From an uncultured delta proteobacterium (lineage in GTDB: Bacteria > Desulfobacterota > Desulfobulbia > Desulfobulbales > Desulfocapsaceae), in NCBI GenBank assembly GCA_903875445.1, contig CAIQWD010000023.1:1-64000 (forward strand): a stretch of DNA of 64,000 bases, given 5' to 3'. Positions 1-64,000 of this stretch are shown piece by piece (positions within the stretch are counted from its first letter, which is position 1; every line of letters starts with the position of its first letter). Both the position numbers and the translations under genes were made by a program. The notes under the pieces are model-generated. The model saw only the letters and a list, made by a program, of their open reading frames with translations, had not been told where the DNA came from and ran no database searches.

Positions 1-1
1 C

Positions 2-274
2 GATACCTGTATCTTTCTTGATTTGTCGCCTTTCAATATCATCAATTCAAGCCTGATCGGGATCCTCGGCTCTATCATCATGGACCCGAAGATTCAGTTT
101 TTGGCTCTTTGTGGGGTGCAACCGGCTGTTGCCGACATCCTCAAACGCTTCGGGGTCGTCTCCGAGGAAGAAAGAAAAAGAACGTATAGCAATACAAAAA
201 TCAAGGACAATCTGAGCAAGGTTTTTACTTTTAACTCGATTGAAGAAGGGTTGGTTTGCCTTAACCCTGTATGA
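2..274 (+). CDS. STAS-domain protein, C-terminal part (partial)
   Basis: The reading frame is open from the left edge, so the start lies outside the window; about 90 residues are visible. The sequence DLSPFNIINSSLIGIL and then a hydrophobic strand with LCGVQP and an amphipathic helix match the second half of a STAS fold, as in anti-sigma-factor antagonists and related signalling proteins. The final 30 residues (KRTYSNTKIKDN..) form a polar tail. Family members usually bind a partner kinase or sigma regulator. The phosphorylatable serine would be at the DLS or NSS positions but cannot be fixed from a fragment. The nearest downstream gene is on the opposite strand. Confidence 0.6.
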   Translation, partial: DTCIFLDLSPFNIINSSLIGILGSIIMDPKIQFLALCGVQPAVADILKRFGVVSEEERKRTYSNTKIKDNLSKVFTFNSIEEGLVCLNPV

Positions 275-330
275 TATTTGCCAATAATCGTTAAGAACGA
301 GTGGTGTCTCGGCGAGATTCCCGCCGATCG

Positions 331-1083
331 CTATGGAGTAATAACTTTCATTAATTCTTCCGAATAGTTTTGGGCAGCAGCCAGTTCATTTTTCGATAGG
401 ATACTTTCAAGATATTCCCTGGCTGCTTTGGCTGGCTGATGACCATTAGCTGCCGCCAAATTCAGCCATCCGTAGGATTTTTCCAGGTCGGCGGCCTTGA
501 CCCCTTTGCCGGTATAGTACATTATCCCTACATTATACTGGGCAACCACCAATCCGTTATAGGCAGCTTTTATGAAAAAACTGCCGCCTTTTTCCGCATC
601 CTGTTCAACGCCGTTACCGACAAAATACATAAAACCCAGTTCATTCTGGGCTTCTTTGCTGCCGTTTTCAGCGGCAAGGTGATACCATTGCAAGGCTTTT
701 TGATAATTTTTCGGCACTGCCGAGCCCAGCAAAAATGCTTGACCAAGAATCTGCTCCGATTCCGCACTGCTCTTGCCGTTCTTGGCCGCCTCATGGAGGA
801 GCGTAAAGGCCTTCTTGAAATCCTTATTGGTACCAATACCTTTCAAATACATACCGCCGCTGATATATTGCGCTTCCGCATCGTCCGCTTCGGCTGCCTG
901 CAGGTAGAGCTGCAGGGCCTTCGCGTAGTTTTGCTCGCCCCCTATCCCCCAGTAATATTTTTTCGCTCGTTCCTTCAGGCTTTGTGGCGAATCGGCAGAA
1001 AAACAGGTGCCGGTGACGGCAAAGCAGAAAAGGGCGATTATTAAGGCCTTCCAGAGGTTTTTTAAAGGGGAGGTTCTGTTCAT
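331..1083 (-). CDS. secreted Sel1-repeat (SLR) protein
   Basis: This 250-residue protein starts with a signal peptide (MNRTSPLKNLWK, hydrophobic core IIALFCFAV, cleavage near CFSA-DS), so it should be periplasmic or secreted. The rest is Sel1-like helical repeats with the usual A-x-YxLGxMYxxGxG pattern (GFMYFVGNGV, GIMYYTGKGV), at roughly residues 40-225. Such repeats are protein-interaction scaffolds; no enzyme motif is visible. The ATG at 1083 was preferred to a start 81 bases upstream because the longer form would overlap the preceding YcaO gene and would bury the signal peptide. It lies 13 bases behind the YcaO gene and is probably cotranscribed with it. The function is unknown. Confidence 0.75.
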   Translation of the reverse strand: MNRTSPLKNLWKALIIALFCFAVTGTCFSADSPQSLKERAKKYYWGIGGEQNYAKALQLYLQAAEADDAEAQYISGGMYLKGIGTNKDFKKAFTLLHEAAKNGKSSAESEQILGQAFLLGSAVPKNYQKALQWYHLAAENGSKEAQNELGFMYFVGNGVEQDAEKGGSFFIKAAYNGLVVAQYNVGIMYYTGKGVKAADLEKSYGWLNLAAANGHQPAKAAREYLESILSKNELAAAQNYSEELMKVITP

Positions 1084-1096
1084 AGTTAAAATGGCT

Positions 1097-2842
1097 TCAT
1101 TTTCCGGTAAGATCCGCGAGAAGATTACTAGCAAAATCGAGGTTTGGATCAAGGGTAAGGGCAAGGGTAAGGAACTGAATGGCCGCTTCCCTCTTACCGA
1201 TTTTGTGGTAATTTACCCCAAGATTGGCATAATCAATAGCAGAGGCTGGATTCAAAGCAACCGCCCTTTGGAAATGATTTATGGCCTTTTCGTGTTGCCC
1301 GGTTTTAAAGAAACAGACGCCGAGTGTGTTGTGCATATCCGGGCGTTCTTCATCCTCCGCCAGTCCCTTATACAGGACCTCTATAGCATCCTGATATTTA
1401 CCAAGGTCTTTCAGGCAAGTCCCCACAAAGGAGAGGATATACGGCAAATCTTCCGACTCAGGCTGCAATTCCAGCGCGCGATGAAAATGTTGCAATGCCG
1501 CTTCGGGTAGCCCCATGGCCGAAAAATTCCGGCCTCGGTAAAACTCGAGATAGTAGGCCGCCGGCAGTAAATTTTCCATTTGACCGAATTTTTTCTCAAG
1601 AAGGTCAGGATCTTGAACCAGATCGACCAGCAGTTTTGCAGCAAAGAGACCAACATCATTGATCATCGATCGTTCCCGGAAATGGGCTCCGGGGACTATG
1701 GTGTATAAGGCAGGAATCTGCAAATCGTCATGGGTCACATCGATCATGAAAATTTCCATGCCGATCTTTTTCAGTGCAGCAATGCAGTTGTCAATTTCTG
1801 CCCGGATATTGTTATCGGCCAGGTTGGCCATTTGATCGACAGTCACGCTCTCGGGAGAATCTGTTAGGTATTCCACCTCTTCCATGGAAAGGGGCTTCGG
1901 CAGACCGGATGCCACATAATTCGAGTTGGTATTGAAATCCCCAGCCAGTTGCGCCACCTCGGTGATCGCCCGGATCAGCGCCTTTTCAGGGCCAGGAGTC
2001 GTTCCCGCCGTGTAGACAATCTCGCTTTTACCCGGAAAAGTCGATCTATCGATCGCCAAGGCTCCAACCGTGCAGATACCGGTATCAAGGGTAAAATCGT
2101 TAAGATAGAGTTCAATGTCATGGGCAGCGAATTTGTGCAGTAATTCCTTGGCAACCTCGTCCTGAATCGAAGTTGTGTCAATCCTGGGGGTTAATAATTG
2201 CCGATTATTTATAAGCGAACAGACGTGTCTTTCGACGATCTCGCAAATTCCCTGGATTGCCGCCTCTTCGAGAGTGTTGCCGGCGGATGGTCCATTGAAT
2301 TCATTGATGGCAAAAAACCACGAGAAGGGAATGAGGACATCTTCACCCCGGCTTATGTTTGTTCCCCAAGCCCACTGCATGGGAATATCTTCCAGCAATT
2401 GCCCGAGGAGGGCAACACTCGAATGGCTGTCATGCACCGAGGCCAGGAGATATTCCATCGCCAACATGGGATATCCTGCCCTGGTCATTGCCGCATAGTC
2501 ACCAACGAGGAAGTTGTCGGCACTGTTTTTGTAGGAAAAAAAAGAGAACCTTTCAGCCAGCTCCATACAGGCCGAGGCTTCAGCCTGTATGGGAGAGGCA
2601 CCCTTGCCCATCTGCTTTTTTGTACCGGTCAACGCCTTTGCATCTTCCCCGCAGACACTGAAATACACCGGGATGTCCAGCCGCCCGTTATCTATTCTTT
2701 TTACTTCATTCAAGATCTTGATATCCAAGGATGTCACTTTGGCATAGAAATTCCGCAGCGTTTCTTCCGGGCTGATGGCCTTGTCCTGATCGATGGTGAA
2801 TTTTTTGTAGCAATCGCTAAAACGTACAGATTTTCTTTTCAT
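1097..2842 (-). CDS. YcaO-domain protein with C-terminal TPR repeats
   Basis: The 581-residue protein has a YcaO ATP-binding domain over roughly residues 30-420. The acidic motifs of the family are visible (ASACMELAERFS and AIQGICEIVERHV). YcaO enzymes use ATP to activate amide backbones for azoline or thioamide formation. The E. coli member is linked to RimO-dependent methylthiolation of ribosomal protein S12. From about residue 429 there are about four TPR units (for example AINHFQRAVALNPAS), replacing the proline-rich tail of azoline-forming enzymes. No precursor peptide, TfuA or E1-like partner is next to it. A tRNA- or protein-modifying role is possible but unproven. The downstream partner is the Sel1-repeat gene. 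Confidence 0.85.
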   Translation of the reverse strand: MKRKSVRFSDCYKKFTIDQDKAISPEETLRNFYAKVTSLDIKILNEVKRIDNGRLDIPVYFSVCGEDAKALTGTKKQMGKGASPIQAEASACMELAERFSFFSYKNSADNFLVGDYAAMTRAGYPMLAMEYLLASVHDSHSSVALLGQLLEDIPMQWAWGTNISRGEDVLIPFSWFFAINEFNGPSAGNTLEEAAIQGICEIVERHVCSLINNRQLLTPRIDTTSIQDEVAKELLHKFAAHDIELYLNDFTLDTGICTVGALAIDRSTFPGKSEIVYTAGTTPGPEKALIRAITEVAQLAGDFNTNSNYVASGLPKPLSMEEVEYLTDSPESVTVDQMANLADNNIRAEIDNCIAALKKIGMEIFMIDVTHDDLQIPALYTIVPGAHFRERSMINDVGLFAAKLLVDLVQDPDLLEKKFGQMENLLPAAYYLEFYRGRNFSAMGLPEAALQHFHRALELQPESEDLPYILSFVGTCLKDLGKYQDAIEVLYKGLAEDEERPDMHNTLGVCFFKTGQHEKAINHFQRAVALNPASAIDYANLGVNYHKIGKREAAIQFLTLALTLDPNLDFASNLLADLTGK

Positions 2843-2932
2843 TGTGAAGTGTCGGATTTATTTTTGTTTGTCGTGAAATAGTTGGAAACGCGTTTTCCCT
2901 TTATTTGATAACGGCGTGTTGCACACGGCTCT

Positions 2933-2960
2933 ATAATAAGCTCAATTCTATCATTATCAA
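2933..2960 (-). promoter_or_regulatory. sigma70-type promoter for the YcaO-Sel1 pair
   Basis: On the minus strand there is a TTGATA -35 box (2955-2960), a 16-base spacer and a TATTAT -10 box (2933-2938), about 90 bases upstream of the YcaO start. It is the best promoter-like match in this gap. The call rests on sequence only. Confidence 0.45.
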
Positions 2961-2989
2961 GCATAGATACGGCCTGGTTTAACGGCAGC

Positions 2990-3460
2990 TTAGAATTCTT
3001 CGAGGATATTCTGCACTCTCTTTTGAAAGAGAGTGGTTGCCTGGATAATGGCTATCCTCCTTTCATCGCCATCCTGCAAAAGCTCAAGTGTCAACCGTTC
3101 CTCCGGGAGGATCTCAAGTGCCCGCTTTGACCATTCAATGACTGTCAATCCTCTTTGGTAAAAATATTCCTCAAAGCCGAGGTCAAGGACTTCACCGACA
3201 TCCTGCAGCCGATAGAAATCCATATGATACATGGGGATACGACCCTCATATTCATGCAGAATGGCGAAGGAAGGGCTCGTCACATAGCAGTTTTCCGGGA
3301 CTTCCAAGCCTCTGGCGATTGCCTGAACCAGGGTGGTTTTACCGGCACCCAGATCACCGTCGAGGCAGATAGTTTCGCCGGGACCAGCCGTTTCCCCTAA
3401 AAAACGACCGAGTTTCTCAGTGTCTAAGAGATTATTTAATTGAATTCTGATGGTGTCCAT
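2990..3460 (-). CDS. tsaE: tRNA threonylcarbamoyladenosine biosynthesis ATPase TsaE
   Basis: This 156-residue P-loop ATPase has the family's usual length. The Walker A motif GDLGAGKTT is at residues 35-43, and TSPSFAILHEYEG and MDFYRLQD, both typical of TsaE, follow. TsaE works with TsaB and TsaD in the cytoplasm to attach the threonylcarbamoyl group to A37 of ANN-decoding tRNAs. A GGGGAG ribosome-binding sequence lies just before the ATG. TsaB and TsaD are not in this window. A cold-shock gene lies upstream, separated by a terminator. Confidence 0.93.
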   Translation of the reverse strand: MDTIRIQLNNLLDTEKLGRFLGETAGPGETICLDGDLGAGKTTLVQAIARGLEVPENCYVTSPSFAILHEYEGRIPMYHMDFYRLQDVGEVLDLGFEEYFYQRGLTVIEWSKRALEILPEERLTLELLQDGDERRIAIIQATTLFQKRVQNILEEF

Positions 3461-3509
3461 CTACTCCCCGCCAAACGGCATCGTGCTCTTTCTTGCTGGT
3501 CTCTGCAAA

Positions 3510-3558
3510 GCAAGAAACCCCGTTACAGGGCCAGCTACAACGGATCCTGAAACGGGGT
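3510..3558 (-). terminator. Rho-independent terminator of the cold-shock gene
   Basis: Inverted arms at 3517-3529 and 3546-3558 pair over 13 bases with one mismatch (ACCCCGTTACAGG against its partner). On the minus strand the stem is followed by a T-rich stretch, TTTCTTGC. It sits between the csp stop and tsaE, so it should end the csp transcript. Confidence 0.7.
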
Positions 3559-3582
3559 CAAGAGTATACGATTGTCAAGATA

Positions 3583-3798
3583 TCAGTTCACTTTGCTGAC
3601 ATTTTCGGCCTGCAGCCCTTTATCGGTTTTTGCAACGGTAAATTCGACCGCTTCACCTTCTTCCAGGGTGCGGAATCCTTCACCCTGGATAGCACTGTAG
3701 TGGACGAAGATATCCGGTTCCCCATCAGATCTTTCTAAAAACCCATAACCCTTGCTGGCATTAAACCACTTGACCTTTCCTTTCACACGATCAGACAT
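3583..3798 (-). CDS. cold-shock domain protein (CspA family)
   Basis: The 71-residue protein is a single cold-shock OB-fold. It carries the RNP1-like motif KGYGFLER and the RNP2-like motif DIFVHYSAI, which bind single-stranded RNA or DNA. It probably acts as an RNA chaperone. The ATG at 3798 was chosen because it follows a GGGAGG ribosome-binding site and gives the standard start [13 protein letters not shown]; a longer reading frame upstream has no family match. A long leader with a strong hairpin precedes it, and a terminator follows it, so it is probably monocistronic. Confidence 0.93.
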
Positions 3799-3821
3799 AC
3801 TGCGAGCCTCCCGGATAATAC

Positions 3822-3864
3822 CAGACCGATTAACGCATGTCCAAAAATGCGAAAACTCGGTCTG
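3822..3864 (-). promoter_or_regulatory. 5' leader hairpin of the cold-shock gene
   Basis: In the csp leader the segments 3822-3829 and 3857-3864 are perfectly complementary (CAGACCGA and TCGGTCTG). Inside them, CGCAT (3834-3838) pairs with ATGCG (3847-3851). The two stacked stems lie about 24 bases upstream of the start codon. Structured leaders control several cspA-type mRNAs; a similar role here is inference. Confidence 0.5.
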
Positions 3865-3995
3865 TGTTAAGAATCCCATTTATTGAGCTTTGGGTACCCA
3901 CTCTAGGGGTATCAAGAAAAACCAGCTCACGTCAAGAAAAATGATATGCATCATCAAATATTTCAAGGGAGTCCCGGAGAGCCGGAAAACCCTCC

Positions 3996-5801
3996 TCACT
4001 TTTTCACCCACCATGTCATAAGTAACTGAAATGGATCATAATAAAGCGGTAATTGCGATGGTGTGGAAAACTTGTTGTGATAGCTTATCCTGTGCACCGG
4101 AAGATACCAGTTGGGTATCAGATAGTATCCGTACCAGAGGACGCGATCAAGTGCCCTGCATCCGGCCGTCAGCTCTTCTTTGGTTTCTGCGTAGATGATT
4201 TTGTCGACCAAACCGTCCACCGCAGCTGATTTTATTCCAGCGTAGTTTTGCGAACCTGCCCGGTCGGCAGAAGTCGAATGCCAGTAATTGCGCTGCTCAT
4301 TGCCGGGGGATTGCGATTGACCATAAGTCGTGACGATCATATCGAAGTCAAAGCTCTTTAAACGTTCGATGTATAAGGCTGTGTCAATTGTACGATAGCT
4401 GGCGCGGATTCCCAGTTTTTCGAGATTTTTCACATATGCTGCCATGACCCGTTCAAAGGCTGGTGAAACCAAGAGGATGTCAAAGGCGAATTTTTGCCCT
4501 TTGGCATTGACGAGACTGCCTTTCTCGACATGCCAGCCGGCTTCCTCTAATATTTTTTTGGCCTCTAAAAGATTTTTGCGAATGCCATCCGGTTCAATTG
4601 CGATTGGCGGCGTCAGGGGGGTGGTAAACACCTCCGGCGGAAGGATGTCTTGATATGCCTCCAGATACTTACGTTCCAACCCTTCGGGCAAACCTTTGGC
4701 CGCCAAATAGGAATTGCTAAAGAACGAGTTGCTTCTGGTATACTGATCATGGAAAAGAGATTTGTTGGTCCATTCAAAGTCAAGTGCTAATCCCAGCGCT
4801 TTTCTCACTCGTATATCTTGAAACAATTCCCTTCTGGTATTCATGAGAAAGCCCTGAATACCAGCGCAATTTTGGTGTGGAACCGTCTTTTTTACAATCG
4901 AACCGTCGGTAAACTTTTTTCCATCCATATCCCGAGCCCATTGTTTGGCAATATTAATGGAGATAAAATCAAACTCTCCTGCTTTAAAAGCTTCCAGGGC
5001 AACAGTTTGGTCCTTGTAATATTTGACTGTGATTTCATCAAAATTATCCATCCCTTTGCGGGTTGGATGCTCCTTGCCCCAATACTCTGGATTGCGTTTG
5101 TAGGTTATGGTTTTACCGATATTGAATTTTTCAACAATATAGGGACCTGATCCTACCGGGGGAATCAATTCCCGATTTCCCGACTGATCCTCAAAGCCAT
5201 GCTTTTGAAAGAATTTTTTGGACATTATCCGGATTTGTCCGGCGATCATATGCAGTTCCCTATTGGCTTTTTTAAATTGCATGCGAATTTTATCGGGGGC
5301 GAGAATTTCAGCACCTTCAATGTCTTGATAATAATAGTTGTTTGATGGATGTACCTTGTCACTTTTCAAGGTTTCCAAGGTGAAGGCGACATCCTCTGCG
5401 GTCACCGGCTCACCATTTGAAAACTTTGCCCGTGGGTCTAAGGTAAAGGTTACGGATTTTTGGTCGGCGGCAACCTCAATGTCGGCCGCTAGAAGGCCGT
5501 ATTGAGAAAACGGCTCATCAAGACTGGCAACGGCAAGAGGTTCATAGACTAGGCTTTCCAGGGCAAGGGGGGCCTCACCCTTCAAGGTAAACGGATTCAT
5601 TTTGTCGTAGCTGCCGATGTCATGCAAGACCAGGGTGCCGCCCTTGACTGCCTCGGTCGAGGTGTAGTCAAAATGGGAAAAATTTTTCGGATATTTAAGC
5701 TCCCCGTCGAGGGAAACGCCATGCGCTGCGAGCAAAGGTGAGGCAATAAAAAGGCCGACGAGGATAATGAGCAAGGATATTCTGCTGGGCGTCATTGGCA
5801 A
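3996..5801 (-). CDS. extracellular solute-binding protein, family 5 (YejA-like)
   Basis: This 601-residue protein has a signal peptide (SLLIILVGLFIASPLLAA) and the features of an SBP family 5 oligopeptide-binding protein. These are an N-terminal segment GGTLVLHDIGSYDKMNPF, the motif FSNGEPVTAEDVAFTLE, and GSGPYIVEKF. It most resembles the YejA branch of peptide/microcin C-type binding proteins, which deliver peptides to a YejBEF ABC transporter in the periplasm. No permease or ATPase gene is next to it, so it may feed a transporter encoded elsewhere. An AGGAG ribosome-binding site precedes the ATG. It is divergent from leuC. Confidence 0.85.
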   Translation of the reverse strand: MPMTPSRISLLIILVGLFIASPLLAAHGVSLDGELKYPKNFSHFDYTSTEAVKGGTLVLHDIGSYDKMNPFTLKGEAPLALESLVYEPLAVASLDEPFSQYGLLAADIEVAADQKSVTFTLDPRAKFSNGEPVTAEDVAFTLETLKSDKVHPSNNYYYQDIEGAEILAPDKIRMQFKKANRELHMIAGQIRIMSKKFFQKHGFEDQSGNRELIPPVGSGPYIVEKFNIGKTITYKRNPEYWGKEHPTRKGMDNFDEITVKYYKDQTVALEAFKAGEFDFISINIAKQWARDMDGKKFTDGSIVKKTVPHQNCAGIQGFLMNTRRELFQDIRVRKALGLALDFEWTNKSLFHDQYTRSNSFFSNSYLAAKGLPEGLERKYLEAYQDILPPEVFTTPLTPPIAIEPDGIRKNLLEAKKILEEAGWHVEKGSLVNAKGQKFAFDILLVSPAFERVMAAYVKNLEKLGIRASYRTIDTALYIERLKSFDFDMIVTTYGQSQSPGNEQRNYWHSTSADRAGSQNYAGIKSAAVDGLVDKIIYAETKEELTAGCRALDRVLWYGYYLIPNWYLPVHRISYHNKFSTPSQLPLYYDPFQLLMTWWVKK

Positions 5802-5992
5802 TCACTCCTGATTCCCGAAGCGGGATGGTGGGTTTGGTTTAAGTTTAAGTTCTGGCGAGATTACCATTTTTTGTGTAATGTGTCGAATTCTCCAGTATGA
5901 ACCAACAAGATTTGTTGTACCTGTACCTCGTATCAAGACAGCCGATACGGGCCATAAAGAATTAACTCCTCTTCTCTTCCGGAGCGCAAACA

Positions 5993-7279
5993 ATGGGAAA
6001 GACCATAACTGAAAAGATATTCGCAGCACATCTGCGCGATAAACCGACAGAGGACAATATGATCCTCGACCTTGACGTTGTCATGTGCCATGAAATAACT
6101 ACCCCTATCGCCATCATGGATCTGCTGGAAAAGGGTATGGACCATGTTTTTGACAGCAGCAAAATCAAGGCCGTCATCGATCACGTCACCCCTGCCAAGG
6201 ATTCCAAGACCGCGACCCAAGGGAAAATCATGCGGGACTGGGCGAAACGCCACCAGATCAAGGACTTTTTTGATATCGGAGAAAACGGCGTATGTCACGC
6301 CCTGTTTCCGGAAAAAGGCTTCGTCAGGCCGGGATACACCGTCATCATGGGCGATTCCCATACCTGCACCCACGGTGCCTTCGGGGCATTTGCCGCTGGT
6401 GTCGGAACAACCGATCTGGAGGTCGGTATCTACAAGGGGGTCTGTTCCTTCCGGGCGCCCAAGACCATCCGCATCAACATTACCGGAAGCTTGCAACCCC
6501 GGGTTTCCGCCAAAGACGTAATCCTGGCGGTCATCAAGAAAATCTCGGTCAACGGTGCAACCGACAAGGTCATTGAATTCGTCGGGCCGGTGGTCGAGGC
6601 GTTTACCATGTCGGCTCGAATGACCCTGTGCAATATGGCCGTCGAGGCAGGTGCCACCTGCGGCATTTGTATGCCGGACCGGGTGACCGCAGAGTATCTC
6701 TGGCCTTTTATTAAAGCCGAATATCCTTCCATTGATGCCGCGGTTGAAAAATATCGGGGCTGGCATTCCGACACCGATGCGGAATATGCAGCGCAACTGG
6801 ACTTCGATATGACTTCGCTTGTCCCGCAAGTCACCTTTGCCTATAAACCGGACCAAGTCAAAGATATAACTGAAATAGCCGGAACCCCCGTCGATCAAAT
6901 CTATATCGGTTCCTGCACCAATGGGCGTATTGAAGATTTACGGGATGCTGCGGAAATCATCAAGGGCAGAAGGCTTGCCGCCGGAGTTCGGGGAATCGTC
7001 ACCCCCGCTACCCCGCATATTTACAGCATGGCTCTGGACGAAGGCATCATCAAGATTTTTATGGATGCCGGGTTTTGCGTTCTTAACCCTACCTGCGGGG
7101 CATGTCTTGGCATGAGTGCGGGCGTTCTTGCTGCGGGAGAGGTTTGTGCCTCGACCACCAACCGGAACTTTAATGGACGTATGGGCAAAGGCGGGATGGT
7201 GCATCTCATGAGTCCATTTTCTGCGGCGGCGGCGGCCGTAACCGGAGTGATTACCGATCCGCGAGACTTCAAGGAATAA
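5993..7279 (+). CDS. leuC: 3-isopropylmalate dehydratase large subunit
   Basis: The 428-residue protein belongs to the shorter, archaeal-type LeuC/homoaconitase group. With LeuD it isomerises 2- and 3-isopropylmalate in leucine synthesis. The three [4Fe-4S] ligands are visible as Cys308 (GSCTNGR), Cys368 and Cys371 (TCGACLG). MGDSHTCTHGAFG and the glycine-rich C-terminus also fit. leuD follows 9 bases downstream, so the two are cotranscribed. leuA and leuB are not in the window. Homoaconitase is the alternative reading of this family, but the leuD partner length fits isopropylmalate dehydratase. Confidence 0.93.
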   Translation: MGKTITEKIFAAHLRDKPTEDNMILDLDVVMCHEITTPIAIMDLLEKGMDHVFDSSKIKAVIDHVTPAKDSKTATQGKIMRDWAKRHQIKDFFDIGENGVCHALFPEKGFVRPGYTVIMGDSHTCTHGAFGAFAAGVGTTDLEVGIYKGVCSFRAPKTIRINITGSLQPRVSAKDVILAVIKKISVNGATDKVIEFVGPVVEAFTMSARMTLCNMAVEAGATCGICMPDRVTAEYLWPFIKAEYPSIDAAVEKYRGWHSDTDAEYAAQLDFDMTSLVPQVTFAYKPDQVKDITEIAGTPVDQIYIGSCTNGRIEDLRDAAEIIKGRRLAAGVRGIVTPATPHIYSMALDEGIIKIFMDAGFCVLNPTCGACLGMSAGVLAAGEVCASTTNRNFNGRMGKGGMVHLMSPFSAAAAAVTGVITDPRDFKE

Positions 7280-7288
7280 TAAACAGGG

Positions 7289-7834
7289 ATGGTTACCATG
7301 AAAATATTTGGCGGTCCGGCGATTCTGCTGGATAGAAGCGATATAAATACGGACGAGATAATACCTGCAAAATATCTAACCGAGATTACCAAGGCAGCAT
7401 TGAAACCCCACCTGCTGGAGGATCTGCTGCTTGACGGCAAGCCCTTCGCGCCTCCGGCAGAAGAGATGCAGCGGATAAGGGTTGTCGTAACCCGTGCCAA
7501 TTTCGGTTGCGGGTCCTCCCGGGAACATGCAGTTTGGGTCTTTGAAGTCAATGATATAAATGTGGTGATCGCCGAGAGTTTTGCCAGGATTTTCAGGCAG
7601 AATATGTTCAATTGCGGCATTCTTGCCGTAGAACTCGGTAAAGAGCAGATTGCCGCCCTCTTTGCCATGCGAGGCAAGATCACCGTCAAGGTAGATTTGG
7701 ACCGCGATCAGTTAACCGCATCATCCGACAACAAAGATCAAGACGATCTTATCTGTGTCTTTCATCTCAATTCTTTTGATAAAGAATTGGTTGCTGCCGG
7801 CGGATGGTTGCCCTATGCCGACCGGAAGTATTGA
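7289..7834 (+). CDS. leuD: 3-isopropylmalate dehydratase small subunit
   Basis: This 181-residue swivelling-domain subunit has the substrate-recognition region SDINTDEIIPAKYL and the conserved NFGCGSSREHAVW segment. It completes the LeuCD isomerase. It starts 9 bases after leuC. A second in-frame ATG lies four codons in (MVTMKIFGG), so the exact start could be slightly later. A strong terminator follows. Confidence 0.93.
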   Translation: MVTMKIFGGPAILLDRSDINTDEIIPAKYLTEITKAALKPHLLEDLLLDGKPFAPPAEEMQRIRVVVTRANFGCGSSREHAVWVFEVNDINVVIAESFARIFRQNMFNCGILAVELGKEQIAALFAMRGKITVKVDLDRDQLTASSDNKDQDDLICVFHLNSFDKELVAAGGWLPYADRKY

Positions 7835-7845
7835 TTGAAGAAAAG

Positions 7846-7883
7846 ACAACGGGCCGAGATCTTCTCTGATCCCGGCCCGTTGT
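7846..7883. terminator. bidirectional terminator between leuD and the dnaJ-like gene
   Basis: ACAACGGGCCG at 7846 onward pairs with CGGCCCGTTGT ending at 7883, and an extra GATC pair closes towards the loop. A T-containing stretch follows on the plus strand (GGTTTTATT) and CTTTTCTTC follows on the minus strand. It lies between two convergent genes and can serve both. Confidence 0.8.
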
Positions 7884-7920
7884 ATAGTGGTTTTATTGCC
7901 CTTGAGGGGTTCGGGAAACC

Positions 7921-8847
7921 TTACAATCCGCAGTTGCGCAGTTCCTGAATGGCTTTCTCCTGTTCCTCGGTCAACTCTTTGGGAACCTTGACACCTATTC
8001 TGATATAAAGGTCGCCCCTTTCGCCCAATGGTCCTATTGGCAATCCGTACCCCTTCAACCGCAGACGTGAGTCATGGGTTGTGCCTGGAGCCACCTTCAC
8101 CATAAATTTCTTGCCTTCCAGGGTCTCTACTTCCATTGAAGTACCAAAACAGGCTTCACTGAAGGTGATCAGCTTTTGCGTTACCAGATCGTCACCATCC
8201 CTCGAAAATGTCGCGTTTGAGGCGATATCAACTTTAAGGTAAAGATCCCCGGGGATTCCTCCATTGTGCGAATTGCCACCCTTTCCCTGCAACCGCAATT
8301 TTTTTCCGGCCTCTATCCCTTTGGGAATTTTTACCGATACATTTTGAGGGGTGCCATTCTTCCTTAAAGTTATTGTCCGTTCAGCACCATTCAGCACTTC
8401 TTCAAGGCTGACGGTAATCTGATAGGTCATGTCTTGGCCTTTTTCCGGCGTACTGTGACAGCCGCCACCACACCCGCCCGACTGACCCTGGCTGAAAAAC
8501 GAGGAAAAACCATTTCCACCGCCCATGCCGCTACGAAAGTGAGCCGACTGCCCGGCTCCACCAAAACCGAACTGGCGAAGAACGTCGTTGAGATCGAAGC
8601 CTCGAAAAATGTCCTCCTGAGAGTACCGCTGATGAAAATCCGCGGAACCGTAAAGGTCATACTGTTTCTTCTTCTCAGAGTCCGAGAGTACGGCGTAGGC
8701 TTCATTAATTTCTTTGAACTTGGTTTCCGACTTCTTTTCCCCCTGATTTTTATCCGGATGATATTTAAACGCGAGTTTGCGATAGGCTTTTTTGATATCA
8801 GCCGGGGAAGAGTCCTTTTTCACCCCTAGGAGTTCATAATAATCCAT
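7921..8847 (-). CDS. DnaJ-family co-chaperone (class B, CbpA-like)
   Basis: The 308-residue protein has an N-terminal J domain (residues 1-68) with the HPD motif at 30-32, which stimulates DnaK ATPase. A Gly/Phe-rich linker ([16 protein letters not shown]) and two C-terminal substrate-binding beta domains follow. The four CxxCxGxG zinc-finger repeats of true DnaJ are absent; only a short GGCGGGCHS element is present. This makes it a CbpA/DjlA-like class B protein. It probably assists DnaK in the cytoplasm. It is a single-gene unit ending in the shared terminator. Confidence 0.9.
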
Positions 8848-8972
8848 TGCAACAAACCAGCTTTTTTAAACGTTAGCGAAAATGTACCTAGATGATCGTG
8901 TACCAACAATATGAACGGTATGCCCTGCAGTCAACCATCTATTAAGTTGACAATGCCTTTGAATAAAACGAA

Positions 8973-9010
8973 AAAAGGAGCTGTTTCCAAAGGGGAAGCA
9001 GACTCCTTTT
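8973..9010 (-). terminator. Rho-independent terminator downstream of ssb
   Basis: AAAAGGAG-CTGTTTCC pairs with GGAAGCAGA-CTCCTTTT with one bulge. On the minus strand the stem runs into a T-rich stretch (TTTTTTCGTTTT). It lies about 40 bases beyond the ssb stop. Confidence 0.75.
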
Positions 9011-9050
9011 GTCGCAAGACAAAGCCTCAAATCAGACCCAAAAATTTCGA

Positions 9051-9482
9051 TTAAAACGGAACTTCCTCACCGGTACCGGTCCCTCCCATCATTCCTCCGA
9101 ACGGTTCCGGCGGTAGTGGTGGTTGCTCAAACCCCCCGCTACCTCCACCATCACTGGCGCGTGGTGTCAGATTTTGGATGGTTGCAGCAATAATTTCTGT
9201 AGTATAGCGGTCAACACCGGTCTGATCTTTCCATTTCCGGGTCTGCAACCTTCCCTCCAGATAAACCTTTGAGCCTTTAGAGAGATAGTTGCCGCAAAAT
9301 TCGGCACTTTTATCCCAGACAATCACCCGGTGCCATTCCGTTTCATCCTGCATATTACCGTCGCGATCTTTCCACTTTCTGTTGGTGGCGACGCTTAAAG
9401 TGGCTACAGCTGTTCCGCTTTGAGTGTAGCGAATCTCCGGATCGGAACCGAGATTTCCAATAAGTATAACCTTGTTGACCAT
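9051..9482 (-). CDS. ssb: single-stranded DNA-binding protein
   Basis: This 143-residue SSB has an OB-fold over residues 1-108 (VNKVILIGNLGSDPEIRYTQSGTAV, WKDRDG, EGRLQTRKW). A Gly/Pro-rich linker and the acidic C-terminal tip EEVPF, which docks repair and replication enzymes, follow. The tip ends in VPF, against DIPF in E. coli. It acts as a tetramer on single-stranded DNA in replication and repair. It is monocistronic, with its own terminator. Confidence 0.95.
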   Translation of the reverse strand: MVNKVILIGNLGSDPEIRYTQSGTAVATLSVATNRKWKDRDGNMQDETEWHRVIVWDKSAEFCGNYLSKGSKVYLEGRLQTRKWKDQTGVDRYTTEIIAATIQNLTPRASDGGGSGGFEQPPLPPEPFGGMMGGTGTGEEVPF

Positions 9483-9625
9483 AATAGAATCCTCAGAGGG
9501 TAAAAGAATTTAAGGGAGCCGATAATTCCTAAGAATTGAATACTGCCAATATACGCAAGAATATAGAAAGAACAAGACCAAAATTATTTCTTACAGGCCG
9601 CGAATGACCGGCAATGAGCTGGATC

Positions 9626-10744
9626 TCAACGAACAGTGCGATCCAGCATCTTCGACAGGCCGCCTCTGTCGCCGGGCGTATAGCCCATCACCTCCCGCCA
9701 AATTTCATCGCTCTCCATACAGAAATATATGCACGTCCCGGCACTCGCCTTTTTCTGCAGGAGAGCAAAAATATGTTGATAAAGACGCACCCTGTTGAAT
9801 CGAAAATACCTCGCTTTGCCATCAAGGCCAGTGATGAATTCCTGATAATAGATTTTTGCCCCCGGAAAGCGCATGATACCGATTTCTTTTAAACTCGGGA
9901 TATAGCGCAGTGCTCCTAGAGAAATCCAGGCAATGGCCGAAGCCGGGATTTTTTCAAAAAGACGATCGATAGTTTCCGCATAGCCGCTCTGCCACCCCGG
10001 ATAGTCAATTATCGGATCAAAATGAAAGGCCAGGCGATACCCCCATTCAGCGCACTTTTGGGCCGCATCGAGCCGTTCCGCAAGAGTCGCCGACCGCAAT
10101 TCATATCTGGCCATGATTGGCGCAGCATTCAACGACCAGGCGATGATGGTTTTGCCGTTATGGTGAAGTCCTTGCAAATTGTCGATGACCGCGCTTTTGG
10201 TTTTCAATTCGAGTACTGCGTTGTCCCTCAGGGCTATAAACTCTACAAGAGGCCGACTGAGGCAGGTCAATCGGTCGATGGCGAGAGAATCTGTAAACTC
10301 GCCGGTGCCTATCCGAAAAAATTGTTGCGGATTTGCGGAGAGAGACTCGGAAAGTTCGTGGAAAAGCTGGTCGGTGTTAACATGGAAGGTTAGCCAGGGG
10401 GTATTGAGATAGGCCTGGAGAATACAATACACACAGTCAATTGGACAATTTGTTCCGGTATTTACAACCTGATAGTCGCAGCATTGGTATTCTCGGGTGC
10501 CGGGGCAAGGTTTGAAAAAAAGGCCACGGTTGTTGCACAGGTAGAGTTGCCTTTTGCCCATTGTCAGATTTTCGACAAAATTATCACCAAGATCGTTCGG
10601 TTTTTGCCGTTCCGGGACAAGGGTCCAGGGAAGATTGGCGCGAGCGAGAATTTCCTGAGTGTAATCGAGTTCGAGGCAGGGCTCCTCGACAAACAGCCTG
10701 TTGATGTAGCGGGAAGGATCCTTCCAGGTATGATTTTCAACCAT
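9626..10744 (-). CDS. spore photoproduct lyase-like radical SAM protein
   Basis: The 372-residue protein has the SPL-family radical SAM cluster motif C100-x3-C104-x2-C107 (NCPIDCVYC). A TIM-barrel follows with GTGEFTDSL and AWSLNA, and the C-terminal region ends in a YCMESDEIW-like segment. True SPL repairs the thymine dimer found in UV-irradiated spore DNA. Related proteins occur in non-sporulating bacteria, where their substrate is unknown. The genomic setting gives no spore genes. It is divergent from the rng gene. The family assignment is strong; the exact function is uncertain. Confidence 0.85.
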   Translation of the reverse strand: MVENHTWKDPSRYINRLFVEEPCLELDYTQEILARANLPWTLVPERQKPNDLGDNFVENLTMGKRQLYLCNNRGLFFKPCPGTREYQCCDYQVVNTGTNCPIDCVYCILQAYLNTPWLTFHVNTDQLFHELSESLSANPQQFFRIGTGEFTDSLAIDRLTCLSRPLVEFIALRDNAVLELKTKSAVIDNLQGLHHNGKTIIAWSLNAAPIMARYELRSATLAERLDAAQKCAEWGYRLAFHFDPIIDYPGWQSGYAETIDRLFEKIPASAIAWISLGALRYIPSLKEIGIMRFPGAKIYYQEFITGLDGKARYFRFNRVRLYQHIFALLQKKASAGTCIYFCMESDEIWREVMGYTPGDRGGLSKMLDRTVR

Positions 10745-10924
10745 TACATTCCTTTTAAGAACAAGTGAAGATCTTACAGTATGACCTTACTTATTGTTAT
10801 TTTTAAATAAATTAAATTTTATTAGCTGTGGCATTATACATTGTCTTTGCTGTATACTACAGAATTTAAAAAAATATATCCTTCCTTCTTTGGAAGTTAC
10901 TAGTTTTGTAAAAACGGTTAGAGA

Positions 10925-12421
10925 ATGGCTACTGAAATACTCATCAACGCGACAAGTTATGAGGTGCGTCTTGCCCTGGTTGAAGACGGCAATCTCAGCG
11001 AATTCCACATGCAGAGGCCCACTGAGAAAGGTCTCATGGGCAATGTCTACAAAGGCAAGGTGGTACGCGTGTTACCCGGAATGCAGGCGGCGTTTGTCGA
11101 TATTGGTCTGGAGCGCACCGGCTTTCTCTATGTCGATGACGTGTGTGTGTCATCCGACTCACCTGAATACAGCCCTTGTATCACCGATTGCGCACAAACC
11201 AACATTCGTGCCCAGGGGATGCATATTGAGGATATTCTTCGTGATGGCCAGGACATTCTTGTCCAGGTCAGTAAGGATCCGATCGGCACCAAAGGTGCAA
11301 GACTCACCTGTCACATTACCTTGCCTTGTCGTAATCTTGTCTTTATCCCGCTTACCGATCATATCGGGGTTTCACGGAAAATCGAGGATGAAGAGATCAG
11401 GACACAACTGAAAAATCTTATCGAGGAGATTCGGCCTCAAGGCTCCGGCTTTATCGTCCGGACCGTTGCCGAACACGCCAATGGGGAAGAGCTTGAGGCC
11501 GACATGGAATACCTCATGCTCCTCTGGGAGGGTATTGTCGACCGGTCTTTGCATATGGAAGCACCATCCTTGGTGCACGAGGACCTCGATATCACCCTGC
11601 GTTCGATTCGCGATTTTTTTACGAGAGATGTCGATGCGTTGATCATCGATGATCAACAAGCATATGAGAAGCTTCTTGCCCATGTCAAGACCTTTGCCCC
11701 CTTGCTGGCCGAAAAGATTATCCTTTATAAGGACAGCACCCCTCTCTTTGAGGCAAATAACATCGAGGTGGAGATCTCCCGGGCGATTGAAAAAAAGGTC
11801 TGGCTGCGATCCGGGGGTTATATCATTATTGAAAGCACCGAGGCTCTGTCGGTAATAGACGTAAATACAGGAAGATATGTTGGAAAAAGTGACCTCAACG
11901 ACACAATTTTCAAAACCAACATGGAAGCAGCCATTGAAATTGCCTACCAGCTGCGACTGAGAAATATCGGTGGGATTATTATCATTGATTTCATTGACAT
12001 GGAAGACGATCGACATCGGGAGGAGCTCTATTCCACTTTCAAGGAGGCTGTGAAAAAAGACAAGAGCCGAATCAACATTCTCAAACTCTCCGAATTCGGT
12101 CTTGTGCAAATGACCCGCAAAAGGAACAGTGAAAATTTGCACCAGTTGATGTGTGAACCCTGCCACTATTGTGCCGGCGAAGGTATGATAAAATCACGAC
12201 GGACCATTTGTTACGATATTTTTAGAAAGATTACCAGGCATTCACGAAAACATAAGGGCAACACTATCACCTTGCGGGTCCACCCAAAATTGGCTGATCT
12301 CCTCCATAATGAAGAGGAGCAGACAAGAACACGGGTCGAAAAAGATATCGGCAAACGGATTATTGTTGCCGCTTCAAAAGACCTGCATATAGAAAAATAT
12401 GAAATAATCTGGCAAAAATAG
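10925..12421 (+). CDS. rng: ribonuclease E/G family protein
   Basis: This 498-residue protein is close to the length of RNase G and lacks the long C-terminal scaffold of RNase E. It has an S1 domain (GNVYKGKVVRVLPGMQAAFVDIG), the catalytic acidic sites VIDVNTGRYVGK and IIIDFIDME, and the Zn-link cysteines C413 and C416 (CHYCAGEG). The enzyme cuts AU-rich single-stranded RNA from 5'-monophosphate ends in rRNA and tRNA maturation and mRNA decay. A long AT-rich region lies upstream. The M23 peptidase gene follows 42 bases later. Confidence 0.92.
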   Translation: MATEILINATSYEVRLALVEDGNLSEFHMQRPTEKGLMGNVYKGKVVRVLPGMQAAFVDIGLERTGFLYVDDVCVSSDSPEYSPCITDCAQTNIRAQGMHIEDILRDGQDILVQVSKDPIGTKGARLTCHITLPCRNLVFIPLTDHIGVSRKIEDEEIRTQLKNLIEEIRPQGSGFIVRTVAEHANGEELEADMEYLMLLWEGIVDRSLHMEAPSLVHEDLDITLRSIRDFFTRDVDALIIDDQQAYEKLLAHVKTFAPLLAEKIILYKDSTPLFEANNIEVEISRAIEKKVWLRSGGYIIIESTEALSVIDVNTGRYVGKSDLNDTIFKTNMEAAIEIAYQLRLRNIGGIIIIDFIDMEDDRHREELYSTFKEAVKKDKSRINILKLSEFGLVQMTRKRNSENLHQLMCEPCHYCAGEGMIKSRRTICYDIFRKITRHSRKHKGNTITLRVHPKLADLLHNEEEQTRTRVEKDIGKRIIVAASKDLHIEKYEIIWQK

Positions 12422-12463
12422 GATTTTCCTTCAGCGCCAGCCATCTCAGCGTAAGGACAAAGC

Positions 12464-13843
12464 TTGACAATGGCCTTGAGTAGCAGCAAATATTATAACA
12501 ATTTCAGATTACTATCAATCATTTTGGGTGTCGTTTTCGGAGCTGCCGGAATTGTCGTATTTCTTCTTTTTTTTGAAGGAGAAAGTCCGGTGGTAAGCCT
12601 TGAACAAACCTCAGATTATATCGGCAAAAAGGGCACAATTCACTATTCCGCAAGTGATGGAAAAAGTGGCCTGCGCAGTATTATTATATGGGGATCACAG
12701 GGAAATTTGAACAAAGTTTTGCATTCAGTCACCTTTCCACGGTCTTCATACCTCGGCAAGATCGGTCGGGCCGAGGCAATGGAAACTGTGACCTTTGACA
12801 CTAAGAAAGAAGGATTCATCGACGGCCCCATGAGCATCACATTTGAGGCCAGGGATTATTCCCTTCGAGGATGGCTGCAGGGCAACAAGACCATTGTCAA
12901 CAAAGAAGTAACTGTCGATACCGTTCCACCACAACTGCAGATTCTGCAGAGCGAAAAGTATATTTCCCCTGGTGGTGCAGGAATTGCCATTTACCATATT
13001 CCTAATAAAAAGTGCACGAGTGGGGTAACGATTAATGGTCGATTTCACCCCGGTTTCCTCTTGGGTGATGGGAAGCCGGATACCTATATCTCCTATTTCG
13101 CACTGCCATACGATGCTAAGAAGATCGACAGTTTGATAGTCTCTGCCGTAGATTTGGCAGGAAACGAGATGATCGTTCCCTTCACCACTACTTACAAAAG
13201 TAGTGCACAAAAAACTGACACGATTACATTAAGCGACAGTTTCATCGGCACCAAAGTCCCTGAATTTCAGCAACACTACCCGGAAATGAAGGGAGAACTC
13301 ATTGACCAATATCTCTATACCAACACCACAGTAAGAGATCAGAACAACAAGAAGATCAGCGAACTCTGTCAGAGTCCTTTACCAAACAGGCTCTGGCAAG
13401 GCCATTTTTCAAGATTTGCCGGTAGTCCCAAGGCGGGGTTTGCCGATCACCGGAGTTATATGTATGGCGGCAAAATTATCGACAATCAAGTACATCTCGG
13501 TGTGGATATTGCTTCGACCAGTAGAGCTGAGGTGCGTGCTGCCAATAAAGGCAAGGTTGTCTTTGCCGACTATTTAGGTATATATGGCAACATGGTCATG
13601 ATCGATCACGGCCAGGGAATTTTCAGCCTGTATTCTCATATGAGTCAGATGAATGTTTCTCCCGGAAATGACGTTGACAAGAAGTCGGTTATCGGCTTAA
13701 CAGGCACCACGGGGATGGCCGGCGGGGATCACCTGCATTTCTCTATGCTCGTCAACGGGGTGTTTGTAATGCCCAAGGAGTGGTGGGACGAACATTGGAT
13801 TGAAGTGACCATAGAGGCGCCGCTCGCCCAGTCGAAATTTTAA
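12464..13843 (+). CDS. membrane-anchored M23-family peptidase
   Basis: The 459-residue protein has one N-terminal transmembrane segment (LLSIILGVVFGAAGIVVFLLFF), then about 300 residues of beta-rich periplasmic sequence, then an M23 (LytM) domain. The zinc ligands and catalytic histidines are visible as H344 and D348 (HLGVD) and H423-x-H425 (HLHF). It should therefore be an active peptidoglycan endopeptidase acting in the periplasm. Two starts are possible. The TTG at 12464 has an AAGGA site at ideal spacing and is used here. The ATG at 12470 is two codons later. It lies downstream of rng. Confidence 0.88.
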   Translation: MTMALSSSKYYNNFRLLSIILGVVFGAAGIVVFLLFFEGESPVVSLEQTSDYIGKKGTIHYSASDGKSGLRSIIIWGSQGNLNKVLHSVTFPRSSYLGKIGRAEAMETVTFDTKKEGFIDGPMSITFEARDYSLRGWLQGNKTIVNKEVTVDTVPPQLQILQSEKYISPGGAGIAIYHIPNKKCTSGVTINGRFHPGFLLGDGKPDTYISYFALPYDAKKIDSLIVSAVDLAGNEMIVPFTTTYKSSAQKTDTITLSDSFIGTKVPEFQQHYPEMKGELIDQYLYTNTTVRDQNNKKISELCQSPLPNRLWQGHFSRFAGSPKAGFADHRSYMYGGKIIDNQVHLGVDIASTSRAEVRAANKGKVVFADYLGIYGNMVMIDHGQGIFSLYSHMSQMNVSPGNDVDKKSVIGLTGTTGMAGGDHLHFSMLVNGVFVMPKEWWDEHWIEVTIEAPLAQSKF

Positions 13844-13863
13844 TGCCAGAAAAGATGGTAAGG

Positions 13864-14031
13864 CTAATCCTCAAAATCGTAGTCAGAGCGGCCACAGAGG
13901 GAACATCGGAGAGTCTGATCCTGCCGGTCAAAGATCCACTCCCATCCTTTTTCCTTAATCATCGCCTCTTGTTCGGTACCACAGTTTATGCAGATCCATC
14001 TGTCTCCTTCTTCAGTTTCAAATAAATGCAT
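13864..14031 (-). CDS. small zinc-ribbon protein (55 residues)
   Basis: A short frame on the minus strand begins with an ATG at 14031 preceded by a perfect AAGGAGGAA ribosome-binding site (14037-14044). It encodes 55 residues with two CxxC knuckles, C14/C17 (WICINCGTE) and C43/C46 (RCSLCGRSD), about 25 residues apart. Trp-rich and acidic residues lie between and after them. This is the layout of a small zinc ribbon or rubredoxin-like protein. It is convergent with the M23 peptidase and divergent from the LptF-like gene. The function is unknown; it resembles small metal-binding proteins of sulfate reducers only in general form. Confidence 0.75.
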   Translation of the reverse strand: MHLFETEEGDRWICINCGTEQEAMIKEKGWEWIFDRQDQTLRCSLCGRSDYDFED

Positions 14032-14194
14032 GGTGTTCCTCCTTAATATCTCAATTTTAAATTGTTTCCGGTTCTCATCTCCGCTACAACCGGAGTCAAG
14101 ATGCTGGTCTCGTCCCTTTGCAATCTCAGGGCTCGTTCCATGTACCTGAAAATAATTAATCCTGCCCGAAATTTTTTTTGCAATTCTTATCTCG

Positions 14195-15664
14195 ATGGCG
14201 GCAATGAAGATATACTCTAAGACACCACAGCTTCTCTACAGTTATCTTGCAACGGAAATGCTTGCGCCATTTTTTGCAAGTTTTCTCATAATGAACTGTG
14301 TTTTTTTCCTGGCTAAGCTCATCCCCTTTCTGAATTTTGTCCTTGATCTTAATATTGGTTTCTCAGATTTTATTCGTCTATATTCTTACCTTTTTCCAAA
14401 TATCTTTCTTTACACACTGCCCATGGCGGCCATGATGGGGATAACTATCGGATTTGCCAGATTATCAAGCGATTCCGAAATACTTGCCCTGAAAGCATGC
14501 GGAATAAGCATTTACCAAATCCTGCCACCTGTTGTCATCGTGGCATCTCTCATCGCTCTCTTGACAAGCTATTTTTCCATCACGCTGATTCCTGTGAGTG
14601 AAATAGCAATGAAACAGCTCACCTACCAATTGCTTAAGGAAAAAATCAATGAGGGTGTCAAGGAACATGTTTTCACCGAAGCCTTGGGGGAAGTTGTCGT
14701 ATATATTGATAAAATTGATAAATCAACAGGAGAATGGCATAATGTTTGGGTCTCGGATTCCCGGGGCGTAGACAACCCCATGATTACCATGGCCACCACT
14801 GGTTCGATGACGAGCAATATCTCCAACATGATGGTGTCCATCATTCTGCGAAATGGCAGTCTCCATCGTCCTGGTACTGAAAATGCGCAAATTGTCGAGT
14901 TTGAACAGTATCAAATTAATATCCCACTCAAGCTGCCGAACGGCAATACTACCTTGAAAAAGTCTGCCTTATCCATGAAGAAGTTACGGAAGGAGGCGCA
15001 ACTTACCAAAATAGAGGCGGACAAACGGAAATACCTAATCGAAGCCCATAGAAGACTTGTCTTGCCCGTAGGTTGCCTGATGATTAGTTTGATTGGCCTG
15101 CCTCTTGGTCTCCAGGCCCGTCCCGGCAAGAAGGCTATCGGCATCCAAGCGGGATTGGCTATCTTTGTTCTCTATTACGTCTTTTTAACCTTCAGTAGGA
15201 CACTTGCGGAAGAGGGCGTTCTTCCGGTCCCGATAGCCATGTGGGCACCTAACACCTTTTTCTTTGTTCTTGCTCTTATTTGGATAGTGAGAATTGCCAA
15301 TGAAAAACCGCTTATTCCTGAAGCCATTAGACTATTTTCACAGAAGGTATGGGGAAAAATTACCGCGCCGATTATCTTAATCGCAAAGACAATATTAAAA
15401 CGATGGCGGCGAGTACCAAGAGAGAGCAATGGAACAAACTCGGGAAAGGATCTTAACATGTACGAAAATGCCATCACAGGCAATCCCAAAAGCCTGGTGT
15501 TTCATGTACCGTCTTGCGAATACTATAACTGCAAAAATTGCACTCTCTTTTTTAAAGATATTGATGTCGCTATTGATGCAGGATTTGAACCATGTCGATT
15601 TTGTGAGGATTTTATTGAAGAGTACCGGCAGCAAACTGCAGCGAATAAAGGAGAAAAGACATGA
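14195..15664 (+). CDS. LptF/LptG-family permease with C-terminal Ada-type metal-binding tail
   Basis: This 489-residue protein has six predicted membrane segments and the large periplasmic domain of the YjgP/YjgQ (LptF/LptG) family over residues 1-400. The family extracts LPS from the inner membrane with the LptB ATPase. Residues about 425-489 form an extra cytoplasmic domain with H437, C441, C446, C449, C467 and C470. This is the pattern of Ada-type metal-binding/HVPSC-NCKNC domains. An in-frame ATG at 15458 with AAAGGA seven bases upstream could let this tail be made separately. It overlaps nnr by 4 bases. The ATG at 14195 has no clear ribosome-binding site; one at 14204 is also possible. 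Confidence 0.85.
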   Translation: MAAMKIYSKTPQLLYSYLATEMLAPFFASFLIMNCVFFLAKLIPFLNFVLDLNIGFSDFIRLYSYLFPNIFLYTLPMAAMMGITIGFARLSSDSEILALKACGISIYQILPPVVIVASLIALLTSYFSITLIPVSEIAMKQLTYQLLKEKINEGVKEHVFTEALGEVVVYIDKIDKSTGEWHNVWVSDSRGVDNPMITMATTGSMTSNISNMMVSIILRNGSLHRPGTENAQIVEFEQYQINIPLKLPNGNTTLKKSALSMKKLRKEAQLTKIEADKRKYLIEAHRRLVLPVGCLMISLIGLPLGLQARPGKKAIGIQAGLAIFVLYYVFLTFSRTLAEEGVLPVPIAMWAPNTFFFVLALIWIVRIANEKPLIPEAIRLFSQKVWGKITAPIILIAKTILKRWRRVPRESNGTNSGKDLNMYENAITGNPKSLVFHVPSCEYYNCKNCTLFFKDIDVAIDAGFEPCRFCEDFIEEYRQQTAANKGEKT

Positions 15665-17274
15665 AACTGCCCACAGCACTTGAAATGCAAAAACTTGACA
15701 ACGCCGCAAGCATGGATTTCGGAATTCCGAGTATTGTCTTGATGGAAAATGCAGGGCTGGGAACGGTTAACATGATCGAAATGGAGCTTGGTCCGTGTAA
15801 GAACACCTTCGCTCTCATTTTTGTCGGCCCCGGAAACAACGGTGGCGACGGCTTGGTTATCGGCAGACATCTGCATCAACGGGGTTGCCAGCCGGTATTC
15901 TTTTTTCTCGTTAATCCTGACACTCTCAAGAAAGATGCGGCCGTAAATTTGGAAATTATTAAAAAACTTCGGCTACCTTTTCATATTATTGATAATAGAA
16001 AACGGGTTGAAACCATTCCCATTCTTTTACAGCAGTTTGAAACTCGAGGTCTCCCCTGCTATGTACTAGTAGACGCTATCTTTGGCATTGGCCTCGACCG
16101 GCAGGTGCGGGAACACTTCGCCGATACCATCAACCTGATAAACAAGCCGGGATTCGCTGGCAAAGTCCCAAGAGTTTCAGTTGACACCCCTTCCGGAATC
16201 GATTCCGATACCGGTAAAGTTTTAGGCACCTGTATACGTGCCGACTACACCGCCACATATTGTTGTGCCAAGCCCGGACATTTCATTCACGGCAGCTCTG
16301 AATGGACAGGCAAATTGGCTATAATCGATATCGGTATACCGCCGGAGGCCATTGAACGGGCCGGCATTGTCACAGAGCTTGCAACGATTGATACCTATCG
16401 GCACATAACCAAACCCTTACAACGCCAAAAAGCATCGCATAAGGGAACACATGGGCATCTCCTTATTCTTGCCGGGTCTCCCGGAAAAACTGGGGCAGCT
16501 ATTTTGGCAGCAAAGGGAGCTTTACGAACCGGAGCGGGATTGGTCAGTCTCTGTGTGCCGCATAACCTCAACCTGATTTATGAAACCACGCTGGTCGAGG
16601 CTATGACCATTCCCCTTCCGGGCAGTCCCGACACCCTGTCCATCGCCGATTGGAAGATTATTGCCGAAGCTGTTGCCAACAAACAGGGGGTGCTTATCGG
16701 ACCGGGGATAGGGCGAGATCAGCGAACGGCTGATCTGGTGATGCGTGTCTACCGGGAGGTCAAATGTCCCGTCATTTTTGACGCCGATGCCTTGAACGTT
16801 CTGGCCGATTACCAGGATGATCTGCACACTCCGGGAGGACCAAGGATCTTTACCCCACACCCTGGGGAACTCGCCAGATTATTGCAAAAAGAAGTTGCCG
16901 ATATCCAAGACAACCGGATCGATGCTGCTATGCTTGGCAGCAGTCTCTTCCGCAATGATATGCATGAAACTATTCTCGTCCTCAAGGGAGCAGGTACGAT
17001 TATTGCCGGTGGTGATGGCACCACCTTCATCAACACAACCGGTAATCCGGGAATGGCCACAGGTGGCATGGGTGATGTTTTAGGGGGAATGATCGGCGCA
17101 CTTGTCTGCCAGGGTTTGTCGCCGATGAATGCGGCAGTCGCCGGCGTGTTTTTGCACGGATTGGCAGCCGATATGCTGTATGAAGAGCGCGGCGTTGGCT
17201 TTCTTGCCTCCGAGGTCGCCGACACGATTCCTTTGGCGGTTATTGGCGGTTACCACCAGGCATCTCCTCGGTAA
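15661..17274 (+). CDS. nnr: bifunctional NAD(P)H-hydrate epimerase / ADP-dependent dehydratase
   Basis: The 537-residue protein joins two repair activities. The N-terminal YjeF_N epimerase domain (about 1-215) has GPGNNGGDGLV and VDTPSGIDSDTGKV. The C-terminal ribokinase-fold dehydratase (about 230-530) has HKGTHGHLLILAGSPGKTGA, FTPHPGELARLL and the substrate-binding GNPGMATGGMGDVLGG. Together they convert damaged hydrated NAD(P)H back to NAD(P)H in the cytoplasm. The start overlaps the LptF-like gene in an ATGA, so translation is probably coupled. Its length is as usual for fused Nnr proteins. Confidence 0.93.
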   Translation: MKLPTALEMQKLDNAASMDFGIPSIVLMENAGLGTVNMIEMELGPCKNTFALIFVGPGNNGGDGLVIGRHLHQRGCQPVFFFLVNPDTLKKDAAVNLEIIKKLRLPFHIIDNRKRVETIPILLQQFETRGLPCYVLVDAIFGIGLDRQVREHFADTINLINKPGFAGKVPRVSVDTPSGIDSDTGKVLGTCIRADYTATYCCAKPGHFIHGSSEWTGKLAIIDIGIPPEAIERAGIVTELATIDTYRHITKPLQRQKASHKGTHGHLLILAGSPGKTGAAILAAKGALRTGAGLVSLCVPHNLNLIYETTLVEAMTIPLPGSPDTLSIADWKIIAEAVANKQGVLIGPGIGRDQRTADLVMRVYREVKCPVIFDADALNVLADYQDDLHTPGGPRIFTPHPGELARLLQKEVADIQDNRIDAAMLGSSLFRNDMHETILVLKGAGTIIAGGDGTTFINTTGNPGMATGGMGDVLGGMIGALVCQGLSPMNAAVAGVFLHGLAADMLYEERGVGFLASEVADTIPLAVIGGYHQASPR

Positions 17275-17314
17275 GCCGTTGTTAAAATATATCGGTTAGA
17301 TAGCACACTACCAA

Positions 17315-18010
17315 CTACCATTCGATTGCTGGAAAACCATTTTCAACCAGGTATTGATTACATCGCCGAAACACCCCGGAACCGAGAAAACCCTTATGCG
17401 CCGACAATGGCGACGGGTGGCTGGTTGCCAGGATAAGGTGTTTCTCCCGGTCAATAAGGGCCGTTTTCTTCTGGGCAAAGGCCCCCCAAAGCATAAAGAC
17501 AACGTTCTCTTTTTTTCTGGAAATGGTTGCGATAATATCATCGGTTAATTGATGCCAGCCCAATCCGGCATGGGAATTCGGTTGCCTGGCAATAACCGTC
17601 AGGCTGGCATTGAGCAACAAGACGCCTTGAGCCGCCCACCTCGACAAATCAGTTTCGATACTCACCGGTCTGCCCTCGTATACACTGGCATTGACCTCCT
17701 GCAGGATATTGCGCAGGGATGGCGGCATGGGAATACCGCTCTTTACCGAGAAGCATAATCCATGTGCCTCCGGACCTTTTCCGGGATATTCATTGAAATA
17801 GGGATCCTGGCCAATGATCACCACTCGGGTTGCCGTAAGGCTTGTCTGGCGCATTGCTGAAAAAACATTCTCTCTTGCCGGATAAATCTTGTATCGAGTG
17901 TCTGGGGCTTCGTATGCCAACTTGACAAGTTTCTTATGCAGGCCTTGCTGCATCAAAGGCACATTTTCTTCCCAAAGCATTGATTCCGGCTGTTGTATTT
18001 GGCATTCCAT
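17315..18010 (-). CDS. ung: uracil-DNA glycosylase, family 1
   Basis: The 231-residue protein matches the length and motifs of family 1 UDG. It has the catalytic GQDPY, LLLNASLTV (usually LLLNTVLTV) and the DNA-intercalating loop HPSPLSAHKGF. It removes uracil from DNA to start base excision repair. The water-activating loop is unusual: after GQDPY comes FNEYPGKGPEAHGLCFSV where most members have HGPGQAHGLAFSV. It is convergent with nnr and lies downstream of the CheB-like gene. Confidence 0.92.
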   Translation of the reverse strand: MECQIQQPESMLWEENVPLMQQGLHKKLVKLAYEAPDTRYKIYPARENVFSAMRQTSLTATRVVIIGQDPYFNEYPGKGPEAHGLCFSVKSGIPMPPSLRNILQEVNASVYEGRPVSIETDLSRWAAQGVLLLNASLTVIARQPNSHAGLGWHQLTDDIIATISRKKENVVFMLWGAFAQKKTALIDREKHLILATSHPSPLSAHKGFLGSGVFRRCNQYLVENGFPAIEW

Positions 18011-18103
18011 ACGTTTCCCCGTGCTTGTCTCCCTGCACTTCGTGGGTATGTATTTTAAAGATTTTCAAAAGGACTGGTACCGACTATCCACCAATGAACG
18101 TAC

Positions 18104-19327
18104 TCATTCAAGAACTATTCCGTTTTTGGCTTGGCAATGCAGGGTCTTGATTTTTTCCAAGAGATTCCGGGTTTGATAGGTTTTCGCAATCACCGATTTG
18201 TTCTGGATATGCCGTCCCATATTTTTACAGTAGCATTCAAGCCCATCAAGAACGATAGGGGTTCCACCGTTTTTCATAAGAATGGACATCCCCTTGTCGC
18301 CATCACTTTCATCTCCGGACAGAATAATTCCGCAGGCCCTCTTCTTGTAAAGGGTACTGACGGAAGCGAGAAGAATATCTAGAGGTCCGCAGTTTAAGGC
18401 TGCTTTCTGCAACCTTTGCAAAGTCAACTGGGCGCTATAGGGTTTCAAGTGCATATAATCATGCCCCGAAGCTATATAGCAGTTGCCGGCCTCAATGTTT
18501 ATTCCTTCTCTTGCCCGAATAACCTTCATTGCCGAAATGGCATCAAGATATTCTGTGAAACGATTCAAATGTTCGGTTTCCCGGTGAATAACTGCAATCA
18601 AAGCACCGCCCATTTCCGGGTCAAGGTGGGGAATTATTTCCAGCAAGTTGAAAAAACTCCCCTCCCCACCACCAATTACCGAGATGAAATTATTTCTGCG
18701 GAACTGGGAAGCCGCTGCGCCCCCAATCTCGATGCTGTCACCACACTGAGAGCAGGTTATGTTGGGCAAAGCTTGTGATTTCCGATAGGTGACAACTTCG
18801 CGTCCACCGCAGTCTTCGCAGAACACTACGCGGCGCACTTCTTCACTCACATTGGGTGGCAATGGCGAGGAGGTGAAGAATGGCTCACGGGCCTTGAGCT
18901 TAAGATCAGTCGCCTTTCGCACCTTGTCGATGAGTATTATTTTCTGGTTTTGTAAGTTGTTCTTCTGAAAGATGAAATCCTTGCAAATGAAATCGACGGC
19001 GCCGTTTTTTATGGTATCAAAGGATCGGGCAGTACCTTCTTCGGTAAGGCTTGAGAACATAATGGTCGGAGTCGGACGGTGGATCATCAGATGCTGCAAG
19101 GCAGTCATCCCGTCCATGAGAGGCATTTCAAGATCAAGGAGAATTACCGACGGATTGGTTTTCAAAACCATATCGAGGGCTTCAATACCGTTTTGTGCCT
19201 CCCCAACGATGATAATATCCTGACAATCTTCTAAGATATCTCGAAGGAACCGCCGAAAAACCAGCGAATCATCGACTATCAGAAGTGATATTTTCGCAGG
19301 AGCAGAAGTATTTTGTGCATGATCCAT
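18104..19327 (-). CDS. CheB-like response regulator with zinc ribbon and degenerate esterase domain
   Basis: The 407-residue protein begins with a receiver domain (residues 12-130) with acidic pair DD19-20 and phosphoacceptor D65 (LLDLEMP). A four-cysteine zinc ribbon (C170, C173, C192, C195) replaces the usual CheB linker. Residues 213-400 align with the CheB methylesterase domain. H248 and D342 match two of the catalytic triad (LSGDESDG for LTGMGNDG), but the serine of the G-A-S-T-G-G motif is glycine (IGGGEGS, 218-224). Demethylase activity is therefore doubtful. No chemotaxis gene is nearby. It lies 27 bases downstream of nadD. Confidence 0.8.
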   Translation of the reverse strand: MDHAQNTSAPAKISLLIVDDSLVFRRFLRDILEDCQDIIIVGEAQNGIEALDMVLKTNPSVILLDLEMPLMDGMTALQHLMIHRPTPTIMFSSLTEEGTARSFDTIKNGAVDFICKDFIFQKNNLQNQKIILIDKVRKATDLKLKAREPFFTSSPLPPNVSEEVRRVVFCEDCGGREVVTYRKSQALPNITCSQCGDSIEIGGAAASQFRRNNFISVIGGGEGSFFNLLEIIPHLDPEMGGALIAVIHRETEHLNRFTEYLDAISAMKVIRAREGINIEAGNCYIASGHDYMHLKPYSAQLTLQRLQKAALNCGPLDILLASVSTLYKKRACGIILSGDESDGDKGMSILMKNGGTPIVLDGLECYCKNMGRHIQNKSVIAKTYQTRNLLEKIKTLHCQAKNGIVLE

Positions 19328-19354
19328 AAATAGCCTACCCCTTCGCCGCTCTTA

Positions 19355-20035
19355 TCAATCCATACAAATACAACTCTCTGTTTTGACTTTATTTGGTTGA
19401 TAAAGAGCATGTTTTTTTATGTATTCAATCACTCCAACCGGAATCTCTTCTTGCGAGATTATCCCTTTACCTACCTTTGCTCTGATATCTGTAGAGCTGT
19501 AATCGCCTGGATAGGTTTGGAGGAGAATAATCTCTCTGCAACCGTCTTTTCCCTGCCAGGAACTGCCATGTTCGACATAGTGCAATTTTCCCAGGAATTC
19601 GCTGAATCGCTCGACATTATAGTCTTTGCGCTTAGCAACGATGAGGGTCACCCGGCGTAGTATTTCTTCATATGATCTCCAGGATAAAAGGTCCAGAAAA
19701 GCATCGCCACCTATTATAAAGAATAAATCCACTTCAGGAGGAAAGGTCTGGCCAATCGCTCGTAAGGTATCGATGGTATACGAAGGGGGCGGCAGTTTTC
19801 CCTCGATTGTCGTGCAAGAAAATCGCTTATTATTCCCGCCGGCTATTTGCAACATGGCAACCCGATGAGAGAAAGAGACTATTGATGCCCCGTCCTTATG
19901 AGGAGGATGACCGGAAGGAATAAAAATAATTTGATCCAGGCTGCACTCGGCCATAGCCGCATTGGCCAATTGCAGATGGCCGAAATGAACGGGGTTAAAC
20001 GTTCCCCCCAGCAGTCCTATTCTCCTTGTGGTCAC
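19355..20035 (-). CDS. nadD: nicotinate-nucleotide adenylyltransferase
   Basis: This 226-residue enzyme has the nucleotidyltransferase motifs GGTFNPVHFGHL (10-21) and SSTDIRAKV near the C-terminus, and GGDAFLDLLSW in between. It adenylates nicotinate mononucleotide in NAD synthesis. It overlaps proA by 4 bases (ATGA type) and ends the obgE-proB-proA-nadD string. The last residues (KTESCICMD) extend a little beyond the typical family end. Confidence 0.94.
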   Translation of the reverse strand: MTTRRIGLLGGTFNPVHFGHLQLANAAMAECSLDQIIFIPSGHPPHKDGASIVSFSHRVAMLQIAGGNNKRFSCTTIEGKLPPPSYTIDTLRAIGQTFPPEVDLFFIIGGDAFLDLLSWRSYEEILRRVTLIVAKRKDYNVERFSEFLGKLHYVEHGSSWQGKDGCREIILLQTYPGDYSSTDIRAKVGKGIISQEEIPVGVIEYIKKHALYQPNKVKTESCICMD

Positions 20036-21288
20036 TCTCTTACCTGCCCCTGACCATAGACAATAAATTTGCGAGTCGTCAGTTCCTCAAGTCCCATTGG
20101 GCCGTAGGCGTGCAATTTTGTCGTGCTGATCCCTATCTCGGCCCCCAGACCGAGCTGCCCGCCGTCATTAAATCGCGTGGAGGCGTTTATCATGACTGCC
20201 GAAGCGTCTATCTCGCCTAAGAATCTTTGCGCCGTGCTATAATTTTCAGTGACAATTGTCTCGGTATGTCGCGATCCGTATTTCTGAATATATGCTTTGG
20301 CCTCGTCGAAATCCTTGACCACCTTGACACAAAGGGTGAGATCGAGAAATTCCGTACCCCAATCACTTTCGCTGGCACTGCCGATTTGTGCGGATATAGC
20401 CGTGCTTTGTGGACAACCGCGTAATTCCACCCCTTTTTCGGCAAGCGCGGCAGCCAGGACCGGGAGATACGCGGCAGCAACATCCTGGTGGATAAGTAAT
20501 CCCTCCAGGGCGTTACATACCCCTGGCCTGTGGGTTTTTGAATTAATCACCAGAGGTACCGCCTTCTCAAGGTCCGCATCCCTATCGACGAAAATATGAC
20601 AAACGCCCTTATAGTGCTTGAGGACGGGAATACGTGAATTCTGGGCAACAAAACGGATCAGGCTCTCTCCTCCACGAGGGATTACCAAGTCGATGAGTTC
20701 ATCCTGGGTGAGGAGAATATCGATTGCCTGTCGATCGGTCACCGGGATGACTTGCACGGCATCCTCGTCGACACCTTGGGAAATGAGTGCTTTCTTCAGA
20801 ATCCCGGCGAGGGCAAGGTTGGAATGAATTGCCTCCGAGCCGCCGCGGAGGATAACCGCATTGCCGGTCTTCAGGCAGAGGGCAGCGGCATCGACGGTAA
20901 CATTAGGCCTAGATTCATAGATCATGGCGATGACTCCAAGAGGCACCCGCATCCTGCCGACCAGCATACCGTTTGGCCGTTTGACAAAATCTTCGATCTT
21001 GCCTATCGGATCCGGCAGTGCACAGAGTTCGTGGAGTGCAGTTACCATGGAGTTGATGACCGTATCCGTCAACCGCAGTCGATCGAGCATCGCCGCTGAC
21101 AACCCTTTTTCAGTCCCAAGCTGCAGATCTTTGTTGTTGGCGCTTTGCAGTGCCTCTTCCTCTTTAAGCAACAAATCGGCAACGCGTATAAGGACACGGT
21201 TTTTTGTAATCGTTGATAGAGACAATAAAGAGGATGACGCAACCTTGGCGCGCCGGGCTACATCGAGAATCGTTTGTTCAAGTGTCAT
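20032..21288 (-). CDS. proA: gamma-glutamyl phosphate reductase
   Basis: The 418-residue aldehyde-dehydrogenase-fold enzyme carries the ProA signature around GVCHIFVDRDAD, with KTHRPGVCNALEGLL supplying the catalytic cysteine. It reduces gamma-glutamyl phosphate to the semialdehyde in proline synthesis, taking the product of ProB encoded just upstream. The 39-base gap to proB and the overlap with nadD indicate one operon. Confidence 0.95.
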   Translation of the reverse strand: MTLEQTILDVARRAKVASSSLLSLSTITKNRVLIRVADLLLKEEEALQSANNKDLQLGTEKGLSAAMLDRLRLTDTVINSMVTALHELCALPDPIGKIEDFVKRPNGMLVGRMRVPLGVIAMIYESRPNVTVDAAALCLKTGNAVILRGGSEAIHSNLALAGILKKALISQGVDEDAVQVIPVTDRQAIDILLTQDELIDLVIPRGGESLIRFVAQNSRIPVLKHYKGVCHIFVDRDADLEKAVPLVINSKTHRPGVCNALEGLLIHQDVAAAYLPVLAAALAEKGVELRGCPQSTAISAQIGSASESDWGTEFLDLTLCVKVVKDFDEAKAYIQKYGSRHTETIVTENYSTAQRFLGEIDASAVMINASTRFNDGGQLGLGAEIGISTTKLHAYGPMGLEELTTRKFIVYGQGQVRE

Positions 21289-21327
21289 GGAGCAACCTTT
21301 ATCGTGAGAAATCTTCTGCAGGAGTGA

Positions 21328-23575
<2,248 letters not shown>

Positions 23576-23630
23576 AGTCCCGCATGAACCACTCTTGGAG
23601 TGATTCTTGGAAAGCTATACTTAAAACTGA

Positions 23631-23888
23631 TCAGGCTTGCAAATAGACACTGACTCGTTTCTTATCTTTCCCAAAATCTTCGTAGGTAACCACACCATCA
23701 ACCTTGGCGAAAAGCGTATAATCCCGTCCGCAACCAACGTTGGTTCCCGGATGAATCTTTGTGCCAAGTTGTCGAACCAGTATATTGCCGGCTTTCACTA
23801 CTTGGCCACCAAATCGTTTGACACCTCGCCTCTGCCCGCCACTATCACGACCGTTGCGTGAACTTCCACCTGCTTTCTTATGAGCCAT
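23631..23888 (-). CDS. rpmA: 50S ribosomal protein L27
   Basis: This 85-residue protein begins [16 protein letters not shown], the standard L27 N-terminus that reaches the peptidyl-transferase centre. There is no extra leader peptide of the Firmicutes type that needs cleavage. [19 protein letters not shown] completes the match. It follows rplU by about 70 bases and has a terminator behind it. Confidence 0.97.
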
Positions 23889-23961
23889 TTCCTACTCCTT
23901 CATTTCAACGGAAAAAACACCCGCTGCCTTTATAATATACCCTTAAAATAAAATGCACCTA

Positions 23962-24273
23962 TTATGCAGATATGGCTTCAATTTGCAAAGCGGTGTAAGA
24001 TTGTCTATGGCCTCTTCTCAGTCGATACCCTTGGCGACGTTTTTTCTTGAAAACGATTACCTTTTTGGCTCTGCCCTGTTCTGCAATCTTGGCGGTAACT
24101 TTGGCGTTTTCAAGAACCGGCTGACCAACCTTAACACTATCGCCGTCAACGACCATTAATACATCATTCAGGTCGATGCTCTCGCCGATATTGCCTTCGA
24201 GTTTCTCCACCCGAACCTGATCTCCACATGCAACTTGATACTGTTTCCCGCCGGTACGAACTATCGCATACAT
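23962..24273 (-). CDS. rplU: 50S ribosomal protein L21
   Basis: The 103-residue protein starts MYAIVRTGGKQYQV and ends with RRQGYRLRRGHRQSYT, both L21 signatures. It binds 23S rRNA. The ATG at 24273 has AGAGG at good spacing, so a 19-residue upstream extension was rejected. It is the first gene of the rplU-rpmA-obgE group and is preceded by a good promoter. Confidence 0.96.
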   Translation of the reverse strand: MYAIVRTGGKQYQVACGDQVRVEKLEGNIGESIDLNDVLMVVDGDSVKVGQPVLENAKVTAKIAEQGRAKKVIVFKKKRRQGYRLRRGHRQSYTALQIEAISA

Positions 24274-24344
24274 ATAATGAACCTCTTTTGAGTAAATCTT
24301 CTCTATTGTTAGCCTGTGACTGTGAATCATTGCAAGAACTCGGC

Positions 24345-24373
24345 ATTAAACCCATTTGTGCTGATTTTGTCAA
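24345..24373 (-). promoter_or_regulatory. sigma70-type promoter of rplU-rpmA
   Basis: On the minus strand a consensus TTGACA (24368-24373) and TTTAAT (24345-24350) are separated by exactly 17 bases, about 75 bases upstream of the rplU start. This is one of the best promoter matches in the window. Confidence 0.75.
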
Positions 24374-24462
24374 CACATTTCCTCCCGGCAAATTCACAAT
24401 CAAACAGCCTGGAGAATGAGTTCGTAACAATGGAGATCGGCAAAGCACGAGATCACCTGCCC

Positions 24463-24495
24463 GAGAGTATCCACACGTACATTGTGGATACTCTC
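24463..24495. repeat. perfect inverted repeat near the AP2-domain gene
   Basis: GAGAGTATCCAC (24463-24474) and GTGGATACTCTC (24484-24495) are exact reverse complements with a 9-base loop. No T run follows on either strand, so it is a poor intrinsic terminator. It lies 27 bases beyond the stop of the AP2-domain gene and upstream of the rplU promoter. It may be a protein-binding site or an mRNA-stabilising hairpin. Confidence 0.65.
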
Positions 24496-24521
24496 AGGAA
24501 TAAGGTCATGGCAAGAAAGAA

Positions 24522-24968
24522 TTAGCCGGCAAATTCCAGTCTGGCCTTTTCTTTTTCCGAACGAATAACACAGGCGCGAGTAAATGCAGCCTTTTTCCCA
24601 TGTTTAGCGATGGAAACCGATGTCTTACCCTGTTTGCCCTGATGGGTGACCCAACTCACTTCGTATCTATTGAGCTTGTCGTTAAGACGAACCCCAACAA
24701 CACCGGTACTGGAATTGCTTACAGTAACCATATGTTTATTGGTGCGGATCTTACCAAGTTTTTTCTCAGTTTTGTCGCGCCAGGAAATTGCCGACAACAA
24801 ACTGGAATACCGTCCGCCACATTTTCTGTCGGAGAAAAATTTGGAATGTGTTCTGCCGAGAAATCTGACTCTGACATACCACCCATGGGTCCTCTTTGAC
24901 TCCTGATCGATCCTTGCTATATCTTTATGTTTTTCAAGGAGCAATTTTTGCTTTTTGTCGTCTTCCAT
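24522..24968 (-). CDS. AP2-domain protein with two AP2-like units
   Basis: The 148-residue basic protein has a C-terminal AP2-like unit (about 88-140: TGVVGVRLNDKLNRYEVSW, then KHGKKAAF..A) typical of bacterial AP2 proteins. Residues 27-65 (GWYVRVRFLGRTHSKFFSD and a following LSAISWRD) look like a second, diverged unit. AP2 units bind DNA. In bacteria they often occur beside HNH nucleases in mobile elements, but no nuclease motif is present here. It is probably a small DNA-binding protein. A TGAGGT ribosome-binding site precedes the ATG. It is not clearly part of an operon. Confidence 0.65.
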   Translation of the reverse strand: MEDDKKQKLLLEKHKDIARIDQESKRTHGWYVRVRFLGRTHSKFFSDRKCGGRYSSLLSAISWRDKTEKKLGKIRTNKHMVTVSNSSTGVVGVRLNDKLNRYEVSWVTHQGKQGKTSVSIAKHGKKAAFTRACVIRSEKEKARLEFAG

Positions 24969-25251
24969 AAACGTACCTCAAAATGATTTTTTTACTATTG
25001 CTCACCAAGGCGTGAACACCCTAATGCCAAAGATGCCTCTTTACAAATGTACATTTCAAAAAATCGTGGTATCGTGTTCAGGCAAATGCACAAAACCTGA
25101 CAATGTCCTCCAGCACAGCTACTTAGTTGGTCAGGAGCACAATGTCAACTGTTTTTTTAGTCAGGAGTGAAATAAATATGCTGGATTTTCAGTAGCCCTG
25201 GCATTTTCTCTTAAAATTTTAGCCAATTATTCATCCTAACATCAATATTTT

Positions 25252-25635
25252 ATGATCGACAACAATATGCAACTGCAACACCTCTTGGATACCATAGACA
25301 CCCTTCGGGGCGAACAGGGATGTCCATGGGATAGAAAACAAACAAGCACCAGTCTGAAAAAATATCTTCAAGCGGAGTGTGATGAACTTCTAGCCGCAAT
25401 CAATAATGATGATCACGATAACATTTGCGAAGAACTTGGGGATGTCCTCTATGTCCTCATCATGATCGCCAAGATCAATAACGATCTGGGAATGTTCTCT
25501 CTTAAAGACGTCCTTGAATCGATCAATGCGAAACTCATTCGTCGCCATCCCCATGTATTCGCCGGTCAAACATACGAAAACGAAGAACAACTCACCGCCC
25601 AATGGCAGGCAATCAAGGCCAAGGAGAAGAAATAA
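25252..25635 (+). CDS. mazG: MazG-type nucleotide pyrophosphohydrolase
   Basis: This 127-residue protein is a single MazG domain, half the length of the two-domain E. coli enzyme. The metal-binding acidic residues are visible (CPWDRKQT, AECDELLAAI, EELGDVLYVL, then KLIRRHPHVF). It should hydrolyse NTPs to NMP and pyrophosphate, cleaning the nucleotide pool. There is no obvious ribosome-binding site before the ATG; an in-frame ATG at 25267 is an alternative. The rpsF promoter overlaps the end of the gene region. Confidence 0.9.
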   Translation: MIDNNMQLQHLLDTIDTLRGEQGCPWDRKQTSTSLKKYLQAECDELLAAINNDDHDNICEELGDVLYVLIMIAKINNDLGMFSLKDVLESINAKLIRRHPHVFAGQTYENEEQLTAQWQAIKAKEKK

Positions 25636-25643
25636 AATAGTAT

Positions 25644-25672
25644 TTGACACTACAAGGTCTCCTTTGTAATAT
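25644..25672 (+). promoter_or_regulatory. sigma70-type promoter of the rpsF operon
   Basis: TTGACA (25644-25649) and TAATAT (25667-25672) have a 17-base spacer, close to the ideal promoter. It begins 8 bases after the mazG stop and leaves a leader of about 150 bases before rpsF. Confidence 0.85.
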
Positions 25673-25829
25673 ATTCAGTTTTTATTCTCTAGCAAACCGA
25701 AACAACTCTTCGGCTGCTAATTGTTGTTTTTTTACCTTCTCGCTCTCTGCCAAGCAGCAAAGTGTGGGGGCCGAAACATGCGAAGGCATTGCTCTTCGTA
25801 AAAAAAGTGAGTCCATGAGGAGGAACCAC

Positions 25830-26255
25830 ATGCGTAGGTATGAAACGATCTTTATTCTTCGTCCCAGTGTTGGAGAAGAAGAGATCAGCAGGATCATTGG
25901 AAGTACCACACAGATCATTCTCGGTGAGAAGGGCTGTATCATCGAATTGAACAGATGGGGTATGAAAAAACTGGCTTATCTTATTAAAAAAGAAAGCTTG
26001 GGTTATTATGTTTTTTGCGACTTTGCCGGAACTCCCGATGCTGTTGCGGAAATCGAACGAAAGTTCAGAATTGATGACTTGGTATTGAAATACATGACCA
26101 TTAAAACCGCTGGATCGATAAACGAAGAACAGATCCAGTCGGCGATTGCTGCAGTAGCGGAAAAAGCGACTGCTGTGGTAGATGGAGATACCGAAGACAC
26201 TGAACCTGAGCATTTAGTCGAAGAGGAACAAGAAGAGGAAACTGACGAGGAATAG
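25830..26255 (+). CDS. rpsF: 30S ribosomal protein S6
   Basis: The 141-residue protein starts MRRYETIFILRPS and has the ferredoxin-like S6 fold to about residue 95. A strongly acidic tail follows (EDTEPEHLVEEEQ then EEETDEE), longer than in E. coli, where S6 tails are extended by added glutamates. It binds S18 in the 30S platform. The ATG at 25830 follows AGGAGG by six bases, which rules out the longer open frame. rpsR follows. Confidence 0.95.
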   Translation: MRRYETIFILRPSVGEEEISRIIGSTTQIILGEKGCIIELNRWGMKKLAYLIKKESLGYYVFCDFAGTPDAVAEIERKFRIDDLVLKYMTIKTAGSINEEQIQSAIAAVAEKATAVVDGDTEDTEPEHLVEEEQEEETDEE

Positions 26256-26300
26256 CGTCAAGCGATTCTCAAGATATTTTTTTGACCAGGGAGACACATC

Positions 26301-26546
26301 ATGGCACAAAGACCACAAAAAAAGCTTTTTACTCGAAAGAAAACCTGCAGGTTTTGCGGCGACAAGGAGCTTGCTATTGACTATAAGGACGTTAAAACAT
26401 TAAGAAATTTTGTATCCGAAAGGGGTAAAATAATCCCCCGAAGGATCATTGGCACCTGCGCTACCCATCAACGTCAGTTGTGTGAAGCGATTAAGCAGGC
26501 AAGACAAATCGCCTTTTTACCATATTCAGGATCTGCTCAGGGTTAA
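26301..26546 (+). CDS. rpsR: 30S ribosomal protein S18
   Basis: This 81-residue S18 has the core [33 protein letters not shown]. The N-terminal CRFCG pair, with the later Cys, suggests the zinc-binding (C+) form of S18. It pairs with S6 on the small subunit. It is the second gene of the rpsF operon. Confidence 0.96.
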
Positions 26547-26573
26547 CGACAGAGAAGGGAAAGAGGGTCGAAC

Positions 26574-27545
26574 GTGGTGAGCCAGGGTTATCAGCAACCC
26601 GAAATCAGGAGTATTTTAATTATTATCCTGCTGGTTTCGTTGGCCCTGGTGCTCCCCGGAGTACAATGGTCTCTGTTCGGTTGGACGTACATACTTCTGC
26701 CTTTGTTTGCATTTTTTCTGTTTGGCAGGTTCGGTGGCAGCACCGGAAAAAAATTGTTGCTGACAGCCGCTGCAATTTCACTTGTAGCCAATCTGTTACT
26801 GGGAAGTTTTGATCTTTTTCTCTTCTCCAGTGCCATGCTTCTTCCGGGGTTTGTGCTTCATCGTTCAGCGGATCGAGGCGAATTGCCTTCCTTGAGCGGG
26901 CTCAAAGGGTGTCTGGCGCTTACCGGGGGCTGGCTGATTGCACTCGCTATTACCGCAGCCGGTTCTGAGGTATCGGTATACAGCCAAATGCTGCTTACCT
27001 TGGATCAGGCCTTAACGGAAGCATTGGCACAATATCGGCAGAGTGACGGTATTTCTGCTGAAGCACTTGTCGTCATTGATGCGACAATCACTCAGATGAA
27101 GGTGGTTATCCCGGCGATAATGCCTGGCATTCTCGGCAGCATTGTCCTTTTTATCACCTGGATGACAATGGTTCTTGGCAATATTTTGCTTGCAAGAACG
27201 AGCGGTTTTACGGCATGGCCAAATTTTCGTAGGTGGTCATTACCGGAGAAGCTCATCTGGGCAGTCATTGCCATGGGCACTTTAATTCTGATTCCCGTTG
27301 AACCATTGCCGAGAATCGGGATTAACTGTATTTTGTTATTGATGATAATTTACTGTTTTCAAGGTTTGTCGATAACAGTCTTTTTCATGAACAAATGGAA
27401 AGTCCCCCTCCTGCTTCGATCATTTTTTTATGTTATGATCATTTTTCAGTCTTTGGGGACCTTGGTTCTGTTGTTTTTCGGGATTGCCGATATCTGGCTG
27501 GATTTTCGCAAACTGAAAACTGACGCGGCAACCGGAAACTCATAA
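26574..27545 (+). CDS. DUF2232 (YybS-like) membrane protein
   Basis: The 323-residue protein is almost wholly hydrophobic, with about eight membrane segments. It matches the DUF2232/YybS family, which is typically encoded between rpsR and rplI in this way. The function is unknown; the fixed position suggests a link with ribosomal-protein expression, or only inherited gene order. The start is one of two adjacent GTG codons (26574 or 26577) behind an AGAGGG sequence. Confidence 0.8.
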   Translation: MVSQGYQQPEIRSILIIILLVSLALVLPGVQWSLFGWTYILLPLFAFFLFGRFGGSTGKKLLLTAAAISLVANLLLGSFDLFLFSSAMLLPGFVLHRSADRGELPSLSGLKGCLALTGGWLIALAITAAGSEVSVYSQMLLTLDQALTEALAQYRQSDGISAEALVVIDATITQMKVVIPAIMPGILGSIVLFITWMTMVLGNILLARTSGFTAWPNFRRWSLPEKLIWAVIAMGTLILIPVEPLPRIGINCILLLMIIYCFQGLSITVFFMNKWKVPLLLRSFFYVMIIFQSLGTLVLLFFGIADIWLDFRKLKTDAATGNS

Positions 27546-27630
27546 ATCGTTGTTTGCTAAGCTGTTGAAAATGCTTCTGTTGCGCGTTTCACGGTTTATA
27601 AGAAATAGAGGAAAAGGAGTTTAAAAAAAA

Positions 27631-28083
27631 ATGGAACTCATCTTAAAAGAAACAATCAGTTCTCTTGGCCAGGAAGGCGAGGTAGTGAAAGTAAAACCGG
27701 GGTATGGTCGAAATTACCTTTTGCCTCAGGGCAAAGCGGTCATGGCAACCTCCAATAACTTGGCTGCTCTGGAAAAAAACAGAGCGATTATTGCGGCACG
27801 CCTTGCTAAAGAACTGAAAATTGCTGAGGAAATTGCCAAAAAGATTTCCGGTCTTGCAATAGTTATTGAGCAACTGGCAGGTGATGACGAGCGTCTTTTC
27901 GGCTCCGTCACCAGTGCCGACATCTGTGCCAAACTCGCGACTTTTGGTGTGCAGATCGACAAAAAGCAGATCATTCTGGCAGAACCGATAAAAACCCTCG
28001 GAATGGCGAAGGTTCAAGTCAAGGTTGGCTACAATGTTACTGCAGAGATCAATATTAGTGTGGTGCCGATGAAGGCTCAGTAG
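27631..28083 (+). CDS. rplI: 50S ribosomal protein L9
   Basis: The 150-residue protein has the L9 N-terminal signature (VKVKPGYGRNYLLPQGKA), a long connecting helix and the C-terminal domain (ERLFGSVTSADI). It binds 23S rRNA at the L1 stalk base. An AAAAGGAG ribosome-binding site precedes the ATG. It is the last ribosomal gene of the operon. Confidence 0.96.
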   Translation: MELILKETISSLGQEGEVVKVKPGYGRNYLLPQGKAVMATSNNLAALEKNRAIIAARLAKELKIAEEIAKKISGLAIVIEQLAGDDERLFGSVTSADICAKLATFGVQIDKKQIILAEPIKTLGMAKVQVKVGYNVTAEINISVVPMKAQ

Positions 28084-28168
28084 GACAAACCATCCTCGGG
28101 TTATCATGAACACCGAGGATATTGTTGTATCCTTCCCCAAGATCCATTGGCACACTCAGTATCCCATT

Positions 28169-28209
28169 AACACACCTTGAGGCTTTTGACCTTAACGGTG
28201 TGTTTTTGT
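28169..28209 (+). terminator. terminator after rplI
   Basis: AACACACC (28169-28176) pairs with GGTGTGTT (28197-28204), an inner TTGAGG/CCTTAA stem extends it, and the T-rich TTTTGTTT follows. A second, weaker stem (ATCCTCGG with CCGAGGAT, 28092-28120) lies between it and the rplI stop. Confidence 0.75.
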
Positions 28210-28273
28210 TTAAGGACTTGTTTCTTGCACCGCTTGGAAAAGATCACCAGCCTTGCTAAATTTTCGTCTCATA

Positions 28274-29662
28274 ATGAATGATTACCCGCCAATGAATGAA
28301 TCAAACAAAACCGCGTTTCCTGCCAGAATACCGCCCCAGAACATTGAGGCAGAGCAGGCGGTTCTTGGTTCGATCCTGCTCAAGGCCGATGTGTTCAGTG
28401 TGGTTTTGGAAATTCTTAAAACGGGTGATTTTTATAAAGACGGTCATAAACTCATCTTTGAGGCAATGATTGATCTCTTTGAGAAAAATGAACCTCTCGA
28501 TCTCCTGACTGTCTCCAATCGGTTGCGCGATATCAATAAAATAGACCAGGTTGGCGGCCCAACCTATCTTGCTTCCCTCACCTCTATCGTTCCGGTGACG
28601 GCAAATATCGCAAGTTACGCAAAGATCATTCGCGAAAAATCGATTCTCAGAAGGCTGATATCGGTGAATACCGATATTGCCGCCCGCTGTTTCGAGGAGC
28701 AAAATGACATCGATCTTCTCGTCGACAGAGCCGAGCAAGCCATCTTTGATATCGCCGGGACAAAGGGTGATCAGAATTTCACTCCGATAAAAACCATTGT
28801 CCCCAAGGCCTTTGCTATGGTCGAGCAGCTCTATAAAAGAAAAGAACTGATCACCGGCGTCCCTACAGGCTACGTGGAAATTGACAGAATGACCGCAGGC
28901 TTACAGCCGTCAGACCTCATTATTATCGCTGCCAGGCCATCCATGGGCAAGACTTCCTTTGCCATGAACATCGCTCAACATGCGGCCCTTGTTGAAAAAA
29001 TCGGAGTTGCCGTTTTCAGTCTGGAGATGTCGAAAGAACAGCTGGTAATGCGTTTGTTGAGTTCCGTCGGCAGAATCGACTCTCAGCGAATACGTACCGG
29101 CAAATTACGCAGTGACGATTGGCCAAAACTTACCCGAGCAGTGGGGATGCTTTCTGAAGCCCCAATGTTTATCGATGACTCCCCGGCAATTTCCGTCCTG
29201 GAAATGCGCGCCAAAATCAGACGCCTGGCATCCCAATACCAAATCGGACTGGTCATCGTCGATTACCTGCAGCTCATGCGGGGCCGAAACGATAGTGAAA
29301 ATAGAACCCAGGAAATCAGTGAAATTTCCAGATCGCTCAAAGCTCTGGCCAAGGAACATAATCTTCCGGTTATTGCCCTTTCCCAGTTGAACCGTGGTCT
29401 TGAGAGTCGTACCGATAAACGTCCGATGATGGCTGATCTTCGTGAATCCGGAGCAATCGAGCAGGATGCCGATGTAATCTGTTTTATTTACCGCGACGAA
29501 GTTTATAATAAGGCCGAGGATAATCCGGAAAAGGGTATTGCCGAAGTAATAATCGGCAAACAACGAAATGGGCCGACCGGGCTTTCCAGATTGACTTTCA
29601 TTAAAGAATTCACGATGTTTGAGAACATGAGCAGTTTCGATGAACAAGAAGGGTTCAATTAA
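28274..29662 (+). CDS. dnaB: replicative DNA helicase DnaB
   Basis: This 462-residue helicase has the N-terminal primase-interaction domain (PPQNIEAEQAVLGSILL) and the RecA-like motor with Walker A AARPSMGKTSFA and Walker B LVIVDYLQL. It unwinds DNA ahead of the replication fork as a hexamer. No intein is present. The start is uncertain: ATG 28274 is used, but TTG 28253 and ATG 28292 are also possible, and none has a good ribosome-binding site. dnaB behind rplI is a common arrangement. Confidence 0.94.
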   Translation: MNDYPPMNESNKTAFPARIPPQNIEAEQAVLGSILLKADVFSVVLEILKTGDFYKDGHKLIFEAMIDLFEKNEPLDLLTVSNRLRDINKIDQVGGPTYLASLTSIVPVTANIASYAKIIREKSILRRLISVNTDIAARCFEEQNDIDLLVDRAEQAIFDIAGTKGDQNFTPIKTIVPKAFAMVEQLYKRKELITGVPTGYVEIDRMTAGLQPSDLIIIAARPSMGKTSFAMNIAQHAALVEKIGVAVFSLEMSKEQLVMRLLSSVGRIDSQRIRTGKLRSDDWPKLTRAVGMLSEAPMFIDDSPAISVLEMRAKIRRLASQYQIGLVIVDYLQLMRGRNDSENRTQEISEISRSLKALAKEHNLPVIALSQLNRGLESRTDKRPMMADLRESGAIEQDADVICFIYRDEVYNKAEDNPEKGIAEVIIGKQRNGPTGLSRLTFIKEFTMFENMSSFDEQEGFN

Positions 29663-29701
29663 GATGATCCCATCAACCAACAACTGTTTTGAGGTATAGG
29701 A

Positions 29702-32194
29702 ATGACCAGCGACAGCACGAGTACAAATAAATACGATTTCAAAACCATCGAAAATAAATGGCAAAAGCTGTGGGATGAAGATCAAGTTTATCAAGTCACG
29801 GAAGATACCTCAAAAGAGAAATACTATGTCCTGGAGATGTTTCCCTACCCTTCCGGTCGCATTCATATGGGGCACGTCCGCAACTACTCGATCGGCGATG
29901 TGGTAGCCCGCTACAAAAGAATGCGAGGCTTCAACGTCCTGCATCCCATGGGCTGGGATGCCTTTGGCCTGCCGGCTGAAAATGCCGCTCAGAAAAATAA
30001 CAGCCATCCCGCCACCTGGACCTATGCCAATATCGATTATATGCGAAACCAATTGCGACAACTCGGCCTTTCGTATGATTGGAGCCGTGAGATTGCAACC
30101 TGCAATCCCAAATACTATCGCTGGGAACAGCTCCTGTTCATCGAGATGTTTCACAAAGGTCTGGTATACCAAAAGACTACAACCGTCAACTGGTGTGAAT
30201 CCTGCCAGACGGTCCTGGCCAACGAACAGGTAATCGACGGGGCCTGCTGGCGTTGCGACGAGCCGGTATATCCCAGAAAAATGAATGGTTGGTTTTTTAA
30301 AATCACCCAATATGCCGAAGAATTATTAAACGACCTTGATAACTTACCGGGATGGCCGGAAAAGGTCGCCACGATGCAGCGCAACTGGATCGGCAAATCC
30401 ACGGGGCTTACCTGCGATTTTGCCGTTGAGGGTGCGGATTGTAACATTTCTATTTTCACTACCCGACCGGACACCATTTTCGGGGTGACCTTCATGTCGA
30501 TTGCCGCTGAACATCCGCTGCTCGACACCCTCATTTCCGGGACCGCAAATGAAGAGGAAGTGCGTGCCTTTGCGACAGAGATACAAATCGAAAAACAACG
30601 CCGCTCCCTCAACGAAGAACCGGAAAAACGCGGCATTTTTACCGGACGCTATTGCATCAACCCCTTCAATGAGGCGAGAATCCCTGTCTACGTCGCCAAT
30701 TTTGTGCTCATGGAGTATGGCACCGGGGCGGTCATGGCGGTACCTGCCCATGATGAACGGGACTTTGAATTTGCAAGAAAATACCGGTTGCCAATCCTTC
30801 CGGTGGTTATTCCACCCGGTTTAAGCCTCGACCCGGATACTATGGAACAAGCTTCAACCATCCATGGCAGCCTCAGCGAATCGGGAATATTTACTGGCAT
30901 GGATTCCCTGCAGGCCCAAGCCGCGATTATTCGTCACGCTGAAGAACATGCCATTGGCTCAGCCTATGTAACCTACAGATTAAGGGATTGGGGGATTTCC
31001 CGGCAGCGATACTGGGGCGCACCCATCCCGATGATTCATTGTAAGAATTGTGGCGTGCAGCCGGTCCCGGAATCGAAACTGCCCGTCATCCTGCCGGAAG
31101 ATTCAGAGGCCGGCAGTGCCTGTCTGCCATTGCACCAGCGACCTTCCTTTATTGCCACCACCTGTCCGAAGTGTGGCGGTCCGGCGCGACGGGAAACCGA
31201 CACCATGGATACTTTCATGGAATCTTCCTGGTATTTTGCCAGGTTTGCCTGCCCAAGGCACACCGAGCAACCCCTTTCACAAGCCAAAACTGCGTACTGG
31301 CTGCCGGTCGATCAGTACATTGGTGGAGTGGAACATGCAATTCTCCATCTCCTCTACTCCCGGTTCTTTACCAAGGTATTGAGAGACCTTGGTCATCTTG
31401 CCGTCGATGAACCATTCACCAACCTTCTGACCCAGGGGATGGTTATAAAAGACGGCTCGAAGATGTCAAAATCGAAGGGTAATGTTGTCGATCCGAACGA
31501 TCTGATCCAGGAGTACGGTGCCGATACTGTGCGACTCTTCAGTCTTTTCGCCGCTCCGCCGGAAAGAGACCTCGAATGGAGTGCCCAGGGTGTCGAGGGT
31601 TCTTCCAGGTTTCTCAACAGGGTGTATAGGCTCATTATGCAGAACAAAGAACAGTTTCTTTGCCCTTCACCTTTTCCAGCCGAATTCAATGAACCAGGTA
31701 AAACCCTGCACCGAAAGATTCACCAAACTATTCGACGTGTCACCGAAAGTATAGAACAAAATTTCCATTTCAATACCGCCATCAGCGCCATGATGGAATT
31801 GTTCAACGTTCTTTTAACCACGACCGGCGAAAACAGCAGTGAAAAAGCCGATCCACCGGTTGTTCGTGAGGCCGTTTCCGTGCTTCTTCTGTTGCTGTCC
31901 CCCATGGTTCCTCATTTTGCTGCCGAAATGTGGGAGCAAATCGGTAAAAAGGACTCTATCGAAAACCAACCATGGCCCAAATTTGATGCCGATGCCGCGA
32001 AAGAAGACCTGCTGACTATCGTTCTGCAGGTAAATGGCAAAGTTCGCTCACGACTCCTGGTTTCAGATGGTATGAGCGATGAAGCCCTTGTGCAACTGGC
32101 CCTTGCCGACGACAATATGGTCAAATTTATAGAGGGCAAAGCACCTAAAAAGACAATTGTTGTAAAGAAGAAACTTGTGAATATTGTCGTTTAA
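29702..32194 (+). CDS. leuS: leucyl-tRNA synthetase
   Basis: The 830-residue class I synthetase has HMGH at 55-58 (HIGH box), a CP1 editing domain (TTRPDTIFGVTFM) and KMSKS at 587-591. It charges tRNA-Leu and edits mischarged products. It lies 39 bases after dnaB. Downstream is lptE, the usual neighbour of leuS in proteobacteria. Confidence 0.96.
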   Translation: MTSDSTSTNKYDFKTIENKWQKLWDEDQVYQVTEDTSKEKYYVLEMFPYPSGRIHMGHVRNYSIGDVVARYKRMRGFNVLHPMGWDAFGLPAENAAQKNNSHPATWTYANIDYMRNQLRQLGLSYDWSREIATCNPKYYRWEQLLFIEMFHKGLVYQKTTTVNWCESCQTVLANEQVIDGACWRCDEPVYPRKMNGWFFKITQYAEELLNDLDNLPGWPEKVATMQRNWIGKSTGLTCDFAVEGADCNISIFTTRPDTIFGVTFMSIAAEHPLLDTLISGTANEEEVRAFATEIQIEKQRRSLNEEPEKRGIFTGRYCINPFNEARIPVYVANFVLMEYGTGAVMAVPAHDERDFEFARKYRLPILPVVIPPGLSLDPDTMEQASTIHGSLSESGIFTGMDSLQAQAAIIRHAEEHAIGSAYVTYRLRDWGISRQRYWGAPIPMIHCKNCGVQPVPESKLPVILPEDSEAGSACLPLHQRPSFIATTCPKCGGPARRETDTMDTFMESSWYFARFACPRHTEQPLSQAKTAYWLPVDQYIGGVEHAILHLLYSRFFTKVLRDLGHLAVDEPFTNLLTQGMVIKDGSKMSKSKGNVVDPNDLIQEYGADTVRLFSLFAAPPERDLEWSAQGVEGSSRFLNRVYRLIMQNKEQFLCPSPFPAEFNEPGKTLHRKIHQTIRRVTESIEQNFHFNTAISAMMELFNVLLTTTGENSSEKADPPVVREAVSVLLLLLSPMVPHFAAEMWEQIGKKDSIENQPWPKFDADAAKEDLLTIVLQVNGKVRSRLLVSDGMSDEALVQLALADDNMVKFIEGKAPKKTIVVKKKLVNIVV

Positions 32195-32289
32195 TACTAG
32201 TATGATCGCTCAAGGAAGAGAGGAAAGCGAAAAAATGTAAGCCCTCGTAACTAAAACAACAAGTAATTCTCCATGTCATGAATGGCATA

Positions 32290-32343
32290 AGGGACCGTAA
32301 AGAAAATGGCCAAAATTGTACTAGCTATTTCTTAACGGCCCCT
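32290..32343. repeat. imperfect inverted repeat between leuS and lptE
   Basis: AGGGACCGTAAAGAAAAT (from 32290) and ATTTCTTAACGGCCCCT (32327-32343) are near-complementary over about 17 bases, with a 19-base loop. No T run follows. It could be an attenuating hairpin or a remnant of a repeat; its copy number elsewhere is unknown. Confidence 0.4.
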
Positions 32344-32365
32344 AAATATTAAAAGGAGATGACAA

Positions 32366-32890
32366 GTGAAAGCCGTTTGTCGACTTTTTCCACTGATTGT
32401 TATTGTCTGCATTGTTGCCGCTTGCGGTTATCGAAATCCTAATATTTATAATGGACCGCATAAAACCATCTATATTACAGAATGGAAGAACCGAACAAGC
32501 GAACTGGATTTGGATTCCAGGCTGTATCGGTCGCTAGTCAAATGGTTTCAAAAATCAGGAGGATCGATTTCCTCGGTTCGGCAGAAAGAAGGTGCTGACC
32601 TGATACTGGCCGGCGAGGTGATTTCCCTGGAATTGCCGAGTCTCTCTTACGGGGCAAATAACATCGCCTCTGAGGTGAAAGTGCGACTAAGAGTTCGCTA
32701 TATTGTCAAAGAGATTGCAACCAATAAAATTCTCCTCGAGACACCCGATCATACCTATGAAGAAAGTTATCTGGCTTCGAGCAATTTTTCGGCGGGCGCT
32801 GATAATGAAAGTAAAGCTCTCGATAAAATCATCGAAGATATGTCAATGGCAATCTATCAGAAAACTATAAAAGGAATTATAAAACCTTAA
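32366..32890 (+). CDS. lptE: LPS-assembly lipoprotein LptE
   Basis: This 174-residue protein has a lipoprotein signal with lipobox VAAC and modified Cys20 followed by Gly. The mature part has the short beta-alpha fold of LptE (KTIYITEWKNRTSE, then LDSRLYRSLVKWF). LptE plugs the LptD outer-membrane channel that inserts LPS. It starts with GTG behind AAGGAG at 8 bases. The leuS-lptE order supports the call. Confidence 0.85.
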   Translation: MKAVCRLFPLIVIVCIVAACGYRNPNIYNGPHKTIYITEWKNRTSELDLDSRLYRSLVKWFQKSGGSISSVRQKEGADLILAGEVISLELPSLSYGANNIASEVKVRLRVRYIVKEIATNKILLETPDHTYEESYLASSNFSAGADNESKALDKIIEDMSMAIYQKTIKGIIKP

Positions 32891-32968
32891 CAAATAATTC
32901 CTGCATATCTTGCGGGCAGAACTGTCTGACCGTTCTGTCCTTCTCCGAGATTCATCCTCCCTTTTCTC

Positions 32969-33907
32969 ATGTTGCAAATCGCTAATCTTTCCTTTGCCTC
33001 GCCATTTGTTCTGGCCCCGCTGGCCGGCTATTCCGATTTGCCCTTCCGCTTGCTCTGCAAGCGTTACGGAGCCGGATACTGCGTCTCCGAAATGATCAGC
33101 TGCCACGGACTTGTCTACGAGCAACACAATACCTTGAAATTACTAGCCACTATGCCGGAAGAACGACCAATTTCTTTCCAACTTTTTGGCGCGGATCCTG
33201 AGGTTATGGCCGATGCGGCAGAAATTCTTGCAAGCCATTCTCCGGAGATGATCGACATCAATATGGGATGCCCTGTCAGAAAAGTAACCAAGCGAGGAGC
33301 GGGAGCGGCTCTCATGACTGATCGCAACCTTGCGGAAAAGATTCTTAAAAAAGTCGTTGCCAGAGTGTCCATTCCTATTACCGTGAAGATCAGATCAGGC
33401 AAAGATGCTGCTTCCATAACCGCCGTAATTTTTGCCAAAATGGCTGAGGATAATGGGGCGACAGCGGTCACAGTGCATGCCAGAACATGGTCTCAGGGCT
33501 TTTCCGGACATATTGACCAAGCGGTCATCGCCAACGTCAAAAATAACGTAAACATCCCGGTTCTTGGGAATGGCGATGTGTTGTCTTATGAGGACGGTCG
33601 GAAAATGATGGCGGAAACCGGCTGTGATGGCGTAATGATAGGCCGTGGGGCACTGGGCAATCCCTGGATCTTCCAAGAAACCGGGAGGCCCGAGAGTCTA
33701 CCGGAAATTGTCGCCGGAGCACTAGAACACCTGCGGCTGATCGAGGAATTTCTTCCGGCTGATCGGCTTCTTGGTCATGTGAAAAGCCAGATATCGCGGT
33801 ATTTCAAAGGATTTCCGGGATGCTCGACTCTCAGAGCAAAAGTATTCGCCGCAGAGAATTTGCTAAAGTTACGGGAAATTATCAACTCCTCAATCTCCCA
33901 GGCCTAG
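32969..33907 (+). CDS. dusB: tRNA-dihydrouridine synthase (DusB-like)
   Basis: The 312-residue flavoenzyme has an FMN TIM-barrel with APLAGYSDLPFR, the catalytic cysteine C101 (INMGCPVRKV), VTVHARTWSQ and GVMIGRGALGNPW. It reduces uridine to dihydrouridine in the D-loop of tRNAs. It follows lptE by 78 bases. It is convergent with the BepA-like gene, with only 5 bases between them. Confidence 0.92.
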   Translation: MLQIANLSFASPFVLAPLAGYSDLPFRLLCKRYGAGYCVSEMISCHGLVYEQHNTLKLLATMPEERPISFQLFGADPEVMADAAEILASHSPEMIDINMGCPVRKVTKRGAGAALMTDRNLAEKILKKVVARVSIPITVKIRSGKDAASITAVIFAKMAEDNGATAVTVHARTWSQGFSGHIDQAVIANVKNNVNIPVLGNGDVLSYEDGRKMMAETGCDGVMIGRGALGNPWIFQETGRPESLPEIVAGALEHLRLIEEFLPADRLLGHVKSQISRYFKGFPGCSTLRAKVFAAENLLKLREIINSSISQA

Positions 33908-33912
33908 CCCGG

Positions 33913-35322
33913 CTATTTATTTAACAGCTCTATTTTCTTTAAGAGCATCTGCGTCTCGGTTTTGCTCTTTTCAGAAAGGGTTTTATCGCGCAGAGCGTTC
34001 TTCAGACTTTGCTCTGCCAATTTCATCTTTCCCCCGTAAAGGTCGAACTTTCCAAGATAGAATGCCGCAAGGCCAGGTTGCTTGTTCTCGGTGGCTATCT
34101 GCCCCAACTCGAAATATACCTGGGAATATTCCGGAATTTGAAAGCTGACTGTTTGAAAATACTGTTCCGCCTCGGCAGACCTGCCGGTTCTGTTTAACAA
34201 CTTGGCCAAGGTGAAGGTTGCATATAAGTCCGAGCTATCGATTCGTAAAGCTGCCCGCAAAGTTTTTTCGGCTTCAACCAATTTGCCGGATGCAAATTCG
34301 ATGACGCCCTTATCAACTTGTAAAATATTTTTATCTGGGAAGAAGGCAATTACCTGGGCTAACAGTTCCATGCTTCTGACATAGTCATTTTCATTTTTTG
34401 CCACCTGAGAGAGACCATAAGTGGCCATGGTTTTCGAAAACGGCGTTGCTCTTGCATCGGACAAAACGGTGGCGAGAAAAATTTTGAACTGCTCAGTATC
34501 CTTCACCTCGGCGAGAATTCGGTATTTACAACGGAAAAACTGAAAATCTTCGTTCACACCAGCTTTCCCGACAGCACTTTCATTATCGGTATCCATGAGG
34601 GATTGGATATAATTTAGCCTTGCCTCCGGGTCGGGATGAGTGAGGAGATACTGGGGCAGTTTTTCACTGCGGTAGCGTGAAATCCGCCGCATGGTTTCCA
34701 ACATTCTCACCTGACCTTCCGGGTTTCTGCCGAGTTTTTTCATCCAACCGTAGGCCAAGAGATCGGCCTCTTCCTCATCTTGACGGCTGAAATGCAGGTT
34801 AACGCTTTGACCTGCCGCCAGCGCTCCGGTAAGAAGAACCGGCGCAGTTGTTCCGCCAAAAGCCACAGCGGCCAAGGCTAATCCGAGTGAAGCTATTCCC
34901 GAATAGGTGCCTTTTTCAACCCTTGAGGCGAGATGCCGGTTGTATATATGGCCGATTTCATGAGCCATAACGGAAACCAATTCATCTTCCGAATTCATTG
35001 CCGCAAAGAGACCAGAATGGAAGAAAATCAGGCCGGATGGAGCGGCAAAAGCATTTAACTCTTTGTCGTCAATGACAAAGAAATGGTAGTCAAAATATTG
35101 TATTCCGGCGACCTCAAGGACACTTTGGCCGAGTTTGGTGATGTATTGAGTGATATCCAGATCATCTTTCAGAATAAAGGCTGAGCGAACGGAATAGAGC
35201 AGTTTTTCTCCCACTTCCCGTTCATCGCCGATGGAAAAGGGAAAAACCGAGGAAACAAGAGTGAATTGAAAAAAAACGACGGCCAAAATCCCTGCCAACT
35301 TCTTTAAGTATAGCTGTTTCAT
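33913..35322 (-). CDS. BepA-like M48 metalloprotease with TPR repeats
   Basis: This 469-residue protein has a signal peptide (LAGILAVVFFQFTLVSSV) and an M48 peptidase domain with HEIGH at 121-125 and a later EEADLLAYGW zinc ligand. TPR-like helices follow to the C-terminus. The layout matches BepA, a periplasmic protease-chaperone that supports LptD and BAM assembly. The ATG at 35322 overlaps the oleD stop in an ATGA, so translation is coupled; the longer frame from 35337 was rejected. It follows the Ole cluster in one probable operon. Confidence 0.88.
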   Translation of the reverse strand: MKQLYLKKLAGILAVVFFQFTLVSSVFPFSIGDEREVGEKLLYSVRSAFILKDDLDITQYITKLGQSVLEVAGIQYFDYHFFVIDDKELNAFAAPSGLIFFHSGLFAAMNSEDELVSVMAHEIGHIYNRHLASRVEKGTYSGIASLGLALAAVAFGGTTAPVLLTGALAAGQSVNLHFSRQDEEEADLLAYGWMKKLGRNPEGQVRMLETMRRISRYRSEKLPQYLLTHPDPEARLNYIQSLMDTDNESAVGKAGVNEDFQFFRCKYRILAEVKDTEQFKIFLATVLSDARATPFSKTMATYGLSQVAKNENDYVRSMELLAQVIAFFPDKNILQVDKGVIEFASGKLVEAEKTLRAALRIDSSDLYATFTLAKLLNRTGRSAEAEQYFQTVSFQIPEYSQVYFELGQIATENKQPGLAAFYLGKFDLYGGKMKLAEQSLKNALRDKTLSEKSKTETQMLLKKIELLNK

Positions 35323-36341
35323 TGTTTTTTCAACCATTGTACGGTCCTGTACAAGCCTTCTTTGGTAGAAACTATCGGTTCATAGCCAAGATCCTTTCGC
35401 GCCTTGGCTATGGAAAAATAGTGTGATTTAGCCAACTGTTCGGCAAGAAAACGGGTCATTCTCGGCTCTTTTTTCGAGCCGATGGCGGCATAGAAGAGTT
35501 CGAGAGCTCCGCCCAGCCGATATGCAAAAGCTTCGGAAAGCGATGCTTGTATTGGCGGAACGGCCATTTCGGCGAAGAGCTCATTTATCCAGTTCCAGAG
35601 ATTAACCGGTGTACCCTGACTGATAAAATAGGGTCTACCACTGGCCGTCGCCTTGCCGGCAAGGTTTTTGGCCGCCAGAATATGGGCATACGCCACATTG
35701 TCAATATAGGAAATATCCACGAGATTGGCACCATTCCCCACTCTTTTCAACTGTTTTTTCTTGCCGCTGGCCAAGAGTCGCGGCAAAAGATGGGGGTCGC
35801 CGGGGCCCCAAATAAGATGCGGTCGAAGGGCACAGGTCCTCAGGTCGGAGGAGTTGGCACCGAGAACCATTTTTTCCGCCATGATCTTGCTGGTCGCATA
35901 ATGGCAAAGAGATTTTTCAGCGTAATCCAGTCGCTCATCCGCACCAAGAATATCCCTGCCATTGAACACCACGGAAGGTGTCGAGGTGTAAACAAGCATG
36001 GTCACCTTGTTGGCCCGACAACTCTCAATGACTTTTTCCGTTCCAACCACATTGGAAAGGTAATAGTCCTGCCAGGATCCCCATATGCCGGCTAGGGCGG
36101 CAACATGAAAGACAATATCTATTCCCTTTGTCGCTTCGATCATCGCCTCAGAGTGGCTGATATTGCCGACAAAACATTCAGCCCCTGCCGCCTCAATGTC
36201 GGGATATCGATGCCGACCGATCACCCGGATCTCGACTCCCAGTTCAAGAAGCCTCATGACTACGGCCTTGCCGACAAAACCACCGCCGCCAGTCACCAAA
36301 GCCTTTTTTATTGTTGGGGAAAAATTTTCTTTTGTGCCCAT
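35319..36341 (-). CDS. oleD: OleD-like 2-alkyl-3-oxoalkanoate reductase
   Basis: The 340-residue short-chain dehydrogenase/epimerase-type protein has the nucleotide motif GGGGFVG (18-24), YTSTPSVVFNG and an active-site Y-A-T-S-K. It resembles 3-beta-HSD/OleD proteins. OleD reduces the beta-keto acid made by OleA to a beta-hydroxy acid in head-to-head olefin synthesis. It follows oleC with a 34-base overlap. The gene order supports the call; on its own the protein could be another sterol- or sugar-type reductase. Confidence 0.8.
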   Translation of the reverse strand: MGTKENFSPTIKKALVTGGGGFVGKAVVMRLLELGVEIRVIGRHRYPDIEAAGAECFVGNISHSEAMIEATKGIDIVFHVAALAGIWGSWQDYYLSNVVGTEKVIESCRANKVTMLVYTSTPSVVFNGRDILGADERLDYAEKSLCHYATSKIMAEKMVLGANSSDLRTCALRPHLIWGPGDPHLLPRLLASGKKKQLKRVGNGANLVDISYIDNVAYAHILAAKNLAGKATASGRPYFISQGTPVNLWNWINELFAEMAVPPIQASLSEAFAYRLGGALELFYAAIGSKKEPRMTRFLAEQLAKSHYFSIAKARKDLGYEPIVSTKEGLYRTVQWLKKQ

Positions 36342-37936
36342 CTTGCCAATTCTTCGCGAAATATTTTGGCATTATGCCGAATATCGACGGGAAAACCTTT
36401 GTGAATGAGAAAAAGCTTTATACCCTTGGTGAGGTTGCTGCCTTCGCTCAAGGTTTTTACTTCCGTCAGTACCTGCTTTTTGTCGATATGCGTATCTTTA
36501 TGTAATTCAATAAGGATCACCGGCAGGCAGCAATCGTCTTTGCCCTTTATACCGACAAGCGCCGAACGATTGACATCGGGGTGTTCATTGATAATGGCTT
36601 CACAGGGAATGGTATAGAGCGGCCCGGTCGCGGTTTCCAGACGATGCGCCCGCCTTCCGCAAAACCACAGGCGCCCACTGGCATCGAGATAGCCGACATC
36701 GCCCATCCTGTGCCAGAACGTGTCACCTTCGCAAATCTTTGCCAAACAAGTCTCTTCAGGATTATTCTGATAGGCTTTGGTCACAACATCGCCACGGACA
36801 ATTATCTCACCAATCTCCCCTGGTTTCAGCAACATATCCGGGTGCAGTTCCGGTACAGGATTATCCGAAATTGCCATGATCTGCAGACTGATGCCCGGCA
36901 AAGCACGTCCCACGCAGGTGCCTCTTCCCTGGCGACTTTCTTCCCAGGTATCGGTAAGAATTTCGTGGCCGGAAATAGAGGCAACAGGCAGGCTTTCGGT
37001 GGCACCGTAGGGCGTAAAAATAGCGGCTTCCGGCGGCAGAATTGCTGTAACCCTCTGCAATAAATCGCCGGGGACCGGCGCTCCGGCCATTAAAACTTTA
37101 CGGATGGATTTCAAAATTATTCGGTTCTTCAGACAATATCTGCTTACCACATTCCATATCGTCGGAGAACCGAACGAATAGGTCACCTGATATCGCTTGA
37201 TAGAGGCAACGAACTTTTCCGGATCAACCCTGGCCGGCCTCGTGGCATCCATGTCGGGAATCACTGAACAGGCACCAAGAGCTGCCGAAAACAGGGCAAA
37301 AAGTGGAAAGGCAGGTTGGTCAACATCGGCTGGTCCTATGCCGTAGTAATCTCTGATGAACTGCAGTTGGGCACTGAAAACCCCGTGTTCATAGCGCACC
37401 CCTTTGGGCGGGCCGGTGGAACCGGTAGTGAAGATAATGGCTGCCAGATCATCTTGGCCAGGTTGGTGTACGGCGGTCGGATTATCCGTTGCGGCAACGC
37501 AGGTGCAGATATCCGGACCGAGGATTCCAAACGAGTTGCCGCAACAAAAATATTTTTTTACCGTATGAAACGGCTTTTGAAAGATTTTGGCAAAGGCGAG
37601 GGCTTTGGGAATTCCTATAAGCACCTTCGGTTCTACCCTTTCAATACAGCGCAGCAAATTCTTATAGCCCATGCCGGGATCGATAAGAACAATCGGGGCA
37701 CCGAGCTTAAAAAGGGCCAAAGTCAGGCAAATGAATTCGATGGACGGGGTAACCATGAGAATCACCACATCGCCTGGAACAATACCCTGTGCGACAAAAT
37801 AGGTACAATATCCATCGGATCTGCTGTTCAGTTCGGCAAAGGTAACGGCCTTTCCGCTCTTTGCCTCAATGATTCCGGTGCGATCACCAAATTGCTCGGC
37901 AATCCCCACAAAAGATTCGGCAATATTCATCGTCAC
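36308..37936 (-). CDS. oleC: OleC-like beta-lactone synthetase (AMP-binding)
   Basis: This 542-residue ANL-superfamily protein has the AMP-binding motif FTTGSTGPPKGV, ATESLPVASISG and a C-terminal domain with an RRAHRLETATG segment. OleC uses ATP to close a beta-hydroxy acid to a beta-lactone. Annotation as a generic fatty-acyl-CoA or AMP ligase is possible without the neighbours, but it sits between oleD and oleB. The GTG at 37936 overlaps oleB in a GTGA; an ATG at 37930 is the alternative. Confidence 0.82.
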   Translation of the reverse strand: MTMNIAESFVGIAEQFGDRTGIIEAKSGKAVTFAELNSRSDGYCTYFVAQGIVPGDVVILMVTPSIEFICLTLALFKLGAPIVLIDPGMGYKNLLRCIERVEPKVLIGIPKALAFAKIFQKPFHTVKKYFCCGNSFGILGPDICTCVAATDNPTAVHQPGQDDLAAIIFTTGSTGPPKGVRYEHGVFSAQLQFIRDYYGIGPADVDQPAFPLFALFSAALGACSVIPDMDATRPARVDPEKFVASIKRYQVTYSFGSPTIWNVVSRYCLKNRIILKSIRKVLMAGAPVPGDLLQRVTAILPPEAAIFTPYGATESLPVASISGHEILTDTWEESRQGRGTCVGRALPGISLQIMAISDNPVPELHPDMLLKPGEIGEIIVRGDVVTKAYQNNPEETCLAKICEGDTFWHRMGDVGYLDASGRLWFCGRRAHRLETATGPLYTIPCEAIINEHPDVNRSALVGIKGKDDCCLPVILIELHKDTHIDKKQVLTEVKTLSEGSNLTKGIKLFLIHKGFPVDIRHNAKIFREELARWAQKKIFPQQ

Positions 37937-38853
37937 CTTCCCTCTCCTCCGCCCAAAAATGCCTGAAGGATGGGGAGAATCTCGACGATTTTATCCTCCA
38001 GAACATAGTGACCTCCGTCCTTGAAATAGTGACTTTCCGCCTCCGGAAAACGGCTCTGCCATTCCTTATAGAAATGATCGTTAAAGCAAAAATCCTTCCC
38101 ACCCCAGAGTATGAGAAGGGGGATATTCCGCTCTCGAAGGAGCAACAAGGAGTTTTCTATTGCCACCAGCCCGGCATAGCTTCGATGCTTTTGATGCATT
38201 GGAATATCTTCAACAAATCTGGCTATCGCCACTCTGTTGTGCCAATTGTTGTAAGGTGCCAGATAGCCCTTGATGGTTTCCGCCGAGAGCTTTTTCTCCA
38301 CAGCCATAAAACACGCCGGCCCTGCAAAACCGTTCAGCTGTCTGACAAGGATTTCACCTATTATCGGCAGGCGGCAGAGACGAATACGCCAGGGAAGTCT
38401 GGTCGAACGAAAAGCGGCGGTATTCATAAGGGTGATCTTTTCGATCTGGTCAAGGTGTTGCACCGCATAGCCGAAGCCTATTGCTCCACCCCAGTCATGG
38501 ACGATGAGTGAAAAACGATCAATCCCTAAATGCTTAAGAAGACGTCCGAGATTTTCAATATGCTGGGCAAGGCAGTAGGGATAATGAGGCGGCTTGTCGG
38601 ATAGCCCGCATCCCATATGATCGAGGGCAATAACCCGATGACTTTGTTGAAAATGGGCAATGAGATGTCGATAATAGTACGACCAGGTAGGATTGCCGTG
38701 AACCATGACAATAACCGGACCGGTGCCTTCATCAATATAATGGAGCCGGCCACCTGTTAGAGAGAGATAGTTGCTTGCGAAAGGATAGTCTTTATACACT
38801 GGCAAAAATCTGGTTTTTACATCGCCACAAGGGGGAGATACTCGGGTTTCCAT
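37933..38853 (-). CDS. oleB: OleB-like alpha/beta hydrolase (beta-lactone decarboxylase)
   Basis: The 306-residue protein has the haloalkane-dehalogenase-like fold with VMVHGNPTWSYYYR, nucleophile D120 (VHDWGG) and a late GGHYVLED histidine. OleB decarboxylates the beta-lactone made by OleC to give a cis-olefin. The start overlaps the end of the malic enzyme gene by 37 bases, which implies coupling. A haloalkane dehalogenase is the alternative reading; the oleC and oleD neighbours favour OleB. Confidence 0.82.
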   Translation of the reverse strand: METRVSPPCGDVKTRFLPVYKDYPFASNYLSLTGGRLHYIDEGTGPVIVMVHGNPTWSYYYRHLIAHFQQSHRVIALDHMGCGLSDKPPHYPYCLAQHIENLGRLLKHLGIDRFSLIVHDWGGAIGFGYAVQHLDQIEKITLMNTAAFRSTRLPWRIRLCRLPIIGEILVRQLNGFAGPACFMAVEKKLSAETIKGYLAPYNNWHNRVAIARFVEDIPMHQKHRSYAGLVAIENSLLLLRERNIPLLILWGGKDFCFNDHFYKEWQSRFPEAESHYFKDGGHYVLEDKIVEILPILQAFLGGGEGR

Positions 38854-40553
38854 CTGATTCTATCAATCAGTTTCTTCATCCTCGTTTCGTCGTTATCATG
38901 CTGAAAGTCGGAATACACGCAAGGCCTGCTGACTCCACGTTTGACTGCGACCATGGCGACCGCCAAGGCTACAGTCTTCCCCACCTGGCGAATCATATTA
39001 ACCGGCGGCACCAGTCGCCCTTTTCCGAGATCGTCAGGATTCATCATTTCCGAGATCGCATAGGCTGCGGCAGTGAAAAACTCGGGGAGTACCTCTCGGG
39101 CACCTGAGGCGAGAACGCCAAGTCCCACGCCGGGGAAAACCAAGGCATTATTGCACTGACTGATGAAAAATGAATCTTCGAGCGCATCCATGGCGGCGCA
39201 AGGATTGCTGGTGGCGACCATAACCCCTTCCTCGTTCCATTTGCGAATGTTCTGACAAAATATTTCGGGAGTGGAGATATGGTGAAACAGAGGAAGAATC
39301 AGAGGACGAGTTGTATTATGTTTGAGAGCCGCGACGGCTTCTGTGCGGAAAAAGAAATCCTGACCGGTGGTCCCCACCAAGACGGTAATCCCGGCTTGAC
39401 GAATAATTTCGGGGAGATCTATTTTATTTATGGTACTGATCCAGGGGTATTTCTTCTTGTCTTTGGCAAATTTCCTTTTGTAAAGCGCCATGTCGCGATG
39501 GTTGGTGACAAGGCCCTGAGAGTCGATCATAAAGATACATTCAAGGGCCTGTTTCTCTGACAATCCTTCTGATATTAAAGCGTTACGTATTTGTTCACCG
39601 ATTCCAACTCCTCCTGCCCCGGCGCCGTTGATGAGAAAGCGTTGTTCGGTGAGCTTTTCTTTTTTAACCTTCATTGCCGAAAGAATCGCCGCCAAGGCGA
39701 CGGCACCCGTGCCCTGGATATCGTCATTGAAGGATATCAATTCATCGACAAAGGCATCGCGGATACTGAAGGCGTTGTGCTGCGAGAAATCTTCCCATTG
39801 ACAGAGGGCATTGGGAAACACATTGCGAAAGGCCCGGACAAATCTGCCGATGAAGGACAGATATTCCTCTCCTTGCAATCTTCTGTGCCGCCAGCCAAGA
39901 TATTGAATGTCGGAAAGCAGCTTTTCATTATCGGTGCCGACATCCAGCGAAATCGGCAGGCAATGCCAGGGGGCGATACCTGCACCCTGGGTGTAGAGCA
40001 TCAATTTTCCAAGACATACGGCGATGCCGCCGGCGCCCTGATCGCCGATGCCAAGCACACCCTGATTGTCGGTTACCACTGCCACCCGGATATCGCGGTG
40101 GACAAACCGGCGCAGGATATCTTCGGCCCTGTCGATATTACCGGGGTAAAAGTGCAGACCATTCGCCTGGCGAAACATCGATGAATATTTCTGCACCGCC
40201 ATGCCGATGGTGGGTGTGTAAATGATTTTTATATAGTTTTCGATATCGCTTTTTATCAGGGCATGGGCCAGAGTGACATTCCGGTCAAACATCGCCCGGA
40301 TAAAGATGAATTTTTCTATATCATCGGCCTTGTCTTCAACCTTAATACGCGAGCTTTGCACTTGACCTTCGAGATTTCGCACCCCAGGCGGAAGAGTTGC
40401 CTCAAGATTCAGGAGCTTTCTCTCCTCCGGAGTAAAGGCCGTCCCCTTATTAATATAACTGCAGGATCTGGCCGAGGCACCACTGGCATAAACAATAATT
40501 TCCCTGGTGTTGCCGTATTCGTCATATTTGAATCTGTAGAGATTTGCCGCCAT
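38817..40553 (-). CDS. NAD-dependent malic enzyme
   Basis: This 578-residue enzyme of the large malic-enzyme family (MaeA/SfcA type) has IIYTPTIGMAVQKYS, GIGDQGAGGIAVCLGK, FNDDIQGTGAVALAAIL and a nucleotide fold with INGAGAGGVGIGE. It decarboxylates malate to pyruvate with NAD(P)H formation. A GGAGGGG ribosome-binding site precedes the ATG. The overlap with oleB places it at the head of the malic enzyme-oleBCD-bepA-like operon. Pyruvate and reductant supply to olefin synthesis would be logical but is inference. Confidence 0.92.
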   Translation of the reverse strand: MAANLYRFKYDEYGNTREIIVYASGASARSCSYINKGTAFTPEERKLLNLEATLPPGVRNLEGQVQSSRIKVEDKADDIEKFIFIRAMFDRNVTLAHALIKSDIENYIKIIYTPTIGMAVQKYSSMFRQANGLHFYPGNIDRAEDILRRFVHRDIRVAVVTDNQGVLGIGDQGAGGIAVCLGKLMLYTQGAGIAPWHCLPISLDVGTDNEKLLSDIQYLGWRHRRLQGEEYLSFIGRFVRAFRNVFPNALCQWEDFSQHNAFSIRDAFVDELISFNDDIQGTGAVALAAILSAMKVKKEKLTEQRFLINGAGAGGVGIGEQIRNALISEGLSEKQALECIFMIDSQGLVTNHRDMALYKRKFAKDKKKYPWISTINKIDLPEIIRQAGITVLVGTTGQDFFFRTEAVAALKHNTTRPLILPLFHHISTPEIFCQNIRKWNEEGVMVATSNPCAAMDALEDSFFISQCNNALVFPGVGLGVLASGAREVLPEFFTAAAYAISEMMNPDDLGKGRLVPPVNMIRQVGKTVALAVAMVAVKRGVSRPCVYSDFQHDNDETRMKKLIDRIRWKPEYLPLVAM

Positions 40554-40592
40554 ACTTAAGCCCCCTCCATGTTACCTCAATGAATTGTGCGA

Positions 40593-40621
40593 TTGACAAG
40601 TATCATTCTTTGCCGCATAAT
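40593..40621 (+). promoter_or_regulatory. promoter of the KamA-family gene, close to its start codon
   Basis: TTGACA (40593-40598) and CATAAT (40616-40621) are 17 bases apart. Only 8 bases separate the -10 box from the ATG at 40630, so transcription should begin at or next to the start codon. No ribosome-binding site is visible. Confidence 0.6.
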
Positions 40622-40629
40622 GCCCGGCC

Positions 40630-41679
40630 ATGGAAACCTGGCAACTCATTTTGCAAAACAGCATAACCACGCTTGATGGTCTGAAAAGACAATTGGATTG
40701 TGATGATACCGCATTAGGGCAAGTAATAGCAAACTTTCCCATGCGAATAAATCCCTATTTTGCAAATTTGATACAATCTCCCGGTGACCCGATTTGGAAA
40801 CAGGCGGTTCCCGATGTGGCGGAACTTAGCGATACGGTGTGCGTGGCCGACCCTTTAGGAGAAGAAAATCTCAGCCCGGTCACGGGTCTCGTGCATAAAT
40901 ATCCGGACAGGGTGTTGTTTCTGATTTCCAACCAGTGTGCCATGTACTGTAGATTCTGCACAAGAAAACGGAAAGTAGGCACGGCCAGGATGAGGATTGA
41001 CGATTCGACCCTTTCAGCCGGCTACGAGTACCTGCGAAATCATCCTGAGGTACGAGAAGTCCTGCTTTCCGGGGGAGATCCCCTGCTGCTGGCGGATGAG
41101 GAAATCGGCGAAATCCTCAGCAACCTGCGGGCGATCCCTTCAATAGAGATCATTCGCATCGGCACCCGGGTGCCTTCGGTTCTGCCTATGCGCATTACCA
41201 ATAGCCTTGTCGCTATTCTCAAAGCTCACCACCCTCTTTATATCAATACCCACTTCAATCATCCGCTGGAAATAACAAAGGAATCTTCTCTTGCCTGCAC
41301 CATGCTTGCAGATGCCGGCATTCCCCTCGGCTGTCAGACGGTTTTGCTTAAAGGAGTGAATGACAATGCCGATACCATCAAGCAGTTGATGCTGGCCCTG
41401 CTGCGTATCCGGGTCAAACCCTACTATCTCTTTCAGGCAGACCTTACCCGGGGAACAAATCATTTCCGCACACCAACCGAAACCGGCATAGCAATCATGC
41501 GTAAGCTGTACGGCCATATTTCCGGGATGGCTATCCCCACCTTGGCGCTTGATGCCCCCGGAGGTAAAGGAAAAATACCCCTGACACCGCAATTCATTTT
41601 GCAAAAAGGTAAAAACCTTCTTTTTGAAAATTACCGGGGAGAGATCTGCACCTATCCTGAAGCCGGCGAAGGACTCTGA
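40630..41679 (+). CDS. KamA-family radical SAM protein (lysine 2,3-aminomutase-like)
   Basis: The 349-residue protein has the cluster motif C103-x3-C107-x2-C110 (CAMYCRFC), VLLSGGDPLLL and QTVLLKGVNDN of the KamA/EpmB family. At this length it is closer to EpmB, which beta-lysylates EF-P with EpmA, than to the longer catabolic aminomutases. Neither EpmA nor efp is in the window, so the specific role is open. It is divergent from malic enzyme and has a promoter adjoining its start. Confidence 0.85.
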   Translation: METWQLILQNSITTLDGLKRQLDCDDTALGQVIANFPMRINPYFANLIQSPGDPIWKQAVPDVAELSDTVCVADPLGEENLSPVTGLVHKYPDRVLFLISNQCAMYCRFCTRKRKVGTARMRIDDSTLSAGYEYLRNHPEVREVLLSGGDPLLLADEEIGEILSNLRAIPSIEIIRIGTRVPSVLPMRITNSLVAILKAHHPLYINTHFNHPLEITKESSLACTMLADAGIPLGCQTVLLKGVNDNADTIKQLMLALLRIRVKPYYLFQADLTRGTNHFRTPTETGIAIMRKLYGHISGMAIPTLALDAPGGKGKIPLTPQFILQKGKNLLFENYRGEICTYPEAGEGL

Positions 41680-41686
41680 TACATTC

Positions 41687-41743
41687 AACCGGAGGTATTG
41701 TCCCGGCAGCTCCGGTTTCTCCGAGAGAATCGATTCTTTTTTT
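41687..41743 (+). terminator. possible terminator after the KamA-family gene
   Basis: AACCGGAG (41687-41694) pairs with CTCCGGTT (41710-41717). A second palindrome, AGAATCGATTCT (41726-41737), runs into a stretch of seven or eight T residues. The short loopless stem makes this a weak call. Confidence 0.35.
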
Positions 41744-41834
41744 GTTGCCCTTTGCATCTTAGGCGGTAATCGGTATAATTTAGATTGCAACAAGCTTTCC
41801 CTCTTTCTCACCTCCACCAGTCGGATTGCCTAAA

Positions 41835-43385
41835 ATGACACAAGACGAACTCCTGGAAAAAATTCTCAGCTCCTCCGAGCTTCCAACCTTGCCCACAGTT
41901 GCTTCAAAGCTTATTTCCCTGACGGCCAAGGAAGATGCGACTCTTGCCGACATCGGCGACCTTGTTGCCCGTGACATCTCTTTATCGGCCAAGATTTTAA
42001 AGGTGTCGAACTCGGCATTCTACAGTTTTCCCCAACAAATCGGCTCGATCCAACAGGCGGTGAGTATCCTCGGGATGAATGCTGTCCGTAGCCTCGTTTT
42101 ATCCTTCTCCTTTTTGAATATTAAAGGCGGAAAAATCGCCAACCGCTTCGATTTTGAAGTATTTTGGCAGAAATCGCTGGCATCGGCGGTTGCTGCAAGA
42201 CTCATCCTTGAAAAGGTCAAAGGCATCGATGCCGAGGAAGGCTTTGTTACCGGCTTATTGCAAAACCTTGGGGAATTGATTTTGGCGAGAACCTTTCCCG
42301 AAGAATATGAAAAAGTGTTGCAAGGTATAGGCGAAACTCAAGCGGACACCTGTGTTGCCGAACAAGCAGTATTCGGTGCCGATCACACACTCGTGGGTAC
42401 CAGGGTAGCAAAAAGTTGGGGATTTCCCGAATCGCTGGTGGCTCCTCTGGAATTTCACCATGATCCCGATAAATATTCAGGCAGTAACGCCACTATCCGT
42501 ACCACGATCAAGGCCGTATATCTTTCCGACCATCTCACCAATATCTTGTTTTCCAACAAGCCCGAGGCCTACCATAAAAAGTTCCAAAAGGAGGCAACCA
42601 AACTCCTCGGCCTGTCTGGGGAAGCCATTGAATCGGTTCTTGAACAGCTGCATCTTCGCGTAAAGGAAGCAGGCACCTATTTCAATTTGAAGGTGCAAAC
42701 CAGCAAATCCGTCCAGGAAATCCTCCAGGAAGCCAATATTCGCCTGAGCCTCATCAATCTCGACTACGATCAGATGAACAAGCAGCTGATCCAGGCAAAA
42801 ATCAACCTGGAAAATCTCACCAGAGCCCTGGAGGAAAAAAATAAAATACTCGACAACCTTGCCAATATCGACGGCCTTACCGGCATAAATAATCATCGAT
42901 TTTTTCAAAATGCCCTCGACCAGGAGATCAGCCGTTCGATTCGCAACACTACCTCGATCTCCCTGCTTTTTATTGATATTGATTTCTTTAAGAAATTCAA
43001 TGACACCTATGGCCATCAGGTGGGAGATTTCGTTCTCGTCCAATTTGCCAAGACCATTCGCGACAATATTCGCCAATATGATGTGTTGGCCAGGTATGGA
43101 GGAGAGGAGTTTGTGGTTATCCTGCCGGAGACAAATACCGAAGAAGCGATGGTTGTCGGTGAAAAACTCCGTGTTGCCATTGAAAGCACGATCTTCCGAG
43201 ACACGCGCGAAGAATATCGTGTGACAGCAAGTTTTGGCCAGGCATGCTGTAAGCCGGCGGTAGAAGATAATTTCAGCAAAGATACTCTGATCACCCATGC
43301 CGACCAGGCGCTGTATGAGGCCAAGGAAAAGGGGCGCAACAGGGTGGTGGCCTTTACCCCGAAGAAGAAATGGTTTTCCTTCTAA
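41835..43385 (+). CDS. HDOD-GGDEF signalling protein (diguanylate cyclase)
   Basis: The 516-residue protein has an N-terminal HDOD domain (about 10-215: LPTLPTVASKLI, SAKILKVSNSAFY, GSIQQAVSILG), a coiled-coil region near 290-345 and a C-terminal GGDEF domain. The active site is GGEEF (422-426) and an RQYD inhibitory-site motif lies five residues before it, so it should make c-di-GMP under product inhibition. The cytoplasmic HDOD input is unknown. The ATG at 41835 was preferred to a TTG nine bases upstream. There is no operon partner. Confidence 0.9.
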   Translation: MTQDELLEKILSSSELPTLPTVASKLISLTAKEDATLADIGDLVARDISLSAKILKVSNSAFYSFPQQIGSIQQAVSILGMNAVRSLVLSFSFLNIKGGKIANRFDFEVFWQKSLASAVAARLILEKVKGIDAEEGFVTGLLQNLGELILARTFPEEYEKVLQGIGETQADTCVAEQAVFGADHTLVGTRVAKSWGFPESLVAPLEFHHDPDKYSGSNATIRTTIKAVYLSDHLTNILFSNKPEAYHKKFQKEATKLLGLSGEAIESVLEQLHLRVKEAGTYFNLKVQTSKSVQEILQEANIRLSLINLDYDQMNKQLIQAKINLENLTRALEEKNKILDNLANIDGLTGINNHRFFQNALDQEISRSIRNTTSISLLFIDIDFFKKFNDTYGHQVGDFVLVQFAKTIRDNIRQYDVLARYGGEEFVVILPETNTEEAMVVGEKLRVAIESTIFRDTREEYRVTASFGQACCKPAVEDNFSKDTLITHADQALYEAKEKGRNRVVAFTPKKKWFSF

Positions 43386-43404
43386 GGTTGAGTAACAACA
43401 ACCA

Positions 43405-45936
43405 TCACATCATGTTTTCCGGATCGACATCGATCACCAGAACACAATCGCTCTTTATCAAACTTTTCCGCTGGCTCCGAAGAGTAGTACATAGAGCGTA
43501 CAGTTCCTCCGTATCGACGCCCTTGAGAAGAACCTGCCAGCGATACTTATCTTTGATTTTGTCCAAGGGTGATGGAGCCGGGCCAAGTACCTCTATGCGA
43601 AATTTCTCTTTTTCCACCGATTTCCTGGAAAACCGGGCAATGGTAAGTGCCGTTTCCTGTACATCGGTTTCCACCCGGCCGCCAACCCGGAGAACGGTCA
43701 GGCGGACAAAGGGCGGAAAAATAGGATGCTTGCGGAGACGCATCTCGTGGTCAAACATTTTCCCGTACTCATGTTGCCTGGCGTAGACAATGGCGTAGTG
43801 GTTGGGCCGCATGGTCTGTATTATAACCTCTCCCGGCTCCTCGCCGCGACCGGCCCTGCCCGTCACCTGGGTGAGAAGCTGGAAAGTTTTTTCCGCCGCG
43901 CGAAAATCCGGCATGCTCATACCGCCATCGGCCCACACCACGCCTACCAGAGTAACGTTCGGGAAGTGGTGGCCCTTGGCAATCATCTGGGTGCCGATGA
44001 GGATATCGATTTTTCCGTTATGCATATCGGCGAGGGTGGCCAGAAATTTTTTCCGGTCTGATGCGGTATCGGAATCGAGTCGTACGATTCGCGCCTCCGG
44101 CAGAAGCTCTCGAACCTCTTCCTCGACTCTTTCCGTGCCAAAGCCTGCCGGTACCAGGTCCGTCGATCGGCATTGCAGACAGATGGTCTTGCCGGGCACG
44201 GTGAAGCCGCAGTAGTGGCAAATGAGCTGGTTCTTGCCCTTATGCAGGGTCAGAGATACATGGCAATGGCTGCATTGCACCGGAGTGCCGCAATCCCGAC
44301 AGAGAACAACCGCAGAAAAACCTCGCCGATTGAGGAGCAAAATACTTTGCCGACGATTCTTAAGATTTTTGCGTAGCTTATCAAGGAGTTCCGGCTGGAT
44401 GCTACCCTTGTTGTCCTTTGCCTGTTTTTTGTTAAGGTCAATGAGGGTTACTACGGGCAGCGATCTGCTGCCTACCCGTTCGGTCATGTTAAGAAGAACA
44501 TATTTCCCCGACTGCGCATGGGCATAGCTGGTAATGGAAGGTGTTGCCGAACCGAGGATCACCACACTGCCGTGGTGTCGCGCTCGCAGCACGGCGAGAT
44601 CCCTGCCATGATAGCGGAAACTGTCGTCCTGCTTATAGCTTGCGTCATGTTCTTCATCGACGACAATCAGCCCCGGATCCTTCAGGGGCGCGAAAATTGC
44701 CGATCGGGCACCGATAACCACCCTTGCCTTGCCGCTCAGGGCGAGGGAGAACTGATCAAATCTTTCTACCCCGGAAAGACCCGAGTGCAGAAGAACCACC
44801 TGCTCGCCGAAACGGGAGAGCAGGTGCGCTTCCAACTGCGTTGCCAGGGCAATTTCCGGCACGAGAATAAGGACATCCCGGCCTTCAGCCAGGGTTCTTT
44901 CGGCCGCCTGGAGATACACCTCGGTCTTGCCGCAACCGGTTATGCCGTGGAGGAGAAAGGGGGTAAAAAGGCGTTTTTCGATCGCCGGCAGGATTTTACT
45001 CAACACCATGTTTTGTTCAGGTGAAAGCGCCTCAGGCCTCGGATAATAGTGAAATTGCTCCCCGAAGGGGGAACGAAAAACTCGTTCCCGGCTGGCGATA
45101 ACCAGCCCTTTTACCCGCAGATTGTCCATCGCCTTTGACGCCCCGGCATAGCACGTTCGTAATTCCCTGAGAGGCACCGGTTTGCCATGGTATTCCTGGT
45201 TCAGCCGATGGAGAGCATACAGGGCTCTGGCCTCGGACAGGCTTACCTCTATGGCATTTTGCGCATTGATCATTTGCCGGTAGTTACTGATTGTGTCAGG
45301 GCTGGCATCCCAATCCGCAGGAGGTGCCGGAGGATCGCCTGCAGAGGAGTAACAGGTTTCGCGCTTTTCTCCGACGGCATCCTTCGACAGGCTTACATCA
45401 AGGGAGAGAGCCTGCATTTGCAGGAACTTGCCGAGCATTTTTTTATTGCTCTTGTCAGTCAAAACCTTGGCCGTTTCCCGTGGGCCAAGCTGGCCTTGAG
45501 CGACAATTTGCTTTATCCAAGGGGGGAGATCGTCGGTGAAAAAGCCGGCCAGGGTGTCCGGCTCAGTTTTTAAAACCAGTCTTTTCTGGCTTTTTGTGGT
45601 GAGTCCGCCAGGTAAAGCAGTTTTTAATACCAGTCCAAGCGGGTAATGATAATAATTTGCCACCCATCTAAAGAATGGTACGAGATTCTCGTGGAAGAAC
45701 GGAAAATCGCCCAGAAACCCCAGGATCTCCTTTATCGTATACTGGGTTTCCAGGGGAGTGGGCTGAAGGCCGACGACATAGCCGGTTACCTTGCGGTTTC
45801 CAAGTGGTACAAGAACCCTGCGTCCGATTAGGCTTTGCCGGTCGGGACCAATTTCGCCATCCTCGTGCTGTGCCGATACACCGTAGGTTAAGGTGTATTC
45901 AAGGGGGACGGTGACGGCGACCTCCAGATATGTCAT
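43405..45936 (-). CDS. priA: primosomal protein N' (helicase PriA)
   Basis: This 843-residue helicase is longer than E. coli PriA (732). It has the 3' DNA-binding domain, Walker A GITGCGKTEVYL, DEEHDASYKQDDSFRYHGRD and eight zinc-binding cysteines (CRDCG, CSHC, CHYCG, CLQC). It restarts stalled replication forks. The extra length lies largely in the stretch around residues 140-240. It overlaps galU by 4 bases. It is convergent with the HDOD-GGDEF gene. Confidence 0.95.
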   Translation of the reverse strand: MTYLEVAVTVPLEYTLTYGVSAQHEDGEIGPDRQSLIGRRVLVPLGNRKVTGYVVGLQPTPLETQYTIKEILGFLGDFPFFHENLVPFFRWVANYYHYPLGLVLKTALPGGLTTKSQKRLVLKTEPDTLAGFFTDDLPPWIKQIVAQGQLGPRETAKVLTDKSNKKMLGKFLQMQALSLDVSLSKDAVGEKRETCYSSAGDPPAPPADWDASPDTISNYRQMINAQNAIEVSLSEARALYALHRLNQEYHGKPVPLRELRTCYAGASKAMDNLRVKGLVIASRERVFRSPFGEQFHYYPRPEALSPEQNMVLSKILPAIEKRLFTPFLLHGITGCGKTEVYLQAAERTLAEGRDVLILVPEIALATQLEAHLLSRFGEQVVLLHSGLSGVERFDQFSLALSGKARVVIGARSAIFAPLKDPGLIVVDEEHDASYKQDDSFRYHGRDLAVLRARHHGSVVILGSATPSITSYAHAQSGKYVLLNMTERVGSRSLPVVTLIDLNKKQAKDNKGSIQPELLDKLRKNLKNRRQSILLLNRRGFSAVVLCRDCGTPVQCSHCHVSLTLHKGKNQLICHYCGFTVPGKTICLQCRSTDLVPAGFGTERVEEEVRELLPEARIVRLDSDTASDRKKFLATLADMHNGKIDILIGTQMIAKGHHFPNVTLVGVVWADGGMSMPDFRAAEKTFQLLTQVTGRAGRGEEPGEVIIQTMRPNHYAIVYARQHEYGKMFDHEMRLRKHPIFPPFVRLTVLRVGGRVETDVQETALTIARFSRKSVEKEKFRIEVLGPAPSPLDKIKDKYRWQVLLKGVDTEELYALCTTLRSQRKSLIKSDCVLVIDVDPENMM

Positions 45937-46805
45937 TGACCTGCGACAATCTCCTTCAGGTGTTCAAGCAACTGTTTGCCGAGGCCGGGATGCCTTAACC
46001 CATAGGCAATGATTGCCTTGAGATAGCCCATTTTATCACCGGCATCAAAGCGTGTGCCTTCAAATTCATAGGCGTACATGGCCCGTTTCTTGGTGAGGGC
46101 AAGGAGGGCGTCGGTGAGTTGAATCTCGCCGCCGTGCCCGGGGGTGGTGGTATCAAGAATGGAAAATATCTCCGGCATGAGAATGTATCGACCGATGATC
46201 GCCATATCCGAATCGGTGGTGCCCGGTGCCGGTTTTTCGACCATGCGCGAGACTTTGAAAGTGCGGTCGTGGGCGTCTTTCTCGCCCTCGACAATACCAT
46301 ATTGGAAGGTTTCACTCTGCGGTACACGCTGAATGGCGACAATAGATTCTCCGACCTCATCAAAGAGGTCAAGCATTTGTTTAGCGCAGGGAATTTTACT
46401 CAACACCAAATCATCGCCAAGACATACCATGAACGGTTCGTTACCAACCACATGGCGGGCAGTCCAGATGGCATGACCCAGACCAAGAGGCTTTTTTTGC
46501 CTAACCGAGACGATATCGATGAGATTGGAAATGTTGTTAAGTTCTTCGCCCAGAACAACCTTTTTCTTTTCTTTTAAGACCGCATCCAGATGAAAATTAT
46601 AATCGAAGTGGTTCTCGATTGCCGATTTGCCTTCGCTGGTGACAAAAATTACCTGATCGATCCCTGATGCAACAACCTCTTCGACTATATATTGGATAGT
46701 CGGGCGATCGACAATGGTCAGCAATTCCTTAGGGATAGATTTGGTCGCCGGCAGAAATCTGGTGCCTAGGCCGGCAACGGGAATAACAGCTTTGCGTACT
46801 TTCAT
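45933..46805 (-). CDS. galU: UTP-glucose-1-phosphate uridylyltransferase
   Basis: The 290-residue nucleotidyltransferase has GLGTRFLPATKSIPKELL and FVTSEGKSAIENHFD. It makes UDP-glucose for LPS and exopolysaccharide synthesis. The ATG at 46805 follows AGAGG and starts the usual MKVRKAVIPVAG; an upstream 18-residue extension was rejected. It overlaps priA in an ATGA. Confidence 0.95.
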   Translation of the reverse strand: MKVRKAVIPVAGLGTRFLPATKSIPKELLTIVDRPTIQYIVEEVVASGIDQVIFVTSEGKSAIENHFDYNFHLDAVLKEKKKVVLGEELNNISNLIDIVSVRQKKPLGLGHAIWTARHVVGNEPFMVCLGDDLVLSKIPCAKQMLDLFDEVGESIVAIQRVPQSETFQYGIVEGEKDAHDRTFKVSRMVEKPAPGTTDSDMAIIGRYILMPEIFSILDTTTPGHGGEIQLTDALLALTKKRAMYAYEFEGTRFDAGDKMGYLKAIIAYGLRHPGLGKQLLEHLKEIVAGQ

Positions 46806-46879
46806 AAAAACCTCTTTTTTGGTAACAGGAAGCCACTTGGTATGGTATGTATCGGGCAAACGTTTGGAGGGAGACTTTA

Positions 46880-46929
46880 GGAACCGTTACGAAAAAATTC
46901 CCCATTGGTTCCATTTTCGTTACGGCTCC
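46880..46929. repeat. imperfect inverted repeat in the galU-hrpA intergenic region
   Basis: CCGTTACGAAAA (46884-46895) and TTTTCGTTACGG (46914-46925) are complementary with one mismatch, and flanking GGAA/CTCC extends the arms to about 16 bases. It lies between two divergent genes and could be an operator or a leader hairpin. Confidence 0.4.
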
Positions 46930-47012
46930 TTATGCCGTTTCCAGTATTTCTATGGCCAAATTCATATTGGACAACGGCGCAACATACTTTACCAGTGACA
47001 GCCATTTTTTTC

Positions 47013-50000
47013 ATGAACATTTTTTATCCCGATATTCTGCCGATAAGCGCCCATAAGGATGCTATTATCGCTGCCTTGCACCGGCACCAGGTTATTGTCG
47101 TTGCCGGAGAAACAGGATCAGGTAAAACAACGCAGCTGGCGAAAATGGGGCTGGAGGCTTTTCCCGACAGTGATCTGCTGATCGGTTGCACCCAACCGCG
47201 ACGCATTGCCGCATCCACCGTATCCGCTAGGGTTGCCGAAGAATTGGGACCGCTCGCCCATCTGGTCGGCTATAAAATTCGTTTCCATGACCATACGTCT
47301 CCCTCCACCAGAATCAAATTCATGACCGATGGCGTGCTCCTTGCCGAAACCCGCAAGGATAGGCTTCTCGCCAAATACGGTATCCTGATCATTGATGAGG
47401 CGCATGAACGAAGTCTGAATATTGATTTTCTTCTCGGTTACCTCAAACAACTGCTGCCCCGTCGTCCCGATCTGAAGGTCATCATCACCTCGGCGACCAT
47501 CGACACCCAGGCCTTTGCCGACCATTTCGGTGGGGTGCCGATCCTTACGGTCGCCGGCCGCTCCTACCCGGTGGTCGTGCGTTATTGCCCTCCTGAAGAG
47601 GATGCAACAGGCGAAAGGGACGAAACGCTCGATCATTGTCTGCAAACTGTTTACGACCTCTATGGCAAAGAGCCGAAGGGTGATATTCTCGTCTTCCTGC
47701 CGACCGAAAAAGATATTCGCGAAGCCTGTCTGGTCCTCGAAAAAAAAATCCCGGAAGCCGTTGTCCTGCCGCTTTTTGGCCGCTTGCCGGCGGTCGACCA
47801 ACGACGGATCTTCCAGCGGTTCAAGCAGGTAAAAATTGTCCTCGCCACCAATGTCGCCGAGACCTCGATTACCGTCCCCGGCATCCGCTACGTCGTTGAC
47901 AGCGGCCTTGCGCGGATCTCCTATTATAATGTTCGGGCAAAGACTACCAGCCTGCCGATAACCAGAATTTCCAGGGCCGGTTGCGATCAGCGCAAAGGCA
48001 GATGCGGCCGCGTAGGTCCGGGAATCTGCATTCGACTCTATTCGGAAGAGGATTATAATGACCGGCCGGAATACACCTTGCCGGAACTGCAACGGTCAAA
48101 TCTGGCAGAGGTTATTCTCCAGATGATTTCCCTGGAACTTGGTCATCCCGAGGATTTTCCGTTTCTCGACCCTCCCCACAAAAGCGCCATCAAAGAAGGC
48201 TATCAGCTGCTCAGCGAACTCGGGGCGATAAACGACGGAAGGCACTTAACCGAAAAGGGAAAGGTTATGGCCGATCTGCCTATTGATCCGTGTATTTCCC
48301 GGATCATTATTGAGGCAAAGGAAAACAATTGTCTCAAGGAGATAAAGATCATTGCCGCCGTCCTGGCCATTCAGGACCCGCGCATCCGCCCGGTCGATCA
48401 TGAAAAAGAGGCGGATGAGGTCCACAAAATATTTCTCCATCCCCAATCCGATTTCATGACCCTGCTGAACATCTGGAATTCGTTCCACGATGTCCAAGAT
48501 AAGGTGAAGTCATGGTCACGGCTGAAAAAATACTGCAAGGGGTACTTTCTTTCCTATCAGCGAATGCGCGAATGGATTGACCTGCATGATCAGCTGGAAC
48601 GCATTCTTAGCCTGAGAGGCGAGTTTACCGATAATACCGTCAGTGCGTCCTATGAGCAGATTCATAAGGCTTTACTCGCCGGTTTTTTGCGCAACCTGGC
48701 GCGAAAAAAACTCGGCCGGCAATATCAGGGTGCCCATAACCGGGAGTTGATGATCTTTCCCGGCTCGCACCAATTCATGAAGGGCGGGCAATGGCTGGTG
48801 GCCGCATCGTTTATCGAGACAACCCGGCTCTATGCCCTGACCGTTGCCACCATCGAACCGGAATGGATCGAGCCGATAGCCGGCCATCTCTGCAAATATT
48901 CCTGGTTTAACACGCACTGGCAGAAAAAAACCGGTCAGGTGGTCGCCGAGGAGACGGTCACCCTCTTTGGCCTGATACTGAGTGCCGGGAATACGGTAAA
49001 TTTTGCCAGGCGCCATAAAAAGAATATCGCCGAGGCTAGGAATATTTTTGTCCAAGCGGCCCTGGTCCAGGGGGAACTCACTGGAACCTATCCTTTTCTG
49101 CGACATAACCAGGGGCTCATCGCAAAATGGCAGGCGGTGGAAGAGAAACTGCGGGTTCGCACCATCGTGGTCGACGACCTGTCGATTTATCGGTTCTATG
49201 CCGATAAAATCCCTGCCGATGTCTATGATCAGGGAACCTTAAACCGTTTTCTGAAAGAGAACCGGGTGTCTCTGATGATGAGCGATGAGGATGTCCTGAA
49301 GCGAAAACCGGACGCACTGGAACTCATCGATTATCCGCCGACACTGAGCCTTGGCGCCATGCAGCTTCGCCTGGAATATCATTTTGAGCCGGGTTCCGAG
49401 AGGGATGGGGTTACCTTCAGGCTTCCCGTCGACTTTGCCGTCTCGGTCTCTCCCGCCATCTTTGACTGGCTGGTCCCGGGATTGTTGCAGGAAAAGCTGA
49501 CTGTTTTGCTAAAAGCCCTGCCGAAATCCCTGCGGAAAAAAATGGTGCCGATAAACGATACCGTAACCTGGTTATTGGACGACATGTCGCGAAACACCAG
49601 TTCTCTTTATGCTTCCCTTGAAGCAGCCATCCTGAAACGCTTTAAGATATTGGTGCAACGTACCGATTGGTCGGAAGAATTGCCCCTTCATCTGCAACCC
49701 CGCTTTGTTCTTTTCGATGACGACGGCAAGGAACTCTGTGCCGGTCGCAATCTCAGGAATCTGCTGGATTGCCGGTCGGGCGATAAACATCGACCGCAGG
49801 AACCGACCCTGCAAAAGGATGGCGAAAAGATAGTCAATCGGTGGCTGGGGACGGAACACAGGGATTGGGATTTTCATGGACTGCCTGCCGCCATCCCTGC
49901 CTTTACGCGGCAAGGAGAGGTTTCCGGGTTTCTTTACCCGGTTCTCGTACCGCAAGCGGATAAAGGCTGCGTCGTCATCGAATTTGTGAAAAATATGCGG

Positions 50001-50762
50001 CTGGCAGAACAAAAAAACTTAAGCGGCACCCTCTTTCTCTTCAGACTGCAATTCGCCGACCAGTTCAAGGCCTTGAAAAAGATGTGTGCAACAACATTTT
50101 CCGGGCCATCGGCGATCTGCTTGTTGGATTTTGATTTGCCGCACAAAGAGGTCGTTGAGGCGCTGCTGGATTTTCTCCTTTACCACATCTTCGGTCCCCT
50201 GCCTCCAGGGATTATTGAAGAAAATGAATTCCTGGCAAAGGCAGCAGATGTCAGGGCGCGGGGCCTGTACGCTTTGGGCAAGAAACTGTGCGAGGATTTT
50301 TTAGCCCTCTTGCGGAAACGGCGCACCGTCTTCGATTCCCTGCGGAAAATCTTTACCCCGGAAAACAGAAATCGCTTGTATCTTCCCGAGAAAGAAGCCG
50401 AATTTCATGCCCATCTGAGCGACATTTTCCCGAAAAATCTGTTCATGCAGCGGCACTTGGTGTCTTTTTCCGACCTTGACCGGCAGTTGCAATGCCTACT
50501 TATCCGCATCGAGAGATTTTACGCCAATCCAGCAAAGGACAGTCAGAAGGCGGCACCACTCACCAAACATCTCCGTAACCTGGCGCAGCTCACGGCTAAA
50601 AGAGAAGAATTATCGAAGGAGGCTCTCGAATGTGTCGACATCTACAAAACGATGGTCAACGAATACAGGATCGCCCTGTTTTCGCCGGAACTAAAGACAC
50701 GTCAGTCAATATCCGAGAAAAAACTTGAGACTCAATGGAAGCTGACCCTGGCAAGGTGTTGA
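47013..50762 (+). CDS. hrpA: ATP-dependent RNA helicase HrpA
   Basis: This 1249-residue DEAH-box helicase has Walker A GETGSGKTT, DEAHERSLNIDFLLG, SAT and QRKGRCGRVGPG motifs in the motor, then the long C-terminal region of HrpA (DUF3418-like, near the end). In E. coli HrpA rescues stalled ribosomes. The ATG at 47013 was chosen because the motor begins soon after it; a start at 46905 would place the intergenic inverted repeat inside the gene. There is no strong ribosome-binding site. Confidence 0.92.
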   Translation: MNIFYPDILPISAHKDAIIAALHRHQVIVVAGETGSGKTTQLAKMGLEAFPDSDLLIGCTQPRRIAASTVSARVAEELGPLAHLVGYKIRFHDHTSPSTRIKFMTDGVLLAETRKDRLLAKYGILIIDEAHERSLNIDFLLGYLKQLLPRRPDLKVIITSATIDTQAFADHFGGVPILTVAGRSYPVVVRYCPPEEDATGERDETLDHCLQTVYDLYGKEPKGDILVFLPTEKDIREACLVLEKKIPEAVVLPLFGRLPAVDQRRIFQRFKQVKIVLATNVAETSITVPGIRYVVDSGLARISYYNVRAKTTSLPITRISRAGCDQRKGRCGRVGPGICIRLYSEEDYNDRPEYTLPELQRSNLAEVILQMISLELGHPEDFPFLDPPHKSAIKEGYQLLSELGAINDGRHLTEKGKVMADLPIDPCISRIIIEAKENNCLKEIKIIAAVLAIQDPRIRPVDHEKEADEVHKIFLHPQSDFMTLLNIWNSFHDVQDKVKSWSRLKKYCKGYFLSYQRMREWIDLHDQLERILSLRGEFTDNTVSASYEQIHKALLAGFLRNLARKKLGRQYQGAHNRELMIFPGSHQFMKGGQWLVAASFIETTRLYALTVATIEPEWIEPIAGHLCKYSWFNTHWQKKTGQVVAEETVTLFGLILSAGNTVNFARRHKKNIAEARNIFVQAALVQGELTGTYPFLRHNQGLIAKWQAVEEKLRVRTIVVDDLSIYRFYADKIPADVYDQGTLNRFLKENRVSLMMSDEDVLKRKPDALELIDYPPTLSLGAMQLRLEYHFEPGSERDGVTFRLPVDFAVSVSPAIFDWLVPGLLQEKLTVLLKALPKSLRKKMVPINDTVTWLLDDMSRNTSSLYASLEAAILKRFKILVQRTDWSEELPLHLQPRFVLFDDDGKELCAGRNLRNLLDCRSGDKHRPQEPTLQKDGEKIVNRWLGTEHRDWDFHGLPAAIPAFTRQGEVSGFLYPVLVPQADKGCVVIEFVKNMRLAEQKNLSGTLFLFRLQFADQFKALKKMCATTFSGPSAICLLDFDLPHKEVVEALLDFLLYHIFGPLPPGIIEENEFLAKAADVRARGLYALGKKLCEDFLALLRKRRTVFDSLRKIFTPENRNRLYLPEKEAEFHAHLSDIFPKNLFMQRHLVSFSDLDRQLQCLLIRIERFYANPAKDSQKAAPLTKHLRNLAQLTAKREELSKEALECVDIYKTMVNEYRIALFSPELKTRQSISEKKLETQWKLTLARC

Positions 50763-50769
50763 TGTTCTG

Positions 50770-52770
50770 TCAGGTATTGAAAACCATACCGGTAATATGT
50801 TTCAAACTGTCCATGGAGTAGGGCTTCGGCAGGGTGTTGACGAAACCGTATTTCCGACAGTCGTCCATGACCGGATGCAGGATGGTACCGCTCATGGCGA
50901 TAATCTGCAGCGTTTCATCCATCTCATGCAGTAAGCGACAGGTCTCCACGGCCGATTCGCCGTTGGCATCTGACAGATCGAGGATAATGAGCGGCCGGGG
51001 CAGAAGCGGATCGCCGGCGAAATGCTGCATCTCCTCCATCGCTTCAGCCCGGTTTGCGGCCTTGGCGACCAAATACCCCAAATGCTCCAGCATGATTCTG
51101 CCGATCTCTCGCATCTGGTCATCCGCGTCAATCAGCAACACATGTCGATCCGCGACACTAGCGGTTTTACCAGTACTCTCCTGATCGCCCCTGCCCTGCA
51201 TGACCGGCAGATAAAAGGAAACGGTTGTTCCCGCCCCCGCTTCGGAATGGACGACAACATGTCCGCCATGGTTGCGAAGCGTCGCATATACCACCGTCAG
51301 GCCAAGCCCCATACCCTTGAGGGAGCCCCGCTCCTTGGTGGAGTAATACGGATCAAAAATCCTAAAGAGCAGTTCACGGTCTATGCCCTTACCGAAATCG
51401 CGGAATTCTATCTTGGCATAGGTCCCGGCAGAAACATATTGTCCGGACATCAGGCGCGGGGTATCAAAGGTGCTCTTCCCGAGACGTATCTCGATCCTCC
51501 CGCCGTCAGCCGCCTCAAGGCCGTTTTTCAGAACATTGGCAATTGCCTGACCGATCTCTTCCGGGTCGACATACACCAGGCAATCCTCACAGTCCGCATA
51601 AATCCTGTAGTCACCCGATTCCTCCAGGTAGAAACCATCCACGGCAGTGCGAACGAGTTGGCCGATGCCGACGGTCTCTCTGCTGACGATACCAAAGTTG
51701 GAAAAACAGGAAATCTGTCTGGTCAAATCGACGGCAACCAGTGCCGCCTTTCTCGCCTGCTCGATAAGCTTGACCCGTTCGTCGCTGCTCTGATTTTTTC
51801 CGTAGAGAGCGAGAATATCGAGATTGCCGCAGATTACCGTCAGCAGGTTGTTGAAATCATGGGCAACGCCCCCGGCCATGCAGCTCATTGCATCCATTTT
51901 TTTTACCAGCTTGATGGCGTTGTCAAGCTCCTTGTTATGCTGCTCTGCCTGATATTGCCTGGTAATATCACGGAGGATGCAGAGCCCGAACACATCCTCG
52001 GCCTCGGCCACCGGCATGAACCATCCGATAATCACCCGGCCTTGAAGTTGCAGGGGTGCTTCCTCGAAAATCTCAAATCCCCCCATCCCTTGGGCGATGA
52101 GTTGCTCGTTGGTCCATTGTTTAATGGGTTCGCGCAGGTGTCCCCAGTCTATTGCCTCGGCAAAGGCCATGCCGATAAGCAGTTCTTCCCGAGTGGAAAG
52201 AATCTCGAGGACCGATCGGTTGGCGGTAACGATTTTTCCATGATTGCTCAGTTCGAGGATGCCTTCATCAAGATTGGCAAGGATCATGGCCAAATGCCGC
52301 TTATCTAAGAGGAGTTCACTCGTTACCGTCGATGGTTTTAGCCCGAAAGGAATTCGGGCATCTTTTTTGTTATCCCGGGAAAGCGAGGCTTTCTGCCTTT
52401 GACCAAAGGTGTGCAGTGCTTCGCGGATGTGTTGCCGTATCTCTTTGAGATTGCCCTTGGCAATACAAAGATCGCAATTAATATCCTCGACGATTCGTTT
52501 CTGATCTTCGAGAATAATACCTGAGAGAACGACGATGAAAACATTCTCATGTTTTTTTGTGTGTCGCAAAATCCGACAAAGCTGCTCACCGCTGACAAGT
52601 GGCATTATCAGGTCGGTGAAAACCATTTCCGGTTCATAATCTTGAAGAATATCCAGAGCTTCGAGCCCTGTCCCGGCAGTTTTAACGGCACACCCTTCCT
52701 GCGTGAGTATGGTCGATACAGCTTTAAGAAATACCGGATTATTATCGACTACAAGGGTTTTAATGGCCAT
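50770..52770 (-). CDS. hybrid sensor histidine kinase: receiver-PAS-kinase-receiver
   Basis: The 666-residue cytoplasmic protein starts with a receiver domain (phosphoacceptor D53), then a PAS-like region (about 165-280), a dimerisation domain with phosphoacceptor H304 (GGVAHDFNNLL), an ATPase domain (FDPYYSTKERGSLKGMGLGL) and a second receiver. The last receiver reads LDLSDANG where most have D-x-x-M-P, so it is atypical. There is no membrane segment. An AGGAA site precedes the ATG at 52770. A lone receiver gene lies 26 bases upstream, suggesting a phosphorelay. Confidence 0.9.
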   Translation of the reverse strand: MAIKTLVVDNNPVFLKAVSTILTQEGCAVKTAGTGLEALDILQDYEPEMVFTDLIMPLVSGEQLCRILRHTKKHENVFIVVLSGIILEDQKRIVEDINCDLCIAKGNLKEIRQHIREALHTFGQRQKASLSRDNKKDARIPFGLKPSTVTSELLLDKRHLAMILANLDEGILELSNHGKIVTANRSVLEILSTREELLIGMAFAEAIDWGHLREPIKQWTNEQLIAQGMGGFEIFEEAPLQLQGRVIIGWFMPVAEAEDVFGLCILRDITRQYQAEQHNKELDNAIKLVKKMDAMSCMAGGVAHDFNNLLTVICGNLDILALYGKNQSSDERVKLIEQARKAALVAVDLTRQISCFSNFGIVSRETVGIGQLVRTAVDGFYLEESGDYRIYADCEDCLVYVDPEEIGQAIANVLKNGLEAADGGRIEIRLGKSTFDTPRLMSGQYVSAGTYAKIEFRDFGKGIDRELLFRIFDPYYSTKERGSLKGMGLGLTVVYATLRNHGGHVVVHSEAGAGTTVSFYLPVMQGRGDQESTGKTASVADRHVLLIDADDQMREIGRIMLEHLGYLVAKAANRAEAMEEMQHFAGDPLLPRPLIILDLSDANGESAVETCRLLHEMDETLQIIAMSGTILHPVMDDCRKYGFVNTLPKPYSMDSLKHITGMVFNT

Positions 52771-52796
52771 TAAGTTCCTGGGAAATGGATATACAA

Positions 52797-53174
52797 TCAA
52801 TCAGAATTTTTCGACAATCGCCAGTCCCTGATTGCTTGGATGAGAGAGGGCATATCGAGAGGTTTGGTGAATACCTTCCAGGCACCAAGTTGCTCAGCTA
52901 CCGCCAAATAAGACGCCGAACCGATTTTGCCGCCACCGGAAATGGCAATTATGTTGACTTCCGGAAATTCTTCCCGGAATTGGCTGATCGTTTCTATCCC
53001 TTCCTGCACCGGCATGATGAGATCACAGATAACCAGTTCAACGGGACAAGACCGATGAGCTTCAACACCTTTCCTGCCATTTTCCGCTTCAAACACTTCG
53101 AGGCCTTCCCGCACCAACCACATGCGGATAAGTTCCCGGATCCGAGCATCATCATCGATTATGAGAACTTTCAT
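52797..53174 (-). CDS. single-domain response regulator
   Basis: This 125-residue protein is one receiver domain: acidic residues DDD (7-9), phosphoacceptor D51 (VICDLIMP), and a late K (FTKPLDMP). It has no output domain, so it may pass phosphate or act by binding. It is in tandem with the hybrid kinase gene and lies downstream of the CofD-like gene. The ATG at 53174 has a GGAAG ribosome-binding site at 5 bases; a 10-residue extension was rejected. Confidence 0.9.
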   Translation of the reverse strand: MKVLIIDDDARIRELIRMWLVREGLEVFEAENGRKGVEAHRSCPVELVICDLIMPVQEGIETISQFREEFPEVNIIAISGGGKIGSASYLAVAEQLGAWKVFTKPLDMPSLIQAIRDWRLSKNSD

Positions 53175-53217
53175 CCTCTCTTCCTTCCCTTGACCGGCAA
53201 TCATACATTGTCGCCAC

Positions 53218-55500
53218 TTACTGTCTGAAAATTACATCTTTAAAAAAACTGACCATCTTTCGCCTTCTGCCAGCCATTATTAACTGCTCAGGAATGAGGT
53301 CAGTCTGCTTTATCTTCATTACCGACATCTTGTATTCGATATGACTTGCCAGACGGTTGTCAATGTACCAGGCATACATAAGCCCCATCAACAGCCCCGG
53401 TGGAGTGAACCCCTCGCCTTTGTTGATCAGGCGGGTATAATGGTTTTCATCCTCCGTGCTGCACATCCGCGCAAGTGCAAGAAACGATCTTATCTGCTCA
53501 TGGCTGAGAAAGCACCTGCGTCGATCTTCTTCCTTGAGGTAAAGGTGATACACCCGACCAAGAGGCAGGCTATCAATCTTCACCTCACGCATCTCCTTTT
53601 TCTCGGCATAATTGCCAAGAAGCGATTCCCCTAAAGCGATCATCAGAGCAATCTCCAGTTTTTGCCGGACTCCGATCTGATCCCCTCTTATTTTAATGGA
53701 TCTGTCTTCCGGATCGAAAAAAGAAAAGACATTATCCCATTGCTGGTCCCTGTTCCAGTATTGTCGGTCTATACAGTGGATCGCATCGAAATAGTTGAGG
53801 TGATGCAGGGGAATGACTGGATGATTCCAAAGGATGTCACAGAGATCGGCCTTTAACTCCTGATCATCGATCTTCGGATCGTTTCCGACGCAATGAATCT
53901 CCACCGTTTTCAGTTTTTCTTTGATGCCGGTATACTTTTGACATGGCAGGATGCGTGCTCCATCCGGAGGCTCATAACGGGTGGGAAGGCTATTTTTTTC
54001 TCCGCTATCCGCTTCGGGGCTGAGAAGAAAACAGCTGCGCCCGTTATACAGTCCTTTTATCGCCAGGGCAAGAATGTCCGGATCGTGTTGTATGACTCCG
54101 GTTTCCACCAGGGCTTCCCGTGAATACACGCCGCATTCGATGGGAATATAATGCTCGTGAAAAAGTTTGTCCCGGTCGACGAAGATGGGAATCTTCCCCT
54201 CAACCGCATACCTTTGCAGGACCGATGCCGGAATGTCATTGAGAGAAATGCAGAGTACCTCGTTAAAGAGACCTTCTGTACCTCCCGGTATATTCTTTTC
54301 ATAGGCGCGGATCATGTCCGACACATGAAATTTCCTCTCTGGATCGGCAATACTCAGATCGGTTTCTCCCGCCTGGACCCAGAGGTTCGAAACCAACACC
54401 TTCAAGGCTTTACGGTTGTTGCGCACCGCGTCGGCCAGGCCGGGTACCTTGAACACCGGAATGATTGACGAATACAAACTGCCCGGGGCGAGGATCAAAA
54501 TATCGGCACCTTCGATATCCGCCAAGACCTCGTCGTATATTCGAATGGTATCGCAATAGTCCACCTGGACACTGTCGACGGGGAAGCCGCGGCGCGACTC
54601 GCTCAGCTTGTGTTCGCCGACTATCTCGACACCGTTGGTATACAATACCCGCAGCTGGGCCGGTGTAGAAGTACAGGGAAGAACCGCCCTTTCACAGGCA
54701 CCAATTACTTTGGCGAGAGCATTGATGCCTTTAAAAATTGCCGCATGCAGCAGTTCTTGCTTTTGCGAAAGCTGCTCACTTGAGATATTCTGATCGACTT
54801 CTCGGTAAACGGCGGCGGCAAGCAATAAATTGCCGAGACAGTGCGGGCGTTTCAGCGTTGCCGCCAAACGCTTATCGGAAAAGAGATATTCCAGCAGATA
54901 TTTCAGATACTGCCCCAAGGCTCTGGGCAGTTCACTCATTCGACCGACAACATCTTGGAACTGCTCGGTTGCCTTGATAAACGGCCGGGTAAAGCGCAGG
55001 TTGAAGATTTCGGCAAGGTTTGTGGCAATTTTACCCGCCTCGAAGGTATCAATAGTATATCTTTTCTGCAGATTGCTGCTTTCTATGGACGACAACAACA
55101 CATGCCGCATGTCGCCAACGGCAACAAGCGGCAGATCTTTGAGCAGTTCTCCTGTCGAGCCGCCGTTATCGGTGACACAGACAATCGACCGTGTCTGCGG
55201 GAAGATTTCCTTTAGACCGACAAAGGGTTTTTTTGCCCAGTTTTCTCTGCGTGAATCGCCGCCGACAATATTCGACAACCCAGTACCCCCGCCGAAAACC
55301 ACGACCTTAACATCTTCAACACTCGTTTCAAGCAGTTCCTTGCGCAAAGCGAGAAGATGTGCTTTGGCAATCGAATGTACATTGTCGGGAACTCCGCGGA
55401 GAACAAGATCGACAATTTTCTCACGGAGATCGACCTGGGGCAGGAGATCCAGCGGTGAGAGCCGCACTTGCTGAATTTCCCTCAGTTTCTGAAGTATCAA
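53218..55500 (-). CDS. large CofD/YvcK-like protein with C-terminal domain of unknown function
   Basis: The protein has about 760 residues. A helical N-terminus leads to a CofD/YvcK-type domain (VVVFGGGTGLSNIVGG; VTDNGGSTGELLK; VGDMRHVLLS; LAPGSLYSSIIPV). About 280 further residues have no family I recognise (NHPVIPLHHLNYFDAIHCID). The core fold binds nucleotide-sugar or F420-type substrates in relatives; YvcK affects carbon flux and cell shape. The TTG at 55500 has AAGAGG at good spacing and is used here; an ATG at 55647 would overlap kdsB by 71 bases. It lies upstream of two-component genes. Confidence 0.75.
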   Translation of the reverse strand: MILQKLREIQQVRLSPLDLLPQVDLREKIVDLVLRGVPDNVHSIAKAHLLALRKELLETSVEDVKVVVFGGGTGLSNIVGGDSRRENWAKKPFVGLKEIFPQTRSIVCVTDNGGSTGELLKDLPLVAVGDMRHVLLSSIESSNLQKRYTIDTFEAGKIATNLAEIFNLRFTRPFIKATEQFQDVVGRMSELPRALGQYLKYLLEYLFSDKRLAATLKRPHCLGNLLLAAAVYREVDQNISSEQLSQKQELLHAAIFKGINALAKVIGACERAVLPCTSTPAQLRVLYTNGVEIVGEHKLSESRRGFPVDSVQVDYCDTIRIYDEVLADIEGADILILAPGSLYSSIIPVFKVPGLADAVRNNRKALKVLVSNLWVQAGETDLSIADPERKFHVSDMIRAYEKNIPGGTEGLFNEVLCISLNDIPASVLQRYAVEGKIPIFVDRDKLFHEHYIPIECGVYSREALVETGVIQHDPDILALAIKGLYNGRSCFLLSPEADSGEKNSLPTRYEPPDGARILPCQKYTGIKEKLKTVEIHCVGNDPKIDDQELKADLCDILWNHPVIPLHHLNYFDAIHCIDRQYWNRDQQWDNVFSFFDPEDRSIKIRGDQIGVRQKLEIALMIALGESLLGNYAEKKEMREVKIDSLPLGRVYHLYLKEEDRRRCFLSHEQIRSFLALARMCSTEDENHYTRLINKGEGFTPPGLLMGLMYAWYIDNRLASHIEYKMSVMKIKQTDLIPEQLIMAGRRRKMVSFFKDVIFRQ

Positions 55501-55576
55501 ACCTGACCTCTTAAGGTTGGAAGCTGCATGTACTCCACCTATTGTCTGTGATTTTCCGGCAACAGTCAAACCAAAA

Positions 55577-56338
55577 TCAGGTTCCCTGCAGATATTGCTG
55601 CTCGACCCGCAGGAGTTCCTCCGGAGTATCGACTTCGATGGAATCATGCTGGGTTATGACCAATTTAATTTTATAACCGTATTCCAAGGCGCGTAATTGT
55701 TCAAGTTTCTCGAACCTCTCCCACTCCCCCTCCGGTAAGGCGACAAAAGACAGGAGGAAACCTTTGCGATAGGCATAAAAACCGAGATGCTTATAATAGG
55801 TTGGTTTGATTGTGTCGTTCGGGTTACGTTGAAAGGGAATGGGTGACCGGGAAAAATAAAGGGCATAGAAATCCCGGTCGAATACCGTTTTCACATGGTT
55901 CGGGTCGTTTATCTCTTCCGTGCGAATAATTTTATAGATGAGTGTCGACATCGGCAGGGCCGGATCATCAAGCAGGGGTTGGGCAACCTGTTGCACCACC
56001 TCGGCAGGAAAAAGCGGCTGATCTCCCTGGATGTTCACCACCACATCATGTTCGGAAATCTTCAGAATCTCGGCGGCCTCGGCAAGACGATCAGAGCCGG
56101 AGACATGATTTTTGCGGGTCATGACATACTCGCCACCAAAACCTTCGACGCAACGGGCAATCCGCTCATCGTCGGTGGCGACAACAACCCGGGAGAGCAA
56201 TGGCACTGCCCGGGCTCGTTCCACCACATGCTCTATCATCGGTTTACCGGCAATGAGCGCCAAGGGTTTGCCGGGAAAGCGGTTCGATTCGTAACGTGCG
56301 GGAATAATAGCAATAACTTCAGGTTGTTGTTTTGACAT
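55577..56338 (-). CDS. kdsB: 3-deoxy-manno-octulosonate cytidylyltransferase
   Basis: The 253-residue CMP-Kdo synthetase has IIPARYESNRFPGKPLA, VVVATDDERI and NIQGDQPLF. It activates Kdo for LPS inner-core synthesis, confirming a Gram-negative envelope. The ATG at 56338 begins the usual N-terminus; a longer frame upstream was rejected. It is divergent from rsmJ. Confidence 0.95.
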   Translation of the reverse strand: MSKQQPEVIAIIPARYESNRFPGKPLALIAGKPMIEHVVERARAVPLLSRVVVATDDERIARCVEGFGGEYVMTRKNHVSGSDRLAEAAEILKISEHDVVVNIQGDQPLFPAEVVQQVAQPLLDDPALPMSTLIYKIIRTEEINDPNHVKTVFDRDFYALYFSRSPIPFQRNPNDTIKPTYYKHLGFYAYRKGFLLSFVALPEGEWERFEKLEQLRALEYGYKIKLVITQHDSIEVDTPEELLRVEQQYLQGT

Positions 56339-56426
56339 AGCAAAGATGCTGGTTATTTCAAGGTGGGTCGGGTACTGTGTTGCTCTACCCGGGCTATAAA
56401 TCATCAATATGACAAGAGGAATGGCG

Positions 56427-57230
56427 ATGCATCAGCCCCAATCGATATCCGTTTCATCTACAATAAATTCACCAATAATTCTACAAAAAGCAGCTGAGCT
56501 GGCAAAGAAACTGGAACTCCCCTTCGTTGACCAGGTGTCTCTCTGTTTGTCCGATTTTATTCTCGCCTATACTCCGGATGGTTTACAACTGCTGCAATCA
56601 TTGCCCCGTTCAAAGAATCCACGCTGCCTGTTGTTTGTTGATTTTGTACACGGAAAAAATGGTTACCGATTGGCAAAAGATTGCACAATCAAGCAACCGC
56701 TCGCCCGCGCTGCCGGCATAAAAGCGGGCTTTCGGCCAAATATCCTGGACGGCACCGGGGGACTTGGCGGCGACGCCTTTGTTCTGGCAAGTCTTGGTTG
56801 TCAAGTAACGATGTGTGAAAGATCGCCGCTCCTCGCTGCTCTTCTTGAGGACGGATTGGAACGCGCGTCGCGGGAAGAAAGGACGGCAGCTATCATCGAG
56901 CAACGCTTGCGATTGGTGATCGCCGACACCCGGACCTATCTGCAGGAGTGCCGGGAAGTCTATACCACCGTCTATCTCGATCCGATGTACCCGCACCGCG
57001 ATGATTCGGCACTCAATCGCCAATCCATGCGGACCATCAGAGCCCTTGTCGGTGACGATAAAGATAGTGGACCATTACTGGAAGCTGCCATCAACCGGGC
57101 AGGAAACCGCGTAGTGGTGAAGCGCCCCCGCCCGGCAGCGGCACTCACCGAGCACCTCCCTTCACACAGTATTGTCATGAAAAACAGCCGGTTCGATATT
57201 TATCTGACCTTCAACAGCAAATCCCTATAA
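56427..57230 (+). CDS. rsmJ: 16S rRNA (guanine-1516-N2)-methyltransferase
   Basis: The protein has 267 residues and matches the RsmJ family: VDFVHGKNGYRLAKDCTIKQPLARA, SAM-binding DGTGGLGGDAFVLA and YLDPMYPHR. It methylates a guanine in the 3' minor domain of 16S rRNA. The ATG at 56427 has AGAGGA six bases upstream; a start at 56409 is possible. It is convergent with rlmH. Confidence 0.92.
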   Translation: MHQPQSISVSSTINSPIILQKAAELAKKLELPFVDQVSLCLSDFILAYTPDGLQLLQSLPRSKNPRCLLFVDFVHGKNGYRLAKDCTIKQPLARAAGIKAGFRPNILDGTGGLGGDAFVLASLGCQVTMCERSPLLAALLEDGLERASREERTAAIIEQRLRLVIADTRTYLQECREVYTTVYLDPMYPHRDDSALNRQSMRTIRALVGDDKDSGPLLEAAINRAGNRVVVKRPRPAAALTEHLPSHSIVMKNSRFDIYLTFNSKSL

Positions 57231-57231
57231 A

Positions 57232-57696
57232 TCACTTGTGATATTTTTCTCCGGCCTTGATGGTGTATGCCCGGTAGAGCTGCTCAACCAGGAGCATCCG
57301 GGTCATATCGTGAGTGAACGTCATCTGAGAAAGGGAGAGAAGGAGATCGGCAGCCTGCAAAACGCTAGAGGAATGGCCATCGGGACCGCCGATAAGATAA
57401 CATACCTGCTTGACCCCCTGCATTTCCCATTCATCAATCTGTCGCGAGAGTGCCTCGGAGGAAAATTGCTTCCCCCGGGGGTCGAGAACGACAACCAAGG
57501 CACCGGTTGGGATAGCCTGTAACAGCAGCATACCCTCAGAATCGACGGCCGATTGCTGTCCCCTCGCTCGGCCCTTTTCTTTCAATAGCGTTATGTAAAA
57601 AGATGTGTAATGGCGCAACCGCGACGCATATTCCTCAACACCTTCGGTGAGAAATTTGTCTTTTATTTTTCCTAAAAACAACAGTTCATGTTTCAT
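57232..57696 (-). CDS. rlmH: 23S rRNA pseudouridine-1915 N3-methyltransferase
   Basis: The 154-residue SPOUT methyltransferase has the knot residues LIGGPDGHS and the C-terminal LVEQLYRAYTIKAGEKYHK. It methylates pseudouridine 1915 in assembled 70S ribosomes. Its stop is one base from the rsmJ stop, so the genes are tightly convergent. Confidence 0.95.
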   Translation of the reverse strand: MKHELLFLGKIKDKFLTEGVEEYASRLRHYTSFYITLLKEKGRARGQQSAVDSEGMLLLQAIPTGALVVVLDPRGKQFSSEALSRQIDEWEMQGVKQVCYLIGGPDGHSSSVLQAADLLLSLSQMTFTHDMTRMLLVEQLYRAYTIKAGEKYHK

Positions 57697-57731
57697 AGCA
57701 GGCTGAAAAGCGGCGGATACAGCAGGAAAAA

Positions 57732-58118
57732 TCAGTGTTTTTTGAGGATTTCTTGTAGGATGTCACAGAATTGTAGGTAAGAAATGCTTTTATTAATACC
57801 GGGACAGGAAGCGGCAATAGTCTCTAAATTTTTCTCATCGGTAAGGATGGAAGGATGCAGCGGCCATTGCGCACATCGCCAAGGCCTGCCTTCATGCACC
57901 GTGCAGCCATCGGTATAAAAAATACAATGACCGTCGACCGTCTTCATCTGCACCGTAGTGCCGGTGGTTCGCCAAAATTTTTTACCGAGTTCCTCTTCCG
58001 GCATCTTCAGGGCACGCACCATTCTTTGCCTGTCATCCTCATTTAATGATACGGTGGTATGGCCGTGACAGCAGGCCCCGCAACGCTTACAGGAAAAAAT
58101 CCGGGAAACTGGAGACAT
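57732..58118 (-). CDS. YkgJ-family cysteine-cluster protein
   Basis: This 128-residue protein has C10, C13, C16 and C17 (CKRCGACC), then CIFYTDGCTVHEGRPWRCAQWP. This is the layout of the YkgJ/UPF0153 metal-binding (probable Fe-S or zinc) family. The function of the family is unknown. It lies just upstream of rlmH and may be cotranscribed with it. Confidence 0.88.
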   Translation of the reverse strand: MSPVSRIFSCKRCGACCHGHTTVSLNEDDRQRMVRALKMPEEELGKKFWRTTGTTVQMKTVDGHCIFYTDGCTVHEGRPWRCAQWPLHPSILTDEKNLETIAASCPGINKSISYLQFCDILQEILKKH

Positions 58119-58251
58119 TGCAAAAACCTCGGGATAAAAAGTGCTGCAAAGAATTAGCGCAGGGCCGACGCCCGGGCGCTTGTTTCATCGAGAGCGGAAA
58201 ACATACACCGTCAAGGGGTGATATGCATTAAAAAGCGGTGGGGAGAACCAA

Positions 58252-58827
58252 TCAGGCATTACCGATGACATCTTCGTAGGTGGCGATATCTATGCCGTAT
58301 TGCATGGCCGCCGCCCTCCATTTGAATTCATCGGGACTGTTGAAGATGATCTCATCATTGGCGGGAACACTCAGCCAGCCGTTCTCCATCAGTTCATGTT
58401 CCAGTTGGCCGGGACCCCAGCCGGTATAGCCGAGGATAAAAAGATAATTCTTCGGACCGCGCCCCAGGGCGATATCCTCAAGGACCCTGGTCTCTCGGGT
58501 GAGCGATACGGTGTCACTGATATCCAGCCGGTGCTCCGCACTATAATTGGACAGATAGAGAATAAAAGCCGACTCCAGTTCAACCGGCCCGCCGATATAT
58601 ACCGGCGGCAACTCACCTCGGGGGATGGGCAGATTGGCGCCACGAAGTATCTCCGGCAGAGAAAAGATACGGTTTGGTTGATTAATGGCCACCCCCATCG
58701 CCCCTTCATCGTTATGGGCACAAATATAGATCACATGTTCCTCGAACCGTGGATCGGGCATCTGCGGGGTCGAGACCAAAAAGGTGCCGGCCAGGGAATT
58801 GGTTCCGGATGGTGATTGTTCCTTCAT
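58252..58827 (-). CDS. YqgE/AlgH-family protein
   Basis: The 191-residue protein has the YqgE/AlgH signature (GTFLVSTPQMPDPRFEEHVIYIC; GAMGVAINQP; LFILGYTGWGPGQLEHEL). AlgH was first tied to alginate regulation; the biochemical role is unclear. The ATG at 58827 follows AAGGTGG and gives the family start; the longer frame upstream was rejected. Confidence 0.92.
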   Translation of the reverse strand: MKEQSPSGTNSLAGTFLVSTPQMPDPRFEEHVIYICAHNDEGAMGVAINQPNRIFSLPEILRGANLPIPRGELPPVYIGGPVELESAFILYLSNYSAEHRLDISDTVSLTRETRVLEDIALGRGPKNYLFILGYTGWGPGQLEHELMENGWLSVPANDEIIFNSPDEFKWRAAAMQYGIDIATYEDVIGNA

Positions 58828-59109
58828 AGCCCACCTTCTTCTCAGAATTTTCTGCTCAAAAGCACATAAAGAGGAAGATACTCTTGCTGCCGATCTCTTT
58901 CCCGGCAATCCATCTCTTATCAGAAATTCTATCAGACTCTTATTGACTCCGTCAAGGTGTTCGCCTCGTTCTTAGAGACATGTTCAAGAACATTACAGAA
59001 GAGAAAAGAGATTGGTCATGACAAATCTCTTGGTATGTCATACTATGACCGAGAAATATGCAAGAACAGGAATGCGAACGACGATAGCCATTTGCCCTCG
59101 GGGACTGCC

Positions 59110-61317
59110 ATGAAGAGTGATTTAGAAAAGATATTAACCTGCGATCATCACGACCCCTTTCAGTACCTCGGCGGTCATTTTGACGTTCCGGAGGTTGGCC
59201 TGGTGACACTCCGAACATTTCAACCGCATGCCCGAGAAGTCAGGCTTCTGTTACCCAGTATATCCATTACCATGACCAGGAGTTCGATGGAAGGGCTGTT
59301 CGAGACGGTTCTCACTATAAACGAATTGGCTGATCCCCTCCTTGACCCCTATACCTATCGCTATGAAATCCATTTTCACAGCGGTGTGGTGATCACCACC
59401 AATGATCCCTACCGCTTCCCGGTACTCCTTGGGGAACAGGACCGTTTTCTCTTCAACGCCGGGAGAAATTACAAACTGTATGAGCATCTGGGTGCGCATG
59501 CGACCATCTGCCATAATATTGCCGGAATCGTCTTTCGAACCTGGGCACCCAATGCCCGGGCAGTTTCAGTAATCGGCAATTTTAACGGCTGGGATGGCCG
59601 GGTGCATCCCTTACGTTCTCTCGGGGCATCGGGGATATGGGAGCTTTTTCTACCCCACCTGCAGCAGGAGGAAATCTATAAATTCCATATCAAAACCCAA
59701 CACGGTGATATCCTGGAAAAATCGGATCCCTTTCAGTTCTATGGAGAACTGCGGCCAAAATCGGGATCAGTTGTCAGGTCGATCAACACCTACACCTGGA
59801 ATGACAGGCAGTGGCAAAAGGCAAGAAGGAGCACCGCGCCCTATGACCAACCCATGTCGATCTACGAAGTCCACCCCGGTTCCTGGCAGAGGGATCCGAG
59901 CGATCCCGAGAGGTTTCTGACCTTCAGAGAGCTTGCCGGCACCCTTATTCCCTATGCGAAACAGTTAGGCTTTACCCATATCGAACTGCTGCCGGTGATG
60001 GAGCATCCTTTGGATGAATCGTGGGGATACCAGGTTACCGCCCCCTACTCCATTACCAGCAGATACGGGACGCCGGAAGACTTCATGTTCTTTGTCGATA
60101 CCTGTCACCAGAATAATTTGGGCGTCATCCTCGACTGGGTCCCGGCCCACTTCCCCAAAGATGCGCATAGCCTCGGCAAATTCGATGGATCGGCTTTGTA
60201 TGAACACGAAGACTACCGGCGCGGCTCGCACCCTGAGTGGGGGACTTATATCTACAACTACGGCCGTAACGAGGTGAGTAATTATCTCATCGCCAATGCC
60301 TTATTTTGGCTTGATAAATACCACGTTGACGGGCTCCGTGTCGATGCGGTAGCCTCCATGATCTATCTTGATTATGCGAGAAAAGATGGGGAATGGTTGC
60401 CCAATTGCTACGGCGGCAAGGAGAACCTTGAGGCCATCGAATTCCTTCGCCATCTCAATGCCATCGTCTATCAGTTATTTCCCAACACCCTGTTGATCGC
60501 TGAAGAATCAACCAGCTTCTATGGGGTTTCCAAACCGACCAATCATGGCGGACTTGGTTTTGGATTTAAATGGAACATGGGCTGGATGAACGATATCCTT
60601 AATTATTTCTCCAAGGATCCGTTTTATCGCAAGTATCACCACAACAGCCTTACTTTTTCGATCATGTACGCCTTTTCGGAGAACTTCGTCCTCCCGCTTT
60701 CCCACGACGAGGTCGTGCACGGCAAAAAAGCCTTGATCGACAAAATGCCCGGAGATCTCTGGCAGAAATTCGCCAACCTCCGTTTACTGTTGCTGACCAT
60801 GTGGATGCACCCCGGCAAGAAACTGCTTTTTATGGGCGGGGAGTTTGCTCAATGGTCGGAATGGTATTGCAAGCAGAGTCTTGACTGGCATCTGCTGGAA
60901 GAAAATGGGTATCACCGGAAATTGCAGACATTTGTCGGTGATTTGAATAGGCTTTACACGGCTCACCGAGCATTATGGGAGCAGGATTTCAGCGGTGCAG
61001 GTTTTACCTGGCTGGATCTTGAAGACAGAAACAATTCCATCATCTCCTTTGCCAGATTCGGTAAAAACCGTCGTGATCAGCTGGTGGCTGTTTTCAACTA
61101 CACCCCGCAGGTCTTCTCAGACTATAAAATCGGTTTGCCCGATGCTTGCCGGTATCAGGAGATTTTCTGTTCAGATTATGCCAGGTACGGCGGCACGGAG
61201 GGCAGTGACCAAAAAATCTATCAGCCGCTTGCCGAACCCTATGCTCAGGCGTCGTATCATACAAGAATATCCATACCACCGCTAGCCGGCGTTGTTTTAG
61301 CGCCGATCAACGATTAA
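59110..61317 (+). CDS. glgB: 1,4-alpha-glucan branching enzyme
   Basis: The protein has about 735 residues, close to E. coli GlgB (728). It has the N-terminal carbohydrate-binding domains, then the GH13 barrel: nucleophile D412 (GLRVDAVASM), acid E465 (LIAEESTSF) and LSHDEVVHGK. It makes alpha-1,6 branches in glycogen. No other glg gene is in the window. An upstream-extended start at 59035 or 58957 is possible, but 59110 gives the family length. Confidence 0.92.
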   Translation: MKSDLEKILTCDHHDPFQYLGGHFDVPEVGLVTLRTFQPHAREVRLLLPSISITMTRSSMEGLFETVLTINELADPLLDPYTYRYEIHFHSGVVITTNDPYRFPVLLGEQDRFLFNAGRNYKLYEHLGAHATICHNIAGIVFRTWAPNARAVSVIGNFNGWDGRVHPLRSLGASGIWELFLPHLQQEEIYKFHIKTQHGDILEKSDPFQFYGELRPKSGSVVRSINTYTWNDRQWQKARRSTAPYDQPMSIYEVHPGSWQRDPSDPERFLTFRELAGTLIPYAKQLGFTHIELLPVMEHPLDESWGYQVTAPYSITSRYGTPEDFMFFVDTCHQNNLGVILDWVPAHFPKDAHSLGKFDGSALYEHEDYRRGSHPEWGTYIYNYGRNEVSNYLIANALFWLDKYHVDGLRVDAVASMIYLDYARKDGEWLPNCYGGKENLEAIEFLRHLNAIVYQLFPNTLLIAEESTSFYGVSKPTNHGGLGFGFKWNMGWMNDILNYFSKDPFYRKYHHNSLTFSIMYAFSENFVLPLSHDEVVHGKKALIDKMPGDLWQKFANLRLLLLTMWMHPGKKLLFMGGEFAQWSEWYCKQSLDWHLLEENGYHRKLQTFVGDLNRLYTAHRALWEQDFSGAGFTWLDLEDRNNSIISFARFGKNRRDQLVAVFNYTPQVFSDYKIGLPDACRYQEIFCSDYARYGGTEGSDQKIYQPLAEPYAQASYHTRISIPPLAGVVLAPIND

Positions 61318-61346
61318 ACCGGAAAAAGGAATCAAGAGAGGCTGCC

Positions 61347-61529
61347 ATGTCCAAGAGTACTATTCACCCACCGGGAGACAAAATGAAAAAGGCCATCAAG
61401 GAATTGTCGGAGCTCCTGAGCAGCAAACCTGAGAAAAAGCGCCGGCAGTTGCTTCAACAGGTGGCCATGAAATTCGATCTCTCTCCCAATGAATGTGCTT
61501 TCCTCGAACGTCACTTCAACGAGCAGTGA
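61347..61529 (+). CDS. 60-residue helical protein of unknown function
   Basis: A 60-codon frame begins 29 bases after glgB, behind GAGAGG. The protein is charged and mostly helical (KKAIKELSELLSSKPEKKRR, then LSPNECAFLERHFNEQ), with no Cys and no membrane segment. No family was recognised. The spacing, the ribosome-binding site and the position behind glgB support it as a real gene, though a short frame this size could still be chance. Confidence 0.55.
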   Translation: MSKSTIHPPGDKMKKAIKELSELLSSKPEKKRRQLLQQVAMKFDLSPNECAFLERHFNEQ

Positions 61530-61561
61530 GGCGGATCTACACCACCATCTTGAAGAACCTA

Positions 61562-63868
61562 TCAATTGCCTGCCGAGACTGCATCTCTCGCGCGTATGAG
61601 TTCATAATAGAATGCCAAGGTTTGTTCGCACATTGCCAGCGCCGTGAAGTTTTTCAAAACTCGGTGTCGACCGTTTTCGCCGAATTTCCGTAATTGCTCT
61701 GCGTCCAAGGCCAATGCCTCATCAATTGCCGCCGCCAAGGCCTTGGGATCGGAAGGCTGCACCAACCAGCCATTTTTCCCCGGCACCACAGTTTCAAGAC
61801 TCCCACCATGGGCTGTGGCAATAACCGGTTTACCCATAGCCATGGCTTCGACAGTAGTCCGACCAAAGGCCTCAGGCTCAAGGGAAGATGTTGACAATAC
61901 TATGTCTGCCAAAATAAATGCCGCAGGCATATCGTTGCAATGACCAACCAGCTGCACCTTTCCAATGAGCTGGTTTTTTTCTATGAATTCATTGAGTTCT
62001 GATGTATATCCGGGATTATCTTTGGTGTCGCCGACGAGTACTGCCTGGAAGGCAGTATGTTTGACATGGAGAAGACTTTGCAAGAAAAATTCCTGGCCTT
62101 TCAGCCTGGTAAGTCGTCCGGGCAGCATCAGAACCGGTTTGTTCCTTTCTATCCGCCAAGCGTCTCTTAATGCCTCAACACGTTCTTTGGCAACCAACGC
62201 CGGATCGAAATATTCCGCATCGACACCGCGAAATATCAAACGTACATTGTATTTACGCCGATATTCCTCGAAGATGTGTTTCTTAATGCTATCCGAAACG
62301 GCAATAACCCCATCGCCCCTAGTCATGATCGCACTGTAAGCGTTGCCCGAGTAAAAGCCGTGAAAGGTCGTCATCAGTAGCGGCCGTTCTTTTTTTGGCA
62401 GGGACAGCCAGGCCACATAGCCTATCCATGCCGGCATTCTTGAGCGAAGGTGCAAGACACTGACTCGATATTTTTTAATCAACCGGCGCAACGGCCAGAT
62501 ATGCAAGAGGGCAACAGGGCTTTTTGAGCCTATGTTTCTTTGGAAATGCAAGCTGCCATCCTGCTCTAATTGGCGAACCAACATCCCGCCTCCGGAGACG
62601 ACAATCGACTTATGACCGTTTCTTACGAGATAGCGACCCATTTCCATAGTCCCCCGCTCAACCCCGCCACTATTCAACTCCGGAAGTAACTGCATAACCG
62701 TCAGGGTTTCCAGCCGCCGTTTCTTCTGTCGCGCATTGTGTACTTCATGGTAAAGAGCCAAGGTCTTTTCACACATGACTTTAGCGGTGAACCGTTCATT
62801 AACCCATTTACGCCCCTGACTTCCGAGTTCCCTTGCAAATTTGAGATTATCGAGAGCCTCGGTAATAGCCAGAGCCATGGCTGCCGAATCAAGTGGCGGC
62901 ACCAACCAGCCGGTTTTTCCAGGAAGAACGGTTTCAAGGCTCCCGCCATGCGCCGTGGCAATGACCGGTTTGCCCATCGCCATAGCCTCGATGGCCACCT
63001 TGCCGAAGGCCTCGGGCTGGGTGGAAGAGGCCGAGACAACTACATCGGCCAGCAGGAGTGCCGCCGGCATATCGGTACAGTGGCCGACAAGGAGAATTTT
63101 GCTTTGCAAACCAAGGCATTTAATTTGTTCCAACAATTTTCGGGTAAAAGAGGGGTTTTCTTCAGTACCACCTATTAATAACCCGATGAAATTTTGATCT
63201 TTGATACGTGCGAGGCTTTCTATGAGCAGGTCCTGTCCTTTCCACTGGGTGAGTCGTCCGGGAAGAACGATGACCGGTGTTCCGTCATGTTCGGGAAGCC
63301 ATTTTTGCCGCAGATGGCGAATGCGCTCGGAAGAAACAACCTCCGGCGAAAAATCCCGGACATCAAAACCTCCATGGATTAAACTGATCCGCTCCTCATT
63401 AATCTTATAGTTATCTATGATGTGTTGTTTGATGGTCTCAGAAACCGCGACAACTTTCTCACCTTTGGTCATTATCCGCGAGTATGAATTGACCGAATAA
63501 AACCCATGGAAGGTGGTAATAAAGGAAGGTTTTTGATTTTCAGGCACAAGCGTCCAGGCGAGATACCCGATCCAGGCGGGCAAGCGGGAGCGCAGGTGGA
63601 GAATATCTACTCGCTCTTCCAGTAGATATTTCCGCAGTTTCGCAACATACTGCAGACAGCGCAGACTCTTTTCACCAATATGCGGCCAGAGCACATGGAT
63701 ACAGCCGTTTTTTTCCAGTTGTGGAACCAGCCGCCCACCCCCGGAAATAACCACTGAACGGTAGCCATTGCGGGCAAGATAGATTGCAAGGTCGAGGGTT
63801 TCTCCTTCAACTCCACCCTCATCAAGTTCAGGGACAACCTGAACGACAGTTAATTTTTCGTCCACCAT
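61562..63868 (-). CDS. protein of two fused GT4-type glycosyltransferases
   Basis: The 768-residue protein contains two homologous halves (about 5-375 and 389-760), each a GT-B GT4 glycosyltransferase. Each has a VPELDEGGVE/LLPELNSGGVE start, LHLRSRxPAWIGY, FHGFYS, PGRLTxxKGQ, GHCxDMPAA and the acceptor-phosphate motif (EAFGKVAIE in half 1, EAFGRTTVE in half 2). The two halves are strikingly alike. It probably transfers sugars to LPS core or an exopolysaccharide, but the donor and acceptor are unknown. No membrane segment is seen. Confidence 0.88.
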   Translation of the reverse strand: MVDEKLTVVQVVPELDEGGVEGETLDLAIYLARNGYRSVVISGGGRLVPQLEKNGCIHVLWPHIGEKSLRCLQYVAKLRKYLLEERVDILHLRSRLPAWIGYLAWTLVPENQKPSFITTFHGFYSVNSYSRIMTKGEKVVAVSETIKQHIIDNYKINEERISLIHGGFDVRDFSPEVVSSERIRHLRQKWLPEHDGTPVIVLPGRLTQWKGQDLLIESLARIKDQNFIGLLIGGTEENPSFTRKLLEQIKCLGLQSKILLVGHCTDMPAALLLADVVVSASSTQPEAFGKVAIEAMAMGKPVIATAHGGSLETVLPGKTGWLVPPLDSAAMALAITEALDNLKFARELGSQGRKWVNERFTAKVMCEKTLALYHEVHNARQKKRRLETLTVMQLLPELNSGGVERGTMEMGRYLVRNGHKSIVVSGGGMLVRQLEQDGSLHFQRNIGSKSPVALLHIWPLRRLIKKYRVSVLHLRSRMPAWIGYVAWLSLPKKERPLLMTTFHGFYSGNAYSAIMTRGDGVIAVSDSIKKHIFEEYRRKYNVRLIFRGVDAEYFDPALVAKERVEALRDAWRIERNKPVLMLPGRLTRLKGQEFFLQSLLHVKHTAFQAVLVGDTKDNPGYTSELNEFIEKNQLIGKVQLVGHCNDMPAAFILADIVLSTSSLEPEAFGRTTVEAMAMGKPVIATAHGGSLETVVPGKNGWLVQPSDPKALAAAIDEALALDAEQLRKFGENGRHRVLKNFTALAMCEQTLAFYYELIRARDAVSAGN

Positions 63869-64000
63869 TCCTGTATAATTCGTTCAGCGCAACGATGCGC
63901 TTCATTAAGTTCAATATTCTCACGCCAGGTGGCGTTGCCCTGTTCCCAGGAAGTAAACGAGATAACCAGCCCTTTCTTCAGTAACAGTTCTTCATTCATT
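63850..64000 (-). CDS. partial or small frame at the right edge, unknown function
   Basis: A minus-strand frame runs from the window edge to a TAA at 63850. It overlaps the start of the GT4 gene by 19 bases. The visible part is 49 residues (from MNEELLLKKG to QEWWTKN). An ATG lies at 63999, but the gene may begin beyond the edge. The position just upstream of the tandem glycosyltransferase suggests it belongs to the same operon. No family was recognised. Confidence 0.4.
   Translation of the reverse strand, partial: MNEELLLKKGLVISFTSWEQGNATWRENIELNEAHRCAERIIQEWWTKN

Follow-up and report, generated by a model that had tools for sequence, protein, structure and literature searches.

The closest described counterpart is the OleABCD head-to-head pathway of Xanthomonas campestris, Shewanella oneidensis and Micrococcus luteus, the steps of which, together with an OleBCD complex, are described in the available text of PMC7158056 and PMC7064751. 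The same sources indicate how such genes have been found: the contexts of purified OleA enzymes are given as oleABCD with 0–3 intervening genes, oleBC fusions or oleACD (PMC7064751), and surveys have leaned on gene proximity, with oleBCD required at no more than 5 kb from oleA (PMC7158056) or a high-confidence set drawn from a six-gene window (PMC7064751). Two variants use the same enzymes or some of them: the Pfa-linked hydrocarbon pathway (C31:9; Shewanella and Geobacter bemidjiensis), with the same Ole enzymes, and the oleACD β-lactone natural-product clusters of the lipstatin type, with homologues of OleA, OleC and OleD. The window, which is the whole stretch of 64 000 nucleotides that was analysed, contains oleB, oleC and oleD in this order with short spacing, as in the OleABCD systems, between a malic enzyme gene and a protease gene. 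The features are as follows.

38817–40553, minus strand: malic enzyme (oxaloacetate-decarboxylating malate dehydrogenase), the upstream neighbour, outside the pathway (NF010052, 612 bits, cut-off 326).
38800–38816, no strand: gap of 17 bases that separates the stop codon of malic enzyme from the preferred start of oleB; 13 of the 17 family loci with malic enzyme carry a cold-shock gene plus spacer at this place.
37933–38799, minus strand: oleB, α/β-hydrolase, predicted β-lactone decarboxylase (PF00561, 108 bits; start conservation).
36308–37936, minus strand: oleC, AMP-binding β-lactone synthetase (NF006754, 642 bits, cut-off 478; trees).
35319–36341, minus strand: oleD, SDR-type 2-alkyl-3-oxoalkanoate reductase (NF042423, 383 bits; NF042422, 344 bits).
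33913–35337, minus strand: M48 metalloprotease with TPR repeats, last in the run (PF01435, 102 bits, above its cut-off).

A sequence-only reading of this DNA had named OleB, OleC and OleD from motifs and order; both the names, which are backed by the family scans, and the order were borne out, and the open reading frames, all on the minus strand, lie at the positions it had given. For the malic enzyme, PF03949 and PF00390 were both above their cut-offs in the Pfam scan. OleC and OleD score under the NCBIfam cut-offs for the olefin pathway: the next-best families of OleC are the olefin β-lactone synthetase models (510 and 503 bits, where the cut-offs are 900 and 850), and the two best families of OleD, NF042423 and NF042422, both have a cut-off of 580. 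The top NCBIfam models of OleB are those of haloalkane dehalogenase, again with scores under the cut-offs of these nearest models. Judging by their names, the olefin-pathway models seem to rest on Xanthomonas and Shewanella proteins, and the missed cut-offs thus argue against equivalence to those proteins and not against the pathway. Among PDB sequences, those closest to OleB, OleC and OleD belong to other hydrolases, ligases and reductases. In an OleC tree, which holds no experimentally characterised OleC, the 49 OleC rows (the window and 48 others, eight of them from loci with oleA adjacent) are split by a single branch from 12 AMP-binding ligases of the same genome. The 23 own-genome AMP-binding matches from which these ligases were drawn include OleC itself (L163); without it and the six weakest (L165–L170), 16 were tried, and four of these were dropped by a motif filter, as was one OleC row (L096). 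This tree carries a long-branch warning among the ligases, and in a smaller tree with five own-genome ligases the support for the OleC group is 100/100. OleC is therefore set apart from these acyl ligases of its genome, and the placement among unrelated ligases that the sequence-only reading had named as counting against the assignment was not seen.

The same reading had reported oleA as absent. This holds for the window itself but not for the genome: the search for oleA that it had proposed was positive, and the gene lies on a separate contig (G000:C4:12173-13207). The encoded OleA matches PRK09258 with 441 bits, above the cut-off of 285, and over its residues 12–345 it can be aligned with OleA chains of known structure (3row, 3s21 and others), the Glu-Pro and Asn-Ala-Cys-Leu positions being among those aligned. 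From residue 98 it shows the OleA pattern given in PMC7158056, EPxx[AS]x(14,18)DxxNACL, which is present in 39 of 40 oleA loci, the one miss (L105) being an OleA cut at a contig end. All four ole genes are thus present in the genome, as in the OleABCD systems. Unlike in those systems, oleA stands on another contig, where an AMMECR1-like gene (a name given by eye) comes next, and oleBCD is followed by the M48/TPR protease gene; the clustering of oleA with oleBCD used as a survey criterion, which the chemistry does not need, is not found in this genome.

The same dispersal extends across the family. Among 57 genomes, oleC was found in 49 and oleA in 47, always together with oleC and never alone (Fisher p 2.7e-8, uncorrected for shared descent). 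oleA lies apart from oleBCD in all 35 sampled genomes of the window's family that have oleA, and two other families add three more such genomes; in the single-contig relatives G019, G027 and G028, some 2.0 to 2.6 Mb of the contig lie between the two. Adjacent oleA, oleB and oleC occur in eight genomes, all from other families. The M48 protease gene adjoins oleD in 34 of 36 family loci, including the window, and the two misses are contig ends. The pathway is a known one in a dispersed arrangement, and the window very probably carries the oleBCD half of a complete olefin pathway with oleA elsewhere, the malic enzyme gene having come to adjoin it through the loss of a cold-shock gene. That oleBCD without an adjacent oleA does something else, as a leftover or on β-hydroxy acids from another source, is very improbable, since the genome carries oleA with its signature residues, oleA and oleC occur together in 47 genomes and an internal stop interrupts only one of the 49 oleC matches, that of G002. 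Partial sets do exist in the order: in G054, oleC and oleD are present but oleA and the FabI-like gene discussed below are not, and the 13.8 kb available contain no oleB; G054 (95% complete) and G002 (56% complete) are the two genomes with oleC and no oleA.

In the proposed pathway, OleA would condense two acyl-CoA chains to a β-keto acid, which OleD would reduce with NADPH; OleC would then close the ring to a β-lactone with ATP, and OleB would take CO2 off the β-lactone, with a long-chain internal olefin as the product. The three genes oleB, oleC and oleD may have been kept together since their products act as one assembly, while OleA can be made separately. Both variants differ from what is found here. 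No PfaA multidomain synthase was above the cut-off in any of the 57 genomes; the best own-genome match reaches 140 bits against 1010, and the two listed of its four matches each cover a single domain, so that the acyl chains more likely come from ordinary fatty acid synthesis. Unlike in the oleACD clusters, which lack oleB, oleB is present here and overlaps oleC by four bases, and with oleB beside oleC an olefin is to be expected and not a β-lactone end product (according to the available text of PMC7064751).

The gene boundaries bear on how the malic enzyme gene is to be read. Of the overlaps of 4 to 37 bases that had been reported, those between oleB and oleC (four bases, GTGA, in which the GTG start of oleC overlaps the oleB stop), oleC and oleD (34 bases) and oleD and the M48 gene (19 bases, or four if the next in-frame ATG at 35322 is the start) stand, but the 37-base overlap of malic enzyme and oleB does not. 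An ATG is found at the aligned oleD start in all 13 same-genus loci with oleD, where oleD overlaps oleC by 22–34 bases. The last overlap is indeed with a protease gene, although the earlier label 'BepA-like' is a loose one, the BepA model NF052400 giving 166 bits where the cut-off is 570. The oleB frame as called runs from an ATG at 38853 to 37933, and the extra OleB residues that it implies are the malic enzyme 3′ end read in another frame. Of the 35 family loci with OleB, 27, the window included, have a start codon aligned to the GTG at 38799 of the window, and for ten of these 27 it is the sole in-frame start; the other eight have no start codon aligned there. By this conservation the GTG at 38799 is preferred over the ATG at 38853 as the oleB start, the 37-base overlap is most likely a start-codon artefact and the gap to malic enzyme becomes 17 bases. 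A scan of 33800–40800, to which no weight is given here, gave 14 promoter-like sites (shuffled mean 8.8, sd 2.7) and ten terminator-like sites (shuffled mean 8.8, sd 2.9), none of either kind in this gap.

From the supposed overlap, a link between C4 metabolism and olefin formation had been suggested. In its strongest form, malic enzyme and oleBCD would be a functional operon brought together by selection, with malic enzyme supplying reducing power or pyruvate for the acyl chains and OleD. A separate promoter would have little space in the gap of 17 bases in the window or of eight in the close relative G005, the available text of PMC7158056 gives OleD as NADPH-dependent, and malic enzyme is still found nearby in 17 of the 35 family loci. 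However, in 13 of these 17 an oppositely oriented cold-shock gene parts malic enzyme from oleB, the gap varies in the four others (8, 17, 81 and 128 bases), and in 18 of the 35 the sequence retrieved upstream of oleB, of short length for some loci, showed no malic enzyme. These 18 include G001, which has neither malic enzyme nor a cold-shock gene upstream; judged by OleC, it ranks among the two nearest relatives and forms an open trio with the window and G005 in the OleC tree. The metabolic link is thus unsupported, a malic enzyme–olefin operon is rejected as a general arrangement and we regard such a selected unit as unlikely in the window as well. Loss of the cold-shock gene accounts better for the junction: with this gene intervening in most malic-enzyme loci, the close junction in the window looks derived, the cold-shock gene, which is transcribed divergently, having presumably been lost with its spacer, once or more, in the window species and in G005, which would leave malic enzyme directly upstream of oleB. 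At most, the malic enzyme promoter may now also feed ole transcription; with only 17 bases between the genes, the read-through into oleB that had been offered as the other explanation is possible in the window species. Scanning of eight of the 23 loci with the cold-shock gene gave no Rfam match at the gathering score for an RNA element near it.

A further gene follows oleA across the genomes. A FabI-like paralogue is present in 45 of the 47 genomes with oleA and in none of the ten without it (in the genome of the window at G000:C66:597-1406), and by this distribution it is a candidate extra pathway gene. With rather more doubt than confidence, we suggest that this FabI-like enoyl-ACP reductase could be a dedicated fifth member in the order, supplying chains for OleA, and that fab-like genes and oleABCD may have formed one ancestral cluster, which split into three (fabI-like, oleA and oleBCD) in the window's family with the pathway kept. 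In nine genomes the oleA-linked gene is the only FabI-type match and may therefore be the ordinary enzyme there; FabK, an alternative enoyl reductase, gave matches at E ≤ 0.001 in 56 of 57 genomes, none above the cut-off.

In conclusion, the malic enzyme gene next to oleB had probably given a false metabolic lead, which is corrected here, and the FabI-like reductase is put forward as a testable extra component. Genomes with a dispersed oleA would be discarded under the 5 kb rule of PMC7158056 and fall outside the high-confidence set of PMC7064751, as these rules are given in the available text. The split parts oleA, the chain-choosing gene, from the genes that encode the members of one complex, and, as predicted from the genes, the whole of the window's family, which are relatives of sulfate reducers, appears able to make long-chain olefins.

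The oleBCD run of the window is encoded on the reverse strand in the order malic enzyme, OleB, OleC, OleD and M48/TPR metalloprotease, as read from the ORF calls.

Genes of the run, in order of transcription
40553-38817, reverse strand: malic enzyme (NF010052, 612 bits; cut-off 326)
after malic enzyme and before OleC, reverse strand: OleB, an alpha/beta hydrolase nearest to haloalkane dehalogenase models, under their cut-offs
after OleB, reverse strand: OleC (NF006754, 642 bits; cut-off 478)
after OleC, reverse strand: OleD (best models two 2-alkyl-3-oxoalkanoate reductases, 383 and 344 bits; cut-off 580)
ending at 33913, reverse strand: M48/TPR protease, last in the run

The family scans and the OleC trees agree with the naming of OleB, OleC and OleD homologues, in this order, by the sequence-only reading. 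Against two olefin beta-lactone synthetase models OleC scored 510 and 503 bits, under their cut-offs of 900 and 850, and in the PDB the closest sequences are proteins of other names, for OleB an alpha/beta fold hydrolase and haloalkane dehalogenases, for OleC gramicidin synthase and coumarate ligases, and for OleD a sterol-carboxylate dehydrogenase. In a FastTree tree, which came with a long-branch warning, a branch with a support of 100 sets 49 OleC rows (the window, relatives and one Candidatus Electronema, with no characterised OleC included) apart from 12 further AMP-binding proteins that the window's genome encodes, and in a slower tree with five ligases of the same genome the OleC group was supported at 100/100. 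Adjoining malic enzyme, and divergent from it, is a KamA-family radical SAM gene (40630-41679) that is present in many loci of the same family; it scores over the TIGR00238 cut-off and reaches 438 bits with the AblA model, under the cut-off of 525.

The genome (4.89 Mb in 117 contigs, estimated to be 95% complete, with the window on contig C23) also encodes OleA. The absence of oleA stated previously thus holds for the window and not for the genome, as a search of the remaining contigs was positive.

contig C4, 12173-13207, strand not given: oleA (345 residues; PRK09258, 441 bits; cut-off 285)

Residues 12-345 of this protein match solved OleA-type chains (3row, 3s21 and others; best E 5.7e-65), which we take to be those of X. 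campestris OleA, and align with them at the Glu-Pro, Asn-Ala-Cys-Leu, His-Gln-Val and Gly-Asn positions, where the catalytic residues are presumably Cys, His and Asn. The protein satisfies the published OleA pattern (PMC7158056), and Glu117, followed by Pro, is reported to be essential in OleA (PMC7064751).

A search of 57 genomes (this one and 56 relatives) gave oleC in 49 and oleA in 47, all 47 of which also have oleC; eight genomes showed neither gene (Fisher p 2.7e-8, with kinship ignored). The two genomes with oleC and without oleA are G002 (56% complete) and G054 (95% complete). In eight of the 47 genomes (G037, G040, G043, G046, G047, G053, G055 and G056), all outside the window's family, Desulfocapsaceae, oleA and oleC are 1-2 kb apart with oleB between them; oleD comes next in six of these loci, while the fetched stretches of G040 and G053 show no oleD. 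The two genes are apart in 38 genomes, 35 from the window's family, two from a second family (f4) and one from a third (f7), and G050, with oleA and oleB at contig ends, was counted as neither adjacent nor apart. In G019, G027 and G028, each assembled as a single contig, they are separated by about 2.0 to 2.6 Mb; in the others the genes are on different contigs, which is weak proof of separation where assemblies are fragmented. oleBCD was seen around oleA in none of the 29 family loci fetched, and oleA in none of the family loci fetched around oleBCD. The surroundings of each part recur: by eye, an AMMECR1-like gene follows oleA in 28 of the 29 family loci (the exception is G024) and in both f4 loci, and not in the f7 locus, while 34 of 36 family loci, the window among them, have an M48 gene next after oleD (L070 and L093 end before it), as do both f4 loci; it was seen in none of 11 other loci, some of them short.

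Three loci stand out. The oleC match of G002 (L032/L065) contains a single internal TGA, reflecting either error or decay. In G054 (L109) oleC adjoins oleD, with no oleB within the 13.8 kb stretch and no oleA match genome-wide, which may reflect either decay of the pathway or a different use of a beta-lactone synthetase. In Candidatus Electronema (L147, JAPEVH010000087.1) oleC is close to the beginning of its contig; the 12.7 kb stretch shows neither oleB nor oleD, and the downstream genes look unrelated by eye.

The start of OleB chosen by the ORF caller, 38853, falls within the malic enzyme gene, and an overlap of the two genes had been proposed. However, of the 35 family loci that have OleB, counting the window, 27 show a start codon at the position of GTG 38799, which is the sole in-frame start in 10 of them, and none aligns there in the other eight; a start at GTG 38799 leaves a 17-base gap after the malic enzyme stop instead. 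The proposed link between malic enzyme and olefin formation is not supported: 17 of the 35 family loci have malic enzyme ahead of oleB in the same orientation, and in 13 of these 17 a cold-shock protein gene on the opposite strand (66 residues in L072) intervenes. The four loci without it have gaps of 17 (window), 8 (G005), 81 (G013) and 128 bases (G003). The cold-shock gene is upstream of oleB, facing away, in 23 of the 35 loci, 10 of which have no malic enzyme within the stretch; it lies a few hundred bases from oleB in L065, L067, L069-L075, L077-L080 and 10 further family loci. Cold-shock genes are present elsewhere in the window's genome, the best 83% identical. Most simply, the line leading to the window species and G005, which pair in the slower OleC tree (G001 was not in that tree), would have lost the cold-shock gene together with its spacer. 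This history is tentative, since in the FastTree tree the window, G005 and G001 form a trio with no pair set apart, and G001 has neither malic enzyme nor the cold-shock gene upstream. In this close relative (L064), the 7 kb stretch shows no KamA-type gene upstream of oleB either; by eye, cyclic-nucleotide-binding-like and repeat-like proteins are encoded there instead. Because hydrocarbon is reported to increase in the cold in Shewanella (PMC6463001), it is conceivable that the cold-shock gene and oleB share a control region, possibly a temperature-responsive one.

A candidate fifth gene encodes a FabI-like reductase.

FabI-type matches in the window's genome
contig C66, 597-1406 (594-1406 as L180), strand not given: FabI-like reductase, 71% identical to the G056 protein
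contig C25, 15991-16716, strand not given: second FabI-type match, 126 bits, 28% identical to the G056 protein

Of 12 loci examined outside the window's family, 10 have a FabI-like gene upstream of oleA, and seven of these 10 also have a fabZ-like and six a fabG-like gene; the remaining two (L105 and L106) run to contig edges. By coordinates, it is beside oleA on another contig in G047 and G050. The FabI-like gene occurs in 45 of the 47 oleA genomes, with no match in G007 and G023, and in none of the 10 that lack oleA (Fisher p 1.5e-9, kinship again ignored). Within the window's family its adjacency to oleA has been lost: of 33 genomes that have the two genes, 13 carry them on one contig, about 5 to 88 kb apart, and no fabZ- or fabG-like match was found in 11 family loci around it. 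A second FabI-type match in 36 of the 47 oleA genomes, including that of the window, and FabI-type matches in five of the 10 genomes without oleA (G036, G042, G044, G049 and G054) fit a dedicated, oleA-linked paralogue. Against this, the oleA-linked gene is the only FabI-type match in nine oleA genomes, every match in the 57 genomes stayed under the cut-off of the FabI model applied, and four of the eight genomes without oleA and oleC (G039, G045, G048 and G052) have no FabI-type match and must therefore use another enoyl reductase.

No PfaA match over the cut-off was found in the 57 genomes among the four candidates scored per genome, and the polyunsaturated C31:9 product described for Shewanella and Geobacter bemidjiensis (PMC6463001, PMC3098273) is therefore unlikely here. 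The best match in the window's genome reached 140 of the 1010 bits required, in one domain only, and three relatives (G053, G044 and G054) scored 735-798 bits. Olefins would be expected to be made from ordinary acyl chains. The literature retrieved in our search, which did not extend to the survey of Sukovich et al. (2010), does not describe split ole genes for the bacterial order of the window (Desulfobulbales); that ole genes can sit apart from pfa-like clusters (PMC3098273) is a different kind of separation from that of oleA and oleBCD. OleA is described as forming a beta-keto acid that is handed to an OleBCD complex, in which OleD performs an NADPH-using reduction and OleC is the beta-lactone synthetase (PMC7158056), with decarboxylation of the beta-lactone by OleB (PMC7064751). 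The arrangement is that of a predicted known olefin pathway with dispersed genes, in which oleB, oleC and oleD may have been kept overlapped as their products act in one complex, while oleA would be free to wander.
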